Assembly (NCBI RefSeq): GCF_900095385.1
Contig: NZ_FMID01000060.1
Coordinates: forward strand, 1 to 64,000
Source of the DNA: Methanoculleus chikugoensis
Lineage (GTDB): Archaea; Halobacteriota; Methanomicrobia; Methanomicrobiales; Methanoculleaceae
Direction: 5' to 3'
Length of the DNA stretch: 64,000 nt
Part shown: piece after piece, positions 1-64,000 of the stretch
How positions within the stretch are numbered: position 1 is the first letter of the stretch
How the letters are laid out: every line of letters starts with the position of its first letter
Translations under genes and position numbers: made by a program
The notes under the pieces: model-generated
Database searches by the model: none
What the model saw: only the letters and a program-made list of their open reading frames with translations
Told to the model about the DNA's origin: nothing

Positions 1-895
1 CGGCCACGGCCACGATCTCCCCGGAAGCAATCTCAAGATCGAGGCCCCTGATGGCCGCGACCCCGTCGTAGCGGTGGACAAGCCCCCGGACGGATATGAC
101 GGGGACTCCCGGGGAGGCTGCCGCCGGTGCGGGAAGCCGGACGTTGCCGGCCGGCGGGTGCTCCCGGACGGGCTCCTGCATCATCTCGGCGGGGGACCCG
201 ACCCTTGCGATCGCTCCGTCTTCGACGACGACCATCCTGTCCGCGATGGCGGCGAGGTCGCCGATCTTCTGCTCGACGATGAGCACGGCGGTGCCCTCCC
301 CGGAAAGCCTCCGGAGGAGGGTGGATACGGCGGCGGTCGCCTCAGCGTCCAGTTCGGCGGTGGGTTCGTCGAGGATCAGGATCTTCGTGCCGAGCGCGAT
401 GGTCGCGGCGATGGCGACCCGCTGCTTCTGCCCCCCGGAGAGGGTGTGCGGGGCACGGTCCGCGAGATCGGCGATCCCGGTCGCCTCCATCACCGCGCGG
501 AGCCTCTGCTCCATCTCCTCCCGGGGGATTCCGAGGTTCTCGAGCCCGGATGCGACCTCCTCCTCGACGGTCGTGAAGATGAGCTGCGCTTCGGCGTCGT
601 CGAAGACCACGCCGACGCCTCTCCCGATCTCGCCCATGTTCCGGTAGTCCCGGACGTTCTTTCCGAGGATGGTGACCGTACCCTCAAGCACGCCCCCGTA
701 CTCGTGGTGGAGGATGCCGGACGCCGCAAGGCAGAGCGTCGTCTTGCCCGCCCCGGTGGGGCCGGTGACGAAGACGATCTCCCCTTTCGCGATAGCGAGG
801 CTGATCCCGTTGAGCGCCGGCGTCTCCGACCCGGGGTAGGTGTAGGAGACCCCCCGGAGGGAGAAGGCGGTCTCCCGGCCGGTCTCAGGACTCAT
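1..895 (-). CDS. ECF/cobalt-type ABC transporter ATP-binding protein, double ATPase (partial)
   Basis: The gene runs off the left edge, so only about 298 N-terminal residues are seen. It energises uptake through an energy-coupling-factor transporter. The first nucleotide-binding domain has a Walker A motif (GPTGAGKTT, residues 45-53), an LSGGQ signature (152-156) and Walker B ILILDEP (172-178). A second ATPase domain begins near residue 258, so this is a fused two-ATPase protein. The ATG at 895 overlaps the stop of the upstream S-component gene by 11 nt, which indicates translational coupling. In the first domain the usual Q-loop Gln (VFQDP) reads VFDDA, an oddity. The substrate cannot be told from the ATPase. 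Confidence 0.9.
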   Translation of the reverse strand, partial: MSPETGRETAFSLRGVSYTYPGSETPALNGISLAIAKGEIVFVTGPTGAGKTTLCLAASGILHHEYGGVLEGTVTILGKNVRDYRNMGEIGRGVGVVFDDAEAQLIFTTVEEEVASGLENLGIPREEMEQRLRAVMEATGIADLADRAPHTLSGGQKQRVAIAATIALGTKILILDEPTAELDAEATAAVSTLLRRLSGEGTAVLIVEQKIGDLAAIADRMVVVEDGAIARVGSPAEMMQEPVREHPPAGNVRLPAPAAASPGVPVISVRGLVHRYDGVAAIRGLDLEIASGEIVAVA

Positions 896-1451
896 CAACC
901 GGCCTCGCATCCCGTCCCGGGGCCTTCTCTCGGGCTCCCCGCATCAGTGCCCGCGATGCGGGCATCTCGAGCGCCTGAGCGACGACGGCGTTGACCCCCG
1001 CCGTGATCAGGACGATCGGCACGGTGACTGCGAGGAACGCCTCGAAGGTCCCGAACTTTCCAAGGACGGTCGGGGCCACGGCAAGGATGGCGATGAGGAT
1101 GAACGAGAACCCGCTCGCGAAGGTGGCAAGAAGCGTCGTCACCGCCGGGGCGAGGAAGAACCGGTCCCTCAGCACCAGGTAGACCCCGAGGCAGACGACC
1201 GCACCGATGGGTTCGCTGACGAGGTTTGCGGGCGGGAAGATCGAGTGGCTGAGAAGCGCACAGACGACGCCCGCTACGACGCCAATCCCGAGCGCTTCGC
1301 GGAACGTGGGCGCGATCAGGATGATGGCGAGGCAGTAGAAGGCGATCACGAGGTTCGATACGATGGGGCCGGGGATCAGGAGGGACATGTACCTGATGAT
1401 GGCCCCTATGGCAAGGAGTATGCCGACGATTGCAATATCTCTCGATTTCAT
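885..1451 (-). CDS. ECF transporter S component (substrate-binding membrane protein)
   Basis: This 188-residue protein is very hydrophobic with about five or six predicted membrane spans and a short charged C-terminus. It fits the size and character of ECF S components, which bind a vitamin, metal or similar small substrate in the membrane. Its stop overlaps the start of the double ATPase gene, so the two form an operon; an ECF T component (EcfT) would be expected beyond the left edge. Nothing in the sequence identifies the substrate. The start ATG at 1451 is preceded by about 120 nt of leader below an A/T-rich promoter-like stretch near 1570. Confidence 0.75.
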   Translation of the reverse strand: MKSRDIAIVGILLAIGAIIRYMSLLIPGPIVSNLVIAFYCLAIILIAPTFREALGIGVVAGVVCALLSHSIFPPANLVSEPIGAVVCLGVYLVLRDRFFLAPAVTTLLATFASGFSFILIAILAVAPTVLGKFGTFEAFLAVTVPIVLITAGVNAVVAQALEMPASRALMRGAREKAPGRDARPVDES

Positions 1452-1540
1452 GGTATCAATCTCATACTATTGGGGTTCGACGAGCGATCAGGAGGGGGAC
1501 GTGCAGCGGGACGGAGGCGGGACGCCCCCGACGCTACAGA

Positions 1541-1582
1541 ACATTATTGTACAAAATAGTGCATTTATGGATATATATTTTT
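1541..1582 (-). promoter_or_regulatory. Candidate promoter and palindrome upstream of the ECF operon
   Basis: An A/T-rich island in otherwise GC-rich DNA contains TATATAT (about 1571-1578), a plausible TATA element for leftward transcription. It also contains the perfect 8-bp palindrome TTGTACAA (1547-1554), where a regulator could sit just downstream of the TATA box. This is inference from position and base composition. Confidence 0.4.
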
Positions 1583-1609
1583 GGGATCGGAGAGCCTCTC
1601 CCGGGCGGG

Positions 1610-2233
1610 TCAGCGCCGCAGGAAGAGGATAGCCGCAGCAACCGCCACACCGGCCGTCATGAGGGCGGCGAAGGGGGGTGCTGCTGTCGTCGGGGCAGGA
1701 GAGGGCGTAGTCGCCGGCACCGTAGCCGTCGGCGTCTCCGCGGGCGAGGTGGCGGGCACGGCGGTTCCCATAGCCGGAACTCCCGGTGGGGAGCCGAAGG
1801 TGACGGGGATGGTCGTATAACCGTGGCCCGAGAGGTTTCGGCGGTCTACGGGCGCTTCCACGGCGTAAACGGTGTACGTCCCGGGGTCGAGCCCGGCCTC
1901 GCCCGTCCTCCAGCGGTAGGTCCAGCGGTCGTCGCTACCGACCGTCACCCTCGTGAAACTCCCCGGATCTCCCGGACGCACGGCCGTATGCGGATCGTCA
2001 AGCCGCCCGCCGGCGGGCAGGAGGTTCGGGCCGGTCACGAAGAGATAGACGGTATCGCTCCCCGTGCTCGTTCCGGTGAGCGTCACCTCGCTTCCCGGGT
2101 ACACCGCGACGGCAAAGACCGCCGGTGCGGCGGCAAGGGCGAGGAGGAGAAGAGCACCCGTAATCATCAGGATCCGATCGAAGATGCGGTTCATGGTCAT
2201 CCGATCGACCCGGGAGGAGATGAACCTGATCAA
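1610..2233 (-). CDS. Small secreted cell-surface protein with an S-layer-type domain
   Basis: The protein has 207 residues from the longest start; ATG at residue 12 or 14 is also possible. A signal-peptide-like segment lies at about residues 20-42. One beta-rich domain follows, then a Thr/Pro/Ala-rich stalk (about 150-185), and a C-terminal hydrophobic segment ends in RR. The domain (LTGTSTGSDTVYLFVTGPNL... then YTVYAVEAPVD) closely resembles an internal domain of the large S-layer protein at 41045-43342 (TVHLFITGPNL... then YTIYAASKPVD). The tail resembles the PGF-CTERM anchor but reads APPFAAL instead of PGFGAL. It probably sits in or on the S-layer; its exact role is unknown. Confidence 0.7.
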   Translation of the reverse strand: MIRFISSRVDRMTMNRIFDRILMITGALLLLALAAAPAVFAVAVYPGSEVTLTGTSTGSDTVYLFVTGPNLLPAGGRLDDPHTAVRPGDPGSFTRVTVGSDDRWTYRWRTGEAGLDPGTYTVYAVEAPVDRRNLSGHGYTTIPVTFGSPPGVPAMGTAVPATSPAETPTATVPATTPSPAPTTAAPPFAALMTAGVAVAAAILFLRR

Positions 2234-2235
2234 CG

Positions 2236-3228
2236 TCAGAGCGGGACGGCATGCCGGCGGCCGACATACGCCTCCACGAGGTGACGGGTGCTTGCCTTCG
2301 CCCCGCCGCCGACGGGACTGAAGCGGGCTCCGTCGAGGGCGGCGAGGATCGCCCCGATCGCCTCCGCATGCGACCGGCCGTAACCGCCTTCGAGCACGAG
2401 GGCGAGAGATGCAGATGTCGCGTCCACGAGCATCCCGGTCAGCGCGCCGAAGTCTTCGGGCCGGAGTTGCATCGAACCGAGCGGGTCGTCAAAGAGCGCG
2501 TCCTGGCCTGCCGAGACCACCACGACCTCCGGGTCGAACCGCCGGAGCATCGGAACAAAGACATCGCGAAAGACCAGTGCGTAGTCGGCGCCGGTTGAAC
2601 CCCCTTCGAGGGGCGCATTGACGGTATATCCCGCGCCCGGACCGGCACCCCGCTCCTCCGGCCACCCGGTGCCGGGGAAGATCCCCGCCTGGTGAACCGA
2701 GCAGAAGAGCACCTGGTCGCTCCCATAAAAGATCGTCTGTGTGCCGTTCCCATGGTGCAGGTCCCAGTCCACGATCGCCACCCGGTCGACCTCACGGAGC
2801 GCCCGTGCCGTCGCGACGGCGGCGTTGTTGAAGAGGCAGAACCCCATCGCCCGATCGGGTGCGGCATGGTGCCCCGGCGGGCGGACGAGAGCGAAAGAGT
2901 GCTCGCCCAGAAGCGCCCGCTCCACCGCCTGCCATGCGGCTCCGGCAGCATAGAGGGCCGCGTCGAAGGAACAGGAGGTGACGTAGGTGTCCGGGTCGAG
3001 GTAACGGGCCCGGCCCGGGGGGCACTCCCGGCAGAACGAGCGGATCCCTTCGATATGCCGCCCGGTGTGCACCCGTGCGAGGTCCTCAGGTGTCGCCCGC
3101 TCCGGGGCTATGCGGCGTGCGCCGGCCGGCACCCCGGCGAGAGCCGCATCGAGACGTGCCTGGCACTCGGGATGGCCGGGCGCGTCGTGGCCGGCAAAGA
3201 GATCCCCCGTCACGATCGAGCAGGGCAT
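2236..3228 (-). CDS. Histone deacetylase family protein (zinc amidohydrolase)
   Basis: This is a class II-like HDAC/acetylpolyamine amidohydrolase family member of about 330 residues, normal for the family. From the chosen start it shows RPPGHHA with the catalytic His pair (about H120/H121), the zinc ligands in VDWDLHHGNGT (D156, H158), the third ligand in SAGQD (D243) and the GGY loop near the C-terminus. It removes acyl groups from lysine or a polyamine; the natural substrate in archaea is not evident here. ATG at 3228 is preferred because the 22-residue extension up to 3294 lies outside the conserved family start. All catalytic residues are present. Confidence 0.92.
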   Translation of the reverse strand: MPCSIVTGDLFAGHDAPGHPECQARLDAALAGVPAGARRIAPERATPEDLARVHTGRHIEGIRSFCRECPPGRARYLDPDTYVTSCSFDAALYAAGAAWQAVERALLGEHSFALVRPPGHHAAPDRAMGFCLFNNAAVATARALREVDRVAIVDWDLHHGNGTQTIFYGSDQVLFCSVHQAGIFPGTGWPEERGAGPGAGYTVNAPLEGGSTGADYALVFRDVFVPMLRRFDPEVVVVSAGQDALFDDPLGSMQLRPEDFGALTGMLVDATSASLALVLEGGYGRSHAEAIGAILAALDGARFSPVGGGAKASTRHLVEAYVGRRHAVPL

Positions 3229-3398
3229 GGCGATCGGAGGCGGATTGTCGGCACGGGATATGAATCTTATCTGCGCGGGCGGAGAGCGGCCCACCGACAG
3301 AAAGTATTTGAAGAGCGAGATGGAATCATCGACTGAGAAGAGAGAGCCCGGACCGCTTACAGGGTAAATAGACGCGCCGGGAGGATTGGAGAAGTAAG

Positions 3399-3929
3399 AT
3401 GCCGAGAGTATCGAACATTGAACTGTTGCAGAAGAGAGAGCAACCTACCTTGTCGATCCGCACCCGGGCAAAGGTCGAAGATCTGCCGATGCTGATTGGC
3501 GGGGGTTACGGCAGAATGGCCGATTACCTGAAGGAACTCGGAGAACATCTCTCAGACGTCCCGTATGTGGCATATCACAACATGGATATGCAGAACCTCG
3601 ATGTAGAGATGGGATTTCCCGTACCGAAGGTGCTGCCGGAGAAAGGAGACATTCGATCGGGCTCCATCCCGGAAGGCAAATTCGTCTTCTGCATGTACCG
3701 CGGCGCATATCGAGATATGGCGCCGACGTACGAGGAGATGGCGGGCTGGATAGAGAAGAACGGGCTCCAGCCCGTCGGCACCGTCTACGAGCACTATTAC
3801 AACGGGCCGGAGTACCCGGAGAGCGAACTGTTGACGATGATCGTCATGCCGGTGCTGCAAGCCTCAAACATCCCCCATCCAGTTCTCCGAAGGAGGCCGA
3901 CACCTCATCCGGTCGCCCCGGGCTGCTAG
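3399..3929 (+). CDS. GyrI-like / AraC effector-binding domain protein
   Basis: The 176-residue protein has no DNA-binding domain and consists of one GyrI-like small-molecule-binding fold. Supporting features are the N-terminal pattern IELLQKREQPTLSIRTR, a central VEMGFPV segment, and GTVYEHYYNGPE with conserved Glu and Tyr. Such stand-alone domains bind or hydrolyse hydrophobic cationic compounds. A GGAG ribosome-binding site lies about 10 nt before ATG 3399, and a TATA-like GGTAAATA lies near 3363. The last 20 or so residues (Arg/Pro-rich, ending PVAPGC) look unlike the family and may be an unstructured extension. Confidence 0.8.
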   Translation: MPRVSNIELLQKREQPTLSIRTRAKVEDLPMLIGGGYGRMADYLKELGEHLSDVPYVAYHNMDMQNLDVEMGFPVPKVLPEKGDIRSGSIPEGKFVFCMYRGAYRDMAPTYEEMAGWIEKNGLQPVGTVYEHYYNGPEYPESELLTMIVMPVLQASNIPHPVLRRRPTPHPVAPGC

Positions 3930-4016
3930 CGGTGCCTCTAGGCCCTGCATCGCCGGCCGGGCCTGCCTGCGCCATCCTCGCGGCCGCCCTCACCGCCCCC
4001 GACCTCAACCGGGTGC

Positions 4017-4026
4017 GCATTTATAG
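4017..4026 (+). promoter_or_regulatory. TATA box of the AhaC-AhaD pair
   Basis: CATTTATAGC lies 24-30 nt before ATG 4049, the archaeal TATA-to-start distance. The transcript is therefore likely leaderless and starts at or next to the ATG. This supports the N-terminus chosen for the subunit C gene and shows that the pair has its own promoter. Confidence 0.55.
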
Positions 4027-4048
4027 CAGGAAACGGTAATGGGGGTGC

Positions 4049-5176
4049 ATGCCCCCGCTGGGCGTGACCTCCCCCTCATGCATCTACGCCTGCACCCGGT
4101 TCCGGGTAAGGAGGACGACGCTCCTTCCCCGTGAAGAGTACCTGCGGATCATGCAGATGAGCTTACCGGAGATCGTCACTCATCTCAGCAAGCAGGAAGA
4201 GTACCGGCAGAACATCCTGGATCTCGTGCACGACTTTTCCGGCGCCCAGCTCATCGAGGCGGCGGTAAACCGCAACCTGGCGCAGTCGTTCCGGCACGCC
4301 ATGGCGATCGCTCCCGGCGACCTGCATACCCTGGCCGGGGAATACCTCAACCGGTGGGACATCGCAAACGTCATGGCGATCCTGCGGGGCACGATTCACG
4401 ACATACCCCGCCGCCGGATCCGCGACCTCCTCGTCCCGGCGGGGGAACTCGACAGTCCGCTCCTCGACCGCCTCCTCAACTTCACAAACTGCGGCGAGGC
4501 CATCGAGGCGCTCCAGGGCTGGCGGCTCTATCCGGTTCTTGCGGATTACTATCGGATCTGCGGTGAGACGGGCGCATTTGCCCGGATCGAGGACGACCTT
4601 TACCGGCAATACTATGCCGGCCTGCTCGGTCTTGCCGCAATCGGGTGCAGCGGGTGCCAGGAGTTGAACGCCTACCTCCGGTTCGAGATCGACATCACCA
4701 ACATGAGAAACCTCCTCCGGCTCCACTGCACGGAAGAGGCATGCGATATCGCGACCATCGACCGGACAATGATCCCCGGCGGCCGTATCCCCATCACCCT
4801 CTTCCAAAGGCTCTACGGCATTGAGACGGAAGGGGAGTTCGTCAGTATCTTCCTCGATACCGACATCGTCCCGGTTCTCACCCAGGCGGTGCGCGAACTC
4901 CGCCAGGATCCGAACTTCGCGAGTGTTGACGCCGCAGAACTGGTCTGGCAGCGATGGCACCGGCGCAGGAGGCCCGTTCACGAGATCGAGATGGCAGTCA
5001 CCCGCGTCAGGCTCCACCACCTGGAGGCCCTCTCCCGGCGGCACCCGTTCTCGGTTCTGCCGGTGCTTGCCTACCTTGAGCGGAAGAAGTACGAGGTCGC
5101 GAATCTGCGGGCAATCGCACGGGGAAAAGCATTCGATCTCGCGCCCGAGCGGATATGGCAGTACATCGTCCTGTAG
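4049..5176 (+). CDS. atpC: A-type (V-type) ATP synthase subunit C
   Basis: This is a subunit C homologue (AhaC/NtpC, d-like socket subunit) of 375 residues, within the family range. It is alpha-helical throughout. The N-terminal YACTRFRVRRTTLLPREEY matches the family opening, and there is the typical near-C-terminal helix with Lys-Lys-Tyr-Glu-Val-x-Asn-Leu-Arg (ERKKYEVANLRAIARGK). Subunit C couples the central stalk to the membrane ring. It is followed 10 nt later by subunit D, but the remaining subunits (H, I, K, E, F, A, B) are absent on both sides. The start is set by the leaderless geometry; a GTG five codons in is the alternative. Confidence 0.9.
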   Translation: MPPLGVTSPSCIYACTRFRVRRTTLLPREEYLRIMQMSLPEIVTHLSKQEEYRQNILDLVHDFSGAQLIEAAVNRNLAQSFRHAMAIAPGDLHTLAGEYLNRWDIANVMAILRGTIHDIPRRRIRDLLVPAGELDSPLLDRLLNFTNCGEAIEALQGWRLYPVLADYYRICGETGAFARIEDDLYRQYYAGLLGLAAIGCSGCQELNAYLRFEIDITNMRNLLRLHCTEEACDIATIDRTMIPGGRIPITLFQRLYGIETEGEFVSIFLDTDIVPVLTQAVRELRQDPNFASVDAAELVWQRWHRRRRPVHEIEMAVTRVRLHHLEALSRRHPFSVLPVLAYLERKKYEVANLRAIARGKAFDLAPERIWQYIVL

Positions 5177-5186
5177 GAGAGGCATC

Positions 5187-5831
5187 ATGCCGGTCGACGA
5201 TATCAAACCCACCCGGTCCGGCCTCCTGATCGTCAGGCGGCGGCTGGCGCTCGCAGAGAGGGTGCACCGGCTTTTGTCGATGAAACTCGACGGCATGATG
5301 CTGGAACTGGTCAGGCTCACTGAAGAGGCCGCCCGGGAGCGCCGGGCACTCGAGGAGAAGTACGCCGGGGCACGGGAGATGGCGGCGGTCGCCACCATGA
5401 TGGAGGGGGCGACGGGAGTGCTCCTTGCAGCGCTCTCGGTGGAGGCCAGTCCATCCTGTACTGCCGGACACAGGAACGTCTTCGGGGTGCGGCTCCCGGA
5501 TCTCGAACCGGTGATGGTGAAAAAGACGCTCGACCAGCGCGGTTACGGCATCCTCGGGACATCGTCGGTCATCGACGACGCAGCCGACGCCTACGAGGAA
5601 CTCCTGATGGCGATCATTGCGACCGCCGAACTCGAAGGAGGAGTCAAACGGTTGCTCGACGAGATCGAGAAGACGCGGCGGCGGGTGAACGCGCTGGAGT
5701 TCAAGATCATCCCGGAACTCACGGAGCTCCGCCGGTTCATCGATGACCAGCGCGACGAGATGGAGCGGCAGGAGTGGACACGGCTCCGGCGCATCAAAAG
5801 GATAAAGGCGAAGAGGGGCACCGGGCTTTGA
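5187..5831 (+). CDS. atpD: A-type (V-type) ATP synthase subunit D
   Basis: This is the central rotor stalk subunit D, 214 residues, a long coiled coil folding back on itself. N-terminal KPTRSGLLIVRRRLALAERVH and C-terminal EKTRRRVNALEFKIIPEL are the family signatures at the two ends of the hairpin. GGAGAGG precedes ATG 5187. The gene follows subunit C by 10 nt and shares its promoter. In most archaea D closes the ATP synthase operon after B; here only C and D are present. Nothing suggests decay: both helices and the central NVFGVRLP loop are intact. Confidence 0.92.
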   Translation: MPVDDIKPTRSGLLIVRRRLALAERVHRLLSMKLDGMMLELVRLTEEAARERRALEEKYAGAREMAAVATMMEGATGVLLAALSVEASPSCTAGHRNVFGVRLPDLEPVMVKKTLDQRGYGILGTSSVIDDAADAYEELLMAIIATAELEGGVKRLLDEIEKTRRRVNALEFKIIPELTELRRFIDDQRDEMERQEWTRLRRIKRIKAKRGTGL

Positions 5832-6323
5832 TGGACGATTTCGTCCCACCGTTTGGGCTCAGGGGGAGGTCGCCGCTTTGGGGTGTGATGAGTCAGGAGT
5901 CTTTCGCTCTCTCCCTTCATAACCCCCACCCCACCCGCGCTTCGCGCTCCTCCCCCGCCCCTCGGGGCGGGGGCAGTGCGTGGCGATATCCCCTGGAAAG
6001 CCGTGTTCTCCAGGCCGAATCGGGGCGCCACCCATCTCCAGCATCTCTTCGTGCAGTGGACCATGGGGGTATCGCCATTGGGGGTGGGGCCGACGGGGAG
6101 GGGGGAGCAGCTCCCCTCCCCCGTCTCTGTCGCGTAAGAGGCGGCCTGTTGTCATTCCCGCCCGCCCCCCATCGTGCAGGAATTGACCGGTATGCTTTCA
6201 CCTAGTTATGCAGCTGGAACCTGTATTCGTCGCGGGAACGAGCGTGAGCGCAGTCGAGGCCCGGGGCACCCACAGCACTACGAGAGGCAACAACCGGATA
6301 AAAATAAGATGAAGTGTCTTTCG
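5832..6323. repeat. Gene-free stretch with strong inverted repeats
   Basis: No credible gene is present. Three palindromic structures follow one another: a perfect 10-bp-arm hairpin (CCCCCGCCCC / GGGGCGGGGG, 5952-5973) just after subunit D; inverted arms TGGCGATATCCCC (5981-5993) and GGGGGTATCGCCA (6065-6077) enclosing about 70 bp; and a near-perfect G/C hairpin at 6093-6124 around GAGCAGCTC. The first could end the AhaCD transcript. The enclosed block resembles a small non-coding mobile element, without proof. Confidence 0.45.
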
Positions 6324-6869
6324 CTAACGAGCGCCTTCGCGCTGTCTGGCGAGGCACGCGATCACGGTATCCACAATCGCGCCGAGGGCGTCCACGCCGA
6401 AGGTCCCTGACGAGAGGACGATGTCGTACGGCGAGAGGTCGTCGATATCGATACCGTAGTAGTTCCGGTAGCGGGTCGATTCCGAACGCTGCCGGTTCTC
6501 GGTATAGATCCGGGCTCCCTCCTCATCCATCCCGTCGCGCCCCGCAATGCGTTTTGCCCGGCAGGAGAGCGATGCGGAAAGCCAGATCCGGAGATCGGCG
6601 TTCTCGACCATCCTGCCCGAAAGCCTCCCTTCGACGATGATGTTGTCGGAGGCTTCCCCGATCTCCTTCTGCCGGGCGTCGATCATCCGGTCGACCGAAG
6701 GATCGCTTTCTGCGAACTGCCCGAACTCGGCGAGTTCCATGCCGTGCTCCTTCGCGAGCTGGCGGAAGACCTCCCCCGCGGAGATGAGGGCGAGCCCGTG
6801 CTTCCCGGCAAGGTAGCGGGCGAGCGACGTGGTGCCGCTCCCCGGCGGGCCGCTGATGGTGATCCGCAT
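6324..6869 (-). CDS. cmk: Cytidylate kinase (archaeal type)
   Basis: A 181-residue P-loop kinase that phosphorylates CMP/dCMP. The nucleotide-binding loop GPPGSGTTS (residues 7-15) has Thr where most P-loops have Lys. LISAGEVFRQLAKEHGMEL follows, typical of archaeal Cmk, then a DNIIVEGRLSG strand-loop and an Arg-rich lid (ENRQRSESTRYRNYY). The ATG at 6869 shares a base with the stop of the EMC3-like gene (TGATG), so translation is coupled. Position after secY-adk-DUF106 is the usual archaeal order. Downstream genes often found here (eL34, eL14, cbf5) are absent; cbf5 lies at 52.2 kb. Confidence 0.92.
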   Translation of the reverse strand: MRITISGPPGSGTTSLARYLAGKHGLALISAGEVFRQLAKEHGMELAEFGQFAESDPSVDRMIDARQKEIGEASDNIIVEGRLSGRMVENADLRIWLSASLSCRAKRIAGRDGMDEEGARIYTENRQRSESTRYRNYYGIDIDDLSPYDIVLSSGTFGVDALGAIVDTVIACLARQREGAR

Positions 6870-7489
6870 CAGAGCCCTCCGATGTTGAGGGACTTCCGGA
6901 TCACCTGGCTGACGGTCAGCGAACAGATCATGTACCACAGGATCCAGGCCGGGACGATCCAGAACGCCATCTCCGAGAGGCTGACCGCTCCTAAGAAGGG
7001 CATCACGATGCCGCTTGCGATGGCGACCGGTGTGCCGACTTCGGGGAGCCGCAGGAGAAGCCAGAAGAAGATCGGCACGGAGAGCACCAGGATGATCGCC
7101 ATCGGCGTGAACTGCTGCCGGGAGAGATCCAGCTGGTCCTGCATCATCCGCTCCTGCTTTCCCTGGAGTTTCTTGACTCTCTTTTCGTCCCCGGAGAGCT
7201 GGGCCTCCCGGAACTCCTTCTGGAACACCTTCATCTTCGCCTGCGTCTCCTGCATCTTCTCGTAGTCGATGGTGTACTTCTGGACGAGCGAGGAGTAGAG
7301 ACCCGTGATACTGGAGAGGATCAGGATCATGACGAAGAACGGCACCCCGAGGGTGTCGATGAAGGGACCCAGCACTGCGTCCATCGCCAGGCCGACCGTC
7401 ACCCGTATCCACTCGATGCCGTATGAGAGCATCACGAGCATGGTAAAGAGGAGAGCGATCGTTGGTCCGTGCTTCTTCAGGTCCACCAT
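6869..7489 (-). CDS. EMC3/TMCO1-family (DUF106) membrane protein, Oxa1-superfamily insertase
   Basis: 206 residues with an N-terminal membrane span (about 11-32), a second span (about 49-65), a long cytoplasmic charged coiled coil (about 70-125, rich in Lys, Gln and Glu) and two or three C-terminal spans. This is the layout of archaeal DUF106, related to EMC3, GET1, TMCO1 and YidC. Such proteins insert short membrane proteins into the cytoplasmic membrane. It lies 6 nt after adk and overlaps cmk by one base. Its proximity to secY places an insertase next to the translocon gene. Confidence 0.88.
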   Translation of the reverse strand: MVDLKKHGPTIALLFTMLVMLSYGIEWIRVTVGLAMDAVLGPFIDTLGVPFFVMILILSSITGLYSSLVQKYTIDYEKMQETQAKMKVFQKEFREAQLSGDEKRVKKLQGKQERMMQDQLDLSRQQFTPMAIILVLSVPIFFWLLLRLPEVGTPVAIASGIVMPFLGAVSLSEMAFWIVPAWILWYMICSLTVSQVIRKSLNIGGL

Positions 7490-7495
7490 ATCAGG

Positions 7496-8080
7496 TTACC
7501 TCAGCACACTCACCAGGTCGTCGATACCCTGTTCGAGCAGGAAGTTTTCGTTCCGGACGATCTTGATGGTGCAGCCGGTGTACATTGCGTATGCCGCGCT
7601 GACCGCGCGGTTGAACTCCTGATGTTCGGCGATCGCGCGGTATCCTTCCATGTCGCGGGTTCTCGAAGCGTCGCCGAGCCGGCGCAGCAGGATCTGGTCG
7701 GGGTCGGTCTCCACCAGCACGACGATATCGGGCATCAACTCGCGGAGCACCCATTCGGGCAGCCCCGCAAGGAACCCCGTCGGGGTCTTGACGCTGCTGT
7801 GCGTGTCGATGATGATGTTCGCATCAGCGCTCACGGCGGCGATTCCCGAAGCAGCCGCCTGCTGAAGGCGTTTCTGGACGTCTTTCTCGAGCTTGCGCAT
7901 CTCGTCGCGATCCGCGGCCAGATTCTCCTTTTTGGCAACCTCAAACATGAACGTGCCGAAGTTGACGGCCGTATACTCAACGCCTTCGGCCGCCAGCCTC
8001 TCCATCGCGCCATTGATGACGGTGGTCTTTCCGACACCCGGAACCCCCGTCACGACAACTTTCTTTCCCAACTTTATCAC
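7496..8080 (-). CDS. adkA: Adenylate kinase, archaeal AdkA type
   Basis: A 194-residue kinase interconverting AMP, ATP and ADP. The P-loop is GVPGVGKTT (about residues 12-20). VNFGTFMFEVAKKE and the ETDPDQILLRRLGDASRTRD lid region match the archaeal AdkA family rather than bacterial Adk. The start appears to be GTG at 8080: a TATA-like GGATTTATCTG on the minus strand near 8107-8116 lies about 30 nt upstream, giving a leaderless or nearly leaderless transcript. It thus has its own promoter, separated from secY by 323 nt. Confidence 0.93.
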   Translation of the reverse strand: MIKLGKKVVVTGVPGVGKTTVINGAMERLAAEGVEYTAVNFGTFMFEVAKKENLAADRDEMRKLEKDVQKRLQQAAASGIAAVSADANIIIDTHSSVKTPTGFLAGLPEWVLRELMPDIVVLVETDPDQILLRRLGDASRTRDMEGYRAIAEHQEFNRAVSAAYAMYTGCTIKIVRNENFLLEQGIDDLVSVLR

Positions 8081-8245
8081 TCCCGTTAGGGTATCATTCG
8101 CTATTCAGATAAATCCGTGCCTGAAAGAGTAATGCCTTTCGGAATTGCTTCGAGCCCGGGTGATCCCGGGTAGAAAATGGGTTCTGTGCGGTTTTTGGGG
8201 AAGGATAAAAGGGTTAACCCCGTCAAAAGAGGGATTATCCCAGTC

Positions 8246-8271
8246 GAAAAAGGTGCTGATGCACCTTTTTC
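8246..8271. terminator. Perfect hairpin between secY and adk
   Basis: GAAAAAGGTGC and GCACCTTTTTC are perfect 11-bp arms around a TGAT loop. Read leftward (the direction of the ribosomal operon) the hairpin is followed by an A/T-rich tail. It could terminate or attenuate read-through from secY into adk. This is a symmetric element, so its strand is not decided by sequence. Confidence 0.45.
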
Positions 8272-8360
8272 TCCCGGAGCAACTCCTCCAGCGCTGCCAT
8301 TCGGGCAACGCTTCAGGACTCACCCTTAGTCGAAGCGAACGCTGATGCGTCGCTTCTCCA

Positions 8361-8410
8361 AGAGTAACTTCTCCGGCCTGACCTCCGGGTCAGGCCTCCG
8401 AACTTACTCT
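8361..8410 (-). terminator. Long imperfect hairpin overlapping the secY stop
   Basis: An inner perfect stem GGCCTGACC / GGTCAGGCC (8375-8396) is extended by AGAGTAA / TTACTCT outer arms with a few mismatches, making a hairpin of about 50 bp. Its right arm includes the last codons and stop of secY. The rest of the 8081-8403 stretch holds a CCCGGGTGATCCCGGG hairpin (near 8155-8170), the 8246-8271 hairpin and the adk promoter, and no gene. It probably marks the 3' end of the ribosomal-protein transcript. Confidence 0.45.
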
Positions 8411-9837
8411 TTCCCAAAGAACGACCGCATGAACGGGTACATCTCCATGATCTGCTGGCTTGCGACCTCCTCGTAGAGGCGGTAGGTGATACTCACCGCA
8501 AGCAGCAGACCCGTTCCCCCGACCGCGCCCACCACACCGAAGAGGTTCGCGACGACCGAGAGAAGGCCGATGAAGACACCGCCGATGACGGTGATCCGCG
8601 GGATGTAGCGGTCGAGATACTTCTCGAGCACCTGGGCGTTCCGCCGGTAGCCGGGGATCTGCATCCCGCTTCTCTGGATCTGCCGGGCCACGTCCTTCGA
8701 GTCGAGACCCGCGGTCTTGACCCAGAAGAGCGCGAAGATTGCGCCCCCGACCACCATGACGGTGATGTCGATGCCCATACGCAGCATGATCTCCCACGGT
8801 GCGTGCCCGAGCTCGGAGAGCCACCACATCCAGTCCTGCGGGGCGTTGATCGGCGCGATGTACCACATCAGGCCGTTTACCGGCACCTGCCCCTGGAACT
8901 CACCGAAGATCGTTATCCCGGCGTTCGAGAGGAACATCCCGATCATCTGGATGTTCGCCTGCAGCACCCGGACGAGGATCATCGGCAGAACGCTCGCATA
9001 GATGAGCTTCACCGGGAACCGCGCACGGGCGCCGCGGACGGCGGTATGTGCAAGCGGGATCTCGATACGGGTCGACTCCACGTAGACGATGACCATGAAG
9101 ATGGCTATCGTCGTGATCAGGGCCAGGAGATCCGTGCCGAAGTACTCGAGGAAGTTCGCTCCCGAGGTACCTATGGCGAAGAGCCGCGGGAAGAACCCGA
9201 TCGGGAAGGGATCGGTGCCCGTCTGCCAGTTCAGGAACCCGTTCACGAGACCCTGCGAGACCCCCGCAACGATGAAGAGCCCCACGCCCGAACCGACACC
9301 CCACTTGGTGACGACCTCGTCCATCAGCACCACCAGAAGCCCGCCGAGGCAGACCTGGAGGAAGATCAGGAGCGAGACCGTGAACATATTGCCGCCGAAG
9401 AACTGCGCGGCCACCGTCGCGTCGGGCATCATCATCCCGCTCGCGACCATGGGGAACGCTTCGACGATGATCATCACGAAGATGAGCAGTTTCTGCAGGC
9501 CCATATACATGACCTGCCCGCGTGCTTCACTGGTATCGATCTGCAGGAGTCCGGCACCCTTGAGTAGCTGCAGCACGATCGACGCGGTGACGATCGGCCC
9601 GATACCGAGATGCAGAAGCGAACCGCTCGCACCGGCAAGCAGGGCACGATACAATCCGAAAATATCCTGCGACTCAGGAGAGAGCCCGAAGATATTGATG
9701 TTGGTCAATGCAAAGTAGAGGAGCAGAATCGCAAGCGTCCACATGAGTTTATTCTTGAAGTGGACGTGCCCATCCGGCCCTCTGACTGCAGGCATCGCTG
9801 CAAGGATGGGTTCAAATCTATCCAGCAGATCTCCCAT
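8404..9837 (-). CDS. secY: Preprotein translocase subunit SecY
   Basis: 477 residues, ten predicted membrane spans, the channel subunit of the Sec61-type translocon. It starts MGDLLDRFEPILAAMPAV with the family N-terminal amphipathic helix. Plug-region and cytoplasmic-loop features are present, including the conserved YVESTRIEIPLAHTAVRGARARFPVKLIYASVLPMI loop, read here in two adjacent segments (about residues 252-290). It is the last gene of the ribosomal-protein run, 21 nt after uL15. Most S-layer and anchored surface proteins encoded further right would be exported through it. Confidence 0.97.
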   Translation of the reverse strand: MGDLLDRFEPILAAMPAVRGPDGHVHFKNKLMWTLAILLLYFALTNINIFGLSPESQDIFGLYRALLAGASGSLLHLGIGPIVTASIVLQLLKGAGLLQIDTSEARGQVMYMGLQKLLIFVMIIVEAFPMVASGMMMPDATVAAQFFGGNMFTVSLLIFLQVCLGGLLVVLMDEVVTKWGVGSGVGLFIVAGVSQGLVNGFLNWQTGTDPFPIGFFPRLFAIGTSGANFLEYFGTDLLALITTIAIFMVIVYVESTRIEIPLAHTAVRGARARFPVKLIYASVLPMILVRVLQANIQMIGMFLSNAGITIFGEFQGQVPVNGLMWYIAPINAPQDWMWWLSELGHAPWEIMLRMGIDITVMVVGGAIFALFWVKTAGLDSKDVARQIQRSGMQIPGYRRNAQVLEKYLDRYIPRITVIGGVFIGLLSVVANLFGVVGAVGGTGLLLAVSITYRLYEEVASQQIMEMYPFMRSFFGKE

Positions 9838-9858
9838 AGTTTCACCTGAAAAAGAAGA

Positions 9859-10284
9859 TCAAGCGGTCGTTGTCTGACCGCCCATCTCCTCGATTTTAGC
9901 CCGGGCGCGTTCGGAGAACTCCCGGGCGGAGATACTCATTTTGTGGGTGACTCTTCCACCGCCGAGCACCTTATCGATGCCGAGTTCGCCGGCGTCGAGG
10001 GCGATGAGATCGCCCTCCTGGGTGGCAAGTCCTTCACGAAGCAGTGCTTCGGCCATCTGGTCGATCTCACCGATATCGAGGGCGGATACCGGCACGGAAG
10101 TCTTGCTGATAAAGCCGTGCTTACCGTTGGATATCTCGCCCTTCAGGTAGAAGTGAGAGAAGCGGTGATCGCGCTGCCCGGCTCTACCCCGTCCACCCCT
10201 GTTGCCGGCGCCACGCCGGTTCTTGTGCGTACCGCCGCCGCAGGTCCGTGAACCCCTGTATTTGGATCTCTTGTTTACGGGCAT
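9859..10284 (-). CDS. rpl15: Ribosomal protein uL15
   Basis: Large-subunit protein uL15, 141 residues from ATG 10284. The N-terminus is the usual glycine/arginine-rich, highly basic extension (KRSKYRGSRTCGGGTHKNRR), and the C-terminal half is the globular domain with LGGGRVTHKMSISA. ATG 10284 is chosen over GTG 10293 because GAGGTGA lies 5 nt before it. That ribosome-binding site overlaps the end of the uL30 gene, so the two are tightly coupled. Confidence 0.96.
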   Translation of the reverse strand: MPVNKRSKYRGSRTCGGGTHKNRRGAGNRGGRGRAGQRDHRFSHFYLKGEISNGKHGFISKTSVPVSALDIGEIDQMAEALLREGLATQEGDLIALDAGELGIDKVLGGGRVTHKMSISAREFSERARAKIEEMGGQTTTA

Positions 10285-10289
10285 CAGTC

Positions 10290-10751
10290 TCACCTCATCT
10301 TGTAGAGGAGATCGTTGATCTGGGGGCCATAGTAGCCGAGAGCTCCACCCTGCTGAAAGGTTCGCTTGATGGTTTTATAGCCCTTTCGCGGAGGATGTAG
10401 TCTCAGCACCGGTTTGATCTCCACCAGATCACGGAAGCTCGTCTCGCCGTTGCAGAGTGCTGCCGCGAACTCACCGATATCGGCATACGGGGTATGCGCG
10501 CGGACGTATTCGTCGGTCAGCTTCTCGTCCCCGGTCAGTCTGCCCCGGGTACGCAGGAGGGTGGCCAGAGTATCTTTGTCCACCTCACCGTACGCCACGA
10601 AGTCCTTCACCTTGCGGATCATGCCGAGATACGCAGGCGTATCGGGCACGAGGACGCAGTGGTTCACGTGGTGCAGGCGGAGCATCTTCAGGGTGTCCTT
10701 GATCTCGCGGTTGGTGTTGACGACGCCGCGCACCTGTACTACCGCGTACAT
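10290..10751 (-). CDS. rpl30: Ribosomal protein uL30
   Basis: Archaeal/eukaryal-length uL30, about 153 residues, roughly twice the bacterial form. The N-terminal YAVVQVRGVVNTNREIKDTLKMLRLHHVNHC is the characteristic ferredoxin-like core; the C-terminal HPPRKGYKTIKRTFQQGGALGYYG is basic and RNA-binding. The ATG at 10751 shares a base with the uS5 stop (TGATG); a GTG one codon earlier is possible. Confidence 0.96.
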   Translation of the reverse strand: MYAVVQVRGVVNTNREIKDTLKMLRLHHVNHCVLVPDTPAYLGMIRKVKDFVAYGEVDKDTLATLLRTRGRLTGDEKLTDEYVRAHTPYADIGEFAAALCNGETSFRDLVEIKPVLRLHPPRKGYKTIKRTFQQGGALGYYGPQINDLLYKMR

Positions 10752-11368
10752 CACTCCGTCCCTCCAATCCGAACCATGTTCGTCTGCTTGAGCGCCTCAA
10801 ACGTCGCCTTGGCATAGTTGATGGTCGTCCGGGTCTGCCCCCGGTTGAACGCCCAGACATCCTTGATGCCTGCAAGCGTCAGGACTTTCTTCGGGATATC
10901 CCCGGTCACGAGACCGATACCCTGCGGGGCGGGTTTCAGCGTCACCTTGACGCTGCCCGACTTCCCGGTCACCTCGATCGGGATCGAATGAGCGGCATCG
11001 CAGCCGCACTCCCAGCTCCCGCAGCCGCGGGAGACCTTGATCAGGTTCTGTTTTGCGTTTGCGATTGCCTTCTGGATCGCGTTGCCGACCTGGACGTCCT
11101 TCCCCTGGCCGAACCCGACGTAACCGTTCCTGTTGCCGACCACCACGACGGTGCGGAACTTCACACGGCGGCCCGAGTCCGTCATCCGCTGGACCATGTT
11201 GATGTCCAGCACCTCGTCCTCCAGATCGGGCAGGAGGAGATCGACGATCTGCGGCTCCTTGATCGGCCTGCCGCTCGCGAGCACCTCATCGATGCTGGTG
11301 ATCTCGCCTGCGGCGACCATGCGCCCGAGACCGGTGAGCGGAATCCATTCTTCCTGTACGTATGCCAT
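10751..11368 (-). CDS. rps5: Ribosomal protein uS5
   Basis: Small-subunit protein uS5, 205 residues, involved in decoding accuracy and mRNA entry. The N-terminal double-stranded-RNA-binding fold carries [27 protein letters not shown] (in two short segments around residues 75-105). The C-terminal domain has [20 protein letters not shown]. An archaeal-type insertion with Cys residues ([14 protein letters not shown]) is present. It lies between uL18 and uL30 as in other euryarchaea. Confidence 0.97.
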
Positions 11369-11369
11369 G

Positions 11370-11897
11370 TCACACCAGCTCCTTCTTGATGGCCAGAGCC
11401 GTAGCCTCTACATTCGCTACCAGGTCGCCCGCCTGCTCGGGAGCAAACTCCACGATGTGGGCACCTTTGAGCCGTTCTTCATCGGGGAGGATCGATTCGC
11501 CGTAGGGGACGTCGAGACCCGCATCCACCGCTCCCTTGAGAGCGGCAAAGACCCGCGCTCCGGGTTTTGCCCGGGCAAGCCCGATGTCGAGGATTGCCTC
11601 GTCATACCCCTCGTTCAGCGCCTTGACCGCGAAGAGCATACCGGTCAGGTAGGCCGCCGGGGTGCTCGCATTCGATCCCTCGTAGCCGTAGCCGGCGAGT
11701 TCGGTCGAGTATGCGGCCACCAGGGTGCGATCCCCTTCGGTCTCGGGAACGACCAGCTGTACGATGATCTGCCGGTTCGTCTTCCGGACGACCATCCTCG
11801 GCGTCCCCGACGACAGGAGCGACATCCGCTTGTAGTAGTCGGTCTTGCCCTCGTGCCTTCTCCGGAAGGGCACGAAGTATCTTGGGCCGGTTGCCAT
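11370..11897 (-). CDS. rpl18: Ribosomal protein uL18
   Basis: 5S rRNA-binding protein, 175 residues, archaeal/eukaryal length. The N-terminus [18 protein letters not shown] is the eukaryal-like L5/L18 signature, followed by the uL18 core ([16 protein letters not shown]). The ATG at 11897 overlaps the stop of eL19 (TAATG), indicating coupled translation. Confidence 0.96.
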
Positions 11898-12349
11898 TAT
11901 TTCATCCTCCCTGCCGTAATCTCAATCTGAGCCGCAAGATGCGACACACTCCGGAACTGGCCTCCGGAAGCCCGCCGGTACATCAGGCGGTAGAGACCGC
12001 GGTCGATTGTACCTTCCTCACGCATCTCGCGCAGAGTGCGGCGCTGTGCCCGGATCTTGCGGATCCACACCCGCTTGCCGGCATTCCGTGCGCCGGCGGC
12101 ACCCTTCCTGCGGCCCGGGCCTTTCCGGTGGCTGTAGGAACGCTTTGCCATCCGGACACGGGCTCTGCCGCGGCTGTTCCCTTTCGCGGGGTGCGCTCTG
12201 ATCGCGCCTTCCCCGATAAGCTCGCGCAGGTCGTTTCTGGAGATCGCTCCCTCGATATCGGCCTGCCGCTCGGGATCGAACCAGACACGGTTGATCCCGC
12301 ACTTGAGAATGGCAGCCGCCATTCGCTTCTGGTTGGCGAGATCACTCAT
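11897..12349 (-). CDS. rpl19e: Ribosomal protein eL19
   Basis: Archaeal/eukaryal-specific eL19, 150 residues, very basic. It has LANQKRMAAAILKCGINRVWFDPER at the N-terminus and the Arg/Lys-rich stretch GPGRRKGAAGARNAGKRVWIRKIR that lies on rRNA at the subunit interface. The start overlaps the eL32 stop. Its presence in the run is one clear mark that the operon is archaeal. Confidence 0.96.
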   Translation of the reverse strand: MSDLANQKRMAAAILKCGINRVWFDPERQADIEGAISRNDLRELIGEGAIRAHPAKGNSRGRARVRMAKRSYSHRKGPGRRKGAAGARNAGKRVWIRKIRAQRRTLREMREEGTIDRGLYRLMYRRASGGQFRSVSHLAAQIEITAGRMK

Positions 12350-12776
12350 CCTCGTTCACCTCTTCTTCTTCGGCTGCGGCAGGTACCTCAGCCGCGGGAG
12401 TGAGGTCTTTTGCGTTCAGGACTTTGAGCCCGAGTTCCAGCGCCCGCTCCTGAATTGCTCCGCGCTTCCTGTTGCCCACGGATCCGGCGATCCGGACGGC
12501 CTGGGTCTCGGGATTCAGATCGACAAGATCCGCCGGTGTAAAGACCCGCACCTCCGCATAACCGCTCGGGTGCATGCCGCGAACTGCGACGGGGGCCCCG
12601 TATCCCGGCCGGGGGAGGGCACCCTTCGCCTTGAACTGCCGCCTCTGCTTGCTCTGCAGACCGCGCGGACGCCGCCAGACATCTGCAAGTTTCACTTTGC
12701 GGTGAAGGCCCCGCCGCTTAAAGGCGGGCTTGTTGTGCCGGGTGCGGACGCGGATCAATTTTCTTGTTTCGTCCAT
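12342..12776 (-). CDS. rpl32e: Ribosomal protein eL32
   Basis: Archaeal/eukaryal eL32, 144 residues from ATG 12776; a GTG three codons earlier overlaps the uL6 stop. The core motif KPAFKRRGLHRKVKLADVWRRPRG (residues about 16-39, in two segments) and GYGAPVAVRGMHPSGY identify it. The C-terminal tail is a run of Glu with Ala (AAEEEEVNEDE), an acidic extension common in archaeal eL32. Confidence 0.95.
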   Translation of the reverse strand: MDETRKLIRVRTRHNKPAFKRRGLHRKVKLADVWRRPRGLQSKQRRQFKAKGALPRPGYGAPVAVRGMHPSGYAEVRVFTPADLVDLNPETQAVRIAGSVGNRKRGAIQERALELGLKVLNAKDLTPAAEVPAAAEEEEVNEDE

Positions 12777-12781
12777 TGTTT

Positions 12782-13306
12782 TCACGCCCTCTCAGTGATG
12801 TAGATGCCGTCCTGGAACACCCGCGGATCGCGCTTCGTGATCCTGGTCGCGTGCTCGATGTTTGCGGCCGTGTTGCCCACTTTCTCCTTGTCGATACCGG
12901 TGAGCGTTACCTCGTCGTTTCCAAGCTTGACGGTGACACCCTCGATGATCTTTGCGATCCGGGGCTGTTTCTCGCCGAGGAAGTTATTGATCTCGAGGCG
13001 GTTGCCCTGCTGCTTGAGCTGGATCGGGAAGTGGCTGTAGACCACCTTCATCCGGTACTCGTAGCCGTCGACGACACCCCGGATCATGTTCTTCGCATGC
13101 GCCTCGAGCGTGCCGGTCATGGCAAGGATCCGCTTTTTGTCGGATGCCGTGGAGACGACGACCTTGTCACCCTCGACCGCGATCTCGATCTGCGGGAAGC
13201 GCATGTCGCGGACCAGCGTGCCCTTCGGTCCGGAGACCGTAAGCACACCGCCGTCGAGCGTGACGTCAACGCCGGGAGGGATCTCGACCTGTCGTGTTAT
13301 TGCCAT
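12782..13306 (-). CDS. rpl6: Ribosomal protein uL6
   Basis: Two-domain uL6 of 174 residues, located near the GTPase-associated centre. Signature segments are QVEIPPGVDVTLDGGVLTVSGPKG at the N-terminus and GNDEVTLTGIDKEKVGNTAANIE in the second domain. ATG 13306 is chosen because GGAGGGAGATGA spaces correctly to it; the ATG two codons upstream sits too close to the same ribosome-binding site. Confidence 0.96.
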   Translation of the reverse strand: MAITRQVEIPPGVDVTLDGGVLTVSGPKGTLVRDMRFPQIEIAVEGDKVVVSTASDKKRILAMTGTLEAHAKNMIRGVVDGYEYRMKVVYSHFPIQLKQQGNRLEINNFLGEKQPRIAKIIEGVTVKLGNDEVTLTGIDKEKVGNTAANIEHATRITKRDPRVFQDGIYITERA

Positions 13307-13322
13307 ACTCATCTCCCTCCTT

Positions 13323-13715
13323 TTAGTAGACGTAGCCCAGCAGCTGCCCGCCGATCCCCTCGCCCCGTGCCTCTGCATGAGAGATAACTCCCTTCGAGGT
13401 GGAGACGATCAGGATGCCGAAGTTCTTCGCGGGGAGGTACTGCGACTCCCAGTATTCCATATCAGCCATCGTCACCGGGAACCGGGGGCTGATGGCGCCA
13501 CACTTATTGATCGTTCCAGAGAGCTGGACCCGGAACTGGCCGCCGCGGCCGTCGTCGATGAACTCGAAGCCGCTAATAAAGCCGTTTTCCTGCATGACGC
13601 GGAGCATTGCGCCGAGAAGCTTGCTGGCGGGTTCTACAATAACCTCGTTCTTTCCAGCGTCTCCGGCATTCTTGATCGTGCTCATCGCGTCTGCGATTGG
13701 ATTCAGTCGTGCCAT
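13323..13715 (-). CDS. rps8: Ribosomal protein uS8
   Basis: 16S rRNA-binding uS8, 130 residues starting [18 protein letters not shown]. The C-terminal [27 protein letters not shown] is the conserved S8 RNA-binding end. It follows uS14 by 11 nt, and the start falls at the family's normal position. uS8 is an autoregulator of the spc operon in bacteria; whether that holds here cannot be read from sequence. Confidence 0.97.
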
Positions 13716-13726
13716 ATTCTCTACCC

Positions 13727-13906
13727 CTAGTTCATCTTCTTGAAGCCCATCTTGCTCGCCCACTCGCGGAAGCACTGGCGGCAGAAGTAGATGCCGTACT
13801 TCCGTACAAGGCCCTGCTTCCGGCCGCAGATGCGGCACTCGTTCGCGCCGCGGCCGAACTTCCGTACGTTCTCGCCCGATGCAGGCGCTCCTGACTCTTC
13901 CGCCAT
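13727..13906 (-). CDS. rps14: Ribosomal protein uS14, zinc-binding form
   Basis: A short gene of 59 residues. The protein has two CxxC pairs (C24/C27 and C42/C45) that form the zinc site of the short archaeal/eukaryal uS14. The C-terminus is basic (KMGFKKMN). The N-terminal 13 residues ([13 protein letters not shown]) are acidic and not conserved. It sits between uL5 and uS8, the expected place. Confidence 0.95.
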
Positions 13907-13909
13907 TCC

Positions 13910-14413
13910 TTACACCTCCACCTGGTAGCGCTCGCGCATGAATGCGATGGCTTCCTCTTTGTTCACCTTCTGGTCGACCGGCAGTTTCCTGCGCTCGACG
14001 CTTCTCCGTGCGACCCGCACGCCCTTGTACTCGAGCACCACGTTGATGTCCATACCGTAGATCCCGATTGTCGGATCGTAAGACATGCCCGGGAAGTCGG
14101 TGTGCTCTTCGATACCGAAGGAGACGTTCCCGGTCCGGTCGAACTGCGAAGGAGCAAGCCGCCGCTCGATGATGTCGAGGGCGGTCGTGATGAACTTCTC
14201 GGCGTTCTCCCGGCGCAGGGTGACCTTGCACCCGATGGGTGCGCCCTTCCGGATACCGAACGCCGGCTGGGTCCGCTTCGCGATGGTGCGGACGGGCTTC
14301 TGGCCGGTGATCTGTTTCACGAGATCCTCCGCCTTGACCAGCCGCTCGCCGCTCTCCCCGACGCCCATGTGCACGACGACCTTGTCGATGTAGATATCCT
14401 TCATCGCGGTCAT
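13910..14413 (-). CDS. rpl5: Ribosomal protein uL5
   Basis: 5S rRNA/P-site tRNA-contacting uL5, 167 residues. Identified by [21 protein letters not shown] at the N-terminus, [31 protein letters not shown] and the [17 protein letters not shown] segment. The ATG at 14413 overlaps the eS4 stop (ATGA). Methionine 4 is an alternative start. Confidence 0.97.
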
Positions 14414-15138
14414 GCCAGGGCCTCCAGTTCGGGTGCTATCGCGGAGCGGCCGACCATGAAGACGTACTCCTCGATGGTCTCGAACCGCTCGCCGGCCGAG
14501 TCGTCCGCGAGAATGACGCGGTTCGGGACGGAGCTTGCCGTCTTGACGATCTCGACGATCCTCGCGACCTTGCCGGAGTGCTTCCCGCCGACGATCGTGG
14601 CCATGTTGCCTTCCGCGAAGGGGAAGTGGTCGACGATCCTGAACCGGTCTTCGCCGTCCGTCCCGAGGGTCACGACGACGGAATCCTTTGCCCGGTAGGT
14701 GTTGTCGGCGAGGATGTTCGCACCGAACGCAAGGTTCAACTGGACCTTGCCGCCCTTGACCGTGGTCTTGTTCCGGATCTTGCAGAGCCGGGTCTTTGCG
14801 GACTCCGCCGGGATCTCGACGGCGCTCAGGTTACCCCGTACATCGAACTGGATGCGGTAGTGCTTCCCGAGCTTCGGGATCGAGACGATGTCGAAGACAC
14901 CGAGGCCCATCTGCGGGTCTTTGCAGGCCCGTCCGTTGACGATGATGTCCCGCTGGTGCAGGATCTTTCTGACCTCGCTCGCGTTCTGTGCGAGACCGAT
15001 GTGCTCGCGGAGCCAGACACCGATCGGCAGAGCGTCGGCGTTGTGGGGGCCGGGAGCGGTCTTCATGACGAATTTCTGTACTTTCTTCGGGATATGCCAG
15101 GATTCCGGCGCTACCAGCCGCTTGAGATATTTGGACAT
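14410..15138 (-). CDS. rps4e: Ribosomal protein eS4
   Basis: Archaeal/eukaryal eS4 with 242 residues. The N-terminus [19 protein letters not shown] is diagnostic, followed by an S4-like RNA-binding domain (about 45-95), the central eS4 domain and a C-terminal KOW motif ([15 protein letters not shown]). It overlaps the uL24 stop (TAATG) upstream and the uL5 start downstream, so it is translated as part of the run. Confidence 0.97.
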
Positions 15139-15503
15139 TATGCTCCGCCTCCGAGCCTCTCCTCACGTAGTTTGTCCTTCAGGTTGAGTTTCGTGATCTG
15201 CACGTTCGAGGGATCGACCGGCCGGGGAACCTCGGTTCCGTCCGCCTTCGTCGCCATCACGCCGTGCACGACCAGCCGGCACGTCTTCATGTCCACCGCA
15301 TCGACGACGCCTTCGTCGCCGGCAAAGTCTCCACGGAGTACTTTCACGGTGTCGCCCTTGACCACACGGGTTCTCCGGCTGTTGTACTTCCCGCGGAGCT
15401 CAGGGGAGAGCGATGCGGAGAGGAAACGGCCCCGGGTGTGGTTCGGTGCGTTGTAACGCGCCTTGCGCTGTTTTCTCGGCTGTTTGCTAACTATGCGTAC
15501 CAT
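15138..15503 (-). CDS. rpl24: Ribosomal protein uL24
   Basis: Assembly-initiator protein uL24, 121 residues from ATG 15503; a GTG three codons upstream is less likely. A basic N-terminus KQPRKQRKARYNAPNH is followed by the KOW motif GDTVKVLRGDFAGDEGVVDAVD. The C-terminus shows the archaeal ending with VDPSNVQITKLNLKDKLREERL. Confidence 0.95.
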   Translation of the reverse strand: MVRIVSKQPRKQRKARYNAPNHTRGRFLSASLSPELRGKYNSRRTRVVKGDTVKVLRGDFAGDEGVVDAVDMKTCRLVVHGVMATKADGTEVPRPVDPSNVQITKLNLKDKLREERLGGGA

Positions 15504-15515
15504 TCTTACCACACC

Positions 15516-15914
15516 TTACACGATTGTCGTCGCCATGGAGGCGATCTTCGGGAAACGCTCCGCGATCTCACGGGGGACAGCCCCCTTGATCTCGGTTCCC
15601 TTCGGCTCGCCGCGATCGTTGATGAGCACCATGGCGTTGTCCTCGAACGAGAGACGGACACCGTTCGGGCGGCGGATCTCCTTCTTCTGCCGGATGACCA
15701 CTGCCTTCTCGAGTTTCCGTCGCATGTCGGGGGTGCCTTTCTTGACGCTCACGGTCGCGACGTCGCCGATGCCCAGGCAGGGCTGCCGACGGCGGACGCC
15801 GTGGTAACGGTCGACCGAGACGACCTCCACGAGCCGTGCGCCGGTGTTGTCGGAGCAGACCATCCTGGAGCCGGTGGCGAGGGCGCGCGGAATCTTTGCC
15901 TGCATCGCCTTCAT
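15516..15914 (-). CDS. rpl14: Ribosomal protein uL14
   Basis: uL14 of 132 residues starting [18 protein letters not shown], the standard archaeal start. The core [14 protein letters not shown] and [15 protein letters not shown] are invariant features. The longer frame up to 15968 is discarded because it runs into the uS17 gene and adds 18 unrelated residues. It contributes to the B8 inter-subunit bridge. Confidence 0.96.
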
Positions 15915-16237
15915 TCCTTCATCACCTCGACCACAACGAAGTGCTTGGTCTTCGAGAGCGGACGACACTCCGCGATCCGGACCACGTCGCCCACGCCAGC
16001 GTTGATGCAGGGCGTGCTGTGGGCATGGTACCGGGATCTGCGTTTCTCGTACCGCTTGTATTTCTTGACGTAGTGGAGGAACTCACGCTCCACAACGACG
16101 CTACCGTTCATACGGTCGCTCACGACTTTGCCGGTAATCACCTGGCCGCGTACCGGCAAAGTGCCGTGAAACGGACAATTTGCGTCCTCACATTCCGCTT
16201 CAGGAATGGGAACGTCTAACCCAATGTTTCGTGCCAT
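15911..16237 (-). CDS. rps17: Ribosomal protein uS17
   Basis: uS17, 108 residues, archaeal length with an N-terminal extension ([22 protein letters not shown]) that carries two Cys. The OB-fold core has [17 protein letters not shown] and [19 protein letters not shown]. It overlaps the uL14 start by 4 nt and follows rnp1 by 13 nt. Confidence 0.96.
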
Positions 16238-16250
16238 TATTCATCCTCGT

Positions 16251-16523
16251 TTATCTGATGCGCATGCCGATTCGCCGTTCCGGCTGTGCTTCGAGGCTCG
16301 ACCCGTCGACGTCGACGGTCGTGCCGTCGGGGAGCCGGAAGCGGAACACGCTGAACCGTTTTGGTATCTGCTTTTCTCCCCGCCCGGTCATGATGACCAG
16401 GGTATTTCGGGTCTCATCAGTGACGCGACCCGATACCCCGGCATGACCCGGGTTGCTCGCACGGACCACCAGAACGTCCAGCCCGATCAACTCGTGGCGA
16501 AGGACGTTCTGGGGAGAGATCAT
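16251..16523 (-). CDS. rnp1: Ribonuclease P protein component 1 (Rpp29/Rnp1)
   Basis: A 90-residue Sm-like-barrel protein that binds the specificity side of RNase P RNA and helps remove tRNA 5' leaders. The hallmark N-terminal motif NVLRHELIGLDVLVVRASNPGHAGVSG is present in two adjoining segments, followed by GRVTDETRNTLVI and the KRFSVFRFRLPDG strand. Its location between uL29 and uS17 is the usual archaeal one. The start overlaps the uL29 stop. Confidence 0.94.
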   Translation of the reverse strand: MISPQNVLRHELIGLDVLVVRASNPGHAGVSGRVTDETRNTLVIMTGRGEKQIPKRFSVFRFRLPDGTTVDVDGSSLEAQPERRIGMRIR

Positions 16524-16723
16524 GCGTTCCTCCGCGCGTTCTGCTCGGTTCGGATGCGCGCAATCGTCCTCCTGACCTCGCGGATCCTTCCGGGGTTCTC
16601 GGTGGCACCGCCGGCGCTGACTTTCCCCCGCTCCTGGATCAGTTCGAGGGAGAGTTTCTGCTCCTGCTCGAGGAGCTCGGTGTCGGAGAGCTGTTTCACT
16701 TCACGCGCCCGAAAGATTGCCAT
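16520..16723 (-). CDS. rpl29: Ribosomal protein uL29
   Basis: A 67-residue two-helix protein near the peptide exit tunnel. The N-terminus MAIFRAREVKQLSDTELLEQE and C-terminus REVRRTIARIRTEQNARR match archaeal uL29. The stop of uS3 adjoins its start directly. The exit-tunnel site is where SRP and the translocon dock. Confidence 0.95.
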   Translation of the reverse strand: MAIFRAREVKQLSDTELLEQEQKLSLELIQERGKVSAGGATENPGRIREVRRTIARIRTEQNARRNA

Positions 16724-17428
16724 TTATCTCTCCTCCTCGTACTCCTCGCCGGGGGTCTCCTCGAACTCTTCCTCGAAGACCTCTTCACCGACCTCTTCGG
16801 GCTCGATGGGTTCCGCCGGAGCCTGCTTCGGCTCGGGTTCGAGGACGTCGAAGGTGTCGGGCAGCCGTGCATCCGGCGGGACGATCTTGACCTGAACCCC
16901 GATAGTTCCGAGTTTCTTGATCGCAACCGCATAGCCCTTCTCGACGATCGTCTCGCTGGGTTCGCCGCAGTGCTTGATGTAGCCCTCGGTGAACTTCTGG
17001 GTCCGCGACCGCGCACCGGTCAGTTTCCCGGCGACGATGACCTCGCAGCCGAGCGCACCGGACTCCATGATCCGGCGAATCGTGCTCGATCCGGCCTTCC
17101 GGAAGTACCAGCCGCGCTCGAGAGCGTTCGCCAGCCTCTCCGCCATGATCTGGGCGTTGAAGTTGGGGTTCTGGACCTGCTGGACCTCCACCTGCGGGGA
17201 CTCGATATCGTAGCCGGTGGCAAGGTCCTGCGTCAGCTGGCGAACCTGCTTGCCGCCCTTGCCGATCACGATACCGGGCTTCTCCGCAAAGATCGTCACC
17301 TGGGTGCCGAGCGGCGTCCGGGTGATATCCATGCCGCCGTATCCTGCCCGCTTGAGTTCCTTCGTGAGGAACTGCTCGACGCGGACGTTGCGCACGCCGT
17401 CAGTGATAAATTTCTTCTCGATTGCCAT
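16724..17428 (-). CDS. rps3: Ribosomal protein uS3
   Basis: uS3 of 234 residues. The KH domain bears IVIGKGGKQVRQLTQDL (about 55-71), and GCEVIVAGKLTGARSRTQKF is the conserved C-domain motif. The last 45 or so residues are an acidic Glu/Pro-rich tail, low complexity and probably disordered. It takes part in mRNA entry. Start and stop abut the neighbouring genes. Confidence 0.97.
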   Translation of the reverse strand: MAIEKKFITDGVRNVRVEQFLTKELKRAGYGGMDITRTPLGTQVTIFAEKPGIVIGKGGKQVRQLTQDLATGYDIESPQVEVQQVQNPNFNAQIMAERLANALERGWYFRKAGSSTIRRIMESGALGCEVIVAGKLTGARSRTQKFTEGYIKHCGEPSETIVEKGYAVAIKKLGTIGVQVKIVPPDARLPDTFDVLEPEPKQAPAEPIEPEEVGEEVFEEEFEETPGEEYEEER

Positions 17429-17889
17429 TACGCCACCTCGGTCACGACGATCTCGATGTTCACGGTCTCCCTGCGCTTCGGAGTAGCGCGACCCATCGCA
17501 CGCGGGAAGAATGCCCGGAGGCCACGGCCGGTGTTGGCGGCGACGTGGTCGATCCGGAGCTTCTCAGTGTCGAGGCCGATGTACTCGGCGTTCTTCTCGA
17601 CGGACTCAAGCAGCTTGATGTAGGCTTCTGCAGCCTTGACCGGATACCGGCCGGCGGGCCACTTCGAGAGCCCCCGCTTGTGGGCGACGTTCCGGTTGAA
17701 CCGCTTGAAGGGGATGGCCTTCTTCAGCGCCACCACGTCGGCAAGGTACGCCTTTGCGTCGGTGGTGGTCATGTTCCGGATGAACCTGGCAATCTCGATC
17801 GAGTGCTTGGGAGAGACGGGAAGTTCGTTCGCTTTTGCGCGAGCGACGTTCTCGCCCTCAATCGTTGCTGAATAACCTGTTCTTGCCAT
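17428..17889 (-). CDS. rpl22: Ribosomal protein uL22
   Basis: Exit-tunnel protein uL22, archaeal form, 153 residues starting [12 protein letters not shown]. Also present are [13 protein letters not shown] and the basic loop that reaches into the tunnel ([18 protein letters not shown]). Two earlier in-frame starts (17898, 17895) lie in the uS19 stop region and would add only two or three residues. Confidence 0.95.
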
Positions 17890-17894
17890 GTCCA

Positions 17895-18308
17895 TCACTT
17901 CAGCGGTACGTACTTACTCGACCGGGTCGCACCGATACCGGCGCTGCCGTGAGAGACCCTTCTCCGGGTCAGTGCAAACTCCCCGAGGTAGTGGAAGACC
18001 GCCTCGGGCTGGATCTCCACCTTCTGGAACTCCTTTCCGTTATGGATCTCGATGGTTCTCCCCAGCATCTCGGGCATGATGATCATGTCACGCAGGTGGG
18101 TGCGAATCTGCTCATCCCCCGACCGGAGATCGGCGAGGAGTTTCTCGTGCTCCCGGGAGAGACCCCGGTCGAACTTCCTGCGTGCCCTGGCCGGCATGAG
18201 CGGCAGCAGCTCGGAGAGAGCCATCTGCTGCAGGTCCGCAACGGAGTAACCGCGATAGGTGAACTCCTCGCGGCGCCGCGGCATTCTCTTCTGTATCTTC
18301 TTTGCCAT
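17895..18308 (-). CDS. rps19: Ribosomal protein uS19
   Basis: uS19 of 137 residues with the archaeal N-terminal extension ([21 protein letters not shown]). The conserved core [24 protein letters not shown] reads in two adjoining segments, and the C-terminus is basic ([23 protein letters not shown]). It sits at the head of the small subunit near tRNA. Confidence 0.96.
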
Positions 18309-18318
18309 GCTTCACCCC

Positions 18319-19038
18319 TCACTTCTTCCACTTGCCGGTTCTCCGGGCGGCAACATGCCCGACCTTCCTTCCCGGGGACGTGCCACGGGCGACGGTCTTC
18401 GGCCGTCCGCAGTGCTGGTGCCCACCGCCACCGAACGGGTGGTCGATGACGTTCATGCAGACACCCTTGACGCGAGGCCACTTCTCGGAAGAGGACCTGA
18501 CGTGGAAGTGCTTCTTTCCTGCCTTGGCGAACGGTTTTTCGCCCCGTCCGCCGCCGGCAACGATTCCGACGGTTGCCATGCAGGCACCGTTGAACCACTT
18601 GTTCTTGCCGCTCGGCATCCGAACACCGACCCTGCCGTCATCGGCCTTGCCGATGACGAGAGCCTGGACACCGCTCGAACGGACGAACTTGCCGCCGTCG
18701 TTGGGCCTGGCCTCGATGTTGCAGACGTATGCGCCGACCGGGATCTCCCGGAGCGGCAGGGTGTTGCCGTTCTTCACCGTGCCCCCCGTGCCCCAGGAGA
18801 CCGCATCCCCGACACCGAGACCCTCGGTGGCGAGGACGTAGACCTTCTCGCCGCTCTCAAGTCTGGCGAGAGCGATCGGTGCGTGGCGGGCCGGGTCGTG
18901 CTCGATGTCGACGACGCTTCCGGAGACCAGAGCGTCGCTCGTTCCTGCGTGCCGCAGTGCTGCCTTATACCGGTGCGACGGTGCACGGTAGGTTGGGCCG
19001 CCTTTTCCACGGCTCTGTGCTATGATTCTATGTGCCAT
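18319..19038 (-). CDS. rpl2: Ribosomal protein uL2
   Basis: uL2, 239 residues from ATG 19038; GGTGA lies 6 nt before it, and an in-frame GTG two codons earlier is disfavoured. N-terminal MAHRIIAQSRGKGGPTYRAP and C-terminal DHPFGGGGHQHCGRPKTVARG are signature segments; the latter includes the conserved histidine loop implicated in peptidyl transferase function. Confidence 0.97.
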   Translation of the reverse strand: MAHRIIAQSRGKGGPTYRAPSHRYKAALRHAGTSDALVSGSVVDIEHDPARHAPIALARLESGEKVYVLATEGLGVGDAVSWGTGGTVKNGNTLPLREIPVGAYVCNIEARPNDGGKFVRSSGVQALVIGKADDGRVGVRMPSGKNKWFNGACMATVGIVAGGGRGEKPFAKAGKKHFHVRSSSEKWPRVKGVCMNVIDHPFGGGGHQHCGRPKTVARGTSPGRKVGHVAARRTGKWKK

Positions 19039-19049
19039 CGTCACTCACC

Positions 19050-19298
19050 TTACATGATTCCCAGTCGGCTGAGAATCTCTTCAGCCGCCTTCTCGTCCGC
19101 AAACGTTACAATGGCCTTCTTTTCGCCTTTCATGGTCATCATCGTGCGGACGTTGGCCACTTCCTGTTCGAAGGCCGATTCCAGCTCGCGCTTGATCTCC
19201 TGCTTCGTGGCATTCCTCTGCACGATAAACTGGAGTTTGCTCTCGCCTTCGAGCATCATCGTTGCTTTTTCCGTAACGAACGGGTATTTCAGCTTCAT
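19050..19298 (-). CDS. rpl23: Ribosomal protein uL23
   Basis: Exit-tunnel protein uL23, archaeal short form of 82 residues: PFVTEKATMMLEGESKLQFIVQRNATKQEIK and NVRTMMTMKGEKKAIVTF are read in short segments. It is the docking site for SRP and nascent-chain factors. The start overlaps the uL4 stop by 4 nt (ATGA). Confidence 0.96.
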   Translation of the reverse strand: MKLKYPFVTEKATMMLEGESKLQFIVQRNATKQEIKRELESAFEQEVANVRTMMTMKGEKKAIVTFADEKAAEEILSRLGIM

Positions 19299-20044
19299 GA
19301 GAACTCCTCCAGTCTCCTGATTGCAGATTCCGTCCAGACCGTCAGGCGTCCTGCCTGCGTGCCGGGTGCTAAGAGTTCGGTGTTGAGCTGGTCGATCGCA
19401 ACGGCATCGACGCCCGCGAGGTTCCGGGCTGCCCGGAGCGGTTCGCCGCCGGTGACGATCAGAACGCTCGTGCGCTGCTTGTAGCGGCGGCCACGCATGG
19501 TGCCCCGCCCCGCACGGACCTTTCGGCTGCCCTTCGCCCGCTCGACGTCGGCATAGACACCGAGCGCAGTGAGCGCCGCGATGACGTCGCCGGTGCGGGT
19601 GATCTCCTCAAACCGGTCCTCGAAGACCAGCGGGAGGTCGCCCTTGAAGAGGTGCCCGCGTCCCCTGACGAGGTCGGTGTAGGTGCTGGCGGCGACGGCG
19701 GACCGGAGCGCTTTGCGTTTCTCTTTTCTGTTGATCTCTTTGACGAGAATCTTCTCGACCTTCGGGGGATGCGCTGCGCGCCCGCCGGTTGCCTGCGGAA
19801 CCCGGGCTACCCTGCTGCCGTTCTTCAGGCGGGGAACCTGGGCGACACCACGGCCGCTGCCCCAGGACTCTGCGGAGGTGCGCATGCCCGCGTAGGGGTT
19901 TGTCCCGTGCGGCTGGAACCGGGTGCTCTGGAGCGCGAGGACTGCCCGCTTGATCAGATCGGGTCTGTATTCTTCGTCGAAGATCTCCGGGAGATCGATC
20001 TCGTGGGCGATATCGCCCGTCAGTGTTCGAACCTGTGCCTTCAT
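19295..20044 (-). CDS. rpl4: Ribosomal protein uL4
   Basis: uL4 of 249 residues, eukaryal-like arrangement. The long loop reaching into the exit tunnel carries NPYAGMRTSAESWGSGRGVAQVPR. RAGRGTMRGRRYKQRTSVLIV is the conserved RNA-binding segment. It lies 6 nt after uL3. In bacteria uL4 regulates the S10 operon; whether the long leader upstream of uL3 here plays such a role is open. Confidence 0.97.
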   Translation of the reverse strand: MKAQVRTLTGDIAHEIDLPEIFDEEYRPDLIKRAVLALQSTRFQPHGTNPYAGMRTSAESWGSGRGVAQVPRLKNGSRVARVPQATGGRAAHPPKVEKILVKEINRKEKRKALRSAVAASTYTDLVRGRGHLFKGDLPLVFEDRFEEITRTGDVIAALTALGVYADVERAKGSRKVRAGRGTMRGRRYKQRTSVLIVTGGEPLRAARNLAGVDAVAIDQLNTELLAPGTQAGRLTVWTESAIRRLEEFS

Positions 20045-20050
20045 CGCTGC

Positions 20051-21064
20051 TCACCCCTGCTGAGTCTGCACGCTGACGAAGTTGATCGTCGGCGTGCGAA
20101 CGGTGTGTTCACCCTGCCGTATCGCGGAGCGTATCCGGACCAGCCGCTTGTTCGGCCCCGGGACGGAGCCCTTGATCAGCACGTAGGGGCCGCGCACGAG
20201 ACCGTAGTGCAGGAACCCACCTGCCGGTGTTATCTCGTCGCCGTCGGTGCCGATCTTCAAGATCCGCTTGTTGAACTCGGTGCGCTGCTGGTAACCCATC
20301 TGGCCCATCTGGGGCACCTGCCACCTGACGTGGTGCGGATGCCACGGACCGAGGTTGCCGATGTGGCGCTTCTTGCCGCCGCGGGAGTGTTTCCGCTTCC
20401 GGACCTGGACGCCCCACCGCTTGACGGGGCCTTCCGTGCCCTTACCGGTGGTGACGGCGGTGACGTCGACGTACTCGCCGACATCGAGGTTCCCGGAGAT
20501 GGTGATCTCTTTGCCCAGGACCTCGGCGGCGTAGGCGATCTGGTCGTCGAGGCTTCCGCCGGCGATCCGCATCTCCATCAGGTCGGGGACCTTCTTCGGG
20601 ACGCCGGTGAGTTCCATCGGGCGGGTGTAGGCCAGAGCGTAGAGTTCCACAACCTTGCCTTCGCCGACGGCGGCCTTGATGGCGTCGAGGGCGGCGGCGG
20701 TGTCGTGGTTCTTCGGGACGTTGATCCGGCGGGACAACTCCTCGTCGAGATCGGTTGTCCACGCTTCGGTCAGCGCGTGCTTTCCATAGGTGTCTTCACC
20801 GTATGCGCGCACGCCGGCCACCCGCATGGGCGGGACCTCAACCACGGTCACCGGCACCATCACGTCCTTGCCTTCGGTGGGGCTGCTCTTGTGGTCATCG
20901 ACCATGATGACGTGGGTCATTCCCACCTTGTAGCCTGCAAACCCCTGCACAGCCGGGGTTCCCGTGTACTCCGGCCATGAACCGTAGCGGGGAACCGGGC
21001 TTTTTGCCCGTTTTCTCGGGCTGTACGCGAGGGATCCTCTGCGTGGTCTGTGTAAATTCGGCAT
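20051..21064 (-). CDS. rpl3: Ribosomal protein uL3
   Basis: uL3, 337 residues, archaeal/eukaryal length, first gene of the S10/spc-type run. N-terminus [22 protein letters not shown] and the GHFHG-like basic centre ([26 protein letters not shown]) are signature regions near the peptidyl transferase centre. Some 23 genes follow on the same strand with overlaps or gaps mostly under 20 nt. The ATG at 21064 is weakly preceded by a ribosome-binding site. Confidence 0.97.
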
Positions 21065-21660
21065 TTGTCAATCAACCCTTCATGCGTTGTAGCGTGCGGC
21101 ATCGACTGCAGGTTCACCGCAGTGCGATGCGTGCGCCGGGTCCCGTACCGGACGTGCCGGCACGGTAAACCCTCTGGCGAACCCGGATGGGGCGGGACAT
21201 CGAACGCCACGCCATGTTGCCGTAGCGTAAGGGAAACAGTTGATGGAGGCAGCGGAACGTGAAGGCACAGAGACATTCGTCTCCGTGCGCCTCGACCGAT
21301 CTCTCTGCTGCCGTCCCGGTGTGCACCGGGTGCATTCCAGTCGTCGCCAATAGATCCTGACTCTTTGACGCTCCCGGGAAGATTCTTCCCGGAACCGGGC
21401 GCGCTGCACTGGCGTTGGCCCAGCGTCTCGATCAGATCCAGCTCCTGTCATCCCGTTGTGACGAGCACAACTCCGTATCGACATCGGCCCTCCGTGAGGA
21501 GGGTTCGACCTTGTCTCTTACCTCCTGCACCCCCCGCCGCGAGTCCTCAATTCGCATACATGCGATATGAGAACCGATCTCGGGAATCAGAGGCACTTAC
21601 GGTGCCGGATGTCCCCCGGATCCGGGCGGAACCGTGCAGAGCGGTTTCTTAAACATTACT
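21065..21660 (-). ncRNA. Candidate structured 5' leader of the ribosomal-protein operon (or overlapping RNA gene)
   Basis: No credible gene lies here. The stretch holds a series of strong hairpins: GCACAGAGAC/GTCTCCGTGC (21265-21288), CCCGGTG/CACCGGG (21315-21330), CCGGGAAGA/TCTTCCCGG (21374-21392), GTTGTG/CACAAC (21455-21471) and CCCTCC/GGAGGG with a GTGA loop read rightward (21488-21503). GGCAGC/GCTGCC arms (about 21250-21312) enclose the first hairpin. A TATA box at 21668-21676 on the minus strand would start a transcript of about 580 nt before uL3. The hairpins are directly visible; a leader RNA is inference, and an RNA on the plus strand is not excluded. Confidence 0.4.
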
Positions 21661-21667
21661 TAAAATG

Positions 21668-21676
21668 AGATATAAA
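21668..21676 (-). promoter_or_regulatory. TATA box, probable promoter of the ribosomal-protein operon
   Basis: Read leftward, TTTATATCT lies in an A/T-rich window (TATATCTCATTTTAAG) that is unlike its GC-rich surroundings. Transcription would begin near 21646. No closer TATA element precedes uL3. The same bases read rightward as TATAAA, but no rightward gene follows. Confidence 0.45.
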
Positions 21677-21799
21677 CCTTGTTATCGGCTCGTTCAGGAT
21701 TCTGCACAAACCGTTCCAGCGCCGCAGGCGCGGCACCGGTTCGCCTGACTGAGCGGTCGGGGGGATGAATGAAGGGCTGCACTGACTGCGTTCATGACA

Positions 21800-21868
21800 G
21801 GTGGGCGCGAGGCATGCTCCCGCGGTGCTCCCGCTCCCGCACGGAGCCCGTGTGCGCGCCCACGAAAC
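21800..21868. repeat. Large nested hairpin downstream of the Tfx-type gene
   Basis: GTGGGCGCG and CGCGCCCAC outer arms enclose CACGGAGCCCGTG and G/C-rich inner pairings. Another hairpin (GCGCCGCAGGCGC) lies near 21717-21730. They fill the gap between the Tfx gene's stop (21873) and the operon promoter (21676) and may terminate the Tfx transcript. Confidence 0.35.
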
Positions 21869-21872
21869 CGTA

Positions 21873-22277
21873 TCACCCGAAGTAGAGATCGCCGTCTTTG
21901 TTGATATAGATCTCAACGTCCTCGCGGACCTGTCTCCCGCTGAACCGCTCGGGGTTTGCATCCCGAAGCCTGTTTATGAGCGATATCGTGTCGTATTTGA
22001 CCTTCAATCCCTGTTTCTCAGCTTCGGCATAGATGAGTTCGGGGGCCTTGAGCAGGTCGAGGCCGCTTTTCAGCGTACAGAGGTGTATGGCGTCAAGGGT
22101 GTAGAGGAATTCGAGCGTCTCGCGTGCGCGCGAGATGTTCTCGATAGCAGCTTTTTCGATGGTGCAGACGTTGGCTTTCGAGGTATGGATGATCTCCGCA
22201 ATCTGCTGCTGCGTCAACCCTTTCTTCCGGTAGCGCAACACTTCCTTCTGGCGATCGGTGAGCAGACCTTGCTTCAT
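21873..22277 (-). CDS. Tfx family DNA-binding transcriptional regulator
   Basis: 134 residues. An N-terminal helix-turn-helix with [39 protein letters not shown] (about residues 6-44, in segments) is typical of Tfx; the C-terminal half is a putative effector or dimerisation region. In Methanothermobacter, Tfx binds near the molybdenum formylmethanofuran dehydrogenase operon. Here the gene is divergent from mtd with 140 bp between starts, which suggests mtd or the gene itself as target. ATG 22277 is preferred over TTG 22280; TATA-like TTTAAGTTT lies near 22300 on the minus strand. Confidence 0.88.
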
Positions 22278-22361
22278 CAAATATATATGAGCAGTGCAAA
22301 CTTAAACACTTTCCCTTAACCCATCCCGTCATTGGACGAAATTTTCGGGGCATTTCAAAAC

Positions 22362-22412
22362 GTTTATATGAGAACTTGGCGATACTATCGTGTTCTCAAA
22401 TTTTGAGAGGTG
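22362..22412 (+). promoter_or_regulatory. mtd promoter with overlapping inverted repeats and ribosome-binding site
   Basis: TTTATATG (22363-22370) is the TATA box. A 7-bp inverted repeat, TGAGAAC (22369-22375) and GTTCTCA (22392-22398), spans the expected transcription start. A second palindrome CTCAAATTTTGAG (22395-22407) follows, then GAGAGGTG (22405-22412), 6 nt before the GTG start. The repeats are well placed for a repressor. Confidence 0.55.
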
Positions 22413-22417
22413 TTAAA

Positions 22418-23260
22418 GTGGTTGTAAAAGTTGGAATTGCAAAACTGGGAAATATTGCCAGCGGTGTAATGGGCGAACTTCTTCTCGATGAGCGCGCAGA
22501 CCGTGAGGACATGATCACCTTCATGGCGACCTCCGGCACGAAGCTGCAGCCCGAGGATATCGACCGTGTGGTCAGCAATATGAAGGCATGGGGCCCGGAC
22601 TTCTGTATCGTCGTTTCCCCGAACGGCGTCCTTCCCGGACCCACCCAGGCCCGTGAAGACCTTGCAGCGGCCGGAATCCCCTGCATCGTCATCACCGACG
22701 ACGTCACCACCAAGAAGGAGCAGTTCGAAGCGCTCAAGGCGAGCAACTTCGGCTACATCATCATGAAGGCCGACGCCATGATCGGCGCCCGCCGTGAGTT
22801 CCTCGACCCGATCGAGATGGCGGACTACAACGGGAACCTCGTCAAGGTCCTCGCCATCACCGGCGCGTTCCGCAAGATGCAGGTGGAACTCGACAAGGTC
22901 ATCGACCAGGTGAAGGCAGGCAAGAAGGGCGCGGACCTCGTGCTGCCGAAGGTCGTCATGACCTCCGACAAGGCGGTCGACGGCGAGTTCACCAACCCCT
23001 ACGCGCTCGCGAAGGCCCGTGCAGCTTACGAGATCGCGCAGTCGGTCGCGGGTGTCAACGTCAAGGGCTGCTTCATGACGAAGGAGTGGGAGAAGTACAT
23101 CCCGATCGTTTCGAGCGCTCACGAGATGATGCGCCAGGCCATGATCCTCTGCGAGGAAGCACGCGACCTCGAGAAGGCTATGGACGGAGTCATCAGGAAG
23201 CCGCACAAGAAGACCGGCGAGATCGTCTCGAAGACTGCGCTCATCAGCAAGCCCGAGTAA
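22418..23260 (+). CDS. mtd: F420-dependent methylenetetrahydromethanopterin dehydrogenase
   Basis: Mtd, 280 residues, reversibly oxidises methylene-H4MPT to methenyl-H4MPT with F420, a cytoplasmic step of CO2-to-methane conversion. The N-terminus [30 protein letters not shown] (two segments) and [16 protein letters not shown] are characteristic. Initiation is at GTG 22418, set by GAGAGGTG just upstream; the longer frame would start before the promoter's TATA-to-start distance. With mer nearby this region supplies two of the C1 steps and marks the organism as a methanogen. Confidence 0.97.
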
Positions 23261-23698
23261 ACCCAACACCACTTCTTTTTTCGAGTTTTGTAGAGGGTCT
23301 CACCCGTTGGAGAGGGTGCCGTCTGTCCCCTGACTGCGAAGCGGCATCCATGTTCCTAAGAGCCATCTCTATGCTGGCGCCTCGCACTTCGCGTGAGGCC
23401 GCACCCTCAGCCTCTACTGTCGACGCACGCGAAGTGTGGCTTCCGGAACGCGACTGCCGGGACGTGCGACGGTTCGTAGCGCGATGGTTCGTAAGAACCG
23501 GAGCGTGAGCACCGGAGGTGTGAGGAATGCGAAGTTCAGTAGAAAAATGCTGCAACATCCCTTCGCGGCTTCGCGTCTTTCGCGTGAGGCTGTATCACTA
23601 TCAACAATCGATACCGCACGCGAAGCCCAAAGCGAGAATGACAGTTCCTTCGCGTGAGCCGTCGGCGTATGAGTAAATCCGGAGATACTCAACAAACC
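23261..23698. repeat. Gene-free stretch with repeated CTTCGCGTGAG hairpin units
   Basis: The motif TTCGCGTGAG occurs at 23388, 23579 and 23649. Each of the first two is followed about 30 nt later by the inverse CACGCGAAG (23426-23434 and 23617-23625), so each unit can form a stem-loop. A related sequence lies at 40732-40743. No gene with family features is present; several weak reading frames here are composition artefacts. This looks like a small dispersed palindromic repeat family. Confidence 0.5.
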
Positions 23699-24628
23699 TT
23701 ACTTTCTCGCCCGGAAGAGTGCGCCGAGGTCTTCGGGGAGCGTCAGGATGATCGGCTCCAGGTGCAGCCGCTCCATGAACGCCGAGTCGCACATGGAGAA
23801 GGTGTTCGGGTTCAACCGTGCGATGATGGAACAGAAGACACGGAGGCCTTGCACGGCTTTTCCGGGGGCATCAAAGAAGATCGAGGCGTTGAAGGCGTGG
23901 GTGCCGAGGCTCCGGTAAAAGTCGACGACCCGGAGGATACCCCCGGCCAACGGTTCGACATACGGTTCGAGGTCGTCAAGCGTCGATATCGGGAGAATTC
24001 CCCGCACCTCCCGCTCGCCGAGGGGAACGGGGTTCGCCGACCAGAAGATCTCGTCTTCAAAGAGAAACCGCTCCGAGCAACGCTCGCGCTCCACGAGGTC
24101 GTCCCAGTAGAGGCGGCCGCGATCGGCGAGATAGCGGCGGCCGCCGGAGATATAGAGCTCCGCAAGGCGGGTGGGCTCCGCATCGGCGATGCCCTGCAGG
24201 TGCGGGTGGACGATGCTCGCACCCGCCGACGGGAGGTGATTCCAGTTGATGCTTGCATATCCGGGAGACCGAGCAAGGGCCTTTGCCGTTCCGGATATGG
24301 CGTCCGCAAGACACCTCGCATCGAACCGGCCGGGCCCGTGATCGGCCGTGATCACCGTAACCACGTGGCGCCCGGCGAACGGGTAGAGGTTCGGGAACGT
24401 CACGCTCTCCCCGCACCGGAGCCGGCTACCGTCCTCGAACGTCGGGGTGGACGTATCGATAGCACCGGGGCAGAAGGGGCAACCTTCGCGGGATGAGGGC
24501 ATGGCAGGAGCAGCGTCGATCTGCCTCTCAACCCGGACGGGACTGATCCGGCACCGGATGCCGGTGAGAGACTCCCGACGGTACTGGAGAATTCCCCGTT
24601 CCGTCACGATCTCGCGGGTGGTGAACAT
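23699..24628 (-). CDS. Galactose-1-phosphate uridylyltransferase family protein (HIT superfamily)
   Basis: 309 residues. A zinc-type CPFC motif lies at about residues 50-53, and the nucleotidyl-transfer signature GASIVHPHLQG (about 140-150) contains the His-x-His pair with the covalent-intermediate histidine. The protein is therefore a nucleotidyltransferase of the GalT/GalT-like family acting on a sugar phosphate. Several archaeal members act as UTP- or ADP-linked sugar-1-phosphate transferases, so the precise substrate is open. The gene stands alone between the repeat region and mer, with its own likely promoter near 24650 (TATAATAC read rightward gives GTATTATA leftward). Confidence 0.85.
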   Translation of the reverse strand: MFTTREIVTERGILQYRRESLTGIRCRISPVRVERQIDAAPAMPSSREGCPFCPGAIDTSTPTFEDGSRLRCGESVTFPNLYPFAGRHVVTVITADHGPGRFDARCLADAISGTAKALARSPGYASINWNHLPSAGASIVHPHLQGIADAEPTRLAELYISGGRRYLADRGRLYWDDLVERERCSERFLFEDEIFWSANPVPLGEREVRGILPISTLDDLEPYVEPLAGGILRVVDFYRSLGTHAFNASIFFDAPGKAVQGLRVFCSIIARLNPNTFSMCDSAFMERLHLEPIILTLPEDLGALFRARK

Positions 24629-24779
24629 GGCCCTTCATACTCCGGTTGGCGCGCCGAGCGTATAATACCCTGTCCGAATTGCGGAGAGGATGCCCAGGGG
24701 CGTTGCGAGACCCCGGCGTACCCCGGTCGGTCCGAACCATCCGGCAGTGCCGGAAAAAAAGCGATTGTGGTTTCCCGCC

Positions 24780-25772
24780 TCAGACAATGTACTTGCCGAG
24801 GAGGCGGATGGAGTTGGTCATGTCGGGGCCGAGCGGCGAGCCGAAGATGATCTGGGTAACTCCGGACTTTGCAAGGTCTTCGCACTTCTGCTTGACCATG
24901 TCGGGGGTTCCGGCGATGGTGAAGGCGTCGATCTCCGCGTCTCCGACGAGTCCGCCGACCGTCTTGAAGTCGAAGCGGCCGAGCGCTTCCTTGATCTTCG
25001 CGACGTTGGCGAGGTCGAGTCCGTGACGCTGGAGAAGCGCGGGCGGAGAGCCGGCGGCGATGAATGCAGCAACAATCTTTGCAGCGTTCCGGGCCTTCTT
25101 CTCGTCCCTGTCGATGGACATGGCGGTGTAGGCACCGACGTCGAACTTCTTCTTGTCGACCGCTTCCATTGCCTTCTTGATGATCGGGATGGCGACCTGG
25201 AAGTCCTTGGGGTTCGAGGCGTTGATCAGGGCGCCGTCACCGATCGTTCCGGCGAGCTCGAGGACCTTGGGGCCCTGGGCACCGATGTAGACCGGAATGC
25301 CCTTCTTGCCGGGCAGGGTGACGCCGGTCAGCTTGGCGCCGTCGTAGTCGAAGAACTCCATGTTACCGGATTTCTTGACCTCTTCGCCGGCGAGGAGTTT
25401 CCGGATCTGCTCGACACCTTCCCTCAGGTGACCGACGGGCTTGACGGGGTCGATCGCGAGCTTCGGGAGCGTCGAGAGGTCGCCGGGTCCGATACCGAGG
25501 ACGGCACGTCCGTCGGAGATCTCGTTTAAGGTAGCCATGAAGGACGCGATGGCTGCCGGGGTGTCGGTGAACGTGTTCATGATGCCCGGTCCCATCTTGA
25601 TCGTGTCGGTGTTTGCCGCGATCATGGCAAGGGTCGGATACGCATGACGGTTGTTGTAGTGGTTCGTAATCCAAGCGTAGTCGATATCTTTCGACTCTGC
25701 AAGCTTGGTGTAGTTCACCACCTGCTTGACGTTGATCGATCCGGGCACAAATTCAATTCCATATGTAGTCAA
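24780..25772 (-). CDS. mer: F420-dependent methylenetetrahydromethanopterin reductase
   Basis: Mer, 330 residues, reduces methylene-H4MPT to methyl-H4MPT with F420H2. It is a luciferase-like TIM barrel; TTYGIEFVPG at the start, DYAWITNHYNNRHAYPTLAMIA, GIGPGDLSTLP and the nonprolyl-cis-peptide region are family features. The start is TTG at 25772: GAGGTG ends 7 nt before it, and the protein then begins exactly at the family N-terminus. The frame extends five codons further to another TTG, which lacks a ribosome-binding site. TATATTTAA (minus strand, about 25810-25820) gives a short leader. Confidence 0.97.
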   Translation of the reverse strand: MTTYGIEFVPGSINVKQVVNYTKLAESKDIDYAWITNHYNNRHAYPTLAMIAANTDTIKMGPGIMNTFTDTPAAIASFMATLNEISDGRAVLGIGPGDLSTLPKLAIDPVKPVGHLREGVEQIRKLLAGEEVKKSGNMEFFDYDGAKLTGVTLPGKKGIPVYIGAQGPKVLELAGTIGDGALINASNPKDFQVAIPIIKKAMEAVDKKKFDVGAYTAMSIDRDEKKARNAAKIVAAFIAAGSPPALLQRHGLDLANVAKIKEALGRFDFKTVGGLVGDAEIDAFTIAGTPDMVKQKCEDLAKSGVTQIIFGSPLGPDMTNSIRLLGKYIV

Positions 25773-26130
25773 GGCTATGCACCTCAATGAGTAGTTATGT
25801 GCGGTGGGTTAAATATATTACCATTTTGTGCTCTCGAAACGTCACGCACAGCACAGGTTGTGCAAAACGGGGATGTGTAAAGGGTTATACCGGGCATCAG
25901 GCCATTCACCTCCCTTACCCGGGAGAAGGCTTCATCAGGGGAGAGTTAAACCGGAACGTTCTAATAGGTGAGTTTTGTGATTGACCGGTTTTCGCCCATC
26001 CCCGACCGCACAGAAACGTATATGTTCGTCCGGCCACATATTCATCAGTACTTCTTGATGATATTCATGCTTCTTGCGCGGCAAAGGTCACCCCGGGCAT
26101 GCAAAGGTACCAGACGGGGAGTTTGATCTT
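25773..26130. promoter_or_regulatory. Divergent intergenic region between mer and the FtsZ-like gene
   Basis: No gene is apparent. The left part carries the mer TATA box (about 25810-25820). The right part has CGTATATG (about 26015-26022) as a possible TATA for the FtsZ-like gene, followed by an imperfect inverted repeat ATATTCATCA / TGATGATAT (26039-26064). GGGGAG (26116-26121) is the ribosome-binding site for ATG 26131. The long distance from TATA to ATG implies a leader of about 85 nt. Confidence 0.4.
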
Positions 26131-28083
26131 ATGCGAGTGCTGGCGATAGGGTTGGGCGGCGCCGGGTCGCGGATTGTGGATCAGCTCTACGACCATGACC
26201 AGCGTAGCAGAGTTTACTGCATGAGTGCGGTAGCGATCGACATCGACCCGAACTCCCTGCTGCAACTCCGCCATCTCCCGAACCCTGCAAGGATCTTCTT
26301 CCCGCGGGTCGATATCCTGGATCACGCTCATGTCACGGACGTGATCGATATCGAGGAGGTGATGACCCGGCTCCAGAGCATGGATACGATGGAGATCGAC
26401 GCCATCCTCCTCTGCTGCGGGCTCGGGGGCAGCGTCATCGACATCGCGCCGCTCATCATCGCCGAGATCCGGAAGTCTTACGTGGAGCCGATCTTCGCTC
26501 TCGCCGTACTTCCGTGCCTGGAAGAGGGGAAACGGGTCTCGGCCAAGGCCGCCGACGACCTCGACGCGCTCCAGGGACTCGTCGATGCCGTCATCCTCTT
26601 CGACAACGAGACCTGGTCGCAGAAGATCAAGGCGGCCGCCGCTGCAGCCGGGACCGAGAACACCAGCGTCATGGACCAGCTGCGCCAGATCCCCACGGGA
26701 TCGGACCCGAGAACACACTACAACATGCTCAACGAGAGGATTGCACGCCAGATCGGCCTCCTTCTTCGCGCCGGAGAATTCAACGAATCGGGGCTCGACG
26801 TCGCCGAGGTCGTTCTGGATGCCGGAGAGGTCTTGAACACCCTGAAAGGAAACGGGTTCGTCGCGGTCGGCTACGCCACGGAGCGACTGCCGACCGGATG
26901 GCTGAACATCTTCCACCGGCGGCAGTCGCTGAAAGACTTCATCCAGGGTTCGCAGGAGAAGGCCGCACGGATCATATCCCTCGCCAAAAAAGCGGTTTAT
27001 GAAGACGTATCGGTTCCCTGCGATCTCACGAGCGCCGACAAGGCGCTGGTGTTGATCGCCGGGCCTTCGGCCGAACTCTCGATGAAGGGGTTCCAGACCG
27101 TCCGAAAGTGGATCGATCGGAGCATCGCCGGACTCGAGATGCGATCGGGGGACTATCCGGTGAAGAGCACGTCGTTTGTGGGGATCATCATTGTGCTCTC
27201 GGGGCTCACCAACATCCCCCGGGTCGAGGAACTCCGGGATATCCGGACGGAATACCAGCTTGAGTGCGAGGAAGAACGGCTGAGGGGAGAAGAGGAGGCG
27301 CGGCTGCGTGAAGAGGAGGAAGGCCTGGCGGCCGGTGCCGTCTCCGAAGTGCCGGATGACGCCGGTGTCCCCGGGTTTGCCTCGCCTCTTGAGTCGGCAT
27401 ATCTTGAGGAGATCGGGTACATGGCAGAACCAACCACACCGGAGAAGGATGAGATGATCTCGCTCCCGGGCAGCGGCGGGAGCGACCGGAAACGCAGGGA
27501 CGACACCATCGTTATGCTCCCGAAAGCCGAGAAGAAGCAGGATGACGGGGTCGTCGTCCTTCCCCCGAAGCCGGGCGGGAAGGAGATCGATCTCACCGGT
27601 TCGGCCTCGGTCACCTCGTCGGTGCCCGCCCCGAAGAACTCCACCTTCGGCCTCAAAGGGATCGCTATCGAGAAGACGGGGCCAAAAGACGATGCGGTAA
27701 CATATTCCACATCCTTAAAACCCGTGCAGCGGCCGAAAGACGGATCGCTTTCGGCGGATGCGGGCACCCTGGATCACGGAATGCAGCGGCCGAAAGACGG
27801 GGTGTTCACCGGGGACCACGTTACGCTCGGTCAGGGGATGCAGCGGCCGAAGGACAGCCTCTTCGAGGAGGCCGGCCTGCACATGCGCGAAGGGGCACCC
27901 TTACCGAAGGACGATTCGCTGGGCCAGATCGGCCGGGGATTTGCCCGGCCCGGCCCCCGCCCGAAAGAGGTCGATCCCTCGCGCGGAAAACTCGAGGTGA
28001 TCGACGCGGCCGCCCGGCAGAAGAACCGAGACGAAGAGAAGCGATCGGACGACGATACGGACGGCGGGATCACCTGGCTGTAG
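26131..28083 (+). CDS. Divergent FtsZ/tubulin-superfamily protein with repetitive tail
   Basis: 650 residues. The N-terminal 360 or so form a GTPase-like fold: T1 loop IGLGGAGSR (6-14), helix-strand pattern as in FtsZ, DAVILFDNETW (about 152-162, matching the FtsZ VI-x-N region) and LNERIARQIGLLLRAGEFN. The T4 loop, GGGTGTG in FtsZ, reads CCGLGGSV (95-102), and the catalytic T7 loop has N218 and D223 but Ser where the first Asp should be. A charged segment (Glu/Arg-rich, about 390-415) precedes a 230-residue tail with five 19-residue units containing PKD. It is probably a nucleotide-binding cytoskeletal protein, perhaps with weak or no GTP hydrolysis. ATG 26131 has a good ribosome-binding site. 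Confidence 0.8.
   Translation: MRVLAIGLGGAGSRIVDQLYDHDQRSRVYCMSAVAIDIDPNSLLQLRHLPNPARIFFPRVDILDHAHVTDVIDIEEVMTRLQSMDTMEIDAILLCCGLGGSVIDIAPLIIAEIRKSYVEPIFALAVLPCLEEGKRVSAKAADDLDALQGLVDAVILFDNETWSQKIKAAAAAAGTENTSVMDQLRQIPTGSDPRTHYNMLNERIARQIGLLLRAGEFNESGLDVAEVVLDAGEVLNTLKGNGFVAVGYATERLPTGWLNIFHRRQSLKDFIQGSQEKAARIISLAKKAVYEDVSVPCDLTSADKALVLIAGPSAELSMKGFQTVRKWIDRSIAGLEMRSGDYPVKSTSFVGIIIVLSGLTNIPRVEELRDIRTEYQLECEEERLRGEEEARLREEEEGLAAGAVSEVPDDAGVPGFASPLESAYLEEIGYMAEPTTPEKDEMISLPGSGGSDRKRRDDTIVMLPKAEKKQDDGVVVLPPKPGGKEIDLTGSASVTSSVPAPKNSTFGLKGIAIEKTGPKDDAVTYSTSLKPVQRPKDGSLSADAGTLDHGMQRPKDGVFTGDHVTLGQGMQRPKDSLFEEAGLHMREGAPLPKDDSLGQIGRGFARPGPRPKEVDPSRGKLEVIDAAARQKNRDEEKRSDDDTDGGITWL
27727..28011 (+). 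repeat. Five in-frame 57-nt repeats in the FtsZ-like tail
   Basis: Units begin at 27727, 27784, 27841, 27898 and 27955, exactly 57 nt (19 codons) apart. The first three open with QRPKD (CAGCGGCCGAAAGAC or near), the fourth with PLPKDD and the fifth with PRPKEV. Only the first five or six residues of each unit are conserved; the linkers differ. A degenerate GPKDD copy precedes them. Regular spacing of a short motif suggests multivalent binding. Confidence 0.8.
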
Positions 28084-29035
28084 CGTCCGCTATTTTTCCG
28101 AACGGTATGGTTCCCGCACCAATCTCAGTCTTGATCGCGTAGCCTTTCTCAACGGCGTTTCCTACCATGTTCATACCGCTGAACGCAACGACGGGGAGGC
28201 GGTAGGGGTGTCTCGGGAGGTTGAACACGCCGATACCCCCTCCGGCGGGGAAGGTGAAGCCGCACTCCTCCATGAGGCCGACGGTCGTCTCCACCCGATG
28301 GCGTGCGGCCGCAGGCACCGCACGGACGTTCGCAAGCGCGACGCCGGCCCGGGTCGTCACCAGCCGGTTGATCGAGGTGAGCCGGGCGGATATGAAGAGG
28401 TGGAGCGGGTCGACCGAGGTCCCGCGGTAGCCGATGAGATCGAGGAATCCGGCGGAACCGTCCTCATCGACAGCAATCCTGCCGGCATACTCGAGCCTTG
28501 TCGGGATGCCCATCTTCTGGAGGACGCCGTCCAGGGTGACGCTGCAGACCGTCATGATTCCGGTGTGGCCGTCGGGTATGCGGGGGTCGGAATCGACGAT
28601 CCGGTAGGCGGAGAGAAAACCGTAACCCGCCGCCGCCACCTGGTCGAAGGCTGCCGTGACGGCCTGGAGATCCTCTTCCCGCACGAAGGAGAGGTTGTAG
28701 GCGACGCTCCCCGTAGCGGTCTGGGGATCGAAGGTGCTCCGGAAGGCGAGCTGTTCGAGCCTCGATATGATGAAGCCGAGCCTTTGATCGACGAGCGCGC
28801 TCTCGCTCTCGGCAATCCCGGCCTCGGTGAGGAGGCGGCCCCGGTTCCCGGCCTTCTCCGTGAACCCCATCTCGTCGAGGTACTGGAGGTAGTACTGGAC
28901 GGCGCGGTCGCTCAGGACGAATCCCCGTTCGGCCATCTTCTCGCTCAGCCGCTTCGCACCCAGGGGTTCGTGCGACTCCGCAAGAATCCGCAGGATCTCA
29001 AGGTATTTCCGTTCCGATCGTATCGACGGGGTCAT
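28070..29035 (-). CDS. NrpR-like transcriptional regulator (winged helix plus DUF128)
   Basis: 321 residues. The N-terminus (MTPSIRSERKYLEILRILAESHEPLGAKRLSEKM, in segments) is the NrpR winged helix with RAVQYYLQYLDEMGFTEK as recognition region. One NrpR regulatory domain (about 85-320) follows, with GTSVDPLHLF and GMNMVGNAVEKGY. Methanococcus NrpR, the nitrogen-assimilation repressor that senses 2-oxoglutarate, has two such domains; a single one is common elsewhere. The target here is unknown. The ATG overlaps the dUTPase stop (ATGA), and its 3' end overlaps the FtsZ-like gene's end by 14 nt. Confidence 0.87.
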   Translation of the reverse strand: MTPSIRSERKYLEILRILAESHEPLGAKRLSEKMAERGFVLSDRAVQYYLQYLDEMGFTEKAGNRGRLLTEAGIAESESALVDQRLGFIISRLEQLAFRSTFDPQTATGSVAYNLSFVREEDLQAVTAAFDQVAAAGYGFLSAYRIVDSDPRIPDGHTGIMTVCSVTLDGVLQKMGIPTRLEYAGRIAVDEDGSAGFLDLIGYRGTSVDPLHLFISARLTSINRLVTTRAGVALANVRAVPAAARHRVETTVGLMEECGFTFPAGGGIGVFNLPRHPYRLPVVAFSGMNMVGNAVEKGYAIKTEIGAGTIPFGKIADATAR

Positions 29036-29457
29036 CGGGTATGCACCGCGCCAAGGCTGTCCTGGTACCGGCCCTGGTAGAGCCGGTCGCCGTTCAACAC
29101 TTCCTGCAGGATCATCTGCACGATCCGGTCCCCCGCTGCAAGGCGGATATCCTCGGCGCCGGCGTTCGTCAGGCAGAGCGTCAGCTGGCCGCGGAACCCG
29201 GGGTCGACGAACCCGCCGCCAAGGAGGACGCCGCGACGGGCGAGCGAGGAGCGGCACCGGAGGGTTGCGGCGAGGTCGGCGGGGAGTTCCACCCGCTCGA
29301 TCGAGGGAACGAGGGTACACACGCCGCGCGAAAGGACGGTCTCTTCGGCCGCACGGAGGTCATAGGATGCGGGCTGCTGGGATGCATGGTGGTACGGCTC
29401 GATGACGAGATCGCCGTTCTCGCGCCGGCGATCGATCTCGCTGGATGAGAGGATCAT
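29032..29457 (-). CDS. dut: dUTPase of the Dcd/Dut family
   Basis: 141 residues from ATG 29457. PASYDLRAAEET, RCRSSLARRGVLLGGGFVDPGFRGQLTL and AAGDRIVQMIL (in short segments) place it in the dCTP deaminase/dUTPase family. The catalytic Glu of dCTP deaminases (TLE) is Cys here (TLC), so deamination is unlikely and hydrolysis of dUTP to dUMP is the better guess. It sits with an NrpR-like regulator and supplies dUMP for thymidylate synthase. The start fits a TATA-like TTATTAAGC on the minus strand (29482-29490); longer frames to 29475 or 29520 run into the promoter and the tRNA. Confidence 0.82.
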   Translation of the reverse strand: MILSSSEIDRRRENGDLVIEPYHHASQQPASYDLRAAEETVLSRGVCTLVPSIERVELPADLAATLRCRSSLARRGVLLGGGFVDPGFRGQLTLCLTNAGAEDIRLAAGDRIVQMILQEVLNGDRLYQGRYQDSLGAVHTR

Positions 29458-29481
29458 TGTATAGAGTACTGACATAAAAAC

Positions 29482-29492
29482 GCTTAATAACT
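29482..29492. promoter_or_regulatory. Shared A/T-rich promoter between dUTPase and tRNA-Arg
   Basis: GCTTAATAAC reads as a TATA-like element in both directions: about 25 nt to the dUTPase ATG leftward (29457) and about 25 nt to the tRNA-Arg 5' end rightward (29513). The 55-bp gap between the genes has no other candidate. Confidence 0.45.
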
Positions 29493-32400
29493 TACGATAG
29501 AAACCGAAGAGGGGACCCATGGGGTAGTGGACATCCTTTTGGGCTTCGAACCCAAGGACGCGGGTTCAATTCCCGCTGGGTCCGTTGTTTTTTGGGGTGT
29601 GCGGATCACGCACCCGAATATCGTTGCATGCGCCGGATGTACGATCTGTGCTGCTCTCCGATCTCTCCTGGGTGTGAAGAGCAGTCGGGCATCGGGTACG
29701 TTGCCTGCAGAGGCGCGGACCCGGATCAGGTATTCGCCCGGCGGGAGTGCCCGGGCATCGAGAGAGGCGGTTTCACCGGTCACGGTCTCGAACCGCACCG
29801 GGGAGAGGCCGCCGTCGTTCGAGTACTCCACAGACTCGGTCAGGGTCCCCGCTCCGGTGTAGGAGAGATCCCAGGCAGCGGAGAGGATCTCCCTGACCGG
29901 TTCCGTGCAGGTGTAGCGCGGGTTTGAGAGCGTGAGCGTCGCGGAGCCGAAACCCGTGTTGCTGAGATCCGGCACGGCGGTGATGAGGGTGTCGGGGAGG
30001 GGGAGTTTTGCCGCGTCGTTGAACGTGATCGTTGAGCCGGGCCCGAAGACGTTGATGTTGCCGTCGGTCAGCGCCCTCAGGCGGAACGTCGCCTCCCAGG
30101 TCTGACCGAGGTGAACCGTCCCGATCGCGAACTTCAGGTTGCGGCCGTCGCTCCAGTCGTCGGTCTGGTTGATGGTCGTCGGGGAGATGATCGCATGATT
30201 CCCGGTCTGGTTCTCGACCCAGCTCGTGATGACGGTCGAGACCCCGTCTTCGTAAACGTAGGAGAATACGCCGGACCCTTCCCGGTCTTCACCGTTGACC
30301 TGGACCGTGCTGAAGTCGAGGCTCATCGTGGTGTTGACCCCGGCCTCCGTCTTGAGGAGCCCGGCAATATCGGTGTAGATCGGCCCCAGGGCATCCGGAG
30401 CCGGCGCGTGGTAGTATCTCCCGCCGGTCGATTCGGCGATGCTCCGGAGCGTCGATCTCGCGTCGTCGGAGAGGCTCTCCGAGTACGAGATCGTGAAGAT
30501 GCGGATGTCGTTGTCCGCAGCGTAAGTTGCCAGGTTCTGCCAGTTCGAGGGGAGATCCGCGTACCGGTAGTAACTCCGGGCCAGTGTGTCGTAGCCTTCC
30601 GGCGAGGGAGGGGTCGAACCCGAGCCCCGGGCAAGCGGGTCGCCGTACCAGTTGTAATCGCCGTCGGAGAGGAGCACCACGGCTTTTACCGAATCGTCGC
30701 CTGCAGCGGCGACCAGGTGGTCGATCGAGACCTTCAGCCCGTGCCGGAGCGGGGTGCCGTGGTCGGGGACGATGCCGTCGAGCGCACCCTTCACCGCCGG
30801 GAGATCGCGGGTGAGCCCGAGATCGAGCGTTGCGTAGTCGTCGTATGTCTTCGGGTAGGTGTAGTCGTTATCGATCTCGTGCGTGCCGATGCCGGAGTTG
30901 GCACCGGGACGCGAGATGGATCCTTTACGCCCGAACGAGACGGCGGCCGCGCGATCATGGTTCTCCGAGAACTGATCCACGAACGCCTTTGCCGCTTCGC
31001 GGACGGAGTGCATCCGGTCGGGGTCGTCGTAGAGCATGCTCCCCGACCGGTCGGTGCAGATCACCACATCGATCGGGTCCGGCCGGAGCGCCCACCCATC
31101 GCCTTTGAGCCGGATGGTAACATCCACCGTGTCGTTCACCGCCACCGTCCCGGGAGAGACCTCCGCCTCCACCGAGAGGAAGGGGTAGTTCTCCCAGGCC
31201 AGGGGTATCGTCCGTGTGGTGTCGTTCCACGTGGCGACGACATCGCACCCGCCCCTCGCCGCAGCGCTCCAGCGCGGATCGGTCCGGTCGGTGGTGAACG
31301 TGCCGGGGTAGAACCGGACGGCCGCGTAGCCGTCGTCATCGGTCTTGGCAGAGGACGCAGAGAGATAGGGGGCGGCGACCTGCAGGAATTCGCCGGCATC
31401 GATGTTCCGGACGGCGAAGGTCACGTTCTCTCCGGCGACCGGGTTTCCTTTCACATCGACGACCTTTGCACGGAGAGTTGCCGGCCCTGAGCCGGGCACG
31501 TCGAGGCTCGGCATCGACTGGGGGTTTGCCGAGAGGAGCATATCCACAGGGGCGGTGTGGACAAACTCAACGATCTGCGATGCCGTCACGCTTGCGTTGT
31601 CCACGGCTGTTGCGTTGACAGTGATCCTGCCGGTGGTATCCTTCGGGCCGTAGGTGAGGCGGGCGACGCCCGAGCCGTTTGTCGTCAGGACGGTGCCTTC
31701 CCCTGCAAGGGAGGTGGCGACCCGGATATCCCGGCCGGCTGCGGGGTTGCCCCAGGAGTCGAAGAGCCGGTAGGTCAGGGTGAACGTGCTCTCTCCGTCG
31801 GCAGGCTGGTAGGGCTCCGGGTCGGCATCGGGGTTGACCGAGACGGCGATAGCGGCCGGGTCTCCGGTCGGGAGGCCGCGGATGGAGATGTAGCGATCGA
31901 TCCCGCCGGAGAGAGCGGTTATCCGGACGATGTTCTCACCGACGGCCCGGCCGGTTCTGAAAGGCACCTGGACGTGTCCGGTGGCGTTGGCTGTCCGCTC
32001 TATCCCGGGCACCGGCGCCCCCAGATCGTCGATGAAGACGGCATCGTCGTCGACCGAGCCGACGCTGAAGCGGACGGTCTCGGTGCCCCGGGTATCGTCC
32101 ACCGGGTTGCCGTACCGGTCGGCCAGCCCCACGGTGATGACGGTGACGTCACCTGCGGCAACCTCGAACTCGTAGTCGAGGTAGGTGACGCGGCCGGCCG
32201 GGCCGTGGTCGATCGGGAGGGGGATCGTCTCCTCTACAGCCCCGGCTCGTGCGGTTATTACGGCGACGCCGCTCGTCCTGCCGGGGATGAACACCGTGGT
32301 CGCGGTTCCGGATGCGCCGGTGGTGACGGTTGCGGGCGATATGCGCCCGAAGACCGGGTCGACCTCGAACGCCACGGTGCAGTTCTCGATGGGCATCCCG

Positions 32401-32564
32401 CTCTCATCGAAGGCCTGCACGGTTATTTCAGCGGGCTCGGTTCCACCCGCCGCCAGCCAACCGGCACCGCTCGATATGGTGATCCGGTCAGGATCCGTCG
32501 CACTCGCCGCAGGAACGATCAGGCCGAGCAGGATCGTGAGGAGGAACAATTTTTTAAAATTCAT
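29484..32564 (-). CDS. Large Ig-like/VWA cell-surface protein A (C-terminus probably frameshifted)
   Basis: A signal peptide (MNFKKLFLLTILLGLIVPAAS) is followed by about three Big-1/Ig-like domains, then a von Willebrand A domain with MIDAS motif CTDRSGSM and a further beta-rich region. It is a paralog of the protein at 33392-36487. ATG 32564 fits the TATA-like TTATATATA just upstream (32592-32602). Near the 3' end family similarity stops after LIRVRAS..LLFTP; in the +1 frame it resumes as HRSYIRRM and reaches a stop at 29606-29608. The frame as read continues antisense through tRNA-Arg to 29484. A one-base indel or a recent frameshift is likely. Probably secreted or surface-bound; no C-terminal anchor is visible. 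Confidence 0.8.
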   Translation of the reverse strand: MNFKKLFLLTILLGLIVPAASATDPDRITISSGAGWLAAGGTEPAEITVQAFDESGMPIENCTVAFEVDPVFGRISPATVTTGASGTATTVFIPGRTSGVAVITARAGAVEETIPLPIDHGPAGRVTYLDYEFEVAAGDVTVITVGLADRYGNPVDDTRGTETVRFSVGSVDDDAVFIDDLGAPVPGIERTANATGHVQVPFRTGRAVGENIVRITALSGGIDRYISIRGLPTGDPAAIAVSVNPDADPEPYQPADGESTFTLTYRLFDSWGNPAAGRDIRVATSLAGEGTVLTTNGSGVARLTYGPKDTTGRITVNATAVDNASVTASQIVEFVHTAPVDMLLSANPQSMPSLDVPGSGPATLRAKVVDVKGNPVAGENVTFAVRNIDAGEFLQVAAPYLSASSAKTDDDGYAAVRFYPGTFTTDRTDPRWSAAARGGCDVVATWNDTTRTIPLAWENYPFLSVEAEVSPGTVAVNDTVDVTIRLKGDGWALRPDPIDVVICTDRSGSMLYDDPDRMHSVREAAKAFVDQFSENHDRAAAVSFGRKGSISRPGANSGIGTHEIDNDYTYPKTYDDYATLDLGLTRDLPAVKGALDGIVPDHGTPLRHGLKVSIDHLVAAAGDDSVKAVVLLSDGDYNWYGDPLARGSGSTPPSPEGYDTLARSYYRYADLPSNWQNLATYAADNDIRIFTISYSESLSDDARSTLRSIAESTGGRYYHAPAPDALGPIYTDIAGLLKTEAGVNTTMSLDFSTVQVNGEDREGSGVFSYVYEDGVSTVITSWVENQTGNHAIISPTTINQTDDWSDGRNLKFAIGTVHLGQTWEATFRLRALTDGNINVFGPGSTITFNDAAKLPLPDTLITAVPDLSNTGFGSATLTLSNPRYTCTEPVREILSAAWDLSYTGAGTLTESVEYSNDGGLSPVRFETVTGETASLDARALPPGEYLIRVRASAGNVPDARLLFTPRRDRRAAQIVHPAHATIFGCVIRTPQKTTDPAGIEPASLGSKPKRMSTTPWVPSSVSIVSY
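29513..29584 (+). tRNA. tRNA-Arg (anticodon TCG)
   Basis: A complete cloverleaf: acceptor GGACCCA / TGGGTCC, anticodon stem TTGGG / CCCAA around the loop CTTCGAA (anticodon TCG, reading CGA), and a T arm with GCGGGTTCAATTCCCGC. The 3' CCA is not encoded. T-runs follow at 29585-29593 as terminator. The tRNA lies antisense to the apparent 3' end of the large VWA protein gene. Confidence 0.95.
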
Positions 32565-33056
32565 ACTGAGATCAGGGAGCCGTGATCCCATGCAATATAT
32601 ATAAGAGTTTTCATTTGATTCGGATTTTTGGGTGCGGCGAAAAAATACATATCATCATCGGAATAGCCAAAAACCAGGGGATTGTATCACAATTTTTCAT
32701 TAAAACCGGGACTGGACAACCACCTCGGCCACGCAACCATGATATAGGGATCATTTCAGGTAATTTTCACCCATCGTAAATCCACAAATCAATCGAAATT
32801 GACCCAATCCAACAATTTAGCCGCGAATACACAGGTTAAAATAGGACATGCCACCGGAAGAGCTGCGAACGTTCCGCGAGAGATAAATACAGGCATGTGC
32901 AGGTAACCGGAGGTGCCGGGAGAGCGAACCCTGCAGGGCCCTGTGCCCCGGGGGGCGTATCCGGTGAAGATAACGGTTGAGCCCTGCACGGAAGAGGGCG
33001 GGAGTACGGGCCGCGGGGGTCTTCCTCTCCCGTGAAAAAAAGAATGACGGGGTTCT
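32565..33056. other. Gene-free stretch upstream of surface protein A
   Basis: It contains the TATA element for protein A (32592-32602), A/T-rich sequence to about 32850, then GC-rich sequence with a GCAGGGCCCTG-type palindrome near 32930-32945. No gene, RNA or repeat is recognised. Confidence 0.4.
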
Positions 33057-33215
33057 TCACTCGAGGCGGATATACGCGTCCCCGGTCGCCCCGGCAGTTA
33101 CATCCTGGGTAATCTTTGCCGAGGCATCCTCGGTATCCGGCGCGGACCCACGGACCCGGATGATGTACTCGCTGGGCGGGAGGCCTTCTGAGGGAGCCGC
33201 ACACGCGCCAGTATG
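33057..33215 (-). pseudogene. C-terminal remnant of a third Ig-like/VWA paralog
   Basis: Read leftward from about 33215 to the stop at 33057-33059, the sequence encodes EGLPPSEYIIRVRGSAPDTEDASAKITQD followed by ...GATGDAYIRLE. This aligns with the ends of both neighbours (GEYLIRVRAS and YKIRVFA, then DRAYIKIS). No start codon, signal peptide or upstream domains are associated. It is best read as the leftover 3' end of a deleted gene copy lying between two intact ones. Confidence 0.75.
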
Positions 33216-33391
33216 GCCCTGGTGATCCGGTTGTTTCGGGGTAAAATCTCTTCTGAAAGTGATAGTTAACCCGCCCGCTCCAGGAAACCGGTGTAATTAC
33301 CCGGAATCACCGCGGGTTTATCCATCAGGGCCGCACTCGTCAGATTGCCCTGCAACTCGTTCCGATCAAAAATGGGGATATGAAGATGGTA

Positions 33392-36300
33392 TCAGCTGAT
33401 TTTGATGTATGCCCGGTCGCTTGCCCCCACCAGAATGGAATCCGCCCATGTAATCTCATTACTCGCACCATCATCGTCAGGTGTGATCTCCTGGGCAAAA
33501 ACCCGTATCTTGTACCACCCTTCCTTCTCCCCGAGGTTAAGAGTGGTCGAATACGTGCCGTTAACATTGGTGTCTGCGGGATGGTGCAGCGTATCGGCCT
33601 CGTGCCAGTTGCCGTCCCACCAGATATCGTCCTGACTGAACTGGTACATGATCTTCTGGGTCACGGACTGGTTTCCGGTGTAGTTAAGGCCCCAGGTGGG
33701 GACGAGAATGCCAGGCTCGTCCGTGTTGAGAGATTCCTGAGTCAACCAGATCTGTGCCGCGGCAGCGCCGGAATCACTGAGGTTATGGCTGGCGGTGATG
33801 AATGTATGGGGAAGACCCAGTTCCGTCGGGCCCACGCTGCCGTTGAAGTGGATAACGGAATTATTGCCGAAGATGTCGATGTTTCCCTCTTTCAAGACCT
33901 TCAAACGGAAGGAGGCTTCCCAGGTCTGGTCGAGGTAGATGTCCCCAACTTCAAAGCCGAGGTTCTGGCCATCCCAGCTCCCGTTCTGCTCCTGATCCTC
34001 CCAGACCGGACCCCAGATGATATTCGTTGTGTCATTCGTCCAATACTTGACCATCCGGGTCGACACAGGATACTCCGGATCATACTCTAATGCATCGTTG
34101 GTAGATGTGGTAACATCATTGATATCGATCATGACAGGGTCAAACGTCAGGCTCATCGTGGTGTCGACACCGGCCGCCTCCTGGAGGTTCCGGGCAATCT
34201 TGGTGTAGATCTCGGCAAGGTCATCGCCGGTAGGCGCATGGTGATGCTCCCCACCGGTCGCATTTGCAAGGACTTCCATTGTATTCCATGTTGGGCCGTC
34301 CTCCTCGATATCGTCTGAGAACGATATCGTGTATAACCGGATGTTGTTCTTGCTCGCATAGACAGACAGATTTTGTTCATCGGCCTCAAGATCAGAGAAA
34401 TACCTATAATCCGACTTCTCAGCAAGCGGGTCCTCATCTCCGTAATACTCGCCATCGCCAAGAATAACAACCGCTTTCACGGCATTGGAACGACCGGTTT
34501 CATTCAACTTGGTGATCGCTCTGTAAATACCGTAGCGCATAGGCGTCCCCCTACTAGGCGTAATCCCACCGATGGCGGCGTCGATTTTTGATCGGTCGCT
34601 GCTCAGATTTAGATCGACGGTTGCTTCTTCATCGTAAGTCCTGTCCGGAGCATAGTGCTCTTCCCAATAATCCTCGTCATCCCAGGTCGCAGATATCCAT
34701 TTCCAACCATCCCGGTACCCTTCATCCTGACCAAGCCATCCGCCAACATCCTTGCTATACTCAACGAGATCTGTACCCAAGCCTCCAAAAGACACAAGCC
34801 CAAGTTGATCGGTTCCATGATCAAAATTGCTATTGAAGATTCTGGAGGCATCCATCACCGCAACCATACGATCGGGATAATCCTTCAACATACTGCTCGA
34901 CCGATCGGTGCAGAGCATCACGTCGATCGGCTTCTTCTGCAGCGCCCAGCCATCGCCGATCAACCGGATTGTGACGCTGACGTTATCGGTCACATTGACC
35001 ACCTGTGGCTCGACCGTGACGTTGACGCTGAGGTAGGGGTAGTTCCTGAAGGACACTATAGTGTCTTCCCGCATACCCTCCCATTCGGCCTGGATCGTTG
35101 CACTCCCCGAGGCCGTATCATTGTACTGGAGATGTGACGTATCCCGGGTGAAGTTCCCCGGGTGGAATTTGATCGTGGCAAATCCGTCCCCATCAGTCAT
35201 GGCAACAAGAGGTGCACCATCTTTCTTGGAAGTGGAACTGCCATTCGATATCCGGGGCTCGGCGGTCATATTATTCCCCTCGCGGTCGAACCCGGTGATC
35301 CTGAACGAAACACTCTGGTCCCGAACGGGATTGCCCTTCGAGTCCATCACTTTCGCCCTGATCGAAGAGAAAATATCGCCATTTACATCCCCGCTCGCGA
35401 TGGTCTGGGGGACGGCAGTAAGAACTATACCAGTCGGGTCGGCGCTATAAAAGCCCACTTTCTGCGTACATGAAACGCTGCTGTTGTTGACGGCAGTCGC
35501 GGTTATCTCTGCGACACCGATCCGGTCAAGCGATGTATACGTGATCTGCGCCTTACCCATACTGTTTGTTCTGGTGAACAACTCCTCCGAATTCAGGAAA
35601 CCGGATATCGGCTGGACGTTTACTCGTATCTCCCGATCACCTGCGGGGTTACCATACTCGTCATAGAGAGCGTAGGTGATGGTGAACTGTTCACCCAGCG
35701 GCAGTTCGGGGTAGTAATCGGGGTCCGAATCCTCGCCTTTTGGAGAGACAAACTGGTAAATCTTCGACGGCTTTCCATTCGCAAGCCCGGTGATGGTCAG
35801 GGAGCGTGGCCCGATATTTCCGGGAAATGTTACATAAACAATATTTTCCCCGGCCATCGTGTCGACCTGGAGCGTTGCGGTGGCGTTCCCGACAGAATCC
35901 ACTGGCACTTTGACCTCATCCATGCCGTTGGCGAACGTCGCACCTCCCGTCGGCGAGCCCACCATGAACGTCACCTCCTCAGCCATGCTCCGGTTGTCCA
36001 CCACATTTCCATACCGGTCCACCATCCGGACGGTGATATTCGTCTCCCCCCCGGCGGTCACTTCCGGGTCGTACCAAAGATAGGCAATCTTATGTGGTGT
36101 CGCGTGGTCGATCTCCTGCTCGCCGCTGTCGGTCAGAGGCGCGTGCAGTTCCTCGTGCGACACCGTCGCCGTGATCGTCGCGGTCCCGCTCCGCGTCCCG
36201 TGCCGGAAAATCGCCGTGGCCTTTCCGTCATCCCCTGTGACCACGTACGTGCGCGAGATACTCCCATACTCATCATCATCCACCGCAAGATAGACAGCAG

Positions 36301-36487
36301 CACCGACAACCGGAGTGGCAAGGGTGCCGTTTGTGACCTTCACCGTGACGGTCGAGGTCCCCCCGCTCCCCGCCGTCAGCCACGGCGTATCGGTACTGAG
36401 GGTAATATTGTCAGGTATCAGCGCCCCGGCCGGGGCCGCAAGAAAGAGCAAACCCACCACCAGGCACGCATACGTCCATCCGTTCAT
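33392..36487 (-). CDS. Large Ig-like/VWA cell-surface protein B
   Basis: 1031 residues. A signal peptide (about 1-22) is followed by invasin-type Ig domains (about 25-120, 240-345, 350-480), then a VWA domain with MIDAS DRSSS (D528, S530, S532). After it comes a beta-rich tail ending GASDRAYIKIS. The VWA domain binds divalent metal and a protein partner; such proteins mediate adhesion or surface assembly. TTTATAAG near 36521-36530 gives a short leader to ATG 36487. No PGF-CTERM or membrane anchor is visible, so it may associate non-covalently with the S-layer. It is a full-length paralog of the protein at 29484-32564. Confidence 0.87.
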   Translation of the reverse strand: MNGWTYACLVVGLLFLAAPAGALIPDNITLSTDTPWLTAGSGGTSTVTVKVTNGTLATPVVGAAVYLAVDDDEYGSISRTYVVTGDDGKATAIFRHGTRSGTATITATVSHEELHAPLTDSGEQEIDHATPHKIAYLWYDPEVTAGGETNITVRMVDRYGNVVDNRSMAEEVTFMVGSPTGGATFANGMDEVKVPVDSVGNATATLQVDTMAGENIVYVTFPGNIGPRSLTITGLANGKPSKIYQFVSPKGEDSDPDYYPELPLGEQFTITYALYDEYGNPAGDREIRVNVQPISGFLNSEELFTRTNSMGKAQITYTSLDRIGVAEITATAVNNSSVSCTQKVGFYSADPTGIVLTAVPQTIASGDVNGDIFSSIRAKVMDSKGNPVRDQSVSFRITGFDREGNNMTAEPRISNGSSTSKKDGAPLVAMTDGDGFATIKFHPGNFTRDTSHLQYNDTASGSATIQAEWEGMREDTIVSFRNYPYLSVNVTVEPQVVNVTDNVSVTIRLIGDGWALQKKPIDVMLCTDRSSSMLKDYPDRMVAVMDASRIFNSNFDHGTDQLGLVSFGGLGTDLVEYSKDVGGWLGQDEGYRDGWKWISATWDDEDYWEEHYAPDRTYDEEATVDLNLSSDRSKIDAAIGGITPSRGTPMRYGIYRAITKLNETGRSNAVKAVVILGDGEYYGDEDPLAEKSDYRYFSDLEADEQNLSVYASKNNIRLYTISFSDDIEEDGPTWNTMEVLANATGGEHHHAPTGDDLAEIYTKIARNLQEAAGVDTTMSLTFDPVMIDINDVTTSTNDALEYDPEYPVSTRMVKYWTNDTTNIIWGPVWEDQEQNGSWDGQNLGFEVGDIYLDQTWEASFRLKVLKEGNIDIFGNNSVIHFNGSVGPTELGLPHTFITASHNLSDSGAAAAQIWLTQESLNTDEPGILVPTWGLNYTGNQSVTQKIMYQFSQDDIWWDGNWHEADTLHHPADTNVNGTYSTTLNLGEKEGWYKIRVFAQEITPDDDGASNEITWADSILVGASDRAYIKIS

Positions 36488-36750
36488 ACGTCACCGTATG
36501 TATCCCTGACACGTTATCCCTTATAAATATTATTAATTCAATAGATGGCTAAGAAAGCCTCTTTTCCAGATCAGACAACCATATTCGCTCAAATCAAACA
36601 TATTTCCCACACATCGCCCAGGGTCTGAATGAACCGCCATCAATTCTCCGGAACAGAGAACGATCTTTCCTCCAGGAACCGATCCGGTCGCCTGGCCCGG
36701 AAAAAGATATCCCCGGAGACCCGACCCCGTGAAGAAAATAAGGAGTGGGG

Positions 36751-38157
36751 TTACAGGCTATCCGGACGGCGTGGCCTGCCCCGGTTTTGCCCCGCCCGCC
36801 TCTGCCGCACGACCATGACCACCGCGAGGAGGAGCACGGCAACAACCCCGATGCCGGCCACGAGCACCCAGACGTTGAAGTTCTGCTCCATGATCAGCGG
36901 GACGGTGAACTCGGTCGCGCCGAGCGGGATATCCGCATCGACCGAGATGTTCTGGTAGCCGTCACGGGCGGCGGTCACAGTATACGCCCTGTTTGTGACG
37001 AGCGCGGTCTGGAACCTCCCGAGGCTGTCGGTCACCCCGACGACCTTCTCGTCGATGACGATGACCGCGTCGGCCAACGCTTTCCGGTCGGACCCCTCCA
37101 CCCGGACGGTCACGCTCGCCCGGTCGTACTGGAGTTCGGCAAAGATTGCCTCCGCCACCCCGGAGATGTGCCGTATCTCGCTCCAGTCCTTGTAGCCGGA
37201 CGCCCGGACCAGAATCTCATAGGTGCCTGCATGGAGTTCGGTGAATACAAATCGACCATCCTGACCGGTCTTCCCCTGGAGCGTCCCGTTGAGGTAGACC
37301 TCCGCTCCTCCAATAGGCGTCGTTGCCTCGTTGCAGGCCTTTATCAAGACAGAGTATGCCGACTTCGAGAGGCGCACCTGGAGAAGCACATCGTCCGCCT
37401 CAAGGTCACGGTTCTCCAGGTATGGCTGGTAGTCAGTAGCCGTGACCCTGAGGGAATACCTCTTTCCCCGTTCCAGGTGGAGTTGCAGCCTGCCTTCGGC
37501 ATCGGTCACTCCGGCGCGCGCGTTGTCGATATACACCTCTGCCCCTCCAAGGGGAGCAGAAGTGTCGGCATCCAGGACCCGGACCCCGAGAAGATCTTTA
37601 CTCAAGAGGAAATACTGGATGGGGCCGTCCTCCACCCCACCAGTCTTTGCCAGCTCAACAGTCTCTTCGAGGTCGTGGTAGCCTGACGCGCGTACCTCGA
37701 CGCTGTATGACCCGCCCGCTCTCACCGAGAAGTCCACGCTCCCGTCTTTTCCGGTGACCTCCGAGTCGGAGTAGTCGTCACCCTCAACGCGCACCACAGC
37801 ACCGACGACCGGTTTCAGGGTCACCGCATCGTAAAGTTCGAACGTGAGGGTCTCGTCCTCGCGGACCATATCAACCCGGGCGTGGGTCGCGTCATAATCG
37901 ATGTAATCCACCCAGTTCCGGTAGCCTTTCCGGACAACCTTCAGGTAGAGGTCCTTCTTCCCGGAATGGACGTAGGAGTAGGTTCCATCCGAACGGGTGC
38001 TCCCCACGTAATCCCCATCGATGTATATCGAGGCATCGGCGAGCGCGTCATCGGTCTTATCGTCGACCACGTTGATGCGCAGGGTGACCGCCTGCGCCGT
38101 GCAGCAGAGAAGGGCACAGGAGATCAGAAGAACTATGACGAGACGACTTTTCTTCAT
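36751..38157 (-). CDS. Tandem carboxypeptidase-regulatory/PEGA-like repeat surface protein
   Basis: 468 residues from ATG 38157. A signal peptide (MKKSRLVIVLLISCALLCC) is followed by five consecutive beta-sandwich repeats of 70-90 residues, each with an ALADASIYIDG-like opening, a G.T..DG turn and a Y.V.....GY end. A C-terminal membrane span (about 435-457) and a basic tail (RQRRAGQNRGRPRR) anchor it in the cytoplasmic membrane with the repeats outside. Function is probably structural. It lies between the VWA proteins and AMP phosphorylase on the same strand with a 263-bp gap to protein B; it may belong to the same envelope programme. Confidence 0.8.
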   Translation of the reverse strand: MKKSRLVIVLLISCALLCCTAQAVTLRINVVDDKTDDALADASIYIDGDYVGSTRSDGTYSYVHSGKKDLYLKVVRKGYRNWVDYIDYDATHARVDMVREDETLTFELYDAVTLKPVVGAVVRVEGDDYSDSEVTGKDGSVDFSVRAGGSYSVEVRASGYHDLEETVELAKTGGVEDGPIQYFLLSKDLLGVRVLDADTSAPLGGAEVYIDNARAGVTDAEGRLQLHLERGKRYSLRVTATDYQPYLENRDLEADDVLLQVRLSKSAYSVLIKACNEATTPIGGAEVYLNGTLQGKTGQDGRFVFTELHAGTYEILVRASGYKDWSEIRHISGVAEAIFAELQYDRASVTVRVEGSDRKALADAVIVIDEKVVGVTDSLGRFQTALVTNRAYTVTAARDGYQNISVDADIPLGATEFTVPLIMEQNFNVWVLVAGIGVVAVLLLAVVMVVRQRRAGQNRGRPRRPDSL

Positions 38158-38196
38158 GAAGGAGTATACTGCAGTCAAAAATTTGAGTGCATCGGT

Positions 38197-39720
38197 TTAC
38201 ACCCAGCGCTCGGATGGGATACGTTCAAGTACCATACCTTCCACAACCACCGGCATCAGCGTCCGGCCGACCTCGATCGCACGTTCGAGCCGCCATTCCC
38301 GCTCGGCGTAGATGGTGAAGATGGGGTCGCCCTTCTTGACCCGGGTCCCCTTCTTTGCGTGGATCTCGAGCCCCGCGCCGTGATCGTAGGGGGAGCCCGC
38401 GAGCCGGGCGAGCGTGACGAGCGCGCTGTTGTTCAGTTCGATGACGTAGCCGTCCTGCGGCGCCCGGACATCGAACCGGTACTCTCCCGGAACGATATCC
38501 TCGGCCTTCACGGTCGGATCACCACCCTGGATCTCGATGATCTGCCGCATCTTCTCGAGCGCCTTCCCGCTCCGGAGTAGCTCTGCGGCTGCCTGGTACC
38601 CCTGCCCCTGTGCGGCCTTCCCGGCCATCTCGAGCGCAATCCCGGAGAGCGAGAGGCTCTTCTGGACCAGGGAACTCGGTTCGGTCGCGCCTTCGAGGAC
38701 GGCGAGGGCTTCACGCACCTCGAGGTTCGGGCCGATGGTGTGGCCGACGAGCGACTCCCCATAACTGAGCGCGCACTCGACCCGCATGCCGAGCCGTTCC
38801 CCGATCTCGATGAACTCCCGGGCGAGTTTCCGTCCCTCCTGGGGGTTCGGAATCTTCGTGTTCCGGCCGACCGGGATGTCGATGACCACGAGGTCGGCGC
38901 CGACGGCAAACTTCTTCGCCATGACGCTCGCGATCATCTGGCCCCGGGCGTCGATCCGGAGCGGGTACTCGTAGGTGATGATCTTGTCGTCAGCGGGGGC
39001 GATGTTCGTGGCGCCGCCCCAGACGATGGCGCCCCCGACCTTCTCGGTCATCTGCTGCACCTCGAGCGCCGAGAACGAGACGGGCGCGAGGACTTCCATG
39101 AGGTCGGCGGTTCCACCGGCGCCGGTGATGGCGCGGGAACTGGTCTTCGGGATCAAAAGGCCGCTCGCGGCGATGATCGGCGCGATCAGGAGGGTGATCT
39201 TGTTCCCGGGCACGCCCCCGATGGAGTGCTTGTCGACGATGGGGTGCCGGGTGAAGTGGAGGCGCTCCCCGGTCTCGACCGTGGCCCTCGTCAGGTATTC
39301 CACCTCATCCATGTCGAGGCCGTTGATGTAGGACGCGGTGACGTAAGCGGTGATCTCGCCGGGCGAGAGGACGTCGTCGACGATGTCCCTGACGATATCT
39401 ATGGTCTCGTCCTTGGTGAACCGGCCGCCGTCCATCTTCTTCTTGATGTGCGAGAGGGAGGCCGGTCTCTCGGCGCTCCGGACCACGACGGAGGCTCCTT
39501 CTTCGACGGCGAGCGTCGCATTCAGCGGCCGGTAGATCCCGATGACGCCCGGCTCGATGAGCGAGCCGGTGGTGTCGACGTGGGCCTGAGCGGTCTTTCC
39601 GGTCGCCTCGTCGGCGACCTGGACGCGGTCGCCGTCGCGGACCCGCATGCTTTTTGCGTCGGTACTGTGGAGGAGGACCCCCCGGTTTGCGATGTCGAGC
39701 AGTTTCACGGTCAGTTTCAT
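38197..39720 (-). CDS. deoA: AMP phosphorylase
   Basis: 507 residues, the archaeal thymidine-phosphorylase-like enzyme that converts AMP and phosphate to adenine and ribose 1,5-bisphosphate. It feeds ribose-1,5-bisphosphate isomerase and archaeal type III RuBisCO. Features are the extra N-terminal domain (about 1-85), [21 protein letters not shown] (the phosphate-binding glycine-rich segment), [16 protein letters not shown] and a C-terminal alpha/beta domain ([22 protein letters not shown]). The partner genes are not in this window. Start ATG 39720 is at the family position. Confidence 0.93.
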
Positions 39721-39946
39721 ACGCGTAACCCAATCCTGATTGAGATTGAGGTTTTGTACTACTTAAGGGCGGCTGATCGGGGGAGCGGGCAGACGGCATC
39801 TACCCGGAGCCCAACATTCCCCGGACTTCTCTCGCGGCGTTTGGTGTGGATACAGATCCCGGCGAAGCACCGGACCGGGAGCTACGCCTCATCCAGGCGA
39901 GACGGCGCTTGGGTGAGGTTATAGTGAGAGGGGTCGGGCGGGCTGC

Positions 39947-40288
39947 TCAGCGGCCCTGCAGTCCAGCAAGGATCTCCGCAACTGCCCGCTTGAACTCAGG
40001 GAGATCTTCTCCGGTGATAGCCCAAACGGCCTCCAGGTCCACACTCATGTACTGGTGGATCAGGACGTCACGAAGACCCGCAATCCGGCGCCACGGGATA
40101 TCTGGATGTTCCTCCTTCAGAAATACCGGAATCTGTTTCACCGCCTCGCCGATAATCTCAAAGTTCCGTATCACCGCGTCCTGTGCCATCGGGGAGTTCA
40201 TGAACACGTCTCGCCCTTCTCGCGTATAATCCTCAATCCGCTCTATCGACTCGAGGATATGGATGAGATAGAGGCAGTCGTCACTCAC
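39947..40288 (-). CDS. HepT-like ribonuclease toxin (DUF86)
   Basis: 113 residues, all helical. The catalytic HEPN motif R-x4-H is RDVLIH (about residues 73-78), with the following Tyr as in HepT. It forms a pair with the nucleotidyltransferase gene just upstream; the two overlap by 4 nt. HepT toxins cleave RNA and are neutralised by MntA, which adds AMP to the Tyr of the HEPN motif. All key residues are present, so the module looks functional. Confidence 0.88.
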   Translation of the reverse strand: MSDDCLYLIHILESIERIEDYTREGRDVFMNSPMAQDAVIRNFEIIGEAVKQIPVFLKEEHPDIPWRRIAGLRDVLIHQYMSVDLEAVWAITGEDLPEFKRAVAEILAGLQGR

Positions 40289-40575
40289 AGCGGCACGGCC
40301 TCCCGGCAGACGCGATCCCTGATATACCAGTGCAGTCCTTTCTCGGTCACCACGTCGACATCACGGCCAAGCAGGTCTTGCAGATCCTGGGCGAGGGCAA
40401 TGTGGTCAAGGAGGCTCCTTCCGGGCTCGAACTCGACGAGGAGGTCGAGGTCGCTTGCCGGGGTCTCCTCACCCCGGGCCACCGATCCAAAGACTCTGAG
40501 GGTGCGGGCACCATGTCTGGCTGCGATCTCGAGGATCTCATCCCTTCTTTTGAGCAGTTCCGCATGCAGACTCAT
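40285..40575 (-). CDS. MntA-type nucleotidyltransferase antitoxin
   Basis: 96 residues, minimal nucleotidyltransferase. The motif GSVARGEETPASDLDLLVE (about 31-49) contains the GSx10DxD catalytic signature. It probably adenylylates its HepT partner. The gene leads the two-gene operon. A T-rich, A/T-rich region upstream near 40610-40640 is the likely promoter. Confidence 0.88.
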   Translation of the reverse strand: MSLHAELLKRRDEILEIAARHGARTLRVFGSVARGEETPASDLDLLVEFEPGRSLLDHIALAQDLQDLLGRDVDVVTEKGLHWYIRDRVCREAVPL

Positions 40576-41044
40576 TCAAACCCTCTCCTGCATCGATCTT
40601 ATGGAGCAGGGGATATAAGGATTTTCCCGGGTGGATTATTTTTCATCCAATGTTTCACGTAGCACCCCGTCAGCTCACGCGGCTGGTGGCACCTCAAGTT
40701 CCGGACGTTCCGTCCTTCGCGTTTTTCGCGGCTTCGCGTGAGGTGGCGCTCTGCACGGATCCACACAGATACGGTGAAATGCCCATCAGGCAGCGAGGGG
40801 AGTATGCTGATCCTCAGCCCCATCATTCATCCGGATGAGTTAGCTCCCGCAAATCCTGACCGGAAGGCGGCAAAACACAGGTTAAGCCCATGACAATCGG
40901 GTCTCTCTTCGGTGCTTTTCAGGGTGAAGCCCGGGGGATTCAAAAGGACCTTGGGCCCAGGACGAACAGCCTGACATCCTGTCCCATACCCGAAATGACG
41001 CTCAATAAAACCGACTTGAATAAAAAAATAGGGTTAGTTAGGGT
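40576..41044. repeat. Gene-free stretch with a further CTTCGCGTGAG repeat
   Basis: It separates the HepT/MntA pair from the S-layer gene. CTTCGCGTTTTTCGCGGCTT and the shared TTCGCGTGAGG core (40715-40743) resemble the units in the 23.3-23.7 kb region. The right end (about 41005-41040, AATAAAAAAATAG) is A/T-rich and probably holds the 3' end of the S-layer transcript. No gene is supported. Confidence 0.45.
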
Positions 41045-43342
41045 TTAGTCCCGCCGCAGGACCAGGAAGGCAACCGCACCAAGGCCGGCCAGAGCAAGGA
41101 GTGCTCCGAATCCGGGGGACTGGGTGGGGGTGGGCTCAGTGGTCTGGGTCTCGACCGGGGTGGTCTCGACCGGGGTGGTCTCGACCGGGGTGGTCTGAGT
41201 TGTCGGGACTGCCTCGACTACGTTGAAGGTCGCGGTCGCGGTCGTGTCGGTGTCGATGGACTCGACGGTGACGATGTACTGGTCGGGCTTGAAGCTCGCG
41301 CCGTCAACCTCGAACGACCAGGTGTTCGCGCCGTCGCCCTGCTGGACGTTCACAACGCCGGCAACCGAGCCGAAGCCGGAGGCCTCGCTCTTGGAGGTCG
41401 GCTGGAACGCAGCGGAGGTGACCTCAACGTTCAGCGCGTCGCCGACAGCGAGGTTGGTCGTGCCGGTGATCGTGAACTTGCTGCCCGCAGCCTTGTCACC
41501 GATCGCGTCGATGAAGATCTGGGCCTCTTCGACGACGAACGTGAGCTTCACGTAGGTGTCGTCGATGTTCGCGGAGTCAAGGGCGTTGATCACCGCGGTC
41601 GCGGCATCGGAGGCCTGGAGCTTGCCGATCTCCACCTTGTCAAAGCCAGAGCCAGCCGTGCCGTTGATCCAGCCCTCGGCACCGGAGAATATGTCGAACT
41701 GACCGTTCATCATCGGGTGCTGGATGATCACGAAGTACTGGCCTGCGGAGAGGTCCCGGGTGTTCTTGAGCTCGTACTCGAAGGTGCCGTCATCCTCAAC
41801 GGTGGCGGATTCACCGGTCATCTGCAGGTTCTTGCCGAAGATCCAGACGTGGACGCTGTCGGGGTCACCCTGTGCGGTTCCGGTGAGCGTCAGGTCGTCA
41901 CCCTTTGCAACGACTGCGCCGCTCGAGGTCGCGGTGATGAAACCGGACCGGAGCTGGATGGAGGCCGTGGCGTACTTGGCGTCGGAGAGGTGATCCTTGT
42001 CAACAGGCTTCGAGGCCGCGTAGATCGTGTAGCCGCCGGCGTCAAGAGACTTGCCGAGGTCGGCGGTGTTCCACTTGTACGACCAGGTGTCGTCGCCCTC
42101 AACGTCCTCCGTAGTGAACGAACCGGTGTTGCCGTTTATCACAGGCTTAATTTCTACGAGATCGGCACCGTTGTTGGGGAGGTTCGGGCCGGTGATAAAG
42201 AGGTGAACCGTCGTCTCGTTGTCGGTGCAGGTACCGGAGAGAGTGACTTCCTCACCGATGTAGTAGACACCGGTGCCGGACGCCGTGATGGTTACGTCGC
42301 CTTCCTCAACCCGCACCTTGACTTCGTCGTAGGTGCTTGGGTCGGTCAAATCCTGCACGCGGATGGTGAACTGCCGGTCGTCGGTGTTCGTGTTGGTGTC
42401 GAACTGGACAGACCGCGTGCCGCCGGCGTTGGTCTCAATGGTCGCGTTGATGGGGCTGACCCCGCTCCCAGTGACATTGCCAATATCTTTAACGCCATTC
42501 TGGCCTTCTACGATCTGGGGATACTCGGCCTTGTTAAGACCGCTCACGTCCTTGATGTACAGTTTGTACGTCTCCTTCGACTCGCCGGTGATCGTCACGG
42601 TGAAACTATTGCCGCGGACGACGGTGTCCTTGTCGGACGTGATGGTGAGCGACTTGGTAGAGACCTCGAAGGTCACGGGTTTGGAGTCGTAGCCCTTGCC
42701 GTAGAAGTCAGACTCGCTGGGCCACTTCGCCACGGCGGTGTAGGTGCCGGCCTCGGCATTCGAGAGGTCGAGTGGGCCGAAGTACTGGGTCGTGCCGTCA
42801 ACGGTACGGTCCTTCAGGTTCAGCTTATCGAACTTGGTCACCACACCGCCGCCGGGCAGGGTAACCTCGATGTTCATTTTGGCTCCCTCGACAACGATGT
42901 TGTTAGTCAGCTTGAAGGCCAGCTTGGTGTTCCGGGTGACGGACTTGCCGGCCACGGAATCCTTCCGGGAGTCGTTCAGCACAACATCGAGCGCTACGTC
43001 AGGGTACTGGATGTTAATGTACCGAGTAGCATCCTGAGACAGTCCCGTTCCAATCACGTAGTAAGTGCCGGTCTTTGTGCCAACGGCAGACTCGGTCAGC
43101 TCGCTAACGTTGCCATCTGCACCCGCTAGGATGGTGTTGTCAATGTTCCAGTCAGAGAAACTGCCGCTTATATGGACATAGCGGATATTATTCACTACAC
43201 CGGAAACTCCGGCGAAGTTGATGTTCTCTTCGCCTACATAGACGGTGTCGCCAGGATTGACCACACGTGCCGCAGCCGGTGCAACGACCAGCGCAGCCGC
43301 GAGGATCATGGCGACAACCATCAATTTTGTCATACTCTTCAT
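41045..43342 (-). CDS. S-layer glycoprotein with PGF-CTERM anchor
   Basis: 765 residues. A signal peptide (MKSMTKLMVVAMILAAALVVAPAA) is followed by beta-rich extracellular domains, a Thr-rich linker with TTPVE repeated three times, and the C-terminal tripartite PGF-CTERM signal: PGFGAL, a hydrophobic stretch, and RRD. In other archaea this signal is recognised by archaeosortase A. Several N-x-S/T sites allow N-glycosylation. GGAGGT (43348-43353) sets ATG 43342; the longer frame to 43582 spans the promoter. It is the probable main cell-wall protein of this organism; the domain around residues 410-510 recurs alone in the gene at 1610-2233. Confidence 0.9.
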   Translation of the reverse strand: MKSMTKLMVVAMILAAALVVAPAAARVVNPGDTVYVGEENINFAGVSGVVNNIRYVHISGSFSDWNIDNTILAGADGNVSELTESAVGTKTGTYYVIGTGLSQDATRYINIQYPDVALDVVLNDSRKDSVAGKSVTRNTKLAFKLTNNIVVEGAKMNIEVTLPGGGVVTKFDKLNLKDRTVDGTTQYFGPLDLSNAEAGTYTAVAKWPSESDFYGKGYDSKPVTFEVSTKSLTITSDKDTVVRGNSFTVTITGESKETYKLYIKDVSGLNKAEYPQIVEGQNGVKDIGNVTGSGVSPINATIETNAGGTRSVQFDTNTNTDDRQFTIRVQDLTDPSTYDEVKVRVEEGDVTITASGTGVYYIGEEVTLSGTCTDNETTVHLFITGPNLPNNGADLVEIKPVINGNTGSFTTEDVEGDDTWSYKWNTADLGKSLDAGGYTIYAASKPVDKDHLSDAKYATASIQLRSGFITATSSGAVVAKGDDLTLTGTAQGDPDSVHVWIFGKNLQMTGESATVEDDGTFEYELKNTRDLSAGQYFVIIQHPMMNGQFDIFSGAEGWINGTAGSGFDKVEIGKLQASDAATAVINALDSANIDDTYVKLTFVVEEAQIFIDAIGDKAAGSKFTITGTTNLAVGDALNVEVTSAAFQPTSKSEASGFGSVAGVVNVQQGDGANTWSFEVDGASFKPDQYIVTVESIDTDTTATATFNVVEAVPTTQTTPVETTPVETTPVETQTTEPTPTQSPGFGALLALAGLGAVAFLVLRRD

Positions 43343-43838
43343 ACTATACCTCCATTTGTGATGACATGAGGGAATGTGAACGCGAGGTACTCGACAGACG
43401 TCGAATACGGGTTCACCACGCTCTATACTCCGAATCACGGAATATGTCACAATATTTGTGGAACACTTAATATATCCTTTGTGGTCGACCGGGTGTCCGA
43501 CGCCCCCGAAAGGCACCACAATACTGGAAAACGCCCCGAATACGTCAGGATCACGCTTCATTCCCGGATCACCGGAGTCCATAGATACGCGAGGATAAAA
43601 ATCTTACTCCGCGGATTAGCGGGAACTCCCGACCCCGGCAGCGCTCCCTGCACGACCCTGCCGCGCTTTCTCTCCGCGGTGCCGCACGCGCCCTGCACCG
43701 CCCGGCCGGCGCCGTCCGGGTGGTCGCCCCGCCCCCACCGGGGGCAACCGCCGGGGCGGGTGGCACCACCGGAGCACGTATATATAAGACCATCCCCAGT
43801 GGGGAGCCTTTTCTACCCCGGCCTGCAAACTACTCTCT
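43343..43838. promoter_or_regulatory. Divergent promoter region of the S-layer and thymidylate synthase genes
   Basis: The S-layer promoter TATA (GATATATTAAG on the minus strand, 43466-43476) gives a leader of about 100 nt. The thymidylate synthase TATA (GTATATATAAG, about 43777-43787) lies about 50 nt before its ATG. Between them, GCCCCC/GGGGGC (43731-43745) within larger C-rich/G-rich arms (43726-43760) forms a stable hairpin. No gene is present. Confidence 0.5.
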
Positions 43839-44612
43839 ATGCGGATCATTCGGGCCCCCACGCTCGCACGGGCACACGAACTGGCGGTCAGGACCGTCCT
43901 CGAGAAGGGATGGGTTCTGGAGACCGAGAACGACGAGGCGACGATAGAGTGCGAGGAACTCGCGCTTGAGGTGGAGTCACCGGAGAACGAGCCGATGGTG
44001 AGCCCCGCCTCCCGGTTCCAGCAGCGGTTCCTGGATGTCTACGCAGAGAACCTCCTCTTCGGCTCCGACGCGAAGTTCGAGTACGACTACCACCGGCGGC
44101 TCTTCGACTGGGGCGAAACACTCCGGGTCGCGCCGGAGGGGCGACCGGGTCACTCCGTCCAGGAGGGACTCACGGTGGACGGCGAGGACGTCCACATCGA
44201 CCAGATCGACTACATAGCACGGAAACTCGGGCAAGCCCCGAACTCCCGGCGGGCGGTCGCGATCACCTGGAACCCCGCCGTCGACGAGAACCTCGACGAC
44301 TGCCCCTGCCTCCAACTCGTCCAGTGCCTGCTGCGGGACGGCAAACTCCAGATGAAGGTCGTCTTCCGGAGCAACGACATCCTCTCCGCCGCAGGCTCCA
44401 ATATGTATGCGCTCGTCCGCCTCCAGAGGATGATCGCAGACCGGCTCGGCGTGCCCTGCGGGCGCTACACCCACATCGCGCTCGTCCCCCACGTGTACTA
44501 CCGCCGTGATCTCAACGATATCGAGCCTTTTTGCAAATCAGGCTCCGAGATCAGGCCTGTTGCCGAGGTCTGCCGGGCCTGCGGAAAGTGCCCGCGCTCG
44601 TCCGGGGCATAA
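43839..44612 (+). CDS. thyA: Thymidylate synthase, archaeal type
   Basis: 257 residues; methylates dUMP to dTMP, probably with a tetrahydromethanopterin-type carbon donor in methanogens. The catalytic Cys lies in PCLQ (C157), and FRSND (R177-D180) and AGSNMYALVRLQ are dUMP-binding segments. The C-terminus adds CRACGKCPR, three Cys in a possible metal-binding cluster not needed for catalysis. A TATA box at about 43777-43787 drives it. It pairs logically with the dUTPase at 29 kb. Confidence 0.9.
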   Translation: MRIIRAPTLARAHELAVRTVLEKGWVLETENDEATIECEELALEVESPENEPMVSPASRFQQRFLDVYAENLLFGSDAKFEYDYHRRLFDWGETLRVAPEGRPGHSVQEGLTVDGEDVHIDQIDYIARKLGQAPNSRRAVAITWNPAVDENLDDCPCLQLVQCLLRDGKLQMKVVFRSNDILSAAGSNMYALVRLQRMIADRLGVPCGRYTHIALVPHVYYRRDLNDIEPFCKSGSEIRPVAEVCRACGKCPRSSGA

Positions 44613-44664
44613 CCCCCGGCCGTCACTTTAATTAAGATTCACAGACAACATTTTAGAGCCCAAT

Positions 44665-44737
44665 AGCCCGGTAGTGTAGCGGTCAATCATGCAAGGCTCT
44701 GGACCTTGCGACAGCAGTTCGAATCTGCTCCGGGCTA
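44665..44737 (+). tRNA. tRNA-Gln (anticodon CTG)
   Basis: Acceptor AGCCCGG / CCGGGCT, anticodon stem CAAGG / CCTTG with loop CTCTGGA (anticodon CTG, reading CAG), and T arm GCAGTTCGAATCTGC. CCA is not encoded. ATCTTTTTC just downstream is the terminator. Confidence 0.95.
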
Positions 44738-44785
44738 CTCAATCTTTTTCTCCGTCTGCAAACGGCATACACCGGAGGGTGGTAT

Positions 44786-45613
44786 ATGGTTGATCACAAT
44801 CTCGGCTGCACCGTGCGGCTCGACGACGAAGGGACGCTTGCCCTGCTCGCGGGGCTTTATGAAGACAGCGCAATCCGGCACATCCAGGTGCAGGCCGTCC
44901 CCCTGCCCCGGCAGTTCTTCCTCGAACGCCTCGACCGGATCGCCGCGTCCGGGATCGCGGTCGTCGTCCACGCACCCCACCACAGCCACGGCGTCAACCC
45001 CTGCGCCCCGGCGGCATACGACGACCGGCCGGCGAAGGAGATCGAGGCATATATCGAGGAGGAGATGGTTCGGACGTTTGAAGCCGCCGACGCCCTCGGC
45101 GCGGAGACGATCGTCCTCCACGCCGGCCGGTACGAGCCGGGCGGGCGGCTCGCCGCCGTGGAAGAGTTCGCCCACTTCCTCGACCGCCACACCGATCCCC
45201 GCCTCACCCTCGAGAACCTCCCCGCCGTCTACGCCGGCTACCCTCTCCTCGGCAACACCGCCGAAGAACTCGCGGCGCTTGCAGACACGACGATCACCCG
45301 GTTCTGCCTCGACTTCCCCCACCTCGCCTGCACCGCAAACTACCGCCGCCTCTCGTTTTCGGAGGAACTGGAGCGGTTCGAGGACCTCGACGTGGCCCTC
45401 CACCACCTCTCGAACATCCGGCGTGGCTCGATCACCGACGAGCACCTCGCACTCGACCACCCTGAGGGCGGCCTCGATCTTGCAGCGGTCTTTGCCCGGC
45501 TGCGGCGGCACCCCGCCGTCCCGACGACGCTCGAGTACAAGGAGGACTCGGCGGATGTCTACGCCCGGCAGGTGCGGATTTTTGCTGGACTATGGGATCG
45601 CGCCGGCGAGTGA
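44786..45613 (+). CDS. Sugar phosphate isomerase/epimerase-like TIM-barrel protein
   Basis: 275 residues, xylose-isomerase-like/AP-endonuclease-2-like TIM barrel. Conserved metal-site candidates are VVHAPHHSHG (His at about 63, 66, 67), IVLHAGR (H112), LTLENLP (Glu about 149), CLDFPHLA (Asp-x2-His about 185), DVALHHLSN and TLEYKE. The pattern suggests an active metal-dependent isomerase, epimerase or endonuclease; the substrate is not evident. It stands alone between tRNA-Gln and a HicBA pair. Confidence 0.75.
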   Translation: MVDHNLGCTVRLDDEGTLALLAGLYEDSAIRHIQVQAVPLPRQFFLERLDRIAASGIAVVVHAPHHSHGVNPCAPAAYDDRPAKEIEAYIEEEMVRTFEAADALGAETIVLHAGRYEPGGRLAAVEEFAHFLDRHTDPRLTLENLPAVYAGYPLLGNTAEELAALADTTITRFCLDFPHLACTANYRRLSFSEELERFEDLDVALHHLSNIRRGSITDEHLALDHPEGGLDLAAVFARLRRHPAVPTTLEYKEDSADVYARQVRIFAGLWDRAGE

Positions 45614-45750
45614 ATCGCGTCCCTGCCGTATCGGGGCTACCCCGGGGATAACCGACACCGAACCGAATGGCTAATAGCCAGCAGTCGTGATCCCGCCTGG
45701 CCGGGGAAAGCAAAATCCTATATGCGGGGGCAATCCCATTGAAGTATATA

Positions 45751-46011
45751 ATGATCCTTGAGTATATCAACGCGGCACTCGAACACGCCAACTACGAGAT
45801 TATCGAGGACGATGAACCGTATTACGGAGAGATCCCGGAACTTCCCGGGGTCTTTGCAACAGGCAGGACGCTCGAGGAGTGCAGGAGAAACCTTGCCGGC
45901 GTCATCGACGAATGGTTAATTATACGACTCCGGCGTGGCCTCCCGATACCTCCGATCGCCGGCCGCACAGTGGGAGAGATCGTCAGGATTGATACGGGTG
46001 CCGGAGCATAG
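45751..46011 (+). CDS. hicB: HicB-type antitoxin
   Basis: 86 residues with the HicB partial RNase H fold: YEIIEDDEPYYGEIPELPGVFATGRTLEECRRNLAGVIDEW read in short segments. There is no helix-turn-helix or RHH at the C-terminus. Its stop lies inside the downstream toxin gene, overlapping by 14 nt. ATG 45751 is chosen; another ATG four codons upstream is possible. The order is antitoxin first. Confidence 0.85.
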   Translation: MILEYINAALEHANYEIIEDDEPYYGEIPELPGVFATGRTLEECRRNLAGVIDEWLIIRLRRGLPIPPIAGRTVGEIVRIDTGAGA

Positions 46012-46228
46012 GATCAGACCCGTCTCATGGAACCAACTTGTGAAGAATCTTCAGGCCCTGGGATTCGCGGGGCCGTGCCGGGGAGGCAGACACCCGTTCA
46101 TGGTGAAAGGTGATCTCGTTCTGACCATCCCAAACCCACACGGGAGAGAGATCAGCGTCGACCTGCTCGTGCGCATCCTCCGACAGGCGGGCATATCCCG
46201 TGAGGAATGGAATCGGCTCGCCGGGTAG
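45998..46228 (+). CDS. hicA: HicA-type mRNA interferase toxin
   Basis: 76 residues from GTG 45998. It is a dsRNA-binding-like fold with VSWNQLVKNLQALGFAG at the N-terminus and GGRHPFMVKGDLVLTIPNPHG, where the His is the catalytic residue position of HicA. The C-terminus VDLLVRILRQAGISREEW is family-typical. It overlaps hicB by 14 nt; the ATG at 46036 is out of frame, which makes GTG the only plausible start. It cleaves mRNA when HicB is lost. Confidence 0.82.
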   Translation: MPEHRIRPVSWNQLVKNLQALGFAGPCRGGRHPFMVKGDLVLTIPNPHGREISVDLLVRILRQAGISREEWNRLAG

Positions 46229-46415
46229 CGGTCTATATCATCTATTCTGTGGTTGTGAGACTGAACGGCCATCCGGGGACCCCGGATGGCAATATTGATC
46301 TTGCGGGGAAATGGGACAGACGACCAGCCCTATTCGCCCCCGCACCGCAGGAAACGTTAGTGTGAGAGCGATCTACATCTAGAACCTACAGAACTTCCGA
46401 GGAGGGGGAGAGCAA

Positions 46416-46802
46416 GTGAACCATTTTGTCCGGCACGCACTGGAGCGGATGAGAATCATCGAGGGTTTCGAGAGAGTCCGCTTCATCATCCTCTACGGCT
46501 CCGTTGCCGAAGGGCGGGCGAGAGAGGGCTCCGACATCGATATCTGCATCTACTACGACGGAGACCGCGAGGAAGCATCCCGGTTCAGGTTTGCGGCGCT
46601 CTCCGAACTCGCCGACGACCGCTACGACATCCAGATCTTCTCCCACCTGCCGCTTTATCTCCGAACAGATGTCCTCCAGGGAAAGGTAGTCTACTGTCCC
46701 GACGAGCGGTTCCTCTACGACGTCGCGTACCGGACGATCCGGGAGTTCGACGACTTCAAGCACCGATTGTACGACTACATCGGCAAGGAGGCGATAGCGT
46801 GA
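46416..46802 (+). CDS. MNT-domain nucleotidyltransferase (antitoxin-like)
   Basis: 128 residues. YGSVAEGRAREGSDIDICIYYDGD (about 28-51, in segments) carries the GSx10DxD motif. It is larger than the minimal antitoxin at 40285-40575 and has a C-terminal helix region (FKHRLYDYIG). The start of a HepT-like gene overlaps its stop (GTGA). It is likely the MntA partner of the damaged HepT gene downstream. Confidence 0.8.
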   Translation: MNHFVRHALERMRIIEGFERVRFIILYGSVAEGRAREGSDIDICIYYDGDREEASRFRFAALSELADDRYDIQIFSHLPLYLRTDVLQGKVVYCPDERFLYDVAYRTIREFDDFKHRLYDYIGKEAIA

Positions 46803-47162
46803 CGGGCAAGATCCGGGACGGCAATCCGTATCAAACTCCAGGAGATGACCGAGAGCGTCGTTCTGGTCAAAGAACACCTCCCCGACTCGGCCGATTCATT
46901 CAGGCAACTCGGCATCGTTAAAGACGGCATCTACAAACGTGTCGAGTACGCCATCGAGAATGTCTTTGATATATGCGCGATCCTGAACGCCGATCTCCAC
47001 CTCGGTGTCCCCGGCACCGATGAGAACATTCTCGACAACCTCGTGCAGTATGGGGTGCTCGCCGCCGCGGCACGGCAGAACTTAAAATTGGAAGCCGTGC
47101 CCCAAGCATCCGGGGTCCTTGCACCGTTCCTTCGCCATTTTGAACTGATCAAGGTATGTTAG
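46799..47162 (+). pseudogene. Damaged HepT-like toxin gene
   Basis: From the coupled GTG at 46799 the product begins MTGKIRD as HepT proteins do. The rest of the family similarity is one frame away: AIRIKLQEMTESVVLVKEHLP and on through KDGIYKRVEYAIENVFDICAILNADL, GVPGTDENILDNLVQYGVL. The shift falls near 46820-46830. The final part (LEAVPQASGVLAPFLRHFELIKVC) lacks the RxxxxH catalytic motif expected after NLVQYGVL. An ATG at 46845 could give a truncated product. So both start and active site are compromised. Confidence 0.75.
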
Positions 47163-47258
47163 AACTTACGTGAATCCCACATGCTCAACCAGTTGTGTTT
47201 TCACCTTCGCCCTGCATCTGCCGGGTGGGGCATCCTGACCCGGCAGATCCATCCGCCA

Positions 47259-47534
47259 TCACAATAAGTGCATCTCCCCATAGATCGCAATCAATCCAGA
47301 TTCATCGAGCCGGCAGTCGATGAGATCAAGAAATTGCTGCCGGGAGAGATTGATCTGTTCCGCCATACGGGAGAGCAACTGATCGCTGATCTCCGCTTTA
47401 CCATGGGAGACCCATGTACGAATTCCCGTATCACGACCGTTATACATGAATATCAGTTTGATGTGCTTTGACATACGGGCGTCAAACCCTTTCTTCATGA
47501 GGCGGCGCACGATAACCTTGTTTTTTCGAGGCAC
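47259..47534 (-). CDS. Small HicA-like toxin
   Basis: 91 residues from GTG 47534, set by GGAGG about 9 nt upstream. The pattern VIVRRLMKKGF..R.SKHIKLIFMYNGRDTGIRTWVSHG, then LLSRMAEQINLSRQQFLDLIDCRLD, matches a family annotated as HicA-like or hypothetical toxins, with His in KHIK and the SHG motif. The catalytic role is inferred. It follows the upstream gene by 2 nt and forms a toxin-antitoxin-like pair with it. Confidence 0.65.
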   Translation of the reverse strand: MPRKNKVIVRRLMKKGFDARMSKHIKLIFMYNGRDTGIRTWVSHGKAEISDQLLSRMAEQINLSRQQFLDLIDCRLDESGLIAIYGEMHLL

Positions 47535-47536
47535 AA

Positions 47537-47953
47537 TCAGGCCTCCTCGGATAAAAGCGCCAGGAACTTCCGCCTCAGGTCGATAGCACTCCCGAGTAAA
47601 ACGCTCTCGTCCTGCTGGACAAAATCGTTCCAATTTTCCTCAAATTCGTCAATAATATCCTTCAAACCTTCAGAGAGGTCGGGGGCAACGACCAGCAGAC
47701 GGTACTCGTGGTTATACATGATATATTCCCCTTCATCCATCTCGATCGAGATCTCAATAGGACGCCTGAGTTCCCGGACGACTCCTTGGATCCTGACATG
47801 GATGAGAGGTATGTACCATGGGGTTTGCTCCGTTTGCACACAAGAGGCCAACCGGGCGATGAGATCGCTATAGGTCTCGCGAGGATGTACCTTGAGATGA
47901 TTGAGCCGATCCTTCACCTCTGTTGCAATCTTGATCGATGTCATCTCCGACAT
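47537..47953 (-). CDS. RHH-type antitoxin-like protein
   Basis: 138 residues from ATG 47953; ATG 47944 is equally plausible. The first 35 residues (TSIKIATEVKDRLNHLKVHPRETYSDLIARL) form a ribbon-helix-helix as in archaeal VapB/DUF7557 proteins. The middle and C-terminus (EISIEMDEGEYIMYNHEYRLLVV.., then ENWNDFVQQDE) are an unrecognised acidic domain. Small size, RHH and tight coupling to a HicA-like gene suggest an antitoxin. The acidic domain would be the toxin-binding part. Confidence 0.65.
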   Translation of the reverse strand: MSEMTSIKIATEVKDRLNHLKVHPRETYSDLIARLASCVQTEQTPWYIPLIHVRIQGVVRELRRPIEISIEMDEGEYIMYNHEYRLLVVAPDLSEGLKDIIDEFEENWNDFVQQDESVLLGSAIDLRRKFLALLSEEA

Positions 47954-48004
47954 TACCACCATGTACCACCGGGGGAGTATATATTGAGTTTGATCAAACG
48001 ACCC

Positions 48005-48739
48005 TCACGCCAGAAGCGCCGCGATGATCCCGGTTAAAAAGATCCCGTCAAACGTTCCCGCCCCGCCGATGCTCGCCGTCGGCGCCCCCAGTTCAGCGAT
48101 GTGGTGGAGGTTCAAGAGGTCCGCCCCGATCAGGGTGCCGAGCGTCCCGCTCACGTAGGCGATGATCACCGACGAGCCCGGGACGCCGCCCGCAAAGAGC
48201 GAGAGGATCAGCGCCGCAAAGAGCGCCGCGAGCGGCGGGATGAAGAACGGCGTCGCGATCCCGAGGCCCGGCACCGGACGGGCGACGAGTTTTGTCGTGA
48301 CCGTCACGACCGCGACCCCGGCAAGCGCGAGGGCGAAGAGCAGATAGCCGCCGCTGAGAACGACCGAGTCATAGAGCAGGTAGAGCGATATCAGGACAGG
48401 GATTACGGCGCCGCCGACGTTGACCGCGAGCACCGTCCGCGGCGCCTGCTGCGGAATCCGGTAGAGCCGCCCGTACATCACGGCGTAGCGGTCGTAGGCT
48501 GGCGCCCCCGGCCGACCCTCAAGCGTCTTCACGGGGATATTGACGAAACTCCCGATAAGCGTCAGGAGGAGGATGAGGAGCGCCTGCCACCAGGTGAACC
48601 CGAGCCGCGTGAACGTCGCCCCGATCGCCGAGAGAAAGAGGATCGGGAAGACAATGACGGCGAGGAGAACAAGAGCGAGCAGTCCGAAGAAGAAGAGGAG
48701 CATCAGCGGGGAGAAGGGGTTGAAGACTACCCGGTCCAT
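48005..48739 (-). CDS. DUF1614 membrane protein
   Basis: 244 residues with about seven predicted membrane spans. The segments GSFVNIPVKTLEG and IGADLLNLHHIAELGAPTASIGGAGTFDGIFLTGI are conserved in DUF1614 proteins, which are of unknown function. HH and the G-rich terminal segment are candidates for a functional site. It lies next to fibrillarin/Nop5 on the same strand with a 31-bp gap; no functional link is evident. Confidence 0.8.
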   Translation of the reverse strand: MDRVVFNPFSPLMLLFFFGLLALVLLAVIVFPILFLSAIGATFTRLGFTWWQALLILLLTLIGSFVNIPVKTLEGRPGAPAYDRYAVMYGRLYRIPQQAPRTVLAVNVGGAVIPVLISLYLLYDSVVLSGGYLLFALALAGVAVVTVTTKLVARPVPGLGIATPFFIPPLAALFAALILSLFAGGVPGSSVIIAYVSGTLGTLIGADLLNLHHIAELGAPTASIGGAGTFDGIFLTGIIAALLA

Positions 48740-48770
48740 GTCAAGGAGTCGCCCTCCCCTCTAATATATA

Positions 48771-49373
48771 CTACTCCCGGAGGGTGCAGACGATCGCGGC
48801 GTGGTCGTGATGGTAGGGATCGAGCCACCGGACGTCCGCGACATCGAGATGCCGCTCAAGCCCGGCCCGCGCCCCGGCGAGCACCTCGGCCGGGTCCTGC
48901 CGGACGTCCACGCTCCGGGTCTTGAGCATCAGGATGAGATGGCCTCCCGGTTTGAGGAAGACGATGTTCTTCAGCGCGATCTCGACCTGGTTCGGCTGCG
49001 CCACGTCCTGGTAGACCAGGTCGACCCCCTCCATGAACGGGGCATACTCATCCGGCCTCCCTGCATCGGCCATGATCGGGACGATGTTCCTCCTCCGGCG
49101 GGCCACCTCGAGGAGGTCCTGCATCGGCCGGGGTGCAAACTCCACCGCGTAGACCGTCTCGACGTAGTCGGCGACGTGGGAGACCGTAGTTCCGTTCGCC
49201 GCACCGAGGTAGAGCACCCTTATTTCCGGCGTCAGTTCCACCCCGCCGCCGAGGGTGTAGAGCGCCGCAAGTTTGCTCCGGTAGGGATCCCAGACCCGAT
49301 AACCGTCGAGCGTCCGCTCCCCGTAGACCCCGCCCTCGCCGGGCGAGACCAGCATGTTCCCGAGCCAAATCAT
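48771..49373 (-). CDS. flpA: Fibrillarin-like RNA 2'-O-methyltransferase
   Basis: 200 residues; the SAM-dependent catalytic subunit of C/D-box sRNPs that methylates rRNA and tRNA ribose. VLYLGAANGTTVSHVADYV is the SAM-binding loop (about 60-78), VYAVEFAPRPMQDLLEVARRR, NIVPIMADAG and VDLVYQDVAQPNQVEIALKN complete the Rossmann core with the catalytic Lys-Asp-Lys-His positions nearby. ATG 49373 overlaps the Nop5 stop (ATGA). The two are co-transcribed as in other archaea. Confidence 0.95.
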   Translation of the reverse strand: MIWLGNMLVSPGEGGVYGERTLDGYRVWDPYRSKLAALYTLGGGVELTPEIRVLYLGAANGTTVSHVADYVETVYAVEFAPRPMQDLLEVARRRRNIVPIMADAGRPDEYAPFMEGVDLVYQDVAQPNQVEIALKNIVFLKPGGHLILMLKTRSVDVRQDPAEVLAGARAGLERHLDVADVRWLDPYHHDHAAIVCTLRE

Positions 49374-50230
49374 GCCTCGACCCCCGCCTCGTCGATCCGC
49401 GCCTGGGCGCCCTCGAGAAACTCCGGCACCGCCTCGCCCCGGTAGTAGTCGAGCCGGGCGGCGATGGCGAGTTTCGCCGCAAGCACCCTGGCCACCCGGC
49501 CCCGCACATCCTTCGGGGCGTTGTGGACCCGGCGGTGCTGGAAGATGATCCCGTGCTTCGGCGGCGGAGTCCCGCCCCGGAGGTGCGAGAAGAGCGCCCG
49601 CTCCGAGCCGAGAACCTGGATGGTGCTCCCCGGCATCCTCGCGAGTGTGGCAAGCCCCCCCGCACGGGAGAGGAGCCGGGCCGCGACCAGCCCGCCGATG
49701 AGTGCGCTCGTATTCGGCATCACCTCATCGGCCCGGGCCGAGACCTCCCGCATCAGGCGGCTTCGCGCCCCGCTGAGCCGCTCGATCTCGTCGGAGACAT
49801 CCGATAACCCGCCCCGCGCCCCTTTCCGGACGATGGCGAGCATCTTCTTCGCCGGGAGACTGCGATACTTCCGGGAGAACGAGGGGTTCGTGACCTGGTA
49901 CCACTCTGCCGCACGCTCCGAGAGGAGGTTGATGACGTTGTCGAGCTCGTCGAGCATCCTGACCATCTGGAGAAGTTCGACGTCCCGGCCCTGGTACGCC
50001 CGGGCGATCTTCTGCCGGGCAAGGACGGTGCAGACGGAACGGAGCAGGTCGACGTACTCCTCCCGTGTCCGGACGACCCCGCAGTCCCGGGCAGCCTCCC
50101 AGCCGATGGGAACGTAGGACTCCATACCGGTGCGGAGCTCGGCGGCCCGCCCGGCGAGCGCGGCCGGATCGGTGCCGGCCCCCCGGCACCCCTCCTCGTC
50201 GACGTCCCCGAACCAGTAGCGCTGTAGCAT
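49370..50230 (-). CDS. nop5: Nop5/Nop56-family C/D-box sRNP protein
   Basis: 286 residues from ATG 50230; a longer frame to 50272 is discarded because it would overlap the neighbouring gene. The Nop domain has VMPNTSALIGGLVAARLLSRAGGLATLARMPGSTIQVLGSERALFSHLRGGTPPPKHGIIFQHRRV (in segments), with the ALFSHLR and PPPKHG motifs that contact box C/D RNA and L7Ae. The coiled coil (about 60-160) mediates dimerisation. It bridges fibrillarin to guide RNA. It is compact compared to eukaryotic Nop56. Confidence 0.94.
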   Translation of the reverse strand: MLQRYWFGDVDEEGCRGAGTDPAALAGRAAELRTGMESYVPIGWEAARDCGVVRTREEYVDLLRSVCTVLARQKIARAYQGRDVELLQMVRMLDELDNVINLLSERAAEWYQVTNPSFSRKYRSLPAKKMLAIVRKGARGGLSDVSDEIERLSGARSRLMREVSARADEVMPNTSALIGGLVAARLLSRAGGLATLARMPGSTIQVLGSERALFSHLRGGTPPPKHGIIFQHRRVHNAPKDVRGRVARVLAAKLAIAARLDYYRGEAVPEFLEGAQARIDEAGVEA

Positions 50231-50264
50231 GGTACGGTATTGGGAGGCAGTCGATATAAGAACG

Positions 50265-51539
50265 TCAGGCAAGACCGAAGGAGTAGACCATCACCGGGAC
50301 CATGATCGCCCCCATGCAGTAGACCCGGCGGATGTTGACGAGAGACGGCACATAGCCGACGGCTGTCGCGAGCAGGAGGACGAGCACCCCGAACGGGCCG
50401 CAGAGGAAGAGGGAGAGGACGGCGACGAAGACGATGACGGCGTGGTTGAGTCTCGTGATGTTCACGCCGGAGAACCACGCAGCCATCGACGAGAGACGGA
50501 CGGTCAGGAGATAGGCGCCGACCGCGGCTATCGCACCCGCAAGAAGAATGGCGGTCGCCGGCGGGATCTCCTCGAGCGCCCCGATCGCCGCCATCACCCC
50601 GCTCCGCGTCCGGGCTATGGCGTAGAATGCCGCAAGCCCGAGGAAGGCGTTCACGGTGTTTGCGGCGCTCGTCGCAAGGATGTACTCCCGGGGGTTCGAG
50701 TCGTAGCCGACGACCGAGGTGAGAAGTGCGTTCGCCGTGGCGCTCGAGAGGCCCGGGAGCCAGCCGACGAGAGCGCCGGCGGCCGAACCGAGGAGGGAAC
50801 CCCGCCGGAGTGCGCCCGCAGGGAGGTCAATCCCCGAGAAGCGCTGTTCGGGCATCGTCCCGTGCGATGCATGGAGGAGGACCGCGATCCCGAAGAGCCC
50901 GGAGAGGAGGGGCATCAGCACCCCGGACTCGCCGCCCGTCGGCCATGCGAGGAAGGAGTAGCCGAGCGAGAATAGCCCGAGGAGCCCGGATACCGAAAAG
51001 ACCGCGAGCGCCCACCCGGGGGACTCGGAGACGACGATGAGGTAGCCGGCGACGGCGAGGATGACGAGACCGATCCCCCAGTCGATCGCCGACTGGAGCC
51101 CGGGGAGGAAGAGGACGAACGCCACCGCGAGCGGGAGGGAGAAGGCGACTCCTGCGGCGCTTCCGAGAGCCGATATCCTGACGGCCTCCTCTCCCCGGCC
51201 TTCGAGGCAGAGGGCATGCGCGGGGAGGACCGCAAGCGATGTGTCGGCGTCGGGGATGCCGAGGAAGGTGCCCGGGACGTTGTCGAGGAACGTGTGCGTA
51301 ACGAGCGTGGCGAACATGGCCGAGGCGATGAAGGCCGGATCGAACCAGGCGAGCAGGAGCGCCTGGAGAGAGAGGAGAACGCCCGCCACGGTGTTTGCAT
51401 GGATCCCGGGAACGAGGCCGCTCACGGTGCCGCAACCGATGCCGACCACTGTCCCAAGCACGATACTCGCGAGCACGTGAAATAACGGTCGGAGCGGGGG
51501 GGGATAAATCAACCGAATTGCGTTCCCCGATACAGTCAT
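50265..51539 (-). CDS. TctA/DUF112-family membrane permease
   Basis: 424 residues with about ten membrane spans. The conserved SGLVPGIHANTVAG (about 40-53) and the mirror motif VGWLPGLSSATANAL (about 257-271) are the two glycine-proline loops of the TctA large-subunit family, normally partnered by small TctB and periplasmic TctC, which are absent. In archaea such lone TctA proteins are of unknown substrate. A TATA-like TTTATCC near 51505 would favour GTG 51476 as a leaderless start, which removes 21 residues. Confidence 0.8.
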   Translation of the reverse strand: MTVSGNAIRLIYPPPLRPLFHVLASIVLGTVVGIGCGTVSGLVPGIHANTVAGVLLSLQALLLAWFDPAFIASAMFATLVTHTFLDNVPGTFLGIPDADTSLAVLPAHALCLEGRGEEAVRISALGSAAGVAFSLPLAVAFVLFLPGLQSAIDWGIGLVILAVAGYLIVVSESPGWALAVFSVSGLLGLFSLGYSFLAWPTGGESGVLMPLLSGLFGIAVLLHASHGTMPEQRFSGIDLPAGALRRGSLLGSAAGALVGWLPGLSSATANALLTSVVGYDSNPREYILATSAANTVNAFLGLAAFYAIARTRSGVMAAIGALEEIPPATAILLAGAIAAVGAYLLTVRLSSMAAWFSGVNITRLNHAVIVFVAVLSLFLCGPFGVLVLLLATAVGYVPSLVNIRRVYCMGAIMVPVMVYSFGLA

Positions 51540-51565
51540 ATTCCACCGGGGCGAAGGTTGTAACG

Positions 51566-52246
51566 ATGAAGATCGCCATCACCCGGCTCGAGAACAAGGC
51601 GGCGGGAGACCGCGCCCTCTGCGCAACCTACGGTCACGACTGCTACACGGTCTCGCCGCTCCGGGCGGATCTGCGGCCCGAGCGGGTCGATACATTCGTC
51701 GAGGCCGTCCACCGCGGCGAGTTCGACTGCCTCTTCTTCTCAAGCGCCCTCCCGGCGGCGATCGTCGGGCCGAGACTCGAACGGTGGCCGCGGGTGATCG
51801 CGATCGGGCCGAAGACCGCCGAGGTCCTCCGGGGGTTCGGGATCGAGGCGGAGGTCCTTCCCACCTTCTACTCTCGTGACTTTGTCCCCTACCTCGGGGA
51901 GTGGCTCCGGGGCCGGACAGTCGGGATCCCGCGGGCCGACGTCCCGAACCCCGGCCTTCTCGGGGCGATCGCCACGGCGGGGGGAACCGTCCGGGAGGAG
52001 CGGGTCTACGCCCTCGTCCCAACAGGTTCCGAACTCGCGCTCGACGGTGCCGAAGCCGTCCTCTTCACGAGCGCCATGTCCTACCGGGAAGCCCGGTGGC
52101 AGCCCCGTGACGACCTCCTCCTCGTCGCCATCGGCGAGATCACCGCCGATGCCATGCGGGCAGGCGGGCATCCCCCGGCGGTCGTCGGGGACGGGTCGCT
52201 CGCGGGAACGCTTGAAGCGCTGAACCGCCATGCGGAAGGGAGGTGA
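51566..52246 (+). CDS. hemD: Uroporphyrinogen-III synthase
   Basis: 226 residues; cyclises hydroxymethylbilane to uroporphyrinogen III, the precursor of corrinoids, F430 and sirohaem. It has the two-domain HemD fold with MKIAITRLENKA, FFSSALPAAIVGPRL, VIAIGPKTAEVLRGFG, GRTVGIPRADVPNPGLLGAI and VLFTSAMSYREA. ATG 51566 is the family start. The stop overlaps the GTG/TTG start region of cbf5. The flow continues to the corrinoid locus at 59-63 kb. Confidence 0.9.
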   Translation: MKIAITRLENKAAGDRALCATYGHDCYTVSPLRADLRPERVDTFVEAVHRGEFDCLFFSSALPAAIVGPRLERWPRVIAIGPKTAEVLRGFGIEAEVLPTFYSRDFVPYLGEWLRGRTVGIPRADVPNPGLLGAIATAGGTVREERVYALVPTGSELALDGAEAVLFTSAMSYREARWQPRDDLLLVAIGEITADAMRAGGHPPAVVGDGSLAGTLEALNRHAEGR

Positions 52247-52251
52247 GAGGG

Positions 52252-53160
52252 TTGACCGGTGAAAGTGCCGTCATACCGGAGTCCGGGATAGTCGTCGTCG
52301 ACAAGCCCCGGGGGCCGAGCAGCCACCAGGTGACCGCCTGGGTCGGAAATATCCTCGGGCGGCGGGTCGGCCACGCCGGGACGCTCGACCCGCAGGTATC
52401 CGGGGTGCTCGTCGTCATGTTCGGCGGCGCCGTCCGGCTTGCCCCCGTCCTCCTCTCGCACAACAAGGAGTACGTCTGCCTGATGCGTCTCCACGCCGAC
52501 GCCTCCCGGGAGAGCGTGGAGCAGGCGGCAGCGGAGTTCGTCGGCCGGATCTACCAGCGCCCGCCGAGGAAGAGTGCGGTGAAGAGGAATCTCCGGATCA
52601 GGAAGATCCAGGAGATCGATATCCTCGATATGGACGGCCGGCTCGTCCTCTTCCGGGTCAGGTGCGACGCCGGGACCTACATCCGGACGCTCTGCATCCA
52701 CCTGGGCTACGCGATCGGGACCTGCGCCCACATGGAGGAACTCCGGAGGATACGCTCGGGATCGTTCGACGAGACCGCCGCCGTCACGCTCCACGAACTC
52801 GCCGATGCCGCTGCGGTCGCACGGGAGGGGGAGGGGGAGCCCCTGCAGAGGATGATCCTCCCCGCGGCGGCCGCCGTCGCCGACCTTGCGAAGGTCGTCA
52901 TCCGCGACACCGCCGTCGATGCCGTCTGCCACGGTGCGGTGCTTGCCGGGGTGGGGGTCGTTGGGAAGGAGGGCGGGTTTGCAAAGGGCGAGACGGTCGC
53001 GATCATGACCGGGCGCGGCGAACTCGTCGGGCTCGGGAAGGGCCTCGTCAATTCGTCGGCGCTGAAGCCCGGGGAACCGGGGTTCGTCATCGCGCCCACC
53101 TCCGTCCTGATGCAGCCCGGCACCTATCCCCGCGGCTGGAAAGCGCACGCCAGGAGTTAA
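52252..53160 (+). CDS. cbf5: H/ACA RNP pseudouridine synthase Cbf5
   Basis: 302 residues from TTG 52252. GGAGGTGA (52239-52246) sits 5 nt before TTG, better placed than the GTG at 52243 that overlaps hemD's stop. The TruB-family catalytic Asp is in RRVGHAGTLDPQVSGVL, and KEYVCLMRLHAD, RCDAGTYIRTLCIHLG and the C-terminal PUA domain (ETVAIMTGRGELVGLG) follow. It modifies rRNA guided by H/ACA RNA and can act on tRNA position 55. In many euryarchaea cbf5 follows cmk; here it is coupled to hemD instead. Confidence 0.93.
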   Translation: MTGESAVIPESGIVVVDKPRGPSSHQVTAWVGNILGRRVGHAGTLDPQVSGVLVVMFGGAVRLAPVLLSHNKEYVCLMRLHADASRESVEQAAAEFVGRIYQRPPRKSAVKRNLRIRKIQEIDILDMDGRLVLFRVRCDAGTYIRTLCIHLGYAIGTCAHMEELRRIRSGSFDETAAVTLHELADAAAVAREGEGEPLQRMILPAAAAVADLAKVVIRDTAVDAVCHGAVLAGVGVVGKEGGFAKGETVAIMTGRGELVGLGKGLVNSSALKPGEPGFVIAPTSVLMQPGTYPRGWKAHARS

Positions 53161-53201
53161 TATTAATAGAATATCCCGCCAACTAATGATGCACATTCCG
53201 T

Positions 53202-53288
53202 GCTGAGGTAGTCTAGACCGGTAGGGCGCGGGCCTGGAAAGCCCGTGGGGCGTTGAGCCCCTCGGGAGTTCAAATCTCCCCCTCAGCG
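53202..53288 (+). tRNA. tRNA-Ser (anticodon GGA)
   Basis: Type II tRNA of 87 nt with a long variable arm (GGGGCGTTGAGCCCC). Acceptor GCTGAGG / CCTCAGC, anticodon stem CGGGC / GCCCG with loop CTGGAAA (anticodon GGA, reading UCC and UCU) and T arm GGGAGTTCAAATCTCCC. CCA is not encoded; GTTTTAAC follows. Confidence 0.95.
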
Positions 53289-53461
53289 TTTTAACATAAG
53301 ATTGATTCTTTTGTCGGATCTTTCACGGAGGCTGCCCTGCAGTTTCCTGTCGCAACTCTCTCCGGCTGTGCCGTGTTCTTTACCCTTTAGCGTGAGAACT
53401 CCCCGGTTCGGCCCCCTTCACCCATAGATTAACATGCAGAAGAGCTACCGGGGGCGATGTC

Positions 53462-54118
53462 ATGAAGATCCAGGTGAGCAAAAACGGCCCATACATCGTG
53501 ACCGGGAGCATCCCGCTCATGGTGATGGAGATCGCCAACGATGACAGGGGCGACTGCCGTTCATGGCAAAAGGTACGGGAGTATCCCCTGCGGGAAGAAT
53601 ATGCCTTATGCCGTTGCGGGCATTCGAAGAACAGACCCTTTTACGACGGGACGCACGCGAGGGTTCACTTTAACGGTATCGAGACTGCAGGAGATGAACC
53701 ATACCTTGAGAACCCCACCGTCATCAGAGGACCGGAACTGGAACTGACCGATTATGAAGGGCTCTGTGCGCACGCACGGTTCTGCCTGCGGGCGGGGGGG
53801 ATCTGGAACCTCACGGAGCGGTCCGATATCCCGGACGCCCGGGACACGGCGATAGATGAAGCGTGCAACTGCCCCTCCGGTCGGCTCGCTCTCCGTGATC
53901 GAAAGAGCGGTGAGGCGATCGAGCCTGTTTTTGAAAAATCCATTGTCGTGATCGAAAATCCCGCCAGGGGTGAACATGGGCCGCTCTGGGTTCGCGGCGG
54001 GATCCCTGTCGAGTCCGCCGACGGGAGAACCTATACGATCAGAAACCGAGTTACCCTCTGCGGGTGCGGGAGATCGCGGAATAAGCCGTTCTGCGACGGG
54101 ATCCACATCGGGCGGTAA
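53462..54118 (+). CDS. CDGSH-type iron-sulfur protein, tandem
   Basis: 218 residues with an N-terminal CDGSH-like motif CRCGHSKNRPFYDGTH (50-65), a central iron-binding region (CAHARFCLRAGG..NCPSGRL) and a C-terminal CDGSH motif CGCGRSRNKPFCDGIH (200-215). The second motif has all three Cys and the His for a 2Fe-2S cluster. In the first, the third Cys is Tyr (Y61), so that site is incomplete. The central part resembles a ferredoxin-like DUF1271 segment. Likely a cytoplasmic redox or Fe-S handling protein. It stands alone after tRNA-Ser. Confidence 0.85.
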   Translation: MKIQVSKNGPYIVTGSIPLMVMEIANDDRGDCRSWQKVREYPLREEYALCRCGHSKNRPFYDGTHARVHFNGIETAGDEPYLENPTVIRGPELELTDYEGLCAHARFCLRAGGIWNLTERSDIPDARDTAIDEACNCPSGRLALRDRKSGEAIEPVFEKSIVVIENPARGEHGPLWVRGGIPVESADGRTYTIRNRVTLCGCGRSRNKPFCDGIHIGR

Positions 54119-54219
54119 ACGATTCGATCCCCGTCTTTACGACGCAAGAGATAGCGTCGCAGAGAAGTGTCGAGGACGATCGCAACGATGATATTCAATA
54201 GCCCACTATAGATCATAGT

Positions 54220-54465
54220 ATGTCTCAGACGACAGTGTGGGTATCCCGGGAGACGAAGGAGCGGCTGGCAGGGATGAAGCGGTACCCTCGCGAGACCTTT
54301 GACGATGTTATCAGGCGGCTCATGAATACCGCCGAGGACGAAGAGCCCCTGAGCGCCGAGGCTATCCGGGGAATCGAGGAGTCGCTCGAAGATATCAAGG
54401 CAGGCCGCCTGTATACCCTGGAAGAAGCGCGCGCCGAGTTGCAGGCGGTATGGGATACAGAGTAA
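54220..54465 (+). CDS. RHH-type antitoxin
   Basis: 81 residues. The N-terminal 35 residues TTVWVSRETKERLAGMKRYPRETFDDVIRRLM form a ribbon-helix-helix DNA-binding/dimerisation domain as in VapB- and RelB-like proteins; the acidic C-terminal half would wrap the toxin. The stop lies inside the RelE gene, a 16-nt overlap. TATA-like TATAGATCATAGT precedes the start (about 54206-54218). Confidence 0.83.
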   Translation: MSQTTVWVSRETKERLAGMKRYPRETFDDVIRRLMNTAEDEEPLSAEAIRGIEESLEDIKAGRLYTLEEARAELQAVWDTE

Positions 54466-54722
54466 AACTCACGGCGGCGGTGGTGCGGAACCTCGCGAAG
54501 ATGCCCGCGAGTGTCGGAACCCGGATCCTCGACGAGGTGGAGGCGCTCGCTCAGGAACCGGATCCCACCCGACACGTGAAGAAACTGAAAGGAGGAGGCC
54601 AGAACCCTTTCTATTCACTGCGGGTCGGAAAATACCGTGCTATTTTGAATATCTGTGATGAGGTCCTTCTGATCGTCGTGGTGGAAGTAGGTCATCGATC
54701 GAGAGTATACCGGAAGCACTGA
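54450..54722 (+). CDS. RelE/ParE-family toxin
   Basis: 90 residues of the RelE/ParE fold: YRVKLTAAVVRNLAKMP at the N-terminus, KKLKGGGQNPFYSLRVGKYRAILNI in the middle and VVVEVGHRSRVYRKH at the end. Arg and His residues of the catalytic type are present, with the C-terminal Tyr (Y87 or so) typical of RelE ribosome-dependent mRNA cleavage. It forms a module with the RHH antitoxin ahead of it. Confidence 0.87.
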   Translation: MGYRVKLTAAVVRNLAKMPASVGTRILDEVEALAQEPDPTRHVKKLKGGGQNPFYSLRVGKYRAILNICDEVLLIVVVEVGHRSRVYRKH

Positions 54723-54751
54723 TTTTTTTCGGAAAAAAAGGGTTTCACCCC

Positions 54752-55900
54752 TCAGATCGATATTCCGACCAGCATCATCGAGAAGAGCACCAGGTCGTAG
54801 ATGGTGTGCGTGATCGCCGACGTCGTCGTGTTCGTATACTGCCGGATATAGGCAAAGACAATCCCCGCAAGGAAGACCGAGATGAGGCCGTCCCAGCTGT
54901 ACTGGAACGCATGGAGCGACGCGAAGAGGAGCGCCGGGAGGAGGATGCCGAACCGGGGCTGGAGCAGGCCGCGGATGCTCACCTCCTCACCGAACCCCGC
55001 CGCGACGGATGCCATGATGACCCCGGGGATCGTGAGCGCTCCGGCAAAGAGCAGGTTGACGGCCTCCATGTCGGTGACCGGAAGGCCGAGCCAGCCCACC
55101 AGCATGGCGAGCGCCAGATCAACGAAGTGGAAGACGGCAACGAGCACGAGACCCGCACCGACGGCAAAAGCGACCTCTTTCCCCGTCGGGCGGACGAGTC
55201 CGAGCCGTTCGAGGGTCTCGCACCCCGTCCGCCGGATGAACGCTCCGGCGATGAAGAACGAGCCGATGAGCGTCCAGAAGAGCGTGTAGGCGTTCAGCGT
55301 GATCGACTCCGCAAAGAGATCCCCGGACTCGAGCAGGAGGTCGAGGAACGGCTCCGAGAGGAAGGGCGGAACCCCCGTGACAAGGAGCGGTATGGGCGGG
55401 ATGAGGATCATGGCGAGAATGACCACGAGCGCGACCGTATGGAGGAGGGAGTCCGGGTCGAACGGGAGGTACCCCGCGAGCCATCCCCTGAACCGGCGGG
55501 AGAGCCCGACGAGGCTTGCAAATCCCGCGACAAGGACGCCGAGGAGGAGAAGCGCAACCTCCACGGCCAGGGCAAGGTCGATCGTCTCCGGATCGATCTC
55601 TTCGGCCTCGAGCATCTCCGGCGGCAGGATCGCTATGGCGCCGAACCCCGTTGCAATAGCCGCAAGCCCGGCCACCACGACCAGGAGCCAGAGGACGGCG
55701 ATCCACCGGAACAGAGGGTGCCGGGTTCCGGCGAGATAAACAAGCATGGCAAGGATGACGAAGAGCGCTACATCGAGCGCCGAGGTGAGGAACGCTCCCA
55801 CTTCCCCACCGGTCTCCCCGAAGGCGGCAACCAGGAAGATGAGGCCGAAGAAAGCGATCAGCAGTTCGGGTGCGTGTCGTTGGAAAAATTCTCGTGACAT
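54752..55900 (-). CDS. CPBP-family intramembrane metalloprotease
   Basis: 382 residues, about eight membrane spans. The CPBP motifs appear in order near the C-terminus: GEEVSIRG (EExxxR), FASLHAF (FxxxH) and ITHTIYDLV (HxxxD/N). The N-terminal half is four hydrophobic segments and an acidic loop (EAEEIDPET). Such proteins process prenylated or membrane-anchored substrates or act as immunity proteins. The start ATG 55900 is close to the upstream MFS gene's stop (64 bp). Confidence 0.85.
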   Translation of the reverse strand: MSREFFQRHAPELLIAFFGLIFLVAAFGETGGEVGAFLTSALDVALFVILAMLVYLAGTRHPLFRWIAVLWLLVVVAGLAAIATGFGAIAILPPEMLEAEEIDPETIDLALAVEVALLLLGVLVAGFASLVGLSRRFRGWLAGYLPFDPDSLLHTVALVVILAMILIPPIPLLVTGVPPFLSEPFLDLLLESGDLFAESITLNAYTLFWTLIGSFFIAGAFIRRTGCETLERLGLVRPTGKEVAFAVGAGLVLVAVFHFVDLALAMLVGWLGLPVTDMEAVNLLFAGALTIPGVIMASVAAGFGEEVSIRGLLQPRFGILLPALLFASLHAFQYSWDGLISVFLAGIVFAYIRQYTNTTTSAITHTIYDLVLFSMMLVGISI

Positions 55901-55963
55901 GATGGTTCCCGGTCTGAAATAGGGTACCTGTTCACGCGCGGCCGCAATGAAGGTAACGCAGGT

Positions 55964-57166
55964 TCACCGCCACCCGGGTCTCCCGGCGGCAAGCCAGCCC
56001 GCCGCCCCCGTGATCGCGAGACCTATGGCCTGCAGCAGGAAGAGCACCGGCAGCGGCACCCGGCCGATGAGGGCGGCGCCCGCGAACGGTCCGGCCGCAA
56101 GACCCAGGGAGTAGAAGGTGTTGTAGATGCCGTAAGCGGCGCCCTGCGAACCGTGGTCGCGGTAGATGCCGGCGAGGATCGGCATCACCGGGACGATGGC
56201 GCAGCTCAGGGCGACCCCCAGGACGAAGACGGCGGCGGTGGCGAGGGGGAGGGCGGGAGCCTGCACGGCAGCGACGATTGCGGCCGCCGAGAGGAGGAGG
56301 CCGCCGCTGATGAGGTGGCGGCTCCCCCCGTAGCGGTCGAAGATCCTCCCTGCGGCCGGCTGGGCGAGGATGGCCGCGACCGCAAGGACCGCGAAGACAA
56401 GCCCGATCGTTGCCGGGGACGCCGAGAAGGCGGCGTGCAGGTGGACCGGGAGATAGGGGTCCACGACACCGTAGGTCGCGGCCACCGCGACGACCACGAC
56501 CGCACAGGCGGCAAGCAGGCGCCGGTTCTTGTCGGGCAGCATCGTCGACCGCTCGTTCTGCCTGCAGGTGCGCACCGGGACGGCGAGGACCACAAGACCG
56601 ACCGCAGCCACGAGCACCGCCGGGACGAGGAAGGTCGCGGTGTAGCCCAGGTACTCAAAGAGCAGCCCCCCGAGGACCGGGCCGATGACCGTCCCGAACC
56701 CGACCGCCGAGAGGGCGATCCCCATCCTTTCGCCGAGCCGTGCCGGGTCGCAGGTCTCGGCGATGAGGGCAAGCCCCGCTGACCAGGTGGCGGCAGCGGA
56801 TATCCCCTGGACCGCCCGGGCGACGATCAGGTGGGTGACCGTGGCAGAGAAGCCGAAGAGCGCCGTCGCAAGGGCGAGGAGGAGCATCCCGACGACGATG
56901 AGCGGACGGCGGCCCACCTGGTCGGAGAGGAGACCCATCGGGATGGAGAAGAGGAGGAGCATCGCGGCGTAGAGCCCGAAGACGATCCCGACGAACGACT
57001 CGTCCACCCCGAGCCGGGGGGCATACTCCGGGAAGACCGGGATGAGGAGGCCGTAGATCGCCATATCCATGAATATGACGAGTGCGACCAGGACGAGGAT
57101 AGCGTCCGGCGATGCGGCGATACGGCTCCTGAAGGCACGGAGCCGATGCGGGTTTCCGGTCGTCAT
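55964..57166 (-). CDS. Major facilitator superfamily transporter
   Basis: 400 residues with 12 predicted spans. Motif A between spans 2 and 3 reads GLLSDQVGRRPLIV; the related motif in the second half is GRIFDRYGGSRHLI. It has the profile of a drug/multidrug or sugar-phosphate/H+ antiporter of the DHA1 type, but no substrate is evident. The following CPBP gene is on the same strand; the preceding aldo/keto reductase lies 94 bp upstream. Confidence 0.85.
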   Translation of the reverse strand: MTTGNPHRLRAFRSRIAASPDAILVLVALVIFMDMAIYGLLIPVFPEYAPRLGVDESFVGIVFGLYAAMLLLFSIPMGLLSDQVGRRPLIVVGMLLLALATALFGFSATVTHLIVARAVQGISAAATWSAGLALIAETCDPARLGERMGIALSAVGFGTVIGPVLGGLLFEYLGYTATFLVPAVLVAAVGLVVLAVPVRTCRQNERSTMLPDKNRRLLAACAVVVVAVAATYGVVDPYLPVHLHAAFSASPATIGLVFAVLAVAAILAQPAAGRIFDRYGGSRHLISGGLLLSAAAIVAAVQAPALPLATAAVFVLGVALSCAIVPVMPILAGIYRDHGSQGAAYGIYNTFYSLGLAAGPFAGAALIGRVPLPVLFLLQAIGLAITGAAGWLAAGRPGWR

Positions 57167-57260
57167 GCTGATTCATCTCCATAGAAAGAACTGCTCTTCG
57201 CTCGTAGGTTGGCGCCGCCGGGTTATATCGGTTGCAGAAGAAGGTTTTGCCGGGGCCGCC

Positions 57261-58109
57261 TCACCGGAATCCGCGGTAGTAGGCGAGCTCGCGCGCATGG
57301 GGCCGGAACGCTTCAACGAGCGCCGCCGCCTCGTCGTCGGGCAGAGGGCCGCTCCGGCCGGCGGCGGCAAGCGCCTGCACCTCCGCGGGCGTCGAGCATC
57401 CGACGATCGCGATGGAGACCTCCCGGGAAAGGGCGTAGCGGACGAGGACTTCGGGCGTCACCCCGGCACCGGGGACGAGGTAGTTCGACCCGCCGAGCAC
57501 CTTCATCCCGATGACCGCGACCCCTTGCTCCCGTGCGACGGGGAGCGTCGTGTCCAGGAACCCCCCGAGCACCTCCTCGACCGGGTTCACGGGCAGCATC
57601 ACGGCATCGACCGGCCAGGTCTCCACCGCGTGTGAGAGGACGTCCGGGTCGTGATGCCCCGTCACCCCGATATGCCGGACGATGCCGGACTCCCTCGCCT
57701 CGATGAACGCCTCGAGGGCACCGGACGGCCCCTCGACCTCCCGGATATCGGTAAACGTCCTGACATCGTGGATCTGCCAGAGGTCGAGGGTCTCGATGCC
57801 CATCCTCTGAAGGGTCGCCTGGAGATCCAGCTCTGCGTCCGCGTGGAGCCGGCTCGCCGACTTGCTTGCCTGAAAGACCGATGCCCGGAGGTCGGGGCGG
57901 TTCCTCCAGACCTCGCCGTAGTAGTCCTCGCTCCCCGCGTAGGCTTTCGCCGAGTCGAAGTAGGCGATCCCCTGATCGAGTGCTTCCATGATGACGGCGT
58001 TTGCTTCGGCATGCCGTCCGTACGTCCTGAGGATGCCCTCTCCCCCGAGGCCCACGGCGGTGACCTCCCGCCCGGTCTTCCCGAACCTGCGCCTGCCCGG
58101 TGCCCCCAT
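57261..58109 (-). CDS. Aldo/keto reductase
   Basis: 282 residues, shorter than the usual 300-330. The TIM-barrel catalytic tetrad appears as D52 (FDSAKAYAGSEDYYGE contains Asp and Tyr), K83 (SKSA) and H (WQIHDV). It has N-terminal RRFGKTGREVTAVGLGG and GVTGHHDPDVLSHAVE. The C-terminal NADP-binding loop (AIVGCSTPAEVQAL) is present. It reduces a carbonyl compound with NADPH; the substrate is unknown. Confidence 0.85.
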   Translation of the reverse strand: MGAPGRRRFGKTGREVTAVGLGGEGILRTYGRHAEANAVIMEALDQGIAYFDSAKAYAGSEDYYGEVWRNRPDLRASVFQASKSASRLHADAELDLQATLQRMGIETLDLWQIHDVRTFTDIREVEGPSGALEAFIEARESGIVRHIGVTGHHDPDVLSHAVETWPVDAVMLPVNPVEEVLGGFLDTTLPVAREQGVAVIGMKVLGGSNYLVPGAGVTPEVLVRYALSREVSIAIVGCSTPAEVQALAAAGRSGPLPDDEAAALVEAFRPHARELAYYRGFR

Positions 58110-58473
58110 AGAACCCCCTATCCTTACCCGGCTATAAATACCTTATAGCCGGGCGGAAGGGAGGAACGAACGGCCCCGCGATGCGGGCCCCCCTCTCTCC
58201 GAACCTCAGAGGAGTTCGGAGGCGGGAACTCCACCCCGCTCCGGTGCCGGCCGGACGGGATCGGGTGTCCCGGCGGCACACCGAAACAGGGGCACAGTGC
58301 CACTTATTCAGCCCCATGGGGTGTTTGATGAACGTAGCGGGCTAACGAACTTATGAGAAAATCCCGATACCCCGGCGGCCGGGCATGGTGCTGCTGCGAC
58401 GGATTTAAACCACGGATTTCAGTTTTCACGCGAGGGGCAAAGTTTATTTACGTCAAGAAGCATCGTCCACCGC
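58110..58473. other. Gene-free stretch before the cupredoxin-like lipoprotein gene
   Basis: TCCGAAC/GTTCGGA (58198-58204 and 58214-58220) is a 7-bp-arm hairpin, and CGGCCCCGCGATGCGGGCCCC (about 58170-58190) is another. Both may be transcript ends or remnants of a repeat. AGTTTATTTACG near 58440-58451 is the TATA box for the lipoprotein gene; it is about 25 nt from ATG 58474, so the transcript is leaderless. No gene is supported. Confidence 0.45.
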
Positions 58474-59091
58474 ATGAAGAGGATGTTTGGTATCCTTGCC
58501 CTCATGGTGATCGCGAGCATCATGATCGCAGGGTGTGTGCAGCCAGCGGGCAACGAGACGGTGACGCCCGGTGTAACTCCGGGACTCACCGAGACCCCGA
58601 TGGGAACAGAAGAGGAGACGCCGGCGATAACGGAGACACCAATGGAGACGGGAACCCCGATGGAGACAGAGACGCCGATGACAACGGCAACAACGCCGAT
58701 GGAGACCGAGACAACTCCGGTGGGGACCGAGACACCGATGGGAACGACGACAACCCCGGCGGGAGGCGAAACGCCGATGGCGACGACCCCGGCGGGCGCG
58801 ACGGAGACCCCGCCGGGACCGCCGGCGGCCGTCGTTGCCGATGAGATCGTCTCCATCACCGAGAGCGGGTACGTGCCGGACACGCTCACCGTACCCGTAG
58901 GCACCACGGTGGGATGGACCAACGACGCATCGTCGAACCAGACCGTATCGGCGACCGGGGCAACGGGGTTCTTCAACTCCGGCATGCTTGCGCCGGGGGA
59001 CTCCTATAGTTACACCTTCAACGCCGCAGACAACTACACCTACCAGTCACAGACGACCGGGATTACCGGGACGATCATCGTCACCGCTTGA
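58474..59091 (+). CDS. Lipoprotein with low-complexity stalk and cupredoxin-like domain
   Basis: 205 residues. A lipobox IAGC (Cys21) follows a hydrophobic signal. Residues about 24-120 are a Thr/Pro/Glu/Met-rich stalk with repeated ETPM. Residues about 122-205 have the plastocyanin-like core (VPVGTTVGWTND, SGMLAPGDSYSYTF, DNYTY, TGTIIV). The copper ligands of this fold are replaced: the expected HTV is QTV, and the expected HC..H..M segment between YTY and TGTIIV is QSQTTGI. The domain is therefore unlikely to bind copper in the type 1 manner. Likely a surface-exposed structural or binding lipoprotein. Confidence 0.8.
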   Translation: MKRMFGILALMVIASIMIAGCVQPAGNETVTPGVTPGLTETPMGTEEETPAITETPMETGTPMETETPMTTATTPMETETTPVGTETPMGTTTTPAGGETPMATTPAGATETPPGPPAAVVADEIVSITESGYVPDTLTVPVGTTVGWTNDASSNQTVSATGATGFFNSGMLAPGDSYSYTFNAADNYTYQSQTTGITGTIIVTA

Positions 59092-59133
59092 CACTTTTTT
59101 TTGCGCCGGCGGCCGTAGGGGAGCAACATCCCC

Positions 59134-60465
59134 TTACGTCCGCCGGTATGCTCCGGCCGCCTCGACCAGTCGTTCGGCGAACCCCTCCGGGAAGTAGGCG
59201 TGGGTATACTGTCCGACCGCGTTCTGCGCGATAAGCCCGTCCCGGCCGCCGTCGATCCCTCGGCCCCGGAGGAGTTCCAGGGCGAACCGGGCGTCACGGG
59301 CACAGTCGAGCCTTGAATAGTGATACTCGTGGCCCCGGAAGGCTGACCCCGGGGCAAGGATCGGTGCCGTCCCGGCAACCCGGGCCTCGACGTACCCGAG
59401 GGCCTGGATGCGGCCCGTCATCTCCGCCGCCGCCGGGAGGACGCCGGCCATCGGGTAATCCCCCTCGTCGGTCGTGAGCCGATCGGTGAGGTAGATGAGC
59501 CCGCCGCACTCGGCATAGACGGGCATCCCGTCATCGGCCGCCCGGCGGAGATCTTCCCGGCACCGGGATGAGGAGAGCGCCTCTGCGTGGAGCTCCGGGT
59601 AGCCGCCCCCGAGGTAGAGAGCGTCCACGTCCGGGAGCCGGTCGGTCATCGGCGAGAAGAAGACCGGTTCCGCCCCGGCCCGCACGAGCCGGTCGATGTT
59701 GTCCGCGTAGTAAAAACAGAACGCCGCATCGTTCGCGACGCCGATGCGCACCCCGGTCTCCGGCCGGGCGGATTCCTCCGCCGGTGCCGGGAGGGGCGGG
59801 GCCGACCGGGCGAGGTCGATGAGCCCCGGGAGATCGCACGTCTCCTCGACCACCGCGCCGAACCGCGCCATCATCCCCGTCTCGGCCGCCATCGCGAGCC
59901 CGAGGTGCCGGCTTTCGACCACAAGATCTTTTCGCCGCGGGATTCCCCCATAGATGGGGAGGCTCTTCGTCTCCTCGATCATGGCGAGGTGGCGGGGGCT
60001 CCCGATCCGGTTGAAGATGGCTCCGGCGACCCGGACGGCCGAATCAAACCCCGCGTATCCCTGGACCATGGCATGGACGCTCCGCGACGCGCCCCCCGCG
60101 TCGACCACGAGAAGAACCGGGGCGTCGAGGATCTTCGCGACGTGCGCCGTGCTCGCGGTATCGGTTCCTTCGAGCCCGTCGAAGAGCCCCATCGCACCCT
60201 CGACGACGGCGATATCGGCCCCGGCAGAGGTGCGGACGAACGTCTCCCGCACCCCCGCCTCCCCCATCATGAACGGGTCGAGGTTGCGGGACGTCCGGCC
60301 GCAGATAGCCGAATGGTGCGTGGGATCGATGAAGTCCGGGCCCACCTTGAAGGGCTGGACGGCGAGTCCTCGGGCGGCGAGCGCCGCCATCAGGCCGCTT
60401 GCAAGCGTGGTCTTGCCGCAGCCGCTGTGGGTTCCCGCAACGACAATCACTGGAATATGGCGCAT
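59134..60465 (-). CDS. cbiA: Cobyrinate/Ni-sirohydrochlorin a,c-diamide synthase (CbiA/CfbB family)
   Basis: 443 residues. The N-terminal P-loop-like GTHSGCGKTTL (about 11-21) and FKVGPDFIDPTHH form the ATP-dependent amidation domain; the C-terminal glutamine amidotransferase domain has YAECGGLIYL with the catalytic Cys and GHEYHYS with the catalytic His. In methanogens the same family member may amidate Ni-sirohydrochlorin for F430 (CfbB) or cobyrinate for corrinoids (CbiA). Divergent orientation with cbiMNQO favours corrinoid, but the F430 role is not excluded. TATA-like TATTTATC lies at about 60495-60504 on the minus strand. Confidence 0.88.
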   Translation of the reverse strand: MRHIPVIVVAGTHSGCGKTTLASGLMAALAARGLAVQPFKVGPDFIDPTHHSAICGRTSRNLDPFMMGEAGVRETFVRTSAGADIAVVEGAMGLFDGLEGTDTASTAHVAKILDAPVLLVVDAGGASRSVHAMVQGYAGFDSAVRVAGAIFNRIGSPRHLAMIEETKSLPIYGGIPRRKDLVVESRHLGLAMAAETGMMARFGAVVEETCDLPGLIDLARSAPPLPAPAEESARPETGVRIGVANDAAFCFYYADNIDRLVRAGAEPVFFSPMTDRLPDVDALYLGGGYPELHAEALSSSRCREDLRRAADDGMPVYAECGGLIYLTDRLTTDEGDYPMAGVLPAAAEMTGRIQALGYVEARVAGTAPILAPGSAFRGHEYHYSRLDCARDARFALELLRGRGIDGGRDGLIAQNAVGQYTHAYFPEGFAERLVEAAGAYRRT

Positions 60466-60527
60466 AACGTTCCTCTAGTGTTGAATACCGCAGAAGATAA
60501 ATATGACCGGAGATAACCAGGGTACAT

Positions 60528-60559
60528 CAAATTAGTTTGCCTTAGGTAAAACAAATTTG
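60528..60559. promoter_or_regulatory. Palindromic candidate metal-responsive operator
   Basis: A core palindrome TTTGCCTTAGGTAAA (60536-60550, one mismatch in seven pairs) is flanked by CAAATT (60528-60533) and AATTTG (60554-60559), giving a near-symmetric 32-bp element in the 132-bp gap between the divergent cbiA and cbiM genes. The core resembles DtxR/MntR-family boxes. It is A/T-rich against a GC-rich background and well placed to control both directions. The repressor is not in this window. Confidence 0.5.
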
Positions 60560-60597
60560 TTCTGCTTGCCTTCGCGGCGGTAGCCACTGGTGATATC

Positions 60598-61290
60598 ATG
60601 CACATCATGGAAGGATTCTTGCCAAGCCCCTGGTGGGAGATCTGGATTCTTGTCTCCCTGCCCTTCATCGTCATCGGATTGTACCAGCTGAACAAACTTG
60701 TGCGGGAGAAGCGGGAAGCCCTGCCGCTCCTCGCGGTCGCAGGCGCCTTCGTCTTCGTCCTCTCCTCGCTCAAACTCCCCTCGTTCAACGGGAGCTGCTC
60801 CCATCCCACGGGGACGGGGCTCGGGGGCATCCTCTTCGGCCCCTGCATCGCCGCCGTCCTCGGGCTGATTGTCCTGGTCTTTCAGGCGGTCTTCCTCGCG
60901 CACGGCGGGATCACCACCCTCGGCGCGAACGTCTTCTCGATGGGGATCGCAGGACCCGCCGTCGCCTACCTCATCTATAAGGCCGGAACCCGGGCGGGCG
61001 CAAACACCTACGCGACGGTCTTTATCGCCGCAGCTCTTGCGGATCTGGTCACCTACGTCGTCACCTCGATCCAGCTCGCGCTCGCGTTCCCCGGGACTAC
61101 CGGGTTCTTCGGGGCGTTCTCGGCATTCGCCGCGGTTTTCGCCGTCACCCAGGTTCCGCTCGCCATCATCGAGGGTGCGATCATCATGCTCGTCTTCAAG
61201 TACATCGTCCAGCTCAAACCCGAGATCCTCACGCGCTTAAACCTGCTCTCCGAGAGCACCGTCAACAAACTCCGGGAGGCCGCAGCATGA
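60598..61290 (+). CDS. cbiM: Cobalt/nickel ECF transporter S component CbiM
   Basis: 230 residues. The mature-like N-terminus MHIMEGFLPSPWW supplies His2 and Met4 for metal binding. Seven or so membrane spans follow, with FNGSCSHPTGTGLGGILFGP as the conserved loop that helps bind the ion. GGTGAT (60589-60594) precedes ATG 60598. It overlaps cbiN by 4 nt. It imports Co2+ with CbiN, CbiQ and CbiO. Confidence 0.95.
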   Translation: MHIMEGFLPSPWWEIWILVSLPFIVIGLYQLNKLVREKREALPLLAVAGAFVFVLSSLKLPSFNGSCSHPTGTGLGGILFGPCIAAVLGLIVLVFQAVFLAHGGITTLGANVFSMGIAGPAVAYLIYKAGTRAGANTYATVFIAAALADLVTYVVTSIQLALAFPGTTGFFGAFSAFAAVFAVTQVPLAIIEGAIIMLVFKYIVQLKPEILTRLNLLSESTVNKLREAAA

Positions 61291-61586
61291 AGTACGGCAT
61301 GGAGATCGCGGTCGCCGCGCTCATCATCGTCTTCGCCGCCGTCTTCCTCGTCCAGGACGCCGCGATACAGGCCACCCTCGGCGACGGGCAGGAAGCCTGG
61401 GGCGGGGCCGACGGCGAGGCCGCCGGGCTCATTGAAGCAACCGGCTACGAGCCCTGGATCGAGCCCTTCTGGGAGCCCCCGAGCGGTGAGATCGAGTCGC
61501 TCCTCTTTGCCCTGCAGGCCGCCATCGGCGCCGTTATCATCGGTTACATCTTCGGCTACTGGCAGGCCGGCAGGAAGGCCGCCTGA
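61287..61586 (+). CDS. cbiN: Cobalt transport protein CbiN
   Basis: 99 residues with two membrane spans (about 8-24 and 74-92) and an extracytoplasmic acidic loop (QDAAIQATLGDGQEAWGGADGEAAGLIEATGYEPW read in short stretches). CbiN assists loading of Co2+ onto CbiM. The ATG overlaps the cbiM stop. Confidence 0.92.
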   Translation: MKYGMEIAVAALIIVFAAVFLVQDAAIQATLGDGQEAWGGADGEAAGLIEATGYEPWIEPFWEPPSGEIESLLFALQAAIGAVIIGYIFGYWQAGRKAA

Positions 61587-61625
61587 TTTTTTCCGGCAAT
61601 CCCGCAAAGAGATAGGGGAGATGCA

Positions 61626-62402
61626 ATGTACGAGGTGCTTGAAGACTTTGCCCAGACCAACAACCTCCGGGAGACGAGCCCGGGGCTCAAACTCTTCATC
61701 GGGCTTGCAAGCATCCTCCTCTGTGTCTCATCGCCGGGTCCCGTCGCCCCCCTGCTCGTCGCGGCCTCGATGAGCGCCGCCGTCCTTGCCCTTGCAAAGA
61801 TCCCGGCACGGTTCTACGCAAAACTCCTCCTCGTTCCGGTCTCATTTGCAGCGATGAGCATCGTCGTGATCCTCTTCATCACCGGCGGCGGGGCGGTGCT
61901 CCTCGAAGTCCCCGGTCTACCCCTCGCAATCACGGCGGACGGCGCGAACCTCGCCCTTCTCCTCCTCGCGCGGGTCTTCGGGGGCATGTGCTCGCTCTAC
62001 TTCATCGCGCTCACGACGCCGATGACCGAGATCTTCGATCTCCTCCGGAAACTCAGGGTTCCCGCCGTCCTCATCGATCTCGCCATGCTCACCTACCGGT
62101 TCATCTTCATCCTCATCGAGGAAGCAGGACAGATCTACCGCTCGCAGGTGATGCGGCTCGGCTACAGGAGGTTCCGGGAGTCGGTGCATTCCTTCGGGAT
62201 GCTCGCCGGAGCGCTCTTTATCAGAACCTGGGAGAGCGGCGAATCTCTGGTTCTTGCGATGGACGCACGCTGCTACGACGGTAAACTCGGCATCCCGAGC
62301 GATTCCCGGCCGGTCTCGGTTCCCGCACTCGCGGGCGGCCTCCTCTACCTCTCGGCAGTCCTCGGCGTCTCGGTCTCCACCGGGGGGGTGGTGCTCGTAT
62401 GA
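61626..62402 (+). CDS. cbiQ: ECF transporter T component CbiQ
   Basis: 258 residues, five or six membrane spans, with the cytoplasmic coupling helices bearing the Ala-Arg-Gly-like signatures: SQVMRLGYRRFRESVHSFG and AMDARCYDG. It couples CbiO's ATP hydrolysis to CbiM. AGATAGGGGAG (about 61610-61620) is the ribosome-binding site. It overlaps cbiO by 4 nt. Confidence 0.93.
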   Translation: MYEVLEDFAQTNNLRETSPGLKLFIGLASILLCVSSPGPVAPLLVAASMSAAVLALAKIPARFYAKLLLVPVSFAAMSIVVILFITGGGAVLLEVPGLPLAITADGANLALLLLARVFGGMCSLYFIALTTPMTEIFDLLRKLRVPAVLIDLAMLTYRFIFILIEEAGQIYRSQVMRLGYRRFRESVHSFGMLAGALFIRTWESGESLVLAMDARCYDGKLGIPSDSRPVSVPALAGGLLYLSAVLGVSVSTGGVVLV

Positions 62403-63607
62403 CGGAACCGCTGCTTGAAGCCGAGAACGTCGCCTACGCCTACCCGAACGGCCCCGCAGCCCTCGCCGGGGTGAGCGTCCGGATCGAGGCCGGTTCGAAG
62501 ACCGCCATCGTCGGGCCGAACGGCGCCGGGAAATCGACGCTTCTCCTGATGCTCAACGGCATGCTCCGGCCGGCCTCGGGCGCGATCCGGTTCGACGGCC
62601 GACCGCTCGCCTACGACAACCGGAGCCTCCGCGAACTCCGGCGGCGGGTCGGGTTCGTCTTCCAGAACCCCGACGTCCAGATAGTCGCCCCGACCGTCGA
62701 AGCGGACGTGGCCTTCGGGCCGGTGAATCTCGGCCTCCCCCCCGACGCCGTCCGGCGGGCGGTCCGGGACGCGCTCGGCTACGTCGGGCTCCGGGGCTAC
62801 GAGAAACGGCCGCCCCATCACCTCTCGGGCGGCGAGAAGAAACGGGTCGCCATCGCAGGCATCCTCGCGATGGAACCGGCGGTCCTCGTCTTCGACGAAC
62901 CGACGAACACCCTCGACCCCGCAAGTTCCGAGGAGGTGATGGAACTCCTCGACGAACTCGCCTCTTCCGGCCGGACGGTGCTCGTATCCACCCACGACGT
63001 CGAACTCGCCTACCGCTGGGCCGACTCGGTCGTGCTCATGGAACACGGAAGCGTCCTCGCCCGGGGGCCGCCGGAAGCGGTCTTCTCCGACCACGCCCTC
63101 CTCGCGTCCGCCAGGCTGAAACCTCCCGCCCTCCTCGACCTCTACAACGAACTTGGTCTCCGGGGCGTCATCGACCGGGACGCTCCTCCAAAGAGCGTGC
63201 TCGAGTTCACCGACCGGATCGAGCGGGCGATGCACGGTCACGCACCGGCACGGGACAGGAACGGGAGGATCTACCTCTGCAACGCCGACCTGACCGGAGG
63301 CGACGAGGTGCGGCGCCTCGTGGAGCGCGGGACCGTCGACCACGTCGGGGCGATGGGCACCCGCGCAAAGGAGTTCGCCAACCGGGAACGGATCCTCCTC
63401 GACTACACCTACGGCGTCATCGACAAATGCATCTTAAAAGCCCTCATCGGGGAGAACTCGCTCATCATCACCACCGGGGGCATGGTCGAACACGTCCATC
63501 GCCGTATCGGGGAGTACAGCGCCGAGAGCGGACGGGCGCTCGCGGTGATCCCGGTCCGGGAGCCGGAGGATGCCTCCCTCGCGAAAGATGACCGTATCCC
63601 CATCTGA
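62399..63607 (+). CDS. cbiO: Cobalt ECF transporter ATPase CbiO with a C-terminal extension
   Basis: 402 residues; typical CbiO is about 270-285. The ATPase comprises Walker A GPNGAGKST (39-47), Q-loop VFQNPDVQ (87-94), signature LSGGEKKR (142-149), Walker B VLVFDEP (162-168) and the His switch STHD (197-200). After residue about 285 comes a separate 115-residue domain: IYLCNADLTGG (291-301), VRRLVERGTVDHVGAMG, a LDYTYGVIDKCILKALIGENSLIITTGGMVEHVHRRIGEY core and a charged tail. I do not recognise this extension. It may sense metal or cofactor, or contact CbiQ. Gene order cbiMNQO is standard. Confidence 0.9.
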   Translation: MTEPLLEAENVAYAYPNGPAALAGVSVRIEAGSKTAIVGPNGAGKSTLLLMLNGMLRPASGAIRFDGRPLAYDNRSLRELRRRVGFVFQNPDVQIVAPTVEADVAFGPVNLGLPPDAVRRAVRDALGYVGLRGYEKRPPHHLSGGEKKRVAIAGILAMEPAVLVFDEPTNTLDPASSEEVMELLDELASSGRTVLVSTHDVELAYRWADSVVLMEHGSVLARGPPEAVFSDHALLASARLKPPALLDLYNELGLRGVIDRDAPPKSVLEFTDRIERAMHGHAPARDRNGRIYLCNADLTGGDEVRRLVERGTVDHVGAMGTRAKEFANRERILLDYTYGVIDKCILKALIGENSLIITTGGMVEHVHRRIGEYSAESGRALAVIPVREPEDASLAKDDRIPI

Positions 63608-63697
63608 CCGGCGTTCCGGCGCCCAACGCTCGCTTTTCCGGCGGCCGACCGTCCCCGGGGAGAAGGTTAATCCGGTGACGGTACCCGAAGAGTACTC

Positions 63698-64000
63698 ATG
63701 ATGCTCGAAGAGGTGCTGCAACGGATATCCGAGCAGGCGAAACGGAAGCGAATGAGCCTGCCCGACCATAAAACAAAGATTGTCTGTACCATCGGGCCCG
63801 CATCGCGATCCCGGGAGGTCCTCTCCCGGATGCTCCTCGCCGGCATGAACGTCGCACGGCTCAACCTCTCCCACGGATCGTTCGACGAGCACCGGGAGAA
63901 CATCCGAAACATCCGGACCGCCGCGGAGGATACGGGCCGCCCGGTCACGATCCTGCTCGACCTGCCGGGGCCGAAGATCCGGATCGGCGATCTCGCATAC
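63698..64000 (+). CDS. pyk: Pyruvate kinase (partial, 5' end)
   Basis: The first 101 residues. [35 protein letters not shown] and [13 protein letters not shown] are the family N-terminal signatures, including the conserved RLNLSHG and PGPK segments. A leading 22-residue extension ([22 protein letters not shown]) precedes them. The gene continues beyond the window's end. It converts phosphoenolpyruvate and ADP to pyruvate and ATP. GGTTAATCC and GGTGACGG lie upstream with no strong ribosome-binding site. Confidence 0.9.

Follow-up and report, generated by a model that had tools for sequence, protein, structure and literature searches.

A putative pseudo-GTPase paralog of CetZ in Methanomicrobiales, with its T7 loop retained and its phosphate loops lost

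The window studied here, a stretch of 64,000 nucleotides from the genome of Methanoculleus chikugoensis, carries on its plus strand an open reading frame (26131-28083) which starts with the ATG at 26131, ends with the stop codon at 28081-28083 and encodes a 650-aa CetZ-like protein. This protein is probably a pseudo-GTPase and is called pseudo-CetZ throughout. Its features, with window coordinates, are the following:

26131..28083, plus strand: putative pseudo-GTPase CetZ-like protein, 650 aa (Pfam, PDB match, AlphaFold2/Foldseek)
26146..26172, plus strand: T1 loop IGLGGAGSR, residues 6-14, kept (GGAGxR where canonical CetZ has GQAGGK)
26239..26247, plus strand: T2, D37-x-D39 (N37-T-A39 in canonical CetZ), two conserved acids near the phosphate site
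26323..26340, plus strand: site of the deleted T3, the gamma-phosphate loop GxGTDNxxG of canonical CetZ, absent from all orthologs
26419..26442, plus strand: T4 remnant GLGGSVID, residues 97-104, aligned with GLGGGTGSGG of canonical CetZ
26599..26616, plus strand: T6, FDNETW, residues 157-162, with the guanine-contacting Asn159 kept (129/129 sequences covering the site)
26707..26766, plus strand: H7 helix, residues 193-212, with the guanine-contacting Asn201 kept (129/130)
26713..27243, plus strand: CetZ_C domain, residues 195-371, where constraint on the protein is strongest (Pfam, dN/dS)
26812..26829, plus strand: T7, V228-L229-D230-A231-G232-E233, equivalent to NxDxxD of FtsZ and VVDSSE of CetZ, both acids kept
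27271..28050, plus strand: linker of low complexity that evolves fast and contains RPKD repeats; in orthologs its length varies between almost nil and about 770 aa
27961..27999, plus strand: tail motif PKEVDPSRGKLEV, conserved in the window's family and some other lineages
28051..28080, plus strand: conserved C-terminal tip DDTDGGITWL (consensus DD[ILF]xW[I] in ortholog tails)

The neighbouring gene is nrpR-like (PF01995, 1.3e-68, plus HTH_12), as a preliminary description of this DNA had proposed. The two genes are convergent, and the 3' ends of pseudo-cetZ (plus strand) and nrpR-like (minus strand) overlap by ~14 nt at 28070-28083 of the window. Synteny around the gene is conserved across the order of the window's genome, the methanogenic Methanomicrobiales (hereafter the order): rpl3-tfx-mtd-(galT-like)-mer flank it on one side, nrpR-dcd on the opposite side, and even the most divergent members are thereby tied to one ortholog group. 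Because mer is divergent (in 33 of 40 loci) and nrpR is convergent, the neighbourhood establishes orthology and no operon, and mtd, mer, Tfx, NrpR and dcd were discarded as clues to function. The locus matches a Methanoculleus cluster of a metatranscriptome study (PMC12008871), in which a 'CetZ' together with mer, mtd and VWA proteins responds to culture motion; with mer on the opposite strand in the window, it is not a simple operon. The gene at 23702-24628 (minus strand) has no Pfam match at E<=0.001 and resembles galactose-1-phosphate uridylyltransferases (HPHLQ motif); 31 of 40 loci retain a gene of this kind in the interval from mtd to mer. Two adjacent genes for large Ig/VWA surface proteins (29487-32591 and 33395-36487, minus strand) match the same homologs in related loci, and this protein type is found downstream of dcd in 17 of 40 of them.

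A Pfam search of pseudo-CetZ up to E=1 returned a CetZ_C domain (E=3.4e-46, 157 bits, cut-off 21.6) and, also above cut-off, a Tubulin GTPase domain (E=3.8e-10) alone, with no match to a Tubulin_2-type domain. The best sequence match in the PDB is CetZ1 from H. volcanii (5.6e-55), and core identity to named relatives is up to 94%. An AlphaFold2 model of residues 1-380, built from 76 orthologs (pLDDT 82, pTM 0.84), matches CetZ1 (4B46) in Foldseek with E=1.5e-31 and a TM-score of 0.88, and supersedes a 29-sequence model with a poor C-terminal half (pLDDT 64, Foldseek rmsd 11). The tubulin fold on which the preliminary description depended is predicted by this model, and as a complete tubulin/CetZ fold like that of CetZ1. 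In phylogenetic trees pseudo-CetZ falls with CetZs and not with FtsZ, on a deep branch beside the canonical CetZs. It shares with CetZs the CetZ_C domain, the predicted fold, the phylogenetic position and the T7 pattern VxDxx[ED]; T3 and T4 are not intact, and we have therefore filed it as a divergent pseudo-GTPase paralog and not as a canonical CetZ. Judged from its sequence, it is a divergent CetZ-lineage paralog within the tubulin superfamily.

Membership of FtsZ was rejected, given an equivalog score (NCBIfam ftsZ, TIGR00065) of 34 against a cut-off of 295 bits. The resemblance to FtsZl1/FtsZl2 previously suggested was also abandoned, as the GGGTG[ST]G motif of T4 and a Tubulin_2-type match are both missing, and the protein scores 157 bits to CetZ_C and groups with CetZs. 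The host genome has four tubulin-superfamily genes: two encoding FtsZ, one encoding a canonical CetZ of 388 aa and pseudo-cetZ, the last two not being neighbours (contigs C4 and C30). The other three genes had been overlooked in the preliminary description, as had the long tail of the protein and its conserved tip.

We then counted residues at the nucleotide-binding loops in 130 distinct orthologs (129 where one sequence does not cover the site). The T1 loop had been correctly recognised as GLGGAGSR, with G7, G9 and G12 present in 129/129 covering sequences and R14 in 127/130, and the DAVILFDNETW segment noted before corresponds to T6. The reported reduction of T4 was borne out, and the entire T3 loop (GVGTDNxxGA in canonical CetZ), whose deletion had gone unnoticed, is missing as well. 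Neither GGGTG nor T3 occurs in any of the 130 orthologs, so these changes are not due to chance. Read from sequence, T3 and the latter half of T4 are missing from pseudo-CetZ; it is through these loops that the phosphates are gripped and sensed. Around the phosphate site, acids at positions 37 (128/130), 39 (117/130) and 104, within the T4 remnant (104/130), stand where canonical CetZ has neutral residues. On the guanine side, P128 (129/129 covering sequences), E132 (128/130), G133, N159 and N201 are near-invariant, and this side of the pocket is kept but remodelled. The earlier view is supported in so far as the protein is a divergent member of the tubulin superfamily, handles nucleotide differently and may not hydrolyse its own GTP.

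In filaments of the tubulin superfamily, the GTPase site of one subunit is completed by the T7 acids of the next. The T7 loop had been described as carrying Ser for the first Asp of NxDxxD, which proved incorrect: the loop reads V-L-D-A-G-E, with both acidic positions present as in the canonical V-V-D-S-S-E, and orthologs have D230 in 130/130 and E233 in 129/130, with Asp in the remaining one. Nor do CetZs conserve NxDxxD, as had been assumed, since in those examined the first position is mostly Val, with no case of Asn, and the final one holds Glu or Asp. A known family with such T4/T7 variation, a possibility raised at the outset, exists as far as T4 is concerned, its alteration being a stable, order-wide trait of one CetZ subgroup; T7 is unaltered with respect to CetZ. 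An RxGDxP motif is invariant in the orthologs together with T7 and the tip. Conservation of T7 could be partly structural.

Of 150 genomes from the order, 148 contain a relative, a count in which a few fragmented genomes show only a weaker match of canonical CetZ type; it occurs in 108/108 near-complete genomes and in 35/35 genera, and a search at class level added no lineage beyond the order. All 26 genomes of the order in a CetZ_C survey have two or more CetZ_C genes, a canonical CetZ plus a pseudo-CetZ. We calculated dN/dS for the two proteins in six matched genome pairs, for the two protein halves separately. Values for the GTPase half were 0.11-0.29 in pseudo-CetZ and 0.004-0.044 in canonical CetZ, and those for the C-terminal half were 0.075-0.107 and 0.046-0.089, respectively. 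Constraint is inverted in pseudo-CetZ: it is mainly the nucleotide-binding half that is relaxed, and the half containing T7 and CetZ_C remains under strong purifying selection, although in two of the six pairs its halves differ little.

Beyond residue 380, the low-complexity tails of the orthologs vary in length, the shortest being nearly absent and the longest about 770 aa, and in most lineages they close with the DD[ILF]xW[I] tip. Trp occurs within the last six residues of 30 of 35 long tails, compared with 19 Trp among the other 9703 tail residues. In some lineages (genomes of family f5) the core is kept but the long tail has gone, and the Trp tip with it. The tip of canonical CetZs is related and also acidic-hydrophobic, for example DDGIEPLFE; a form close to D[DE]x[IL][ED]PLF, possibly an adaptor-binding peptide, is shared by the canonical proteins of methanogens, of Archaeoglobi-like genomes and of many haloarchaea.

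Archaeoglobi-like genomes (family code f8, the taxon being inferred from PMC9856176 and gene content) encode a canonical CetZ and a second CetZ_C protein of ~310 aa (E about 1e-20 to 1e-24), in which no GTPase domain is recognisable and which PF00091 misses. Most of T1 and the whole of T4 and T6 are gone from these proteins, as is, in most of them, the H7 Asn; their T7 is V-x-D-T-S-D in 10/10. They form one side of a branch with the pseudo-CetZ family (support 98/98), a grouping recovered from the C-terminal domain alone (SH-aLRT support 100), and the two share changes at sites conserved in canonical CetZ, including Arg to Met at 318 and Thr to Ser at 294. A common origin of the two families is likely from these comparisons but not certain, because long branches meet here and the grouping may be partly an artefact.

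Two CetZs per genome have been described in Methanomicrobiales and Archaeoglobales, one of them in a deeper 'non-Halobacteria-like' group which comprises Archaeoglobales, Methanomicrobiales and Methanosarcinales (Brown & Duggin 2023, PMC9856176). Judging from the main-text passages on this group, it very probably contains pseudo-CetZ, which would hence already be classified as a CetZ, since two CetZs are reported per genome and the host has pseudo-CetZ and the canonical protein alone. In those passages, and in a term search of the main article, we found no mention of the T3/T4 (GTPase) loss, the inverted constraint or the tail.

We favour, tentatively, a reading in which pseudo-CetZ is a one-faced pseudo-GTPase CetZ that docks on canonical CetZ by way of T7 and serves as its cap or modulator. 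With T7 kept and the phosphate loops lost, binding to a canonical subunit and triggering of its GTP would be possible in principle, but not normal elongation, which is why a role as cap or regulator of canonical CetZ is proposed; pseudo-GTPase status is itself suggested by the loop loss and the dN/dS values. The T7 face would dock on the exposed nucleotide of a canonical CetZ, its acids would trigger the GTP of that subunit, and pseudo-CetZ would present no normal GTP-bearing face to the next one. It might then act as an end-cap, a turnover factor or a heterotypic regulator of the canonical filament, and in most lineages the disordered linker and DD[ILF]xW[I] tip could tether it to an adaptor or membrane partner. 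Septins, in which pseudo-GTPase subunits are part of a hetero-oligomeric GTPase filament, offer a precedent (PMC10731463). The distance between the two genes in the host genome counts against this reading. The near-invariance of pocket residues outside T3/T4 suggests that the pocket may still bind something, and to speak of no working top face may therefore be too strong. It is also possible, though less likely than not, that Methanomicrobiales and Archaeoglobi share an ancient archaeal class of one-faced pseudo-GTPase CetZs, which kept the T7 face, lost the GTP face and are dedicated to capping canonical CetZ filaments or triggering their GTPase.

An alternative which we consider unlikely is that the pocket was repurposed to take another ligand that contains guanine (GDP, GMP or guanosine) or carries a different charge, so that GTP is no longer the fuel and the protein is a scaffold or sensor which self-polymerises or switches. 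The near-invariant guanine-side residues and the conserved new acids D37, D39 and D104 do not resemble simple decay and would fit this idea; however, it is the GTPase half that is relaxed, nothing of the pocket is left in the Archaeoglobi-like sister although T7 is kept there, and a canonical CetZ accompanies pseudo-CetZ in the surveyed genomes. The reading of the preliminary description, a GTP-binding CetZ with slow or no hydrolysis and ordinary polymerisation or copolymerisation, seems to us improbable: the loss of the phosphate-holding T3 and of the GTGSGG of T4 in 130/130 orthologs, the acids in place of neutral residues and the strong local relaxation argue against it, even though T1, T5, T6, H7 and T7 residues are kept and the Pfam Tubulin GTPase domain scores above cut-off. 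Decay of a paralog without important function, which the dN/dS above that of canonical CetZ and the tail loss in some lineages might suggest, was rejected as extremely improbable on grounds of retention and constraint, given the presence in every near-complete genome and genus, the order-wide synteny, dN/dS well below 1 and the invariant T7, RxGDxP motif and tip.

In the literature searched we found no protein described as a dedicated partner of CetZ filaments. Pseudo-CetZ, which is universally kept, seems deficient as a GTPase and has its trigger face intact, is a candidate for a factor in the ending or turnover of archaeal tubulin-like filaments. If the favoured reading is true, archaeal CetZ, like the septins, has come to be divided into active and inactive subunits.

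FtsZ is known for a layout of core, linker and peptide, and pseudo-CetZ likewise combines a core, a disordered linker and a short conserved tip, although the tips differ (ITWL in pseudo-CetZ, IDFL and EIDFLK in the FtsZs of the host genome). With canonical CetZ (H. volcanii CetZ1/CetZ2, 4B46/4B45) it shares the predicted tubulin fold, CetZ_C, the T7 pattern V-x-D-x-x-E, the guanine-side residues and an acidic-hydrophobic tip, whereas it differs in having no T3, no GTG in T4, a long linker, a relaxed GTPase half, a more FtsZ-like T1/T2 (GGAG, DxD) and a tip with Trp instead of PLF. FtsZl1 and FtsZl2 are, like pseudo-CetZ, divergent members of the FtsZ/tubulin superfamily, but it was by an intact GGGTG[ST]G loop that these families were identified, and FtsZl1 differs further in its coiled-coil architecture and its gene partners (Makarova & Koonin 2010, PMC2875224); the same authors noted some archaeal FtsZ paralogs without functional motifs. 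Septin pseudo-GTPases and actin-related proteins are also nucleotide-deficient paralogs within or at the end of a nucleotide-driven filament, and one-faced CetZs, if the proposal holds, would be the tubulin-side counterpart of actin-related capping proteins, by analogy only, as the folds are unrelated.
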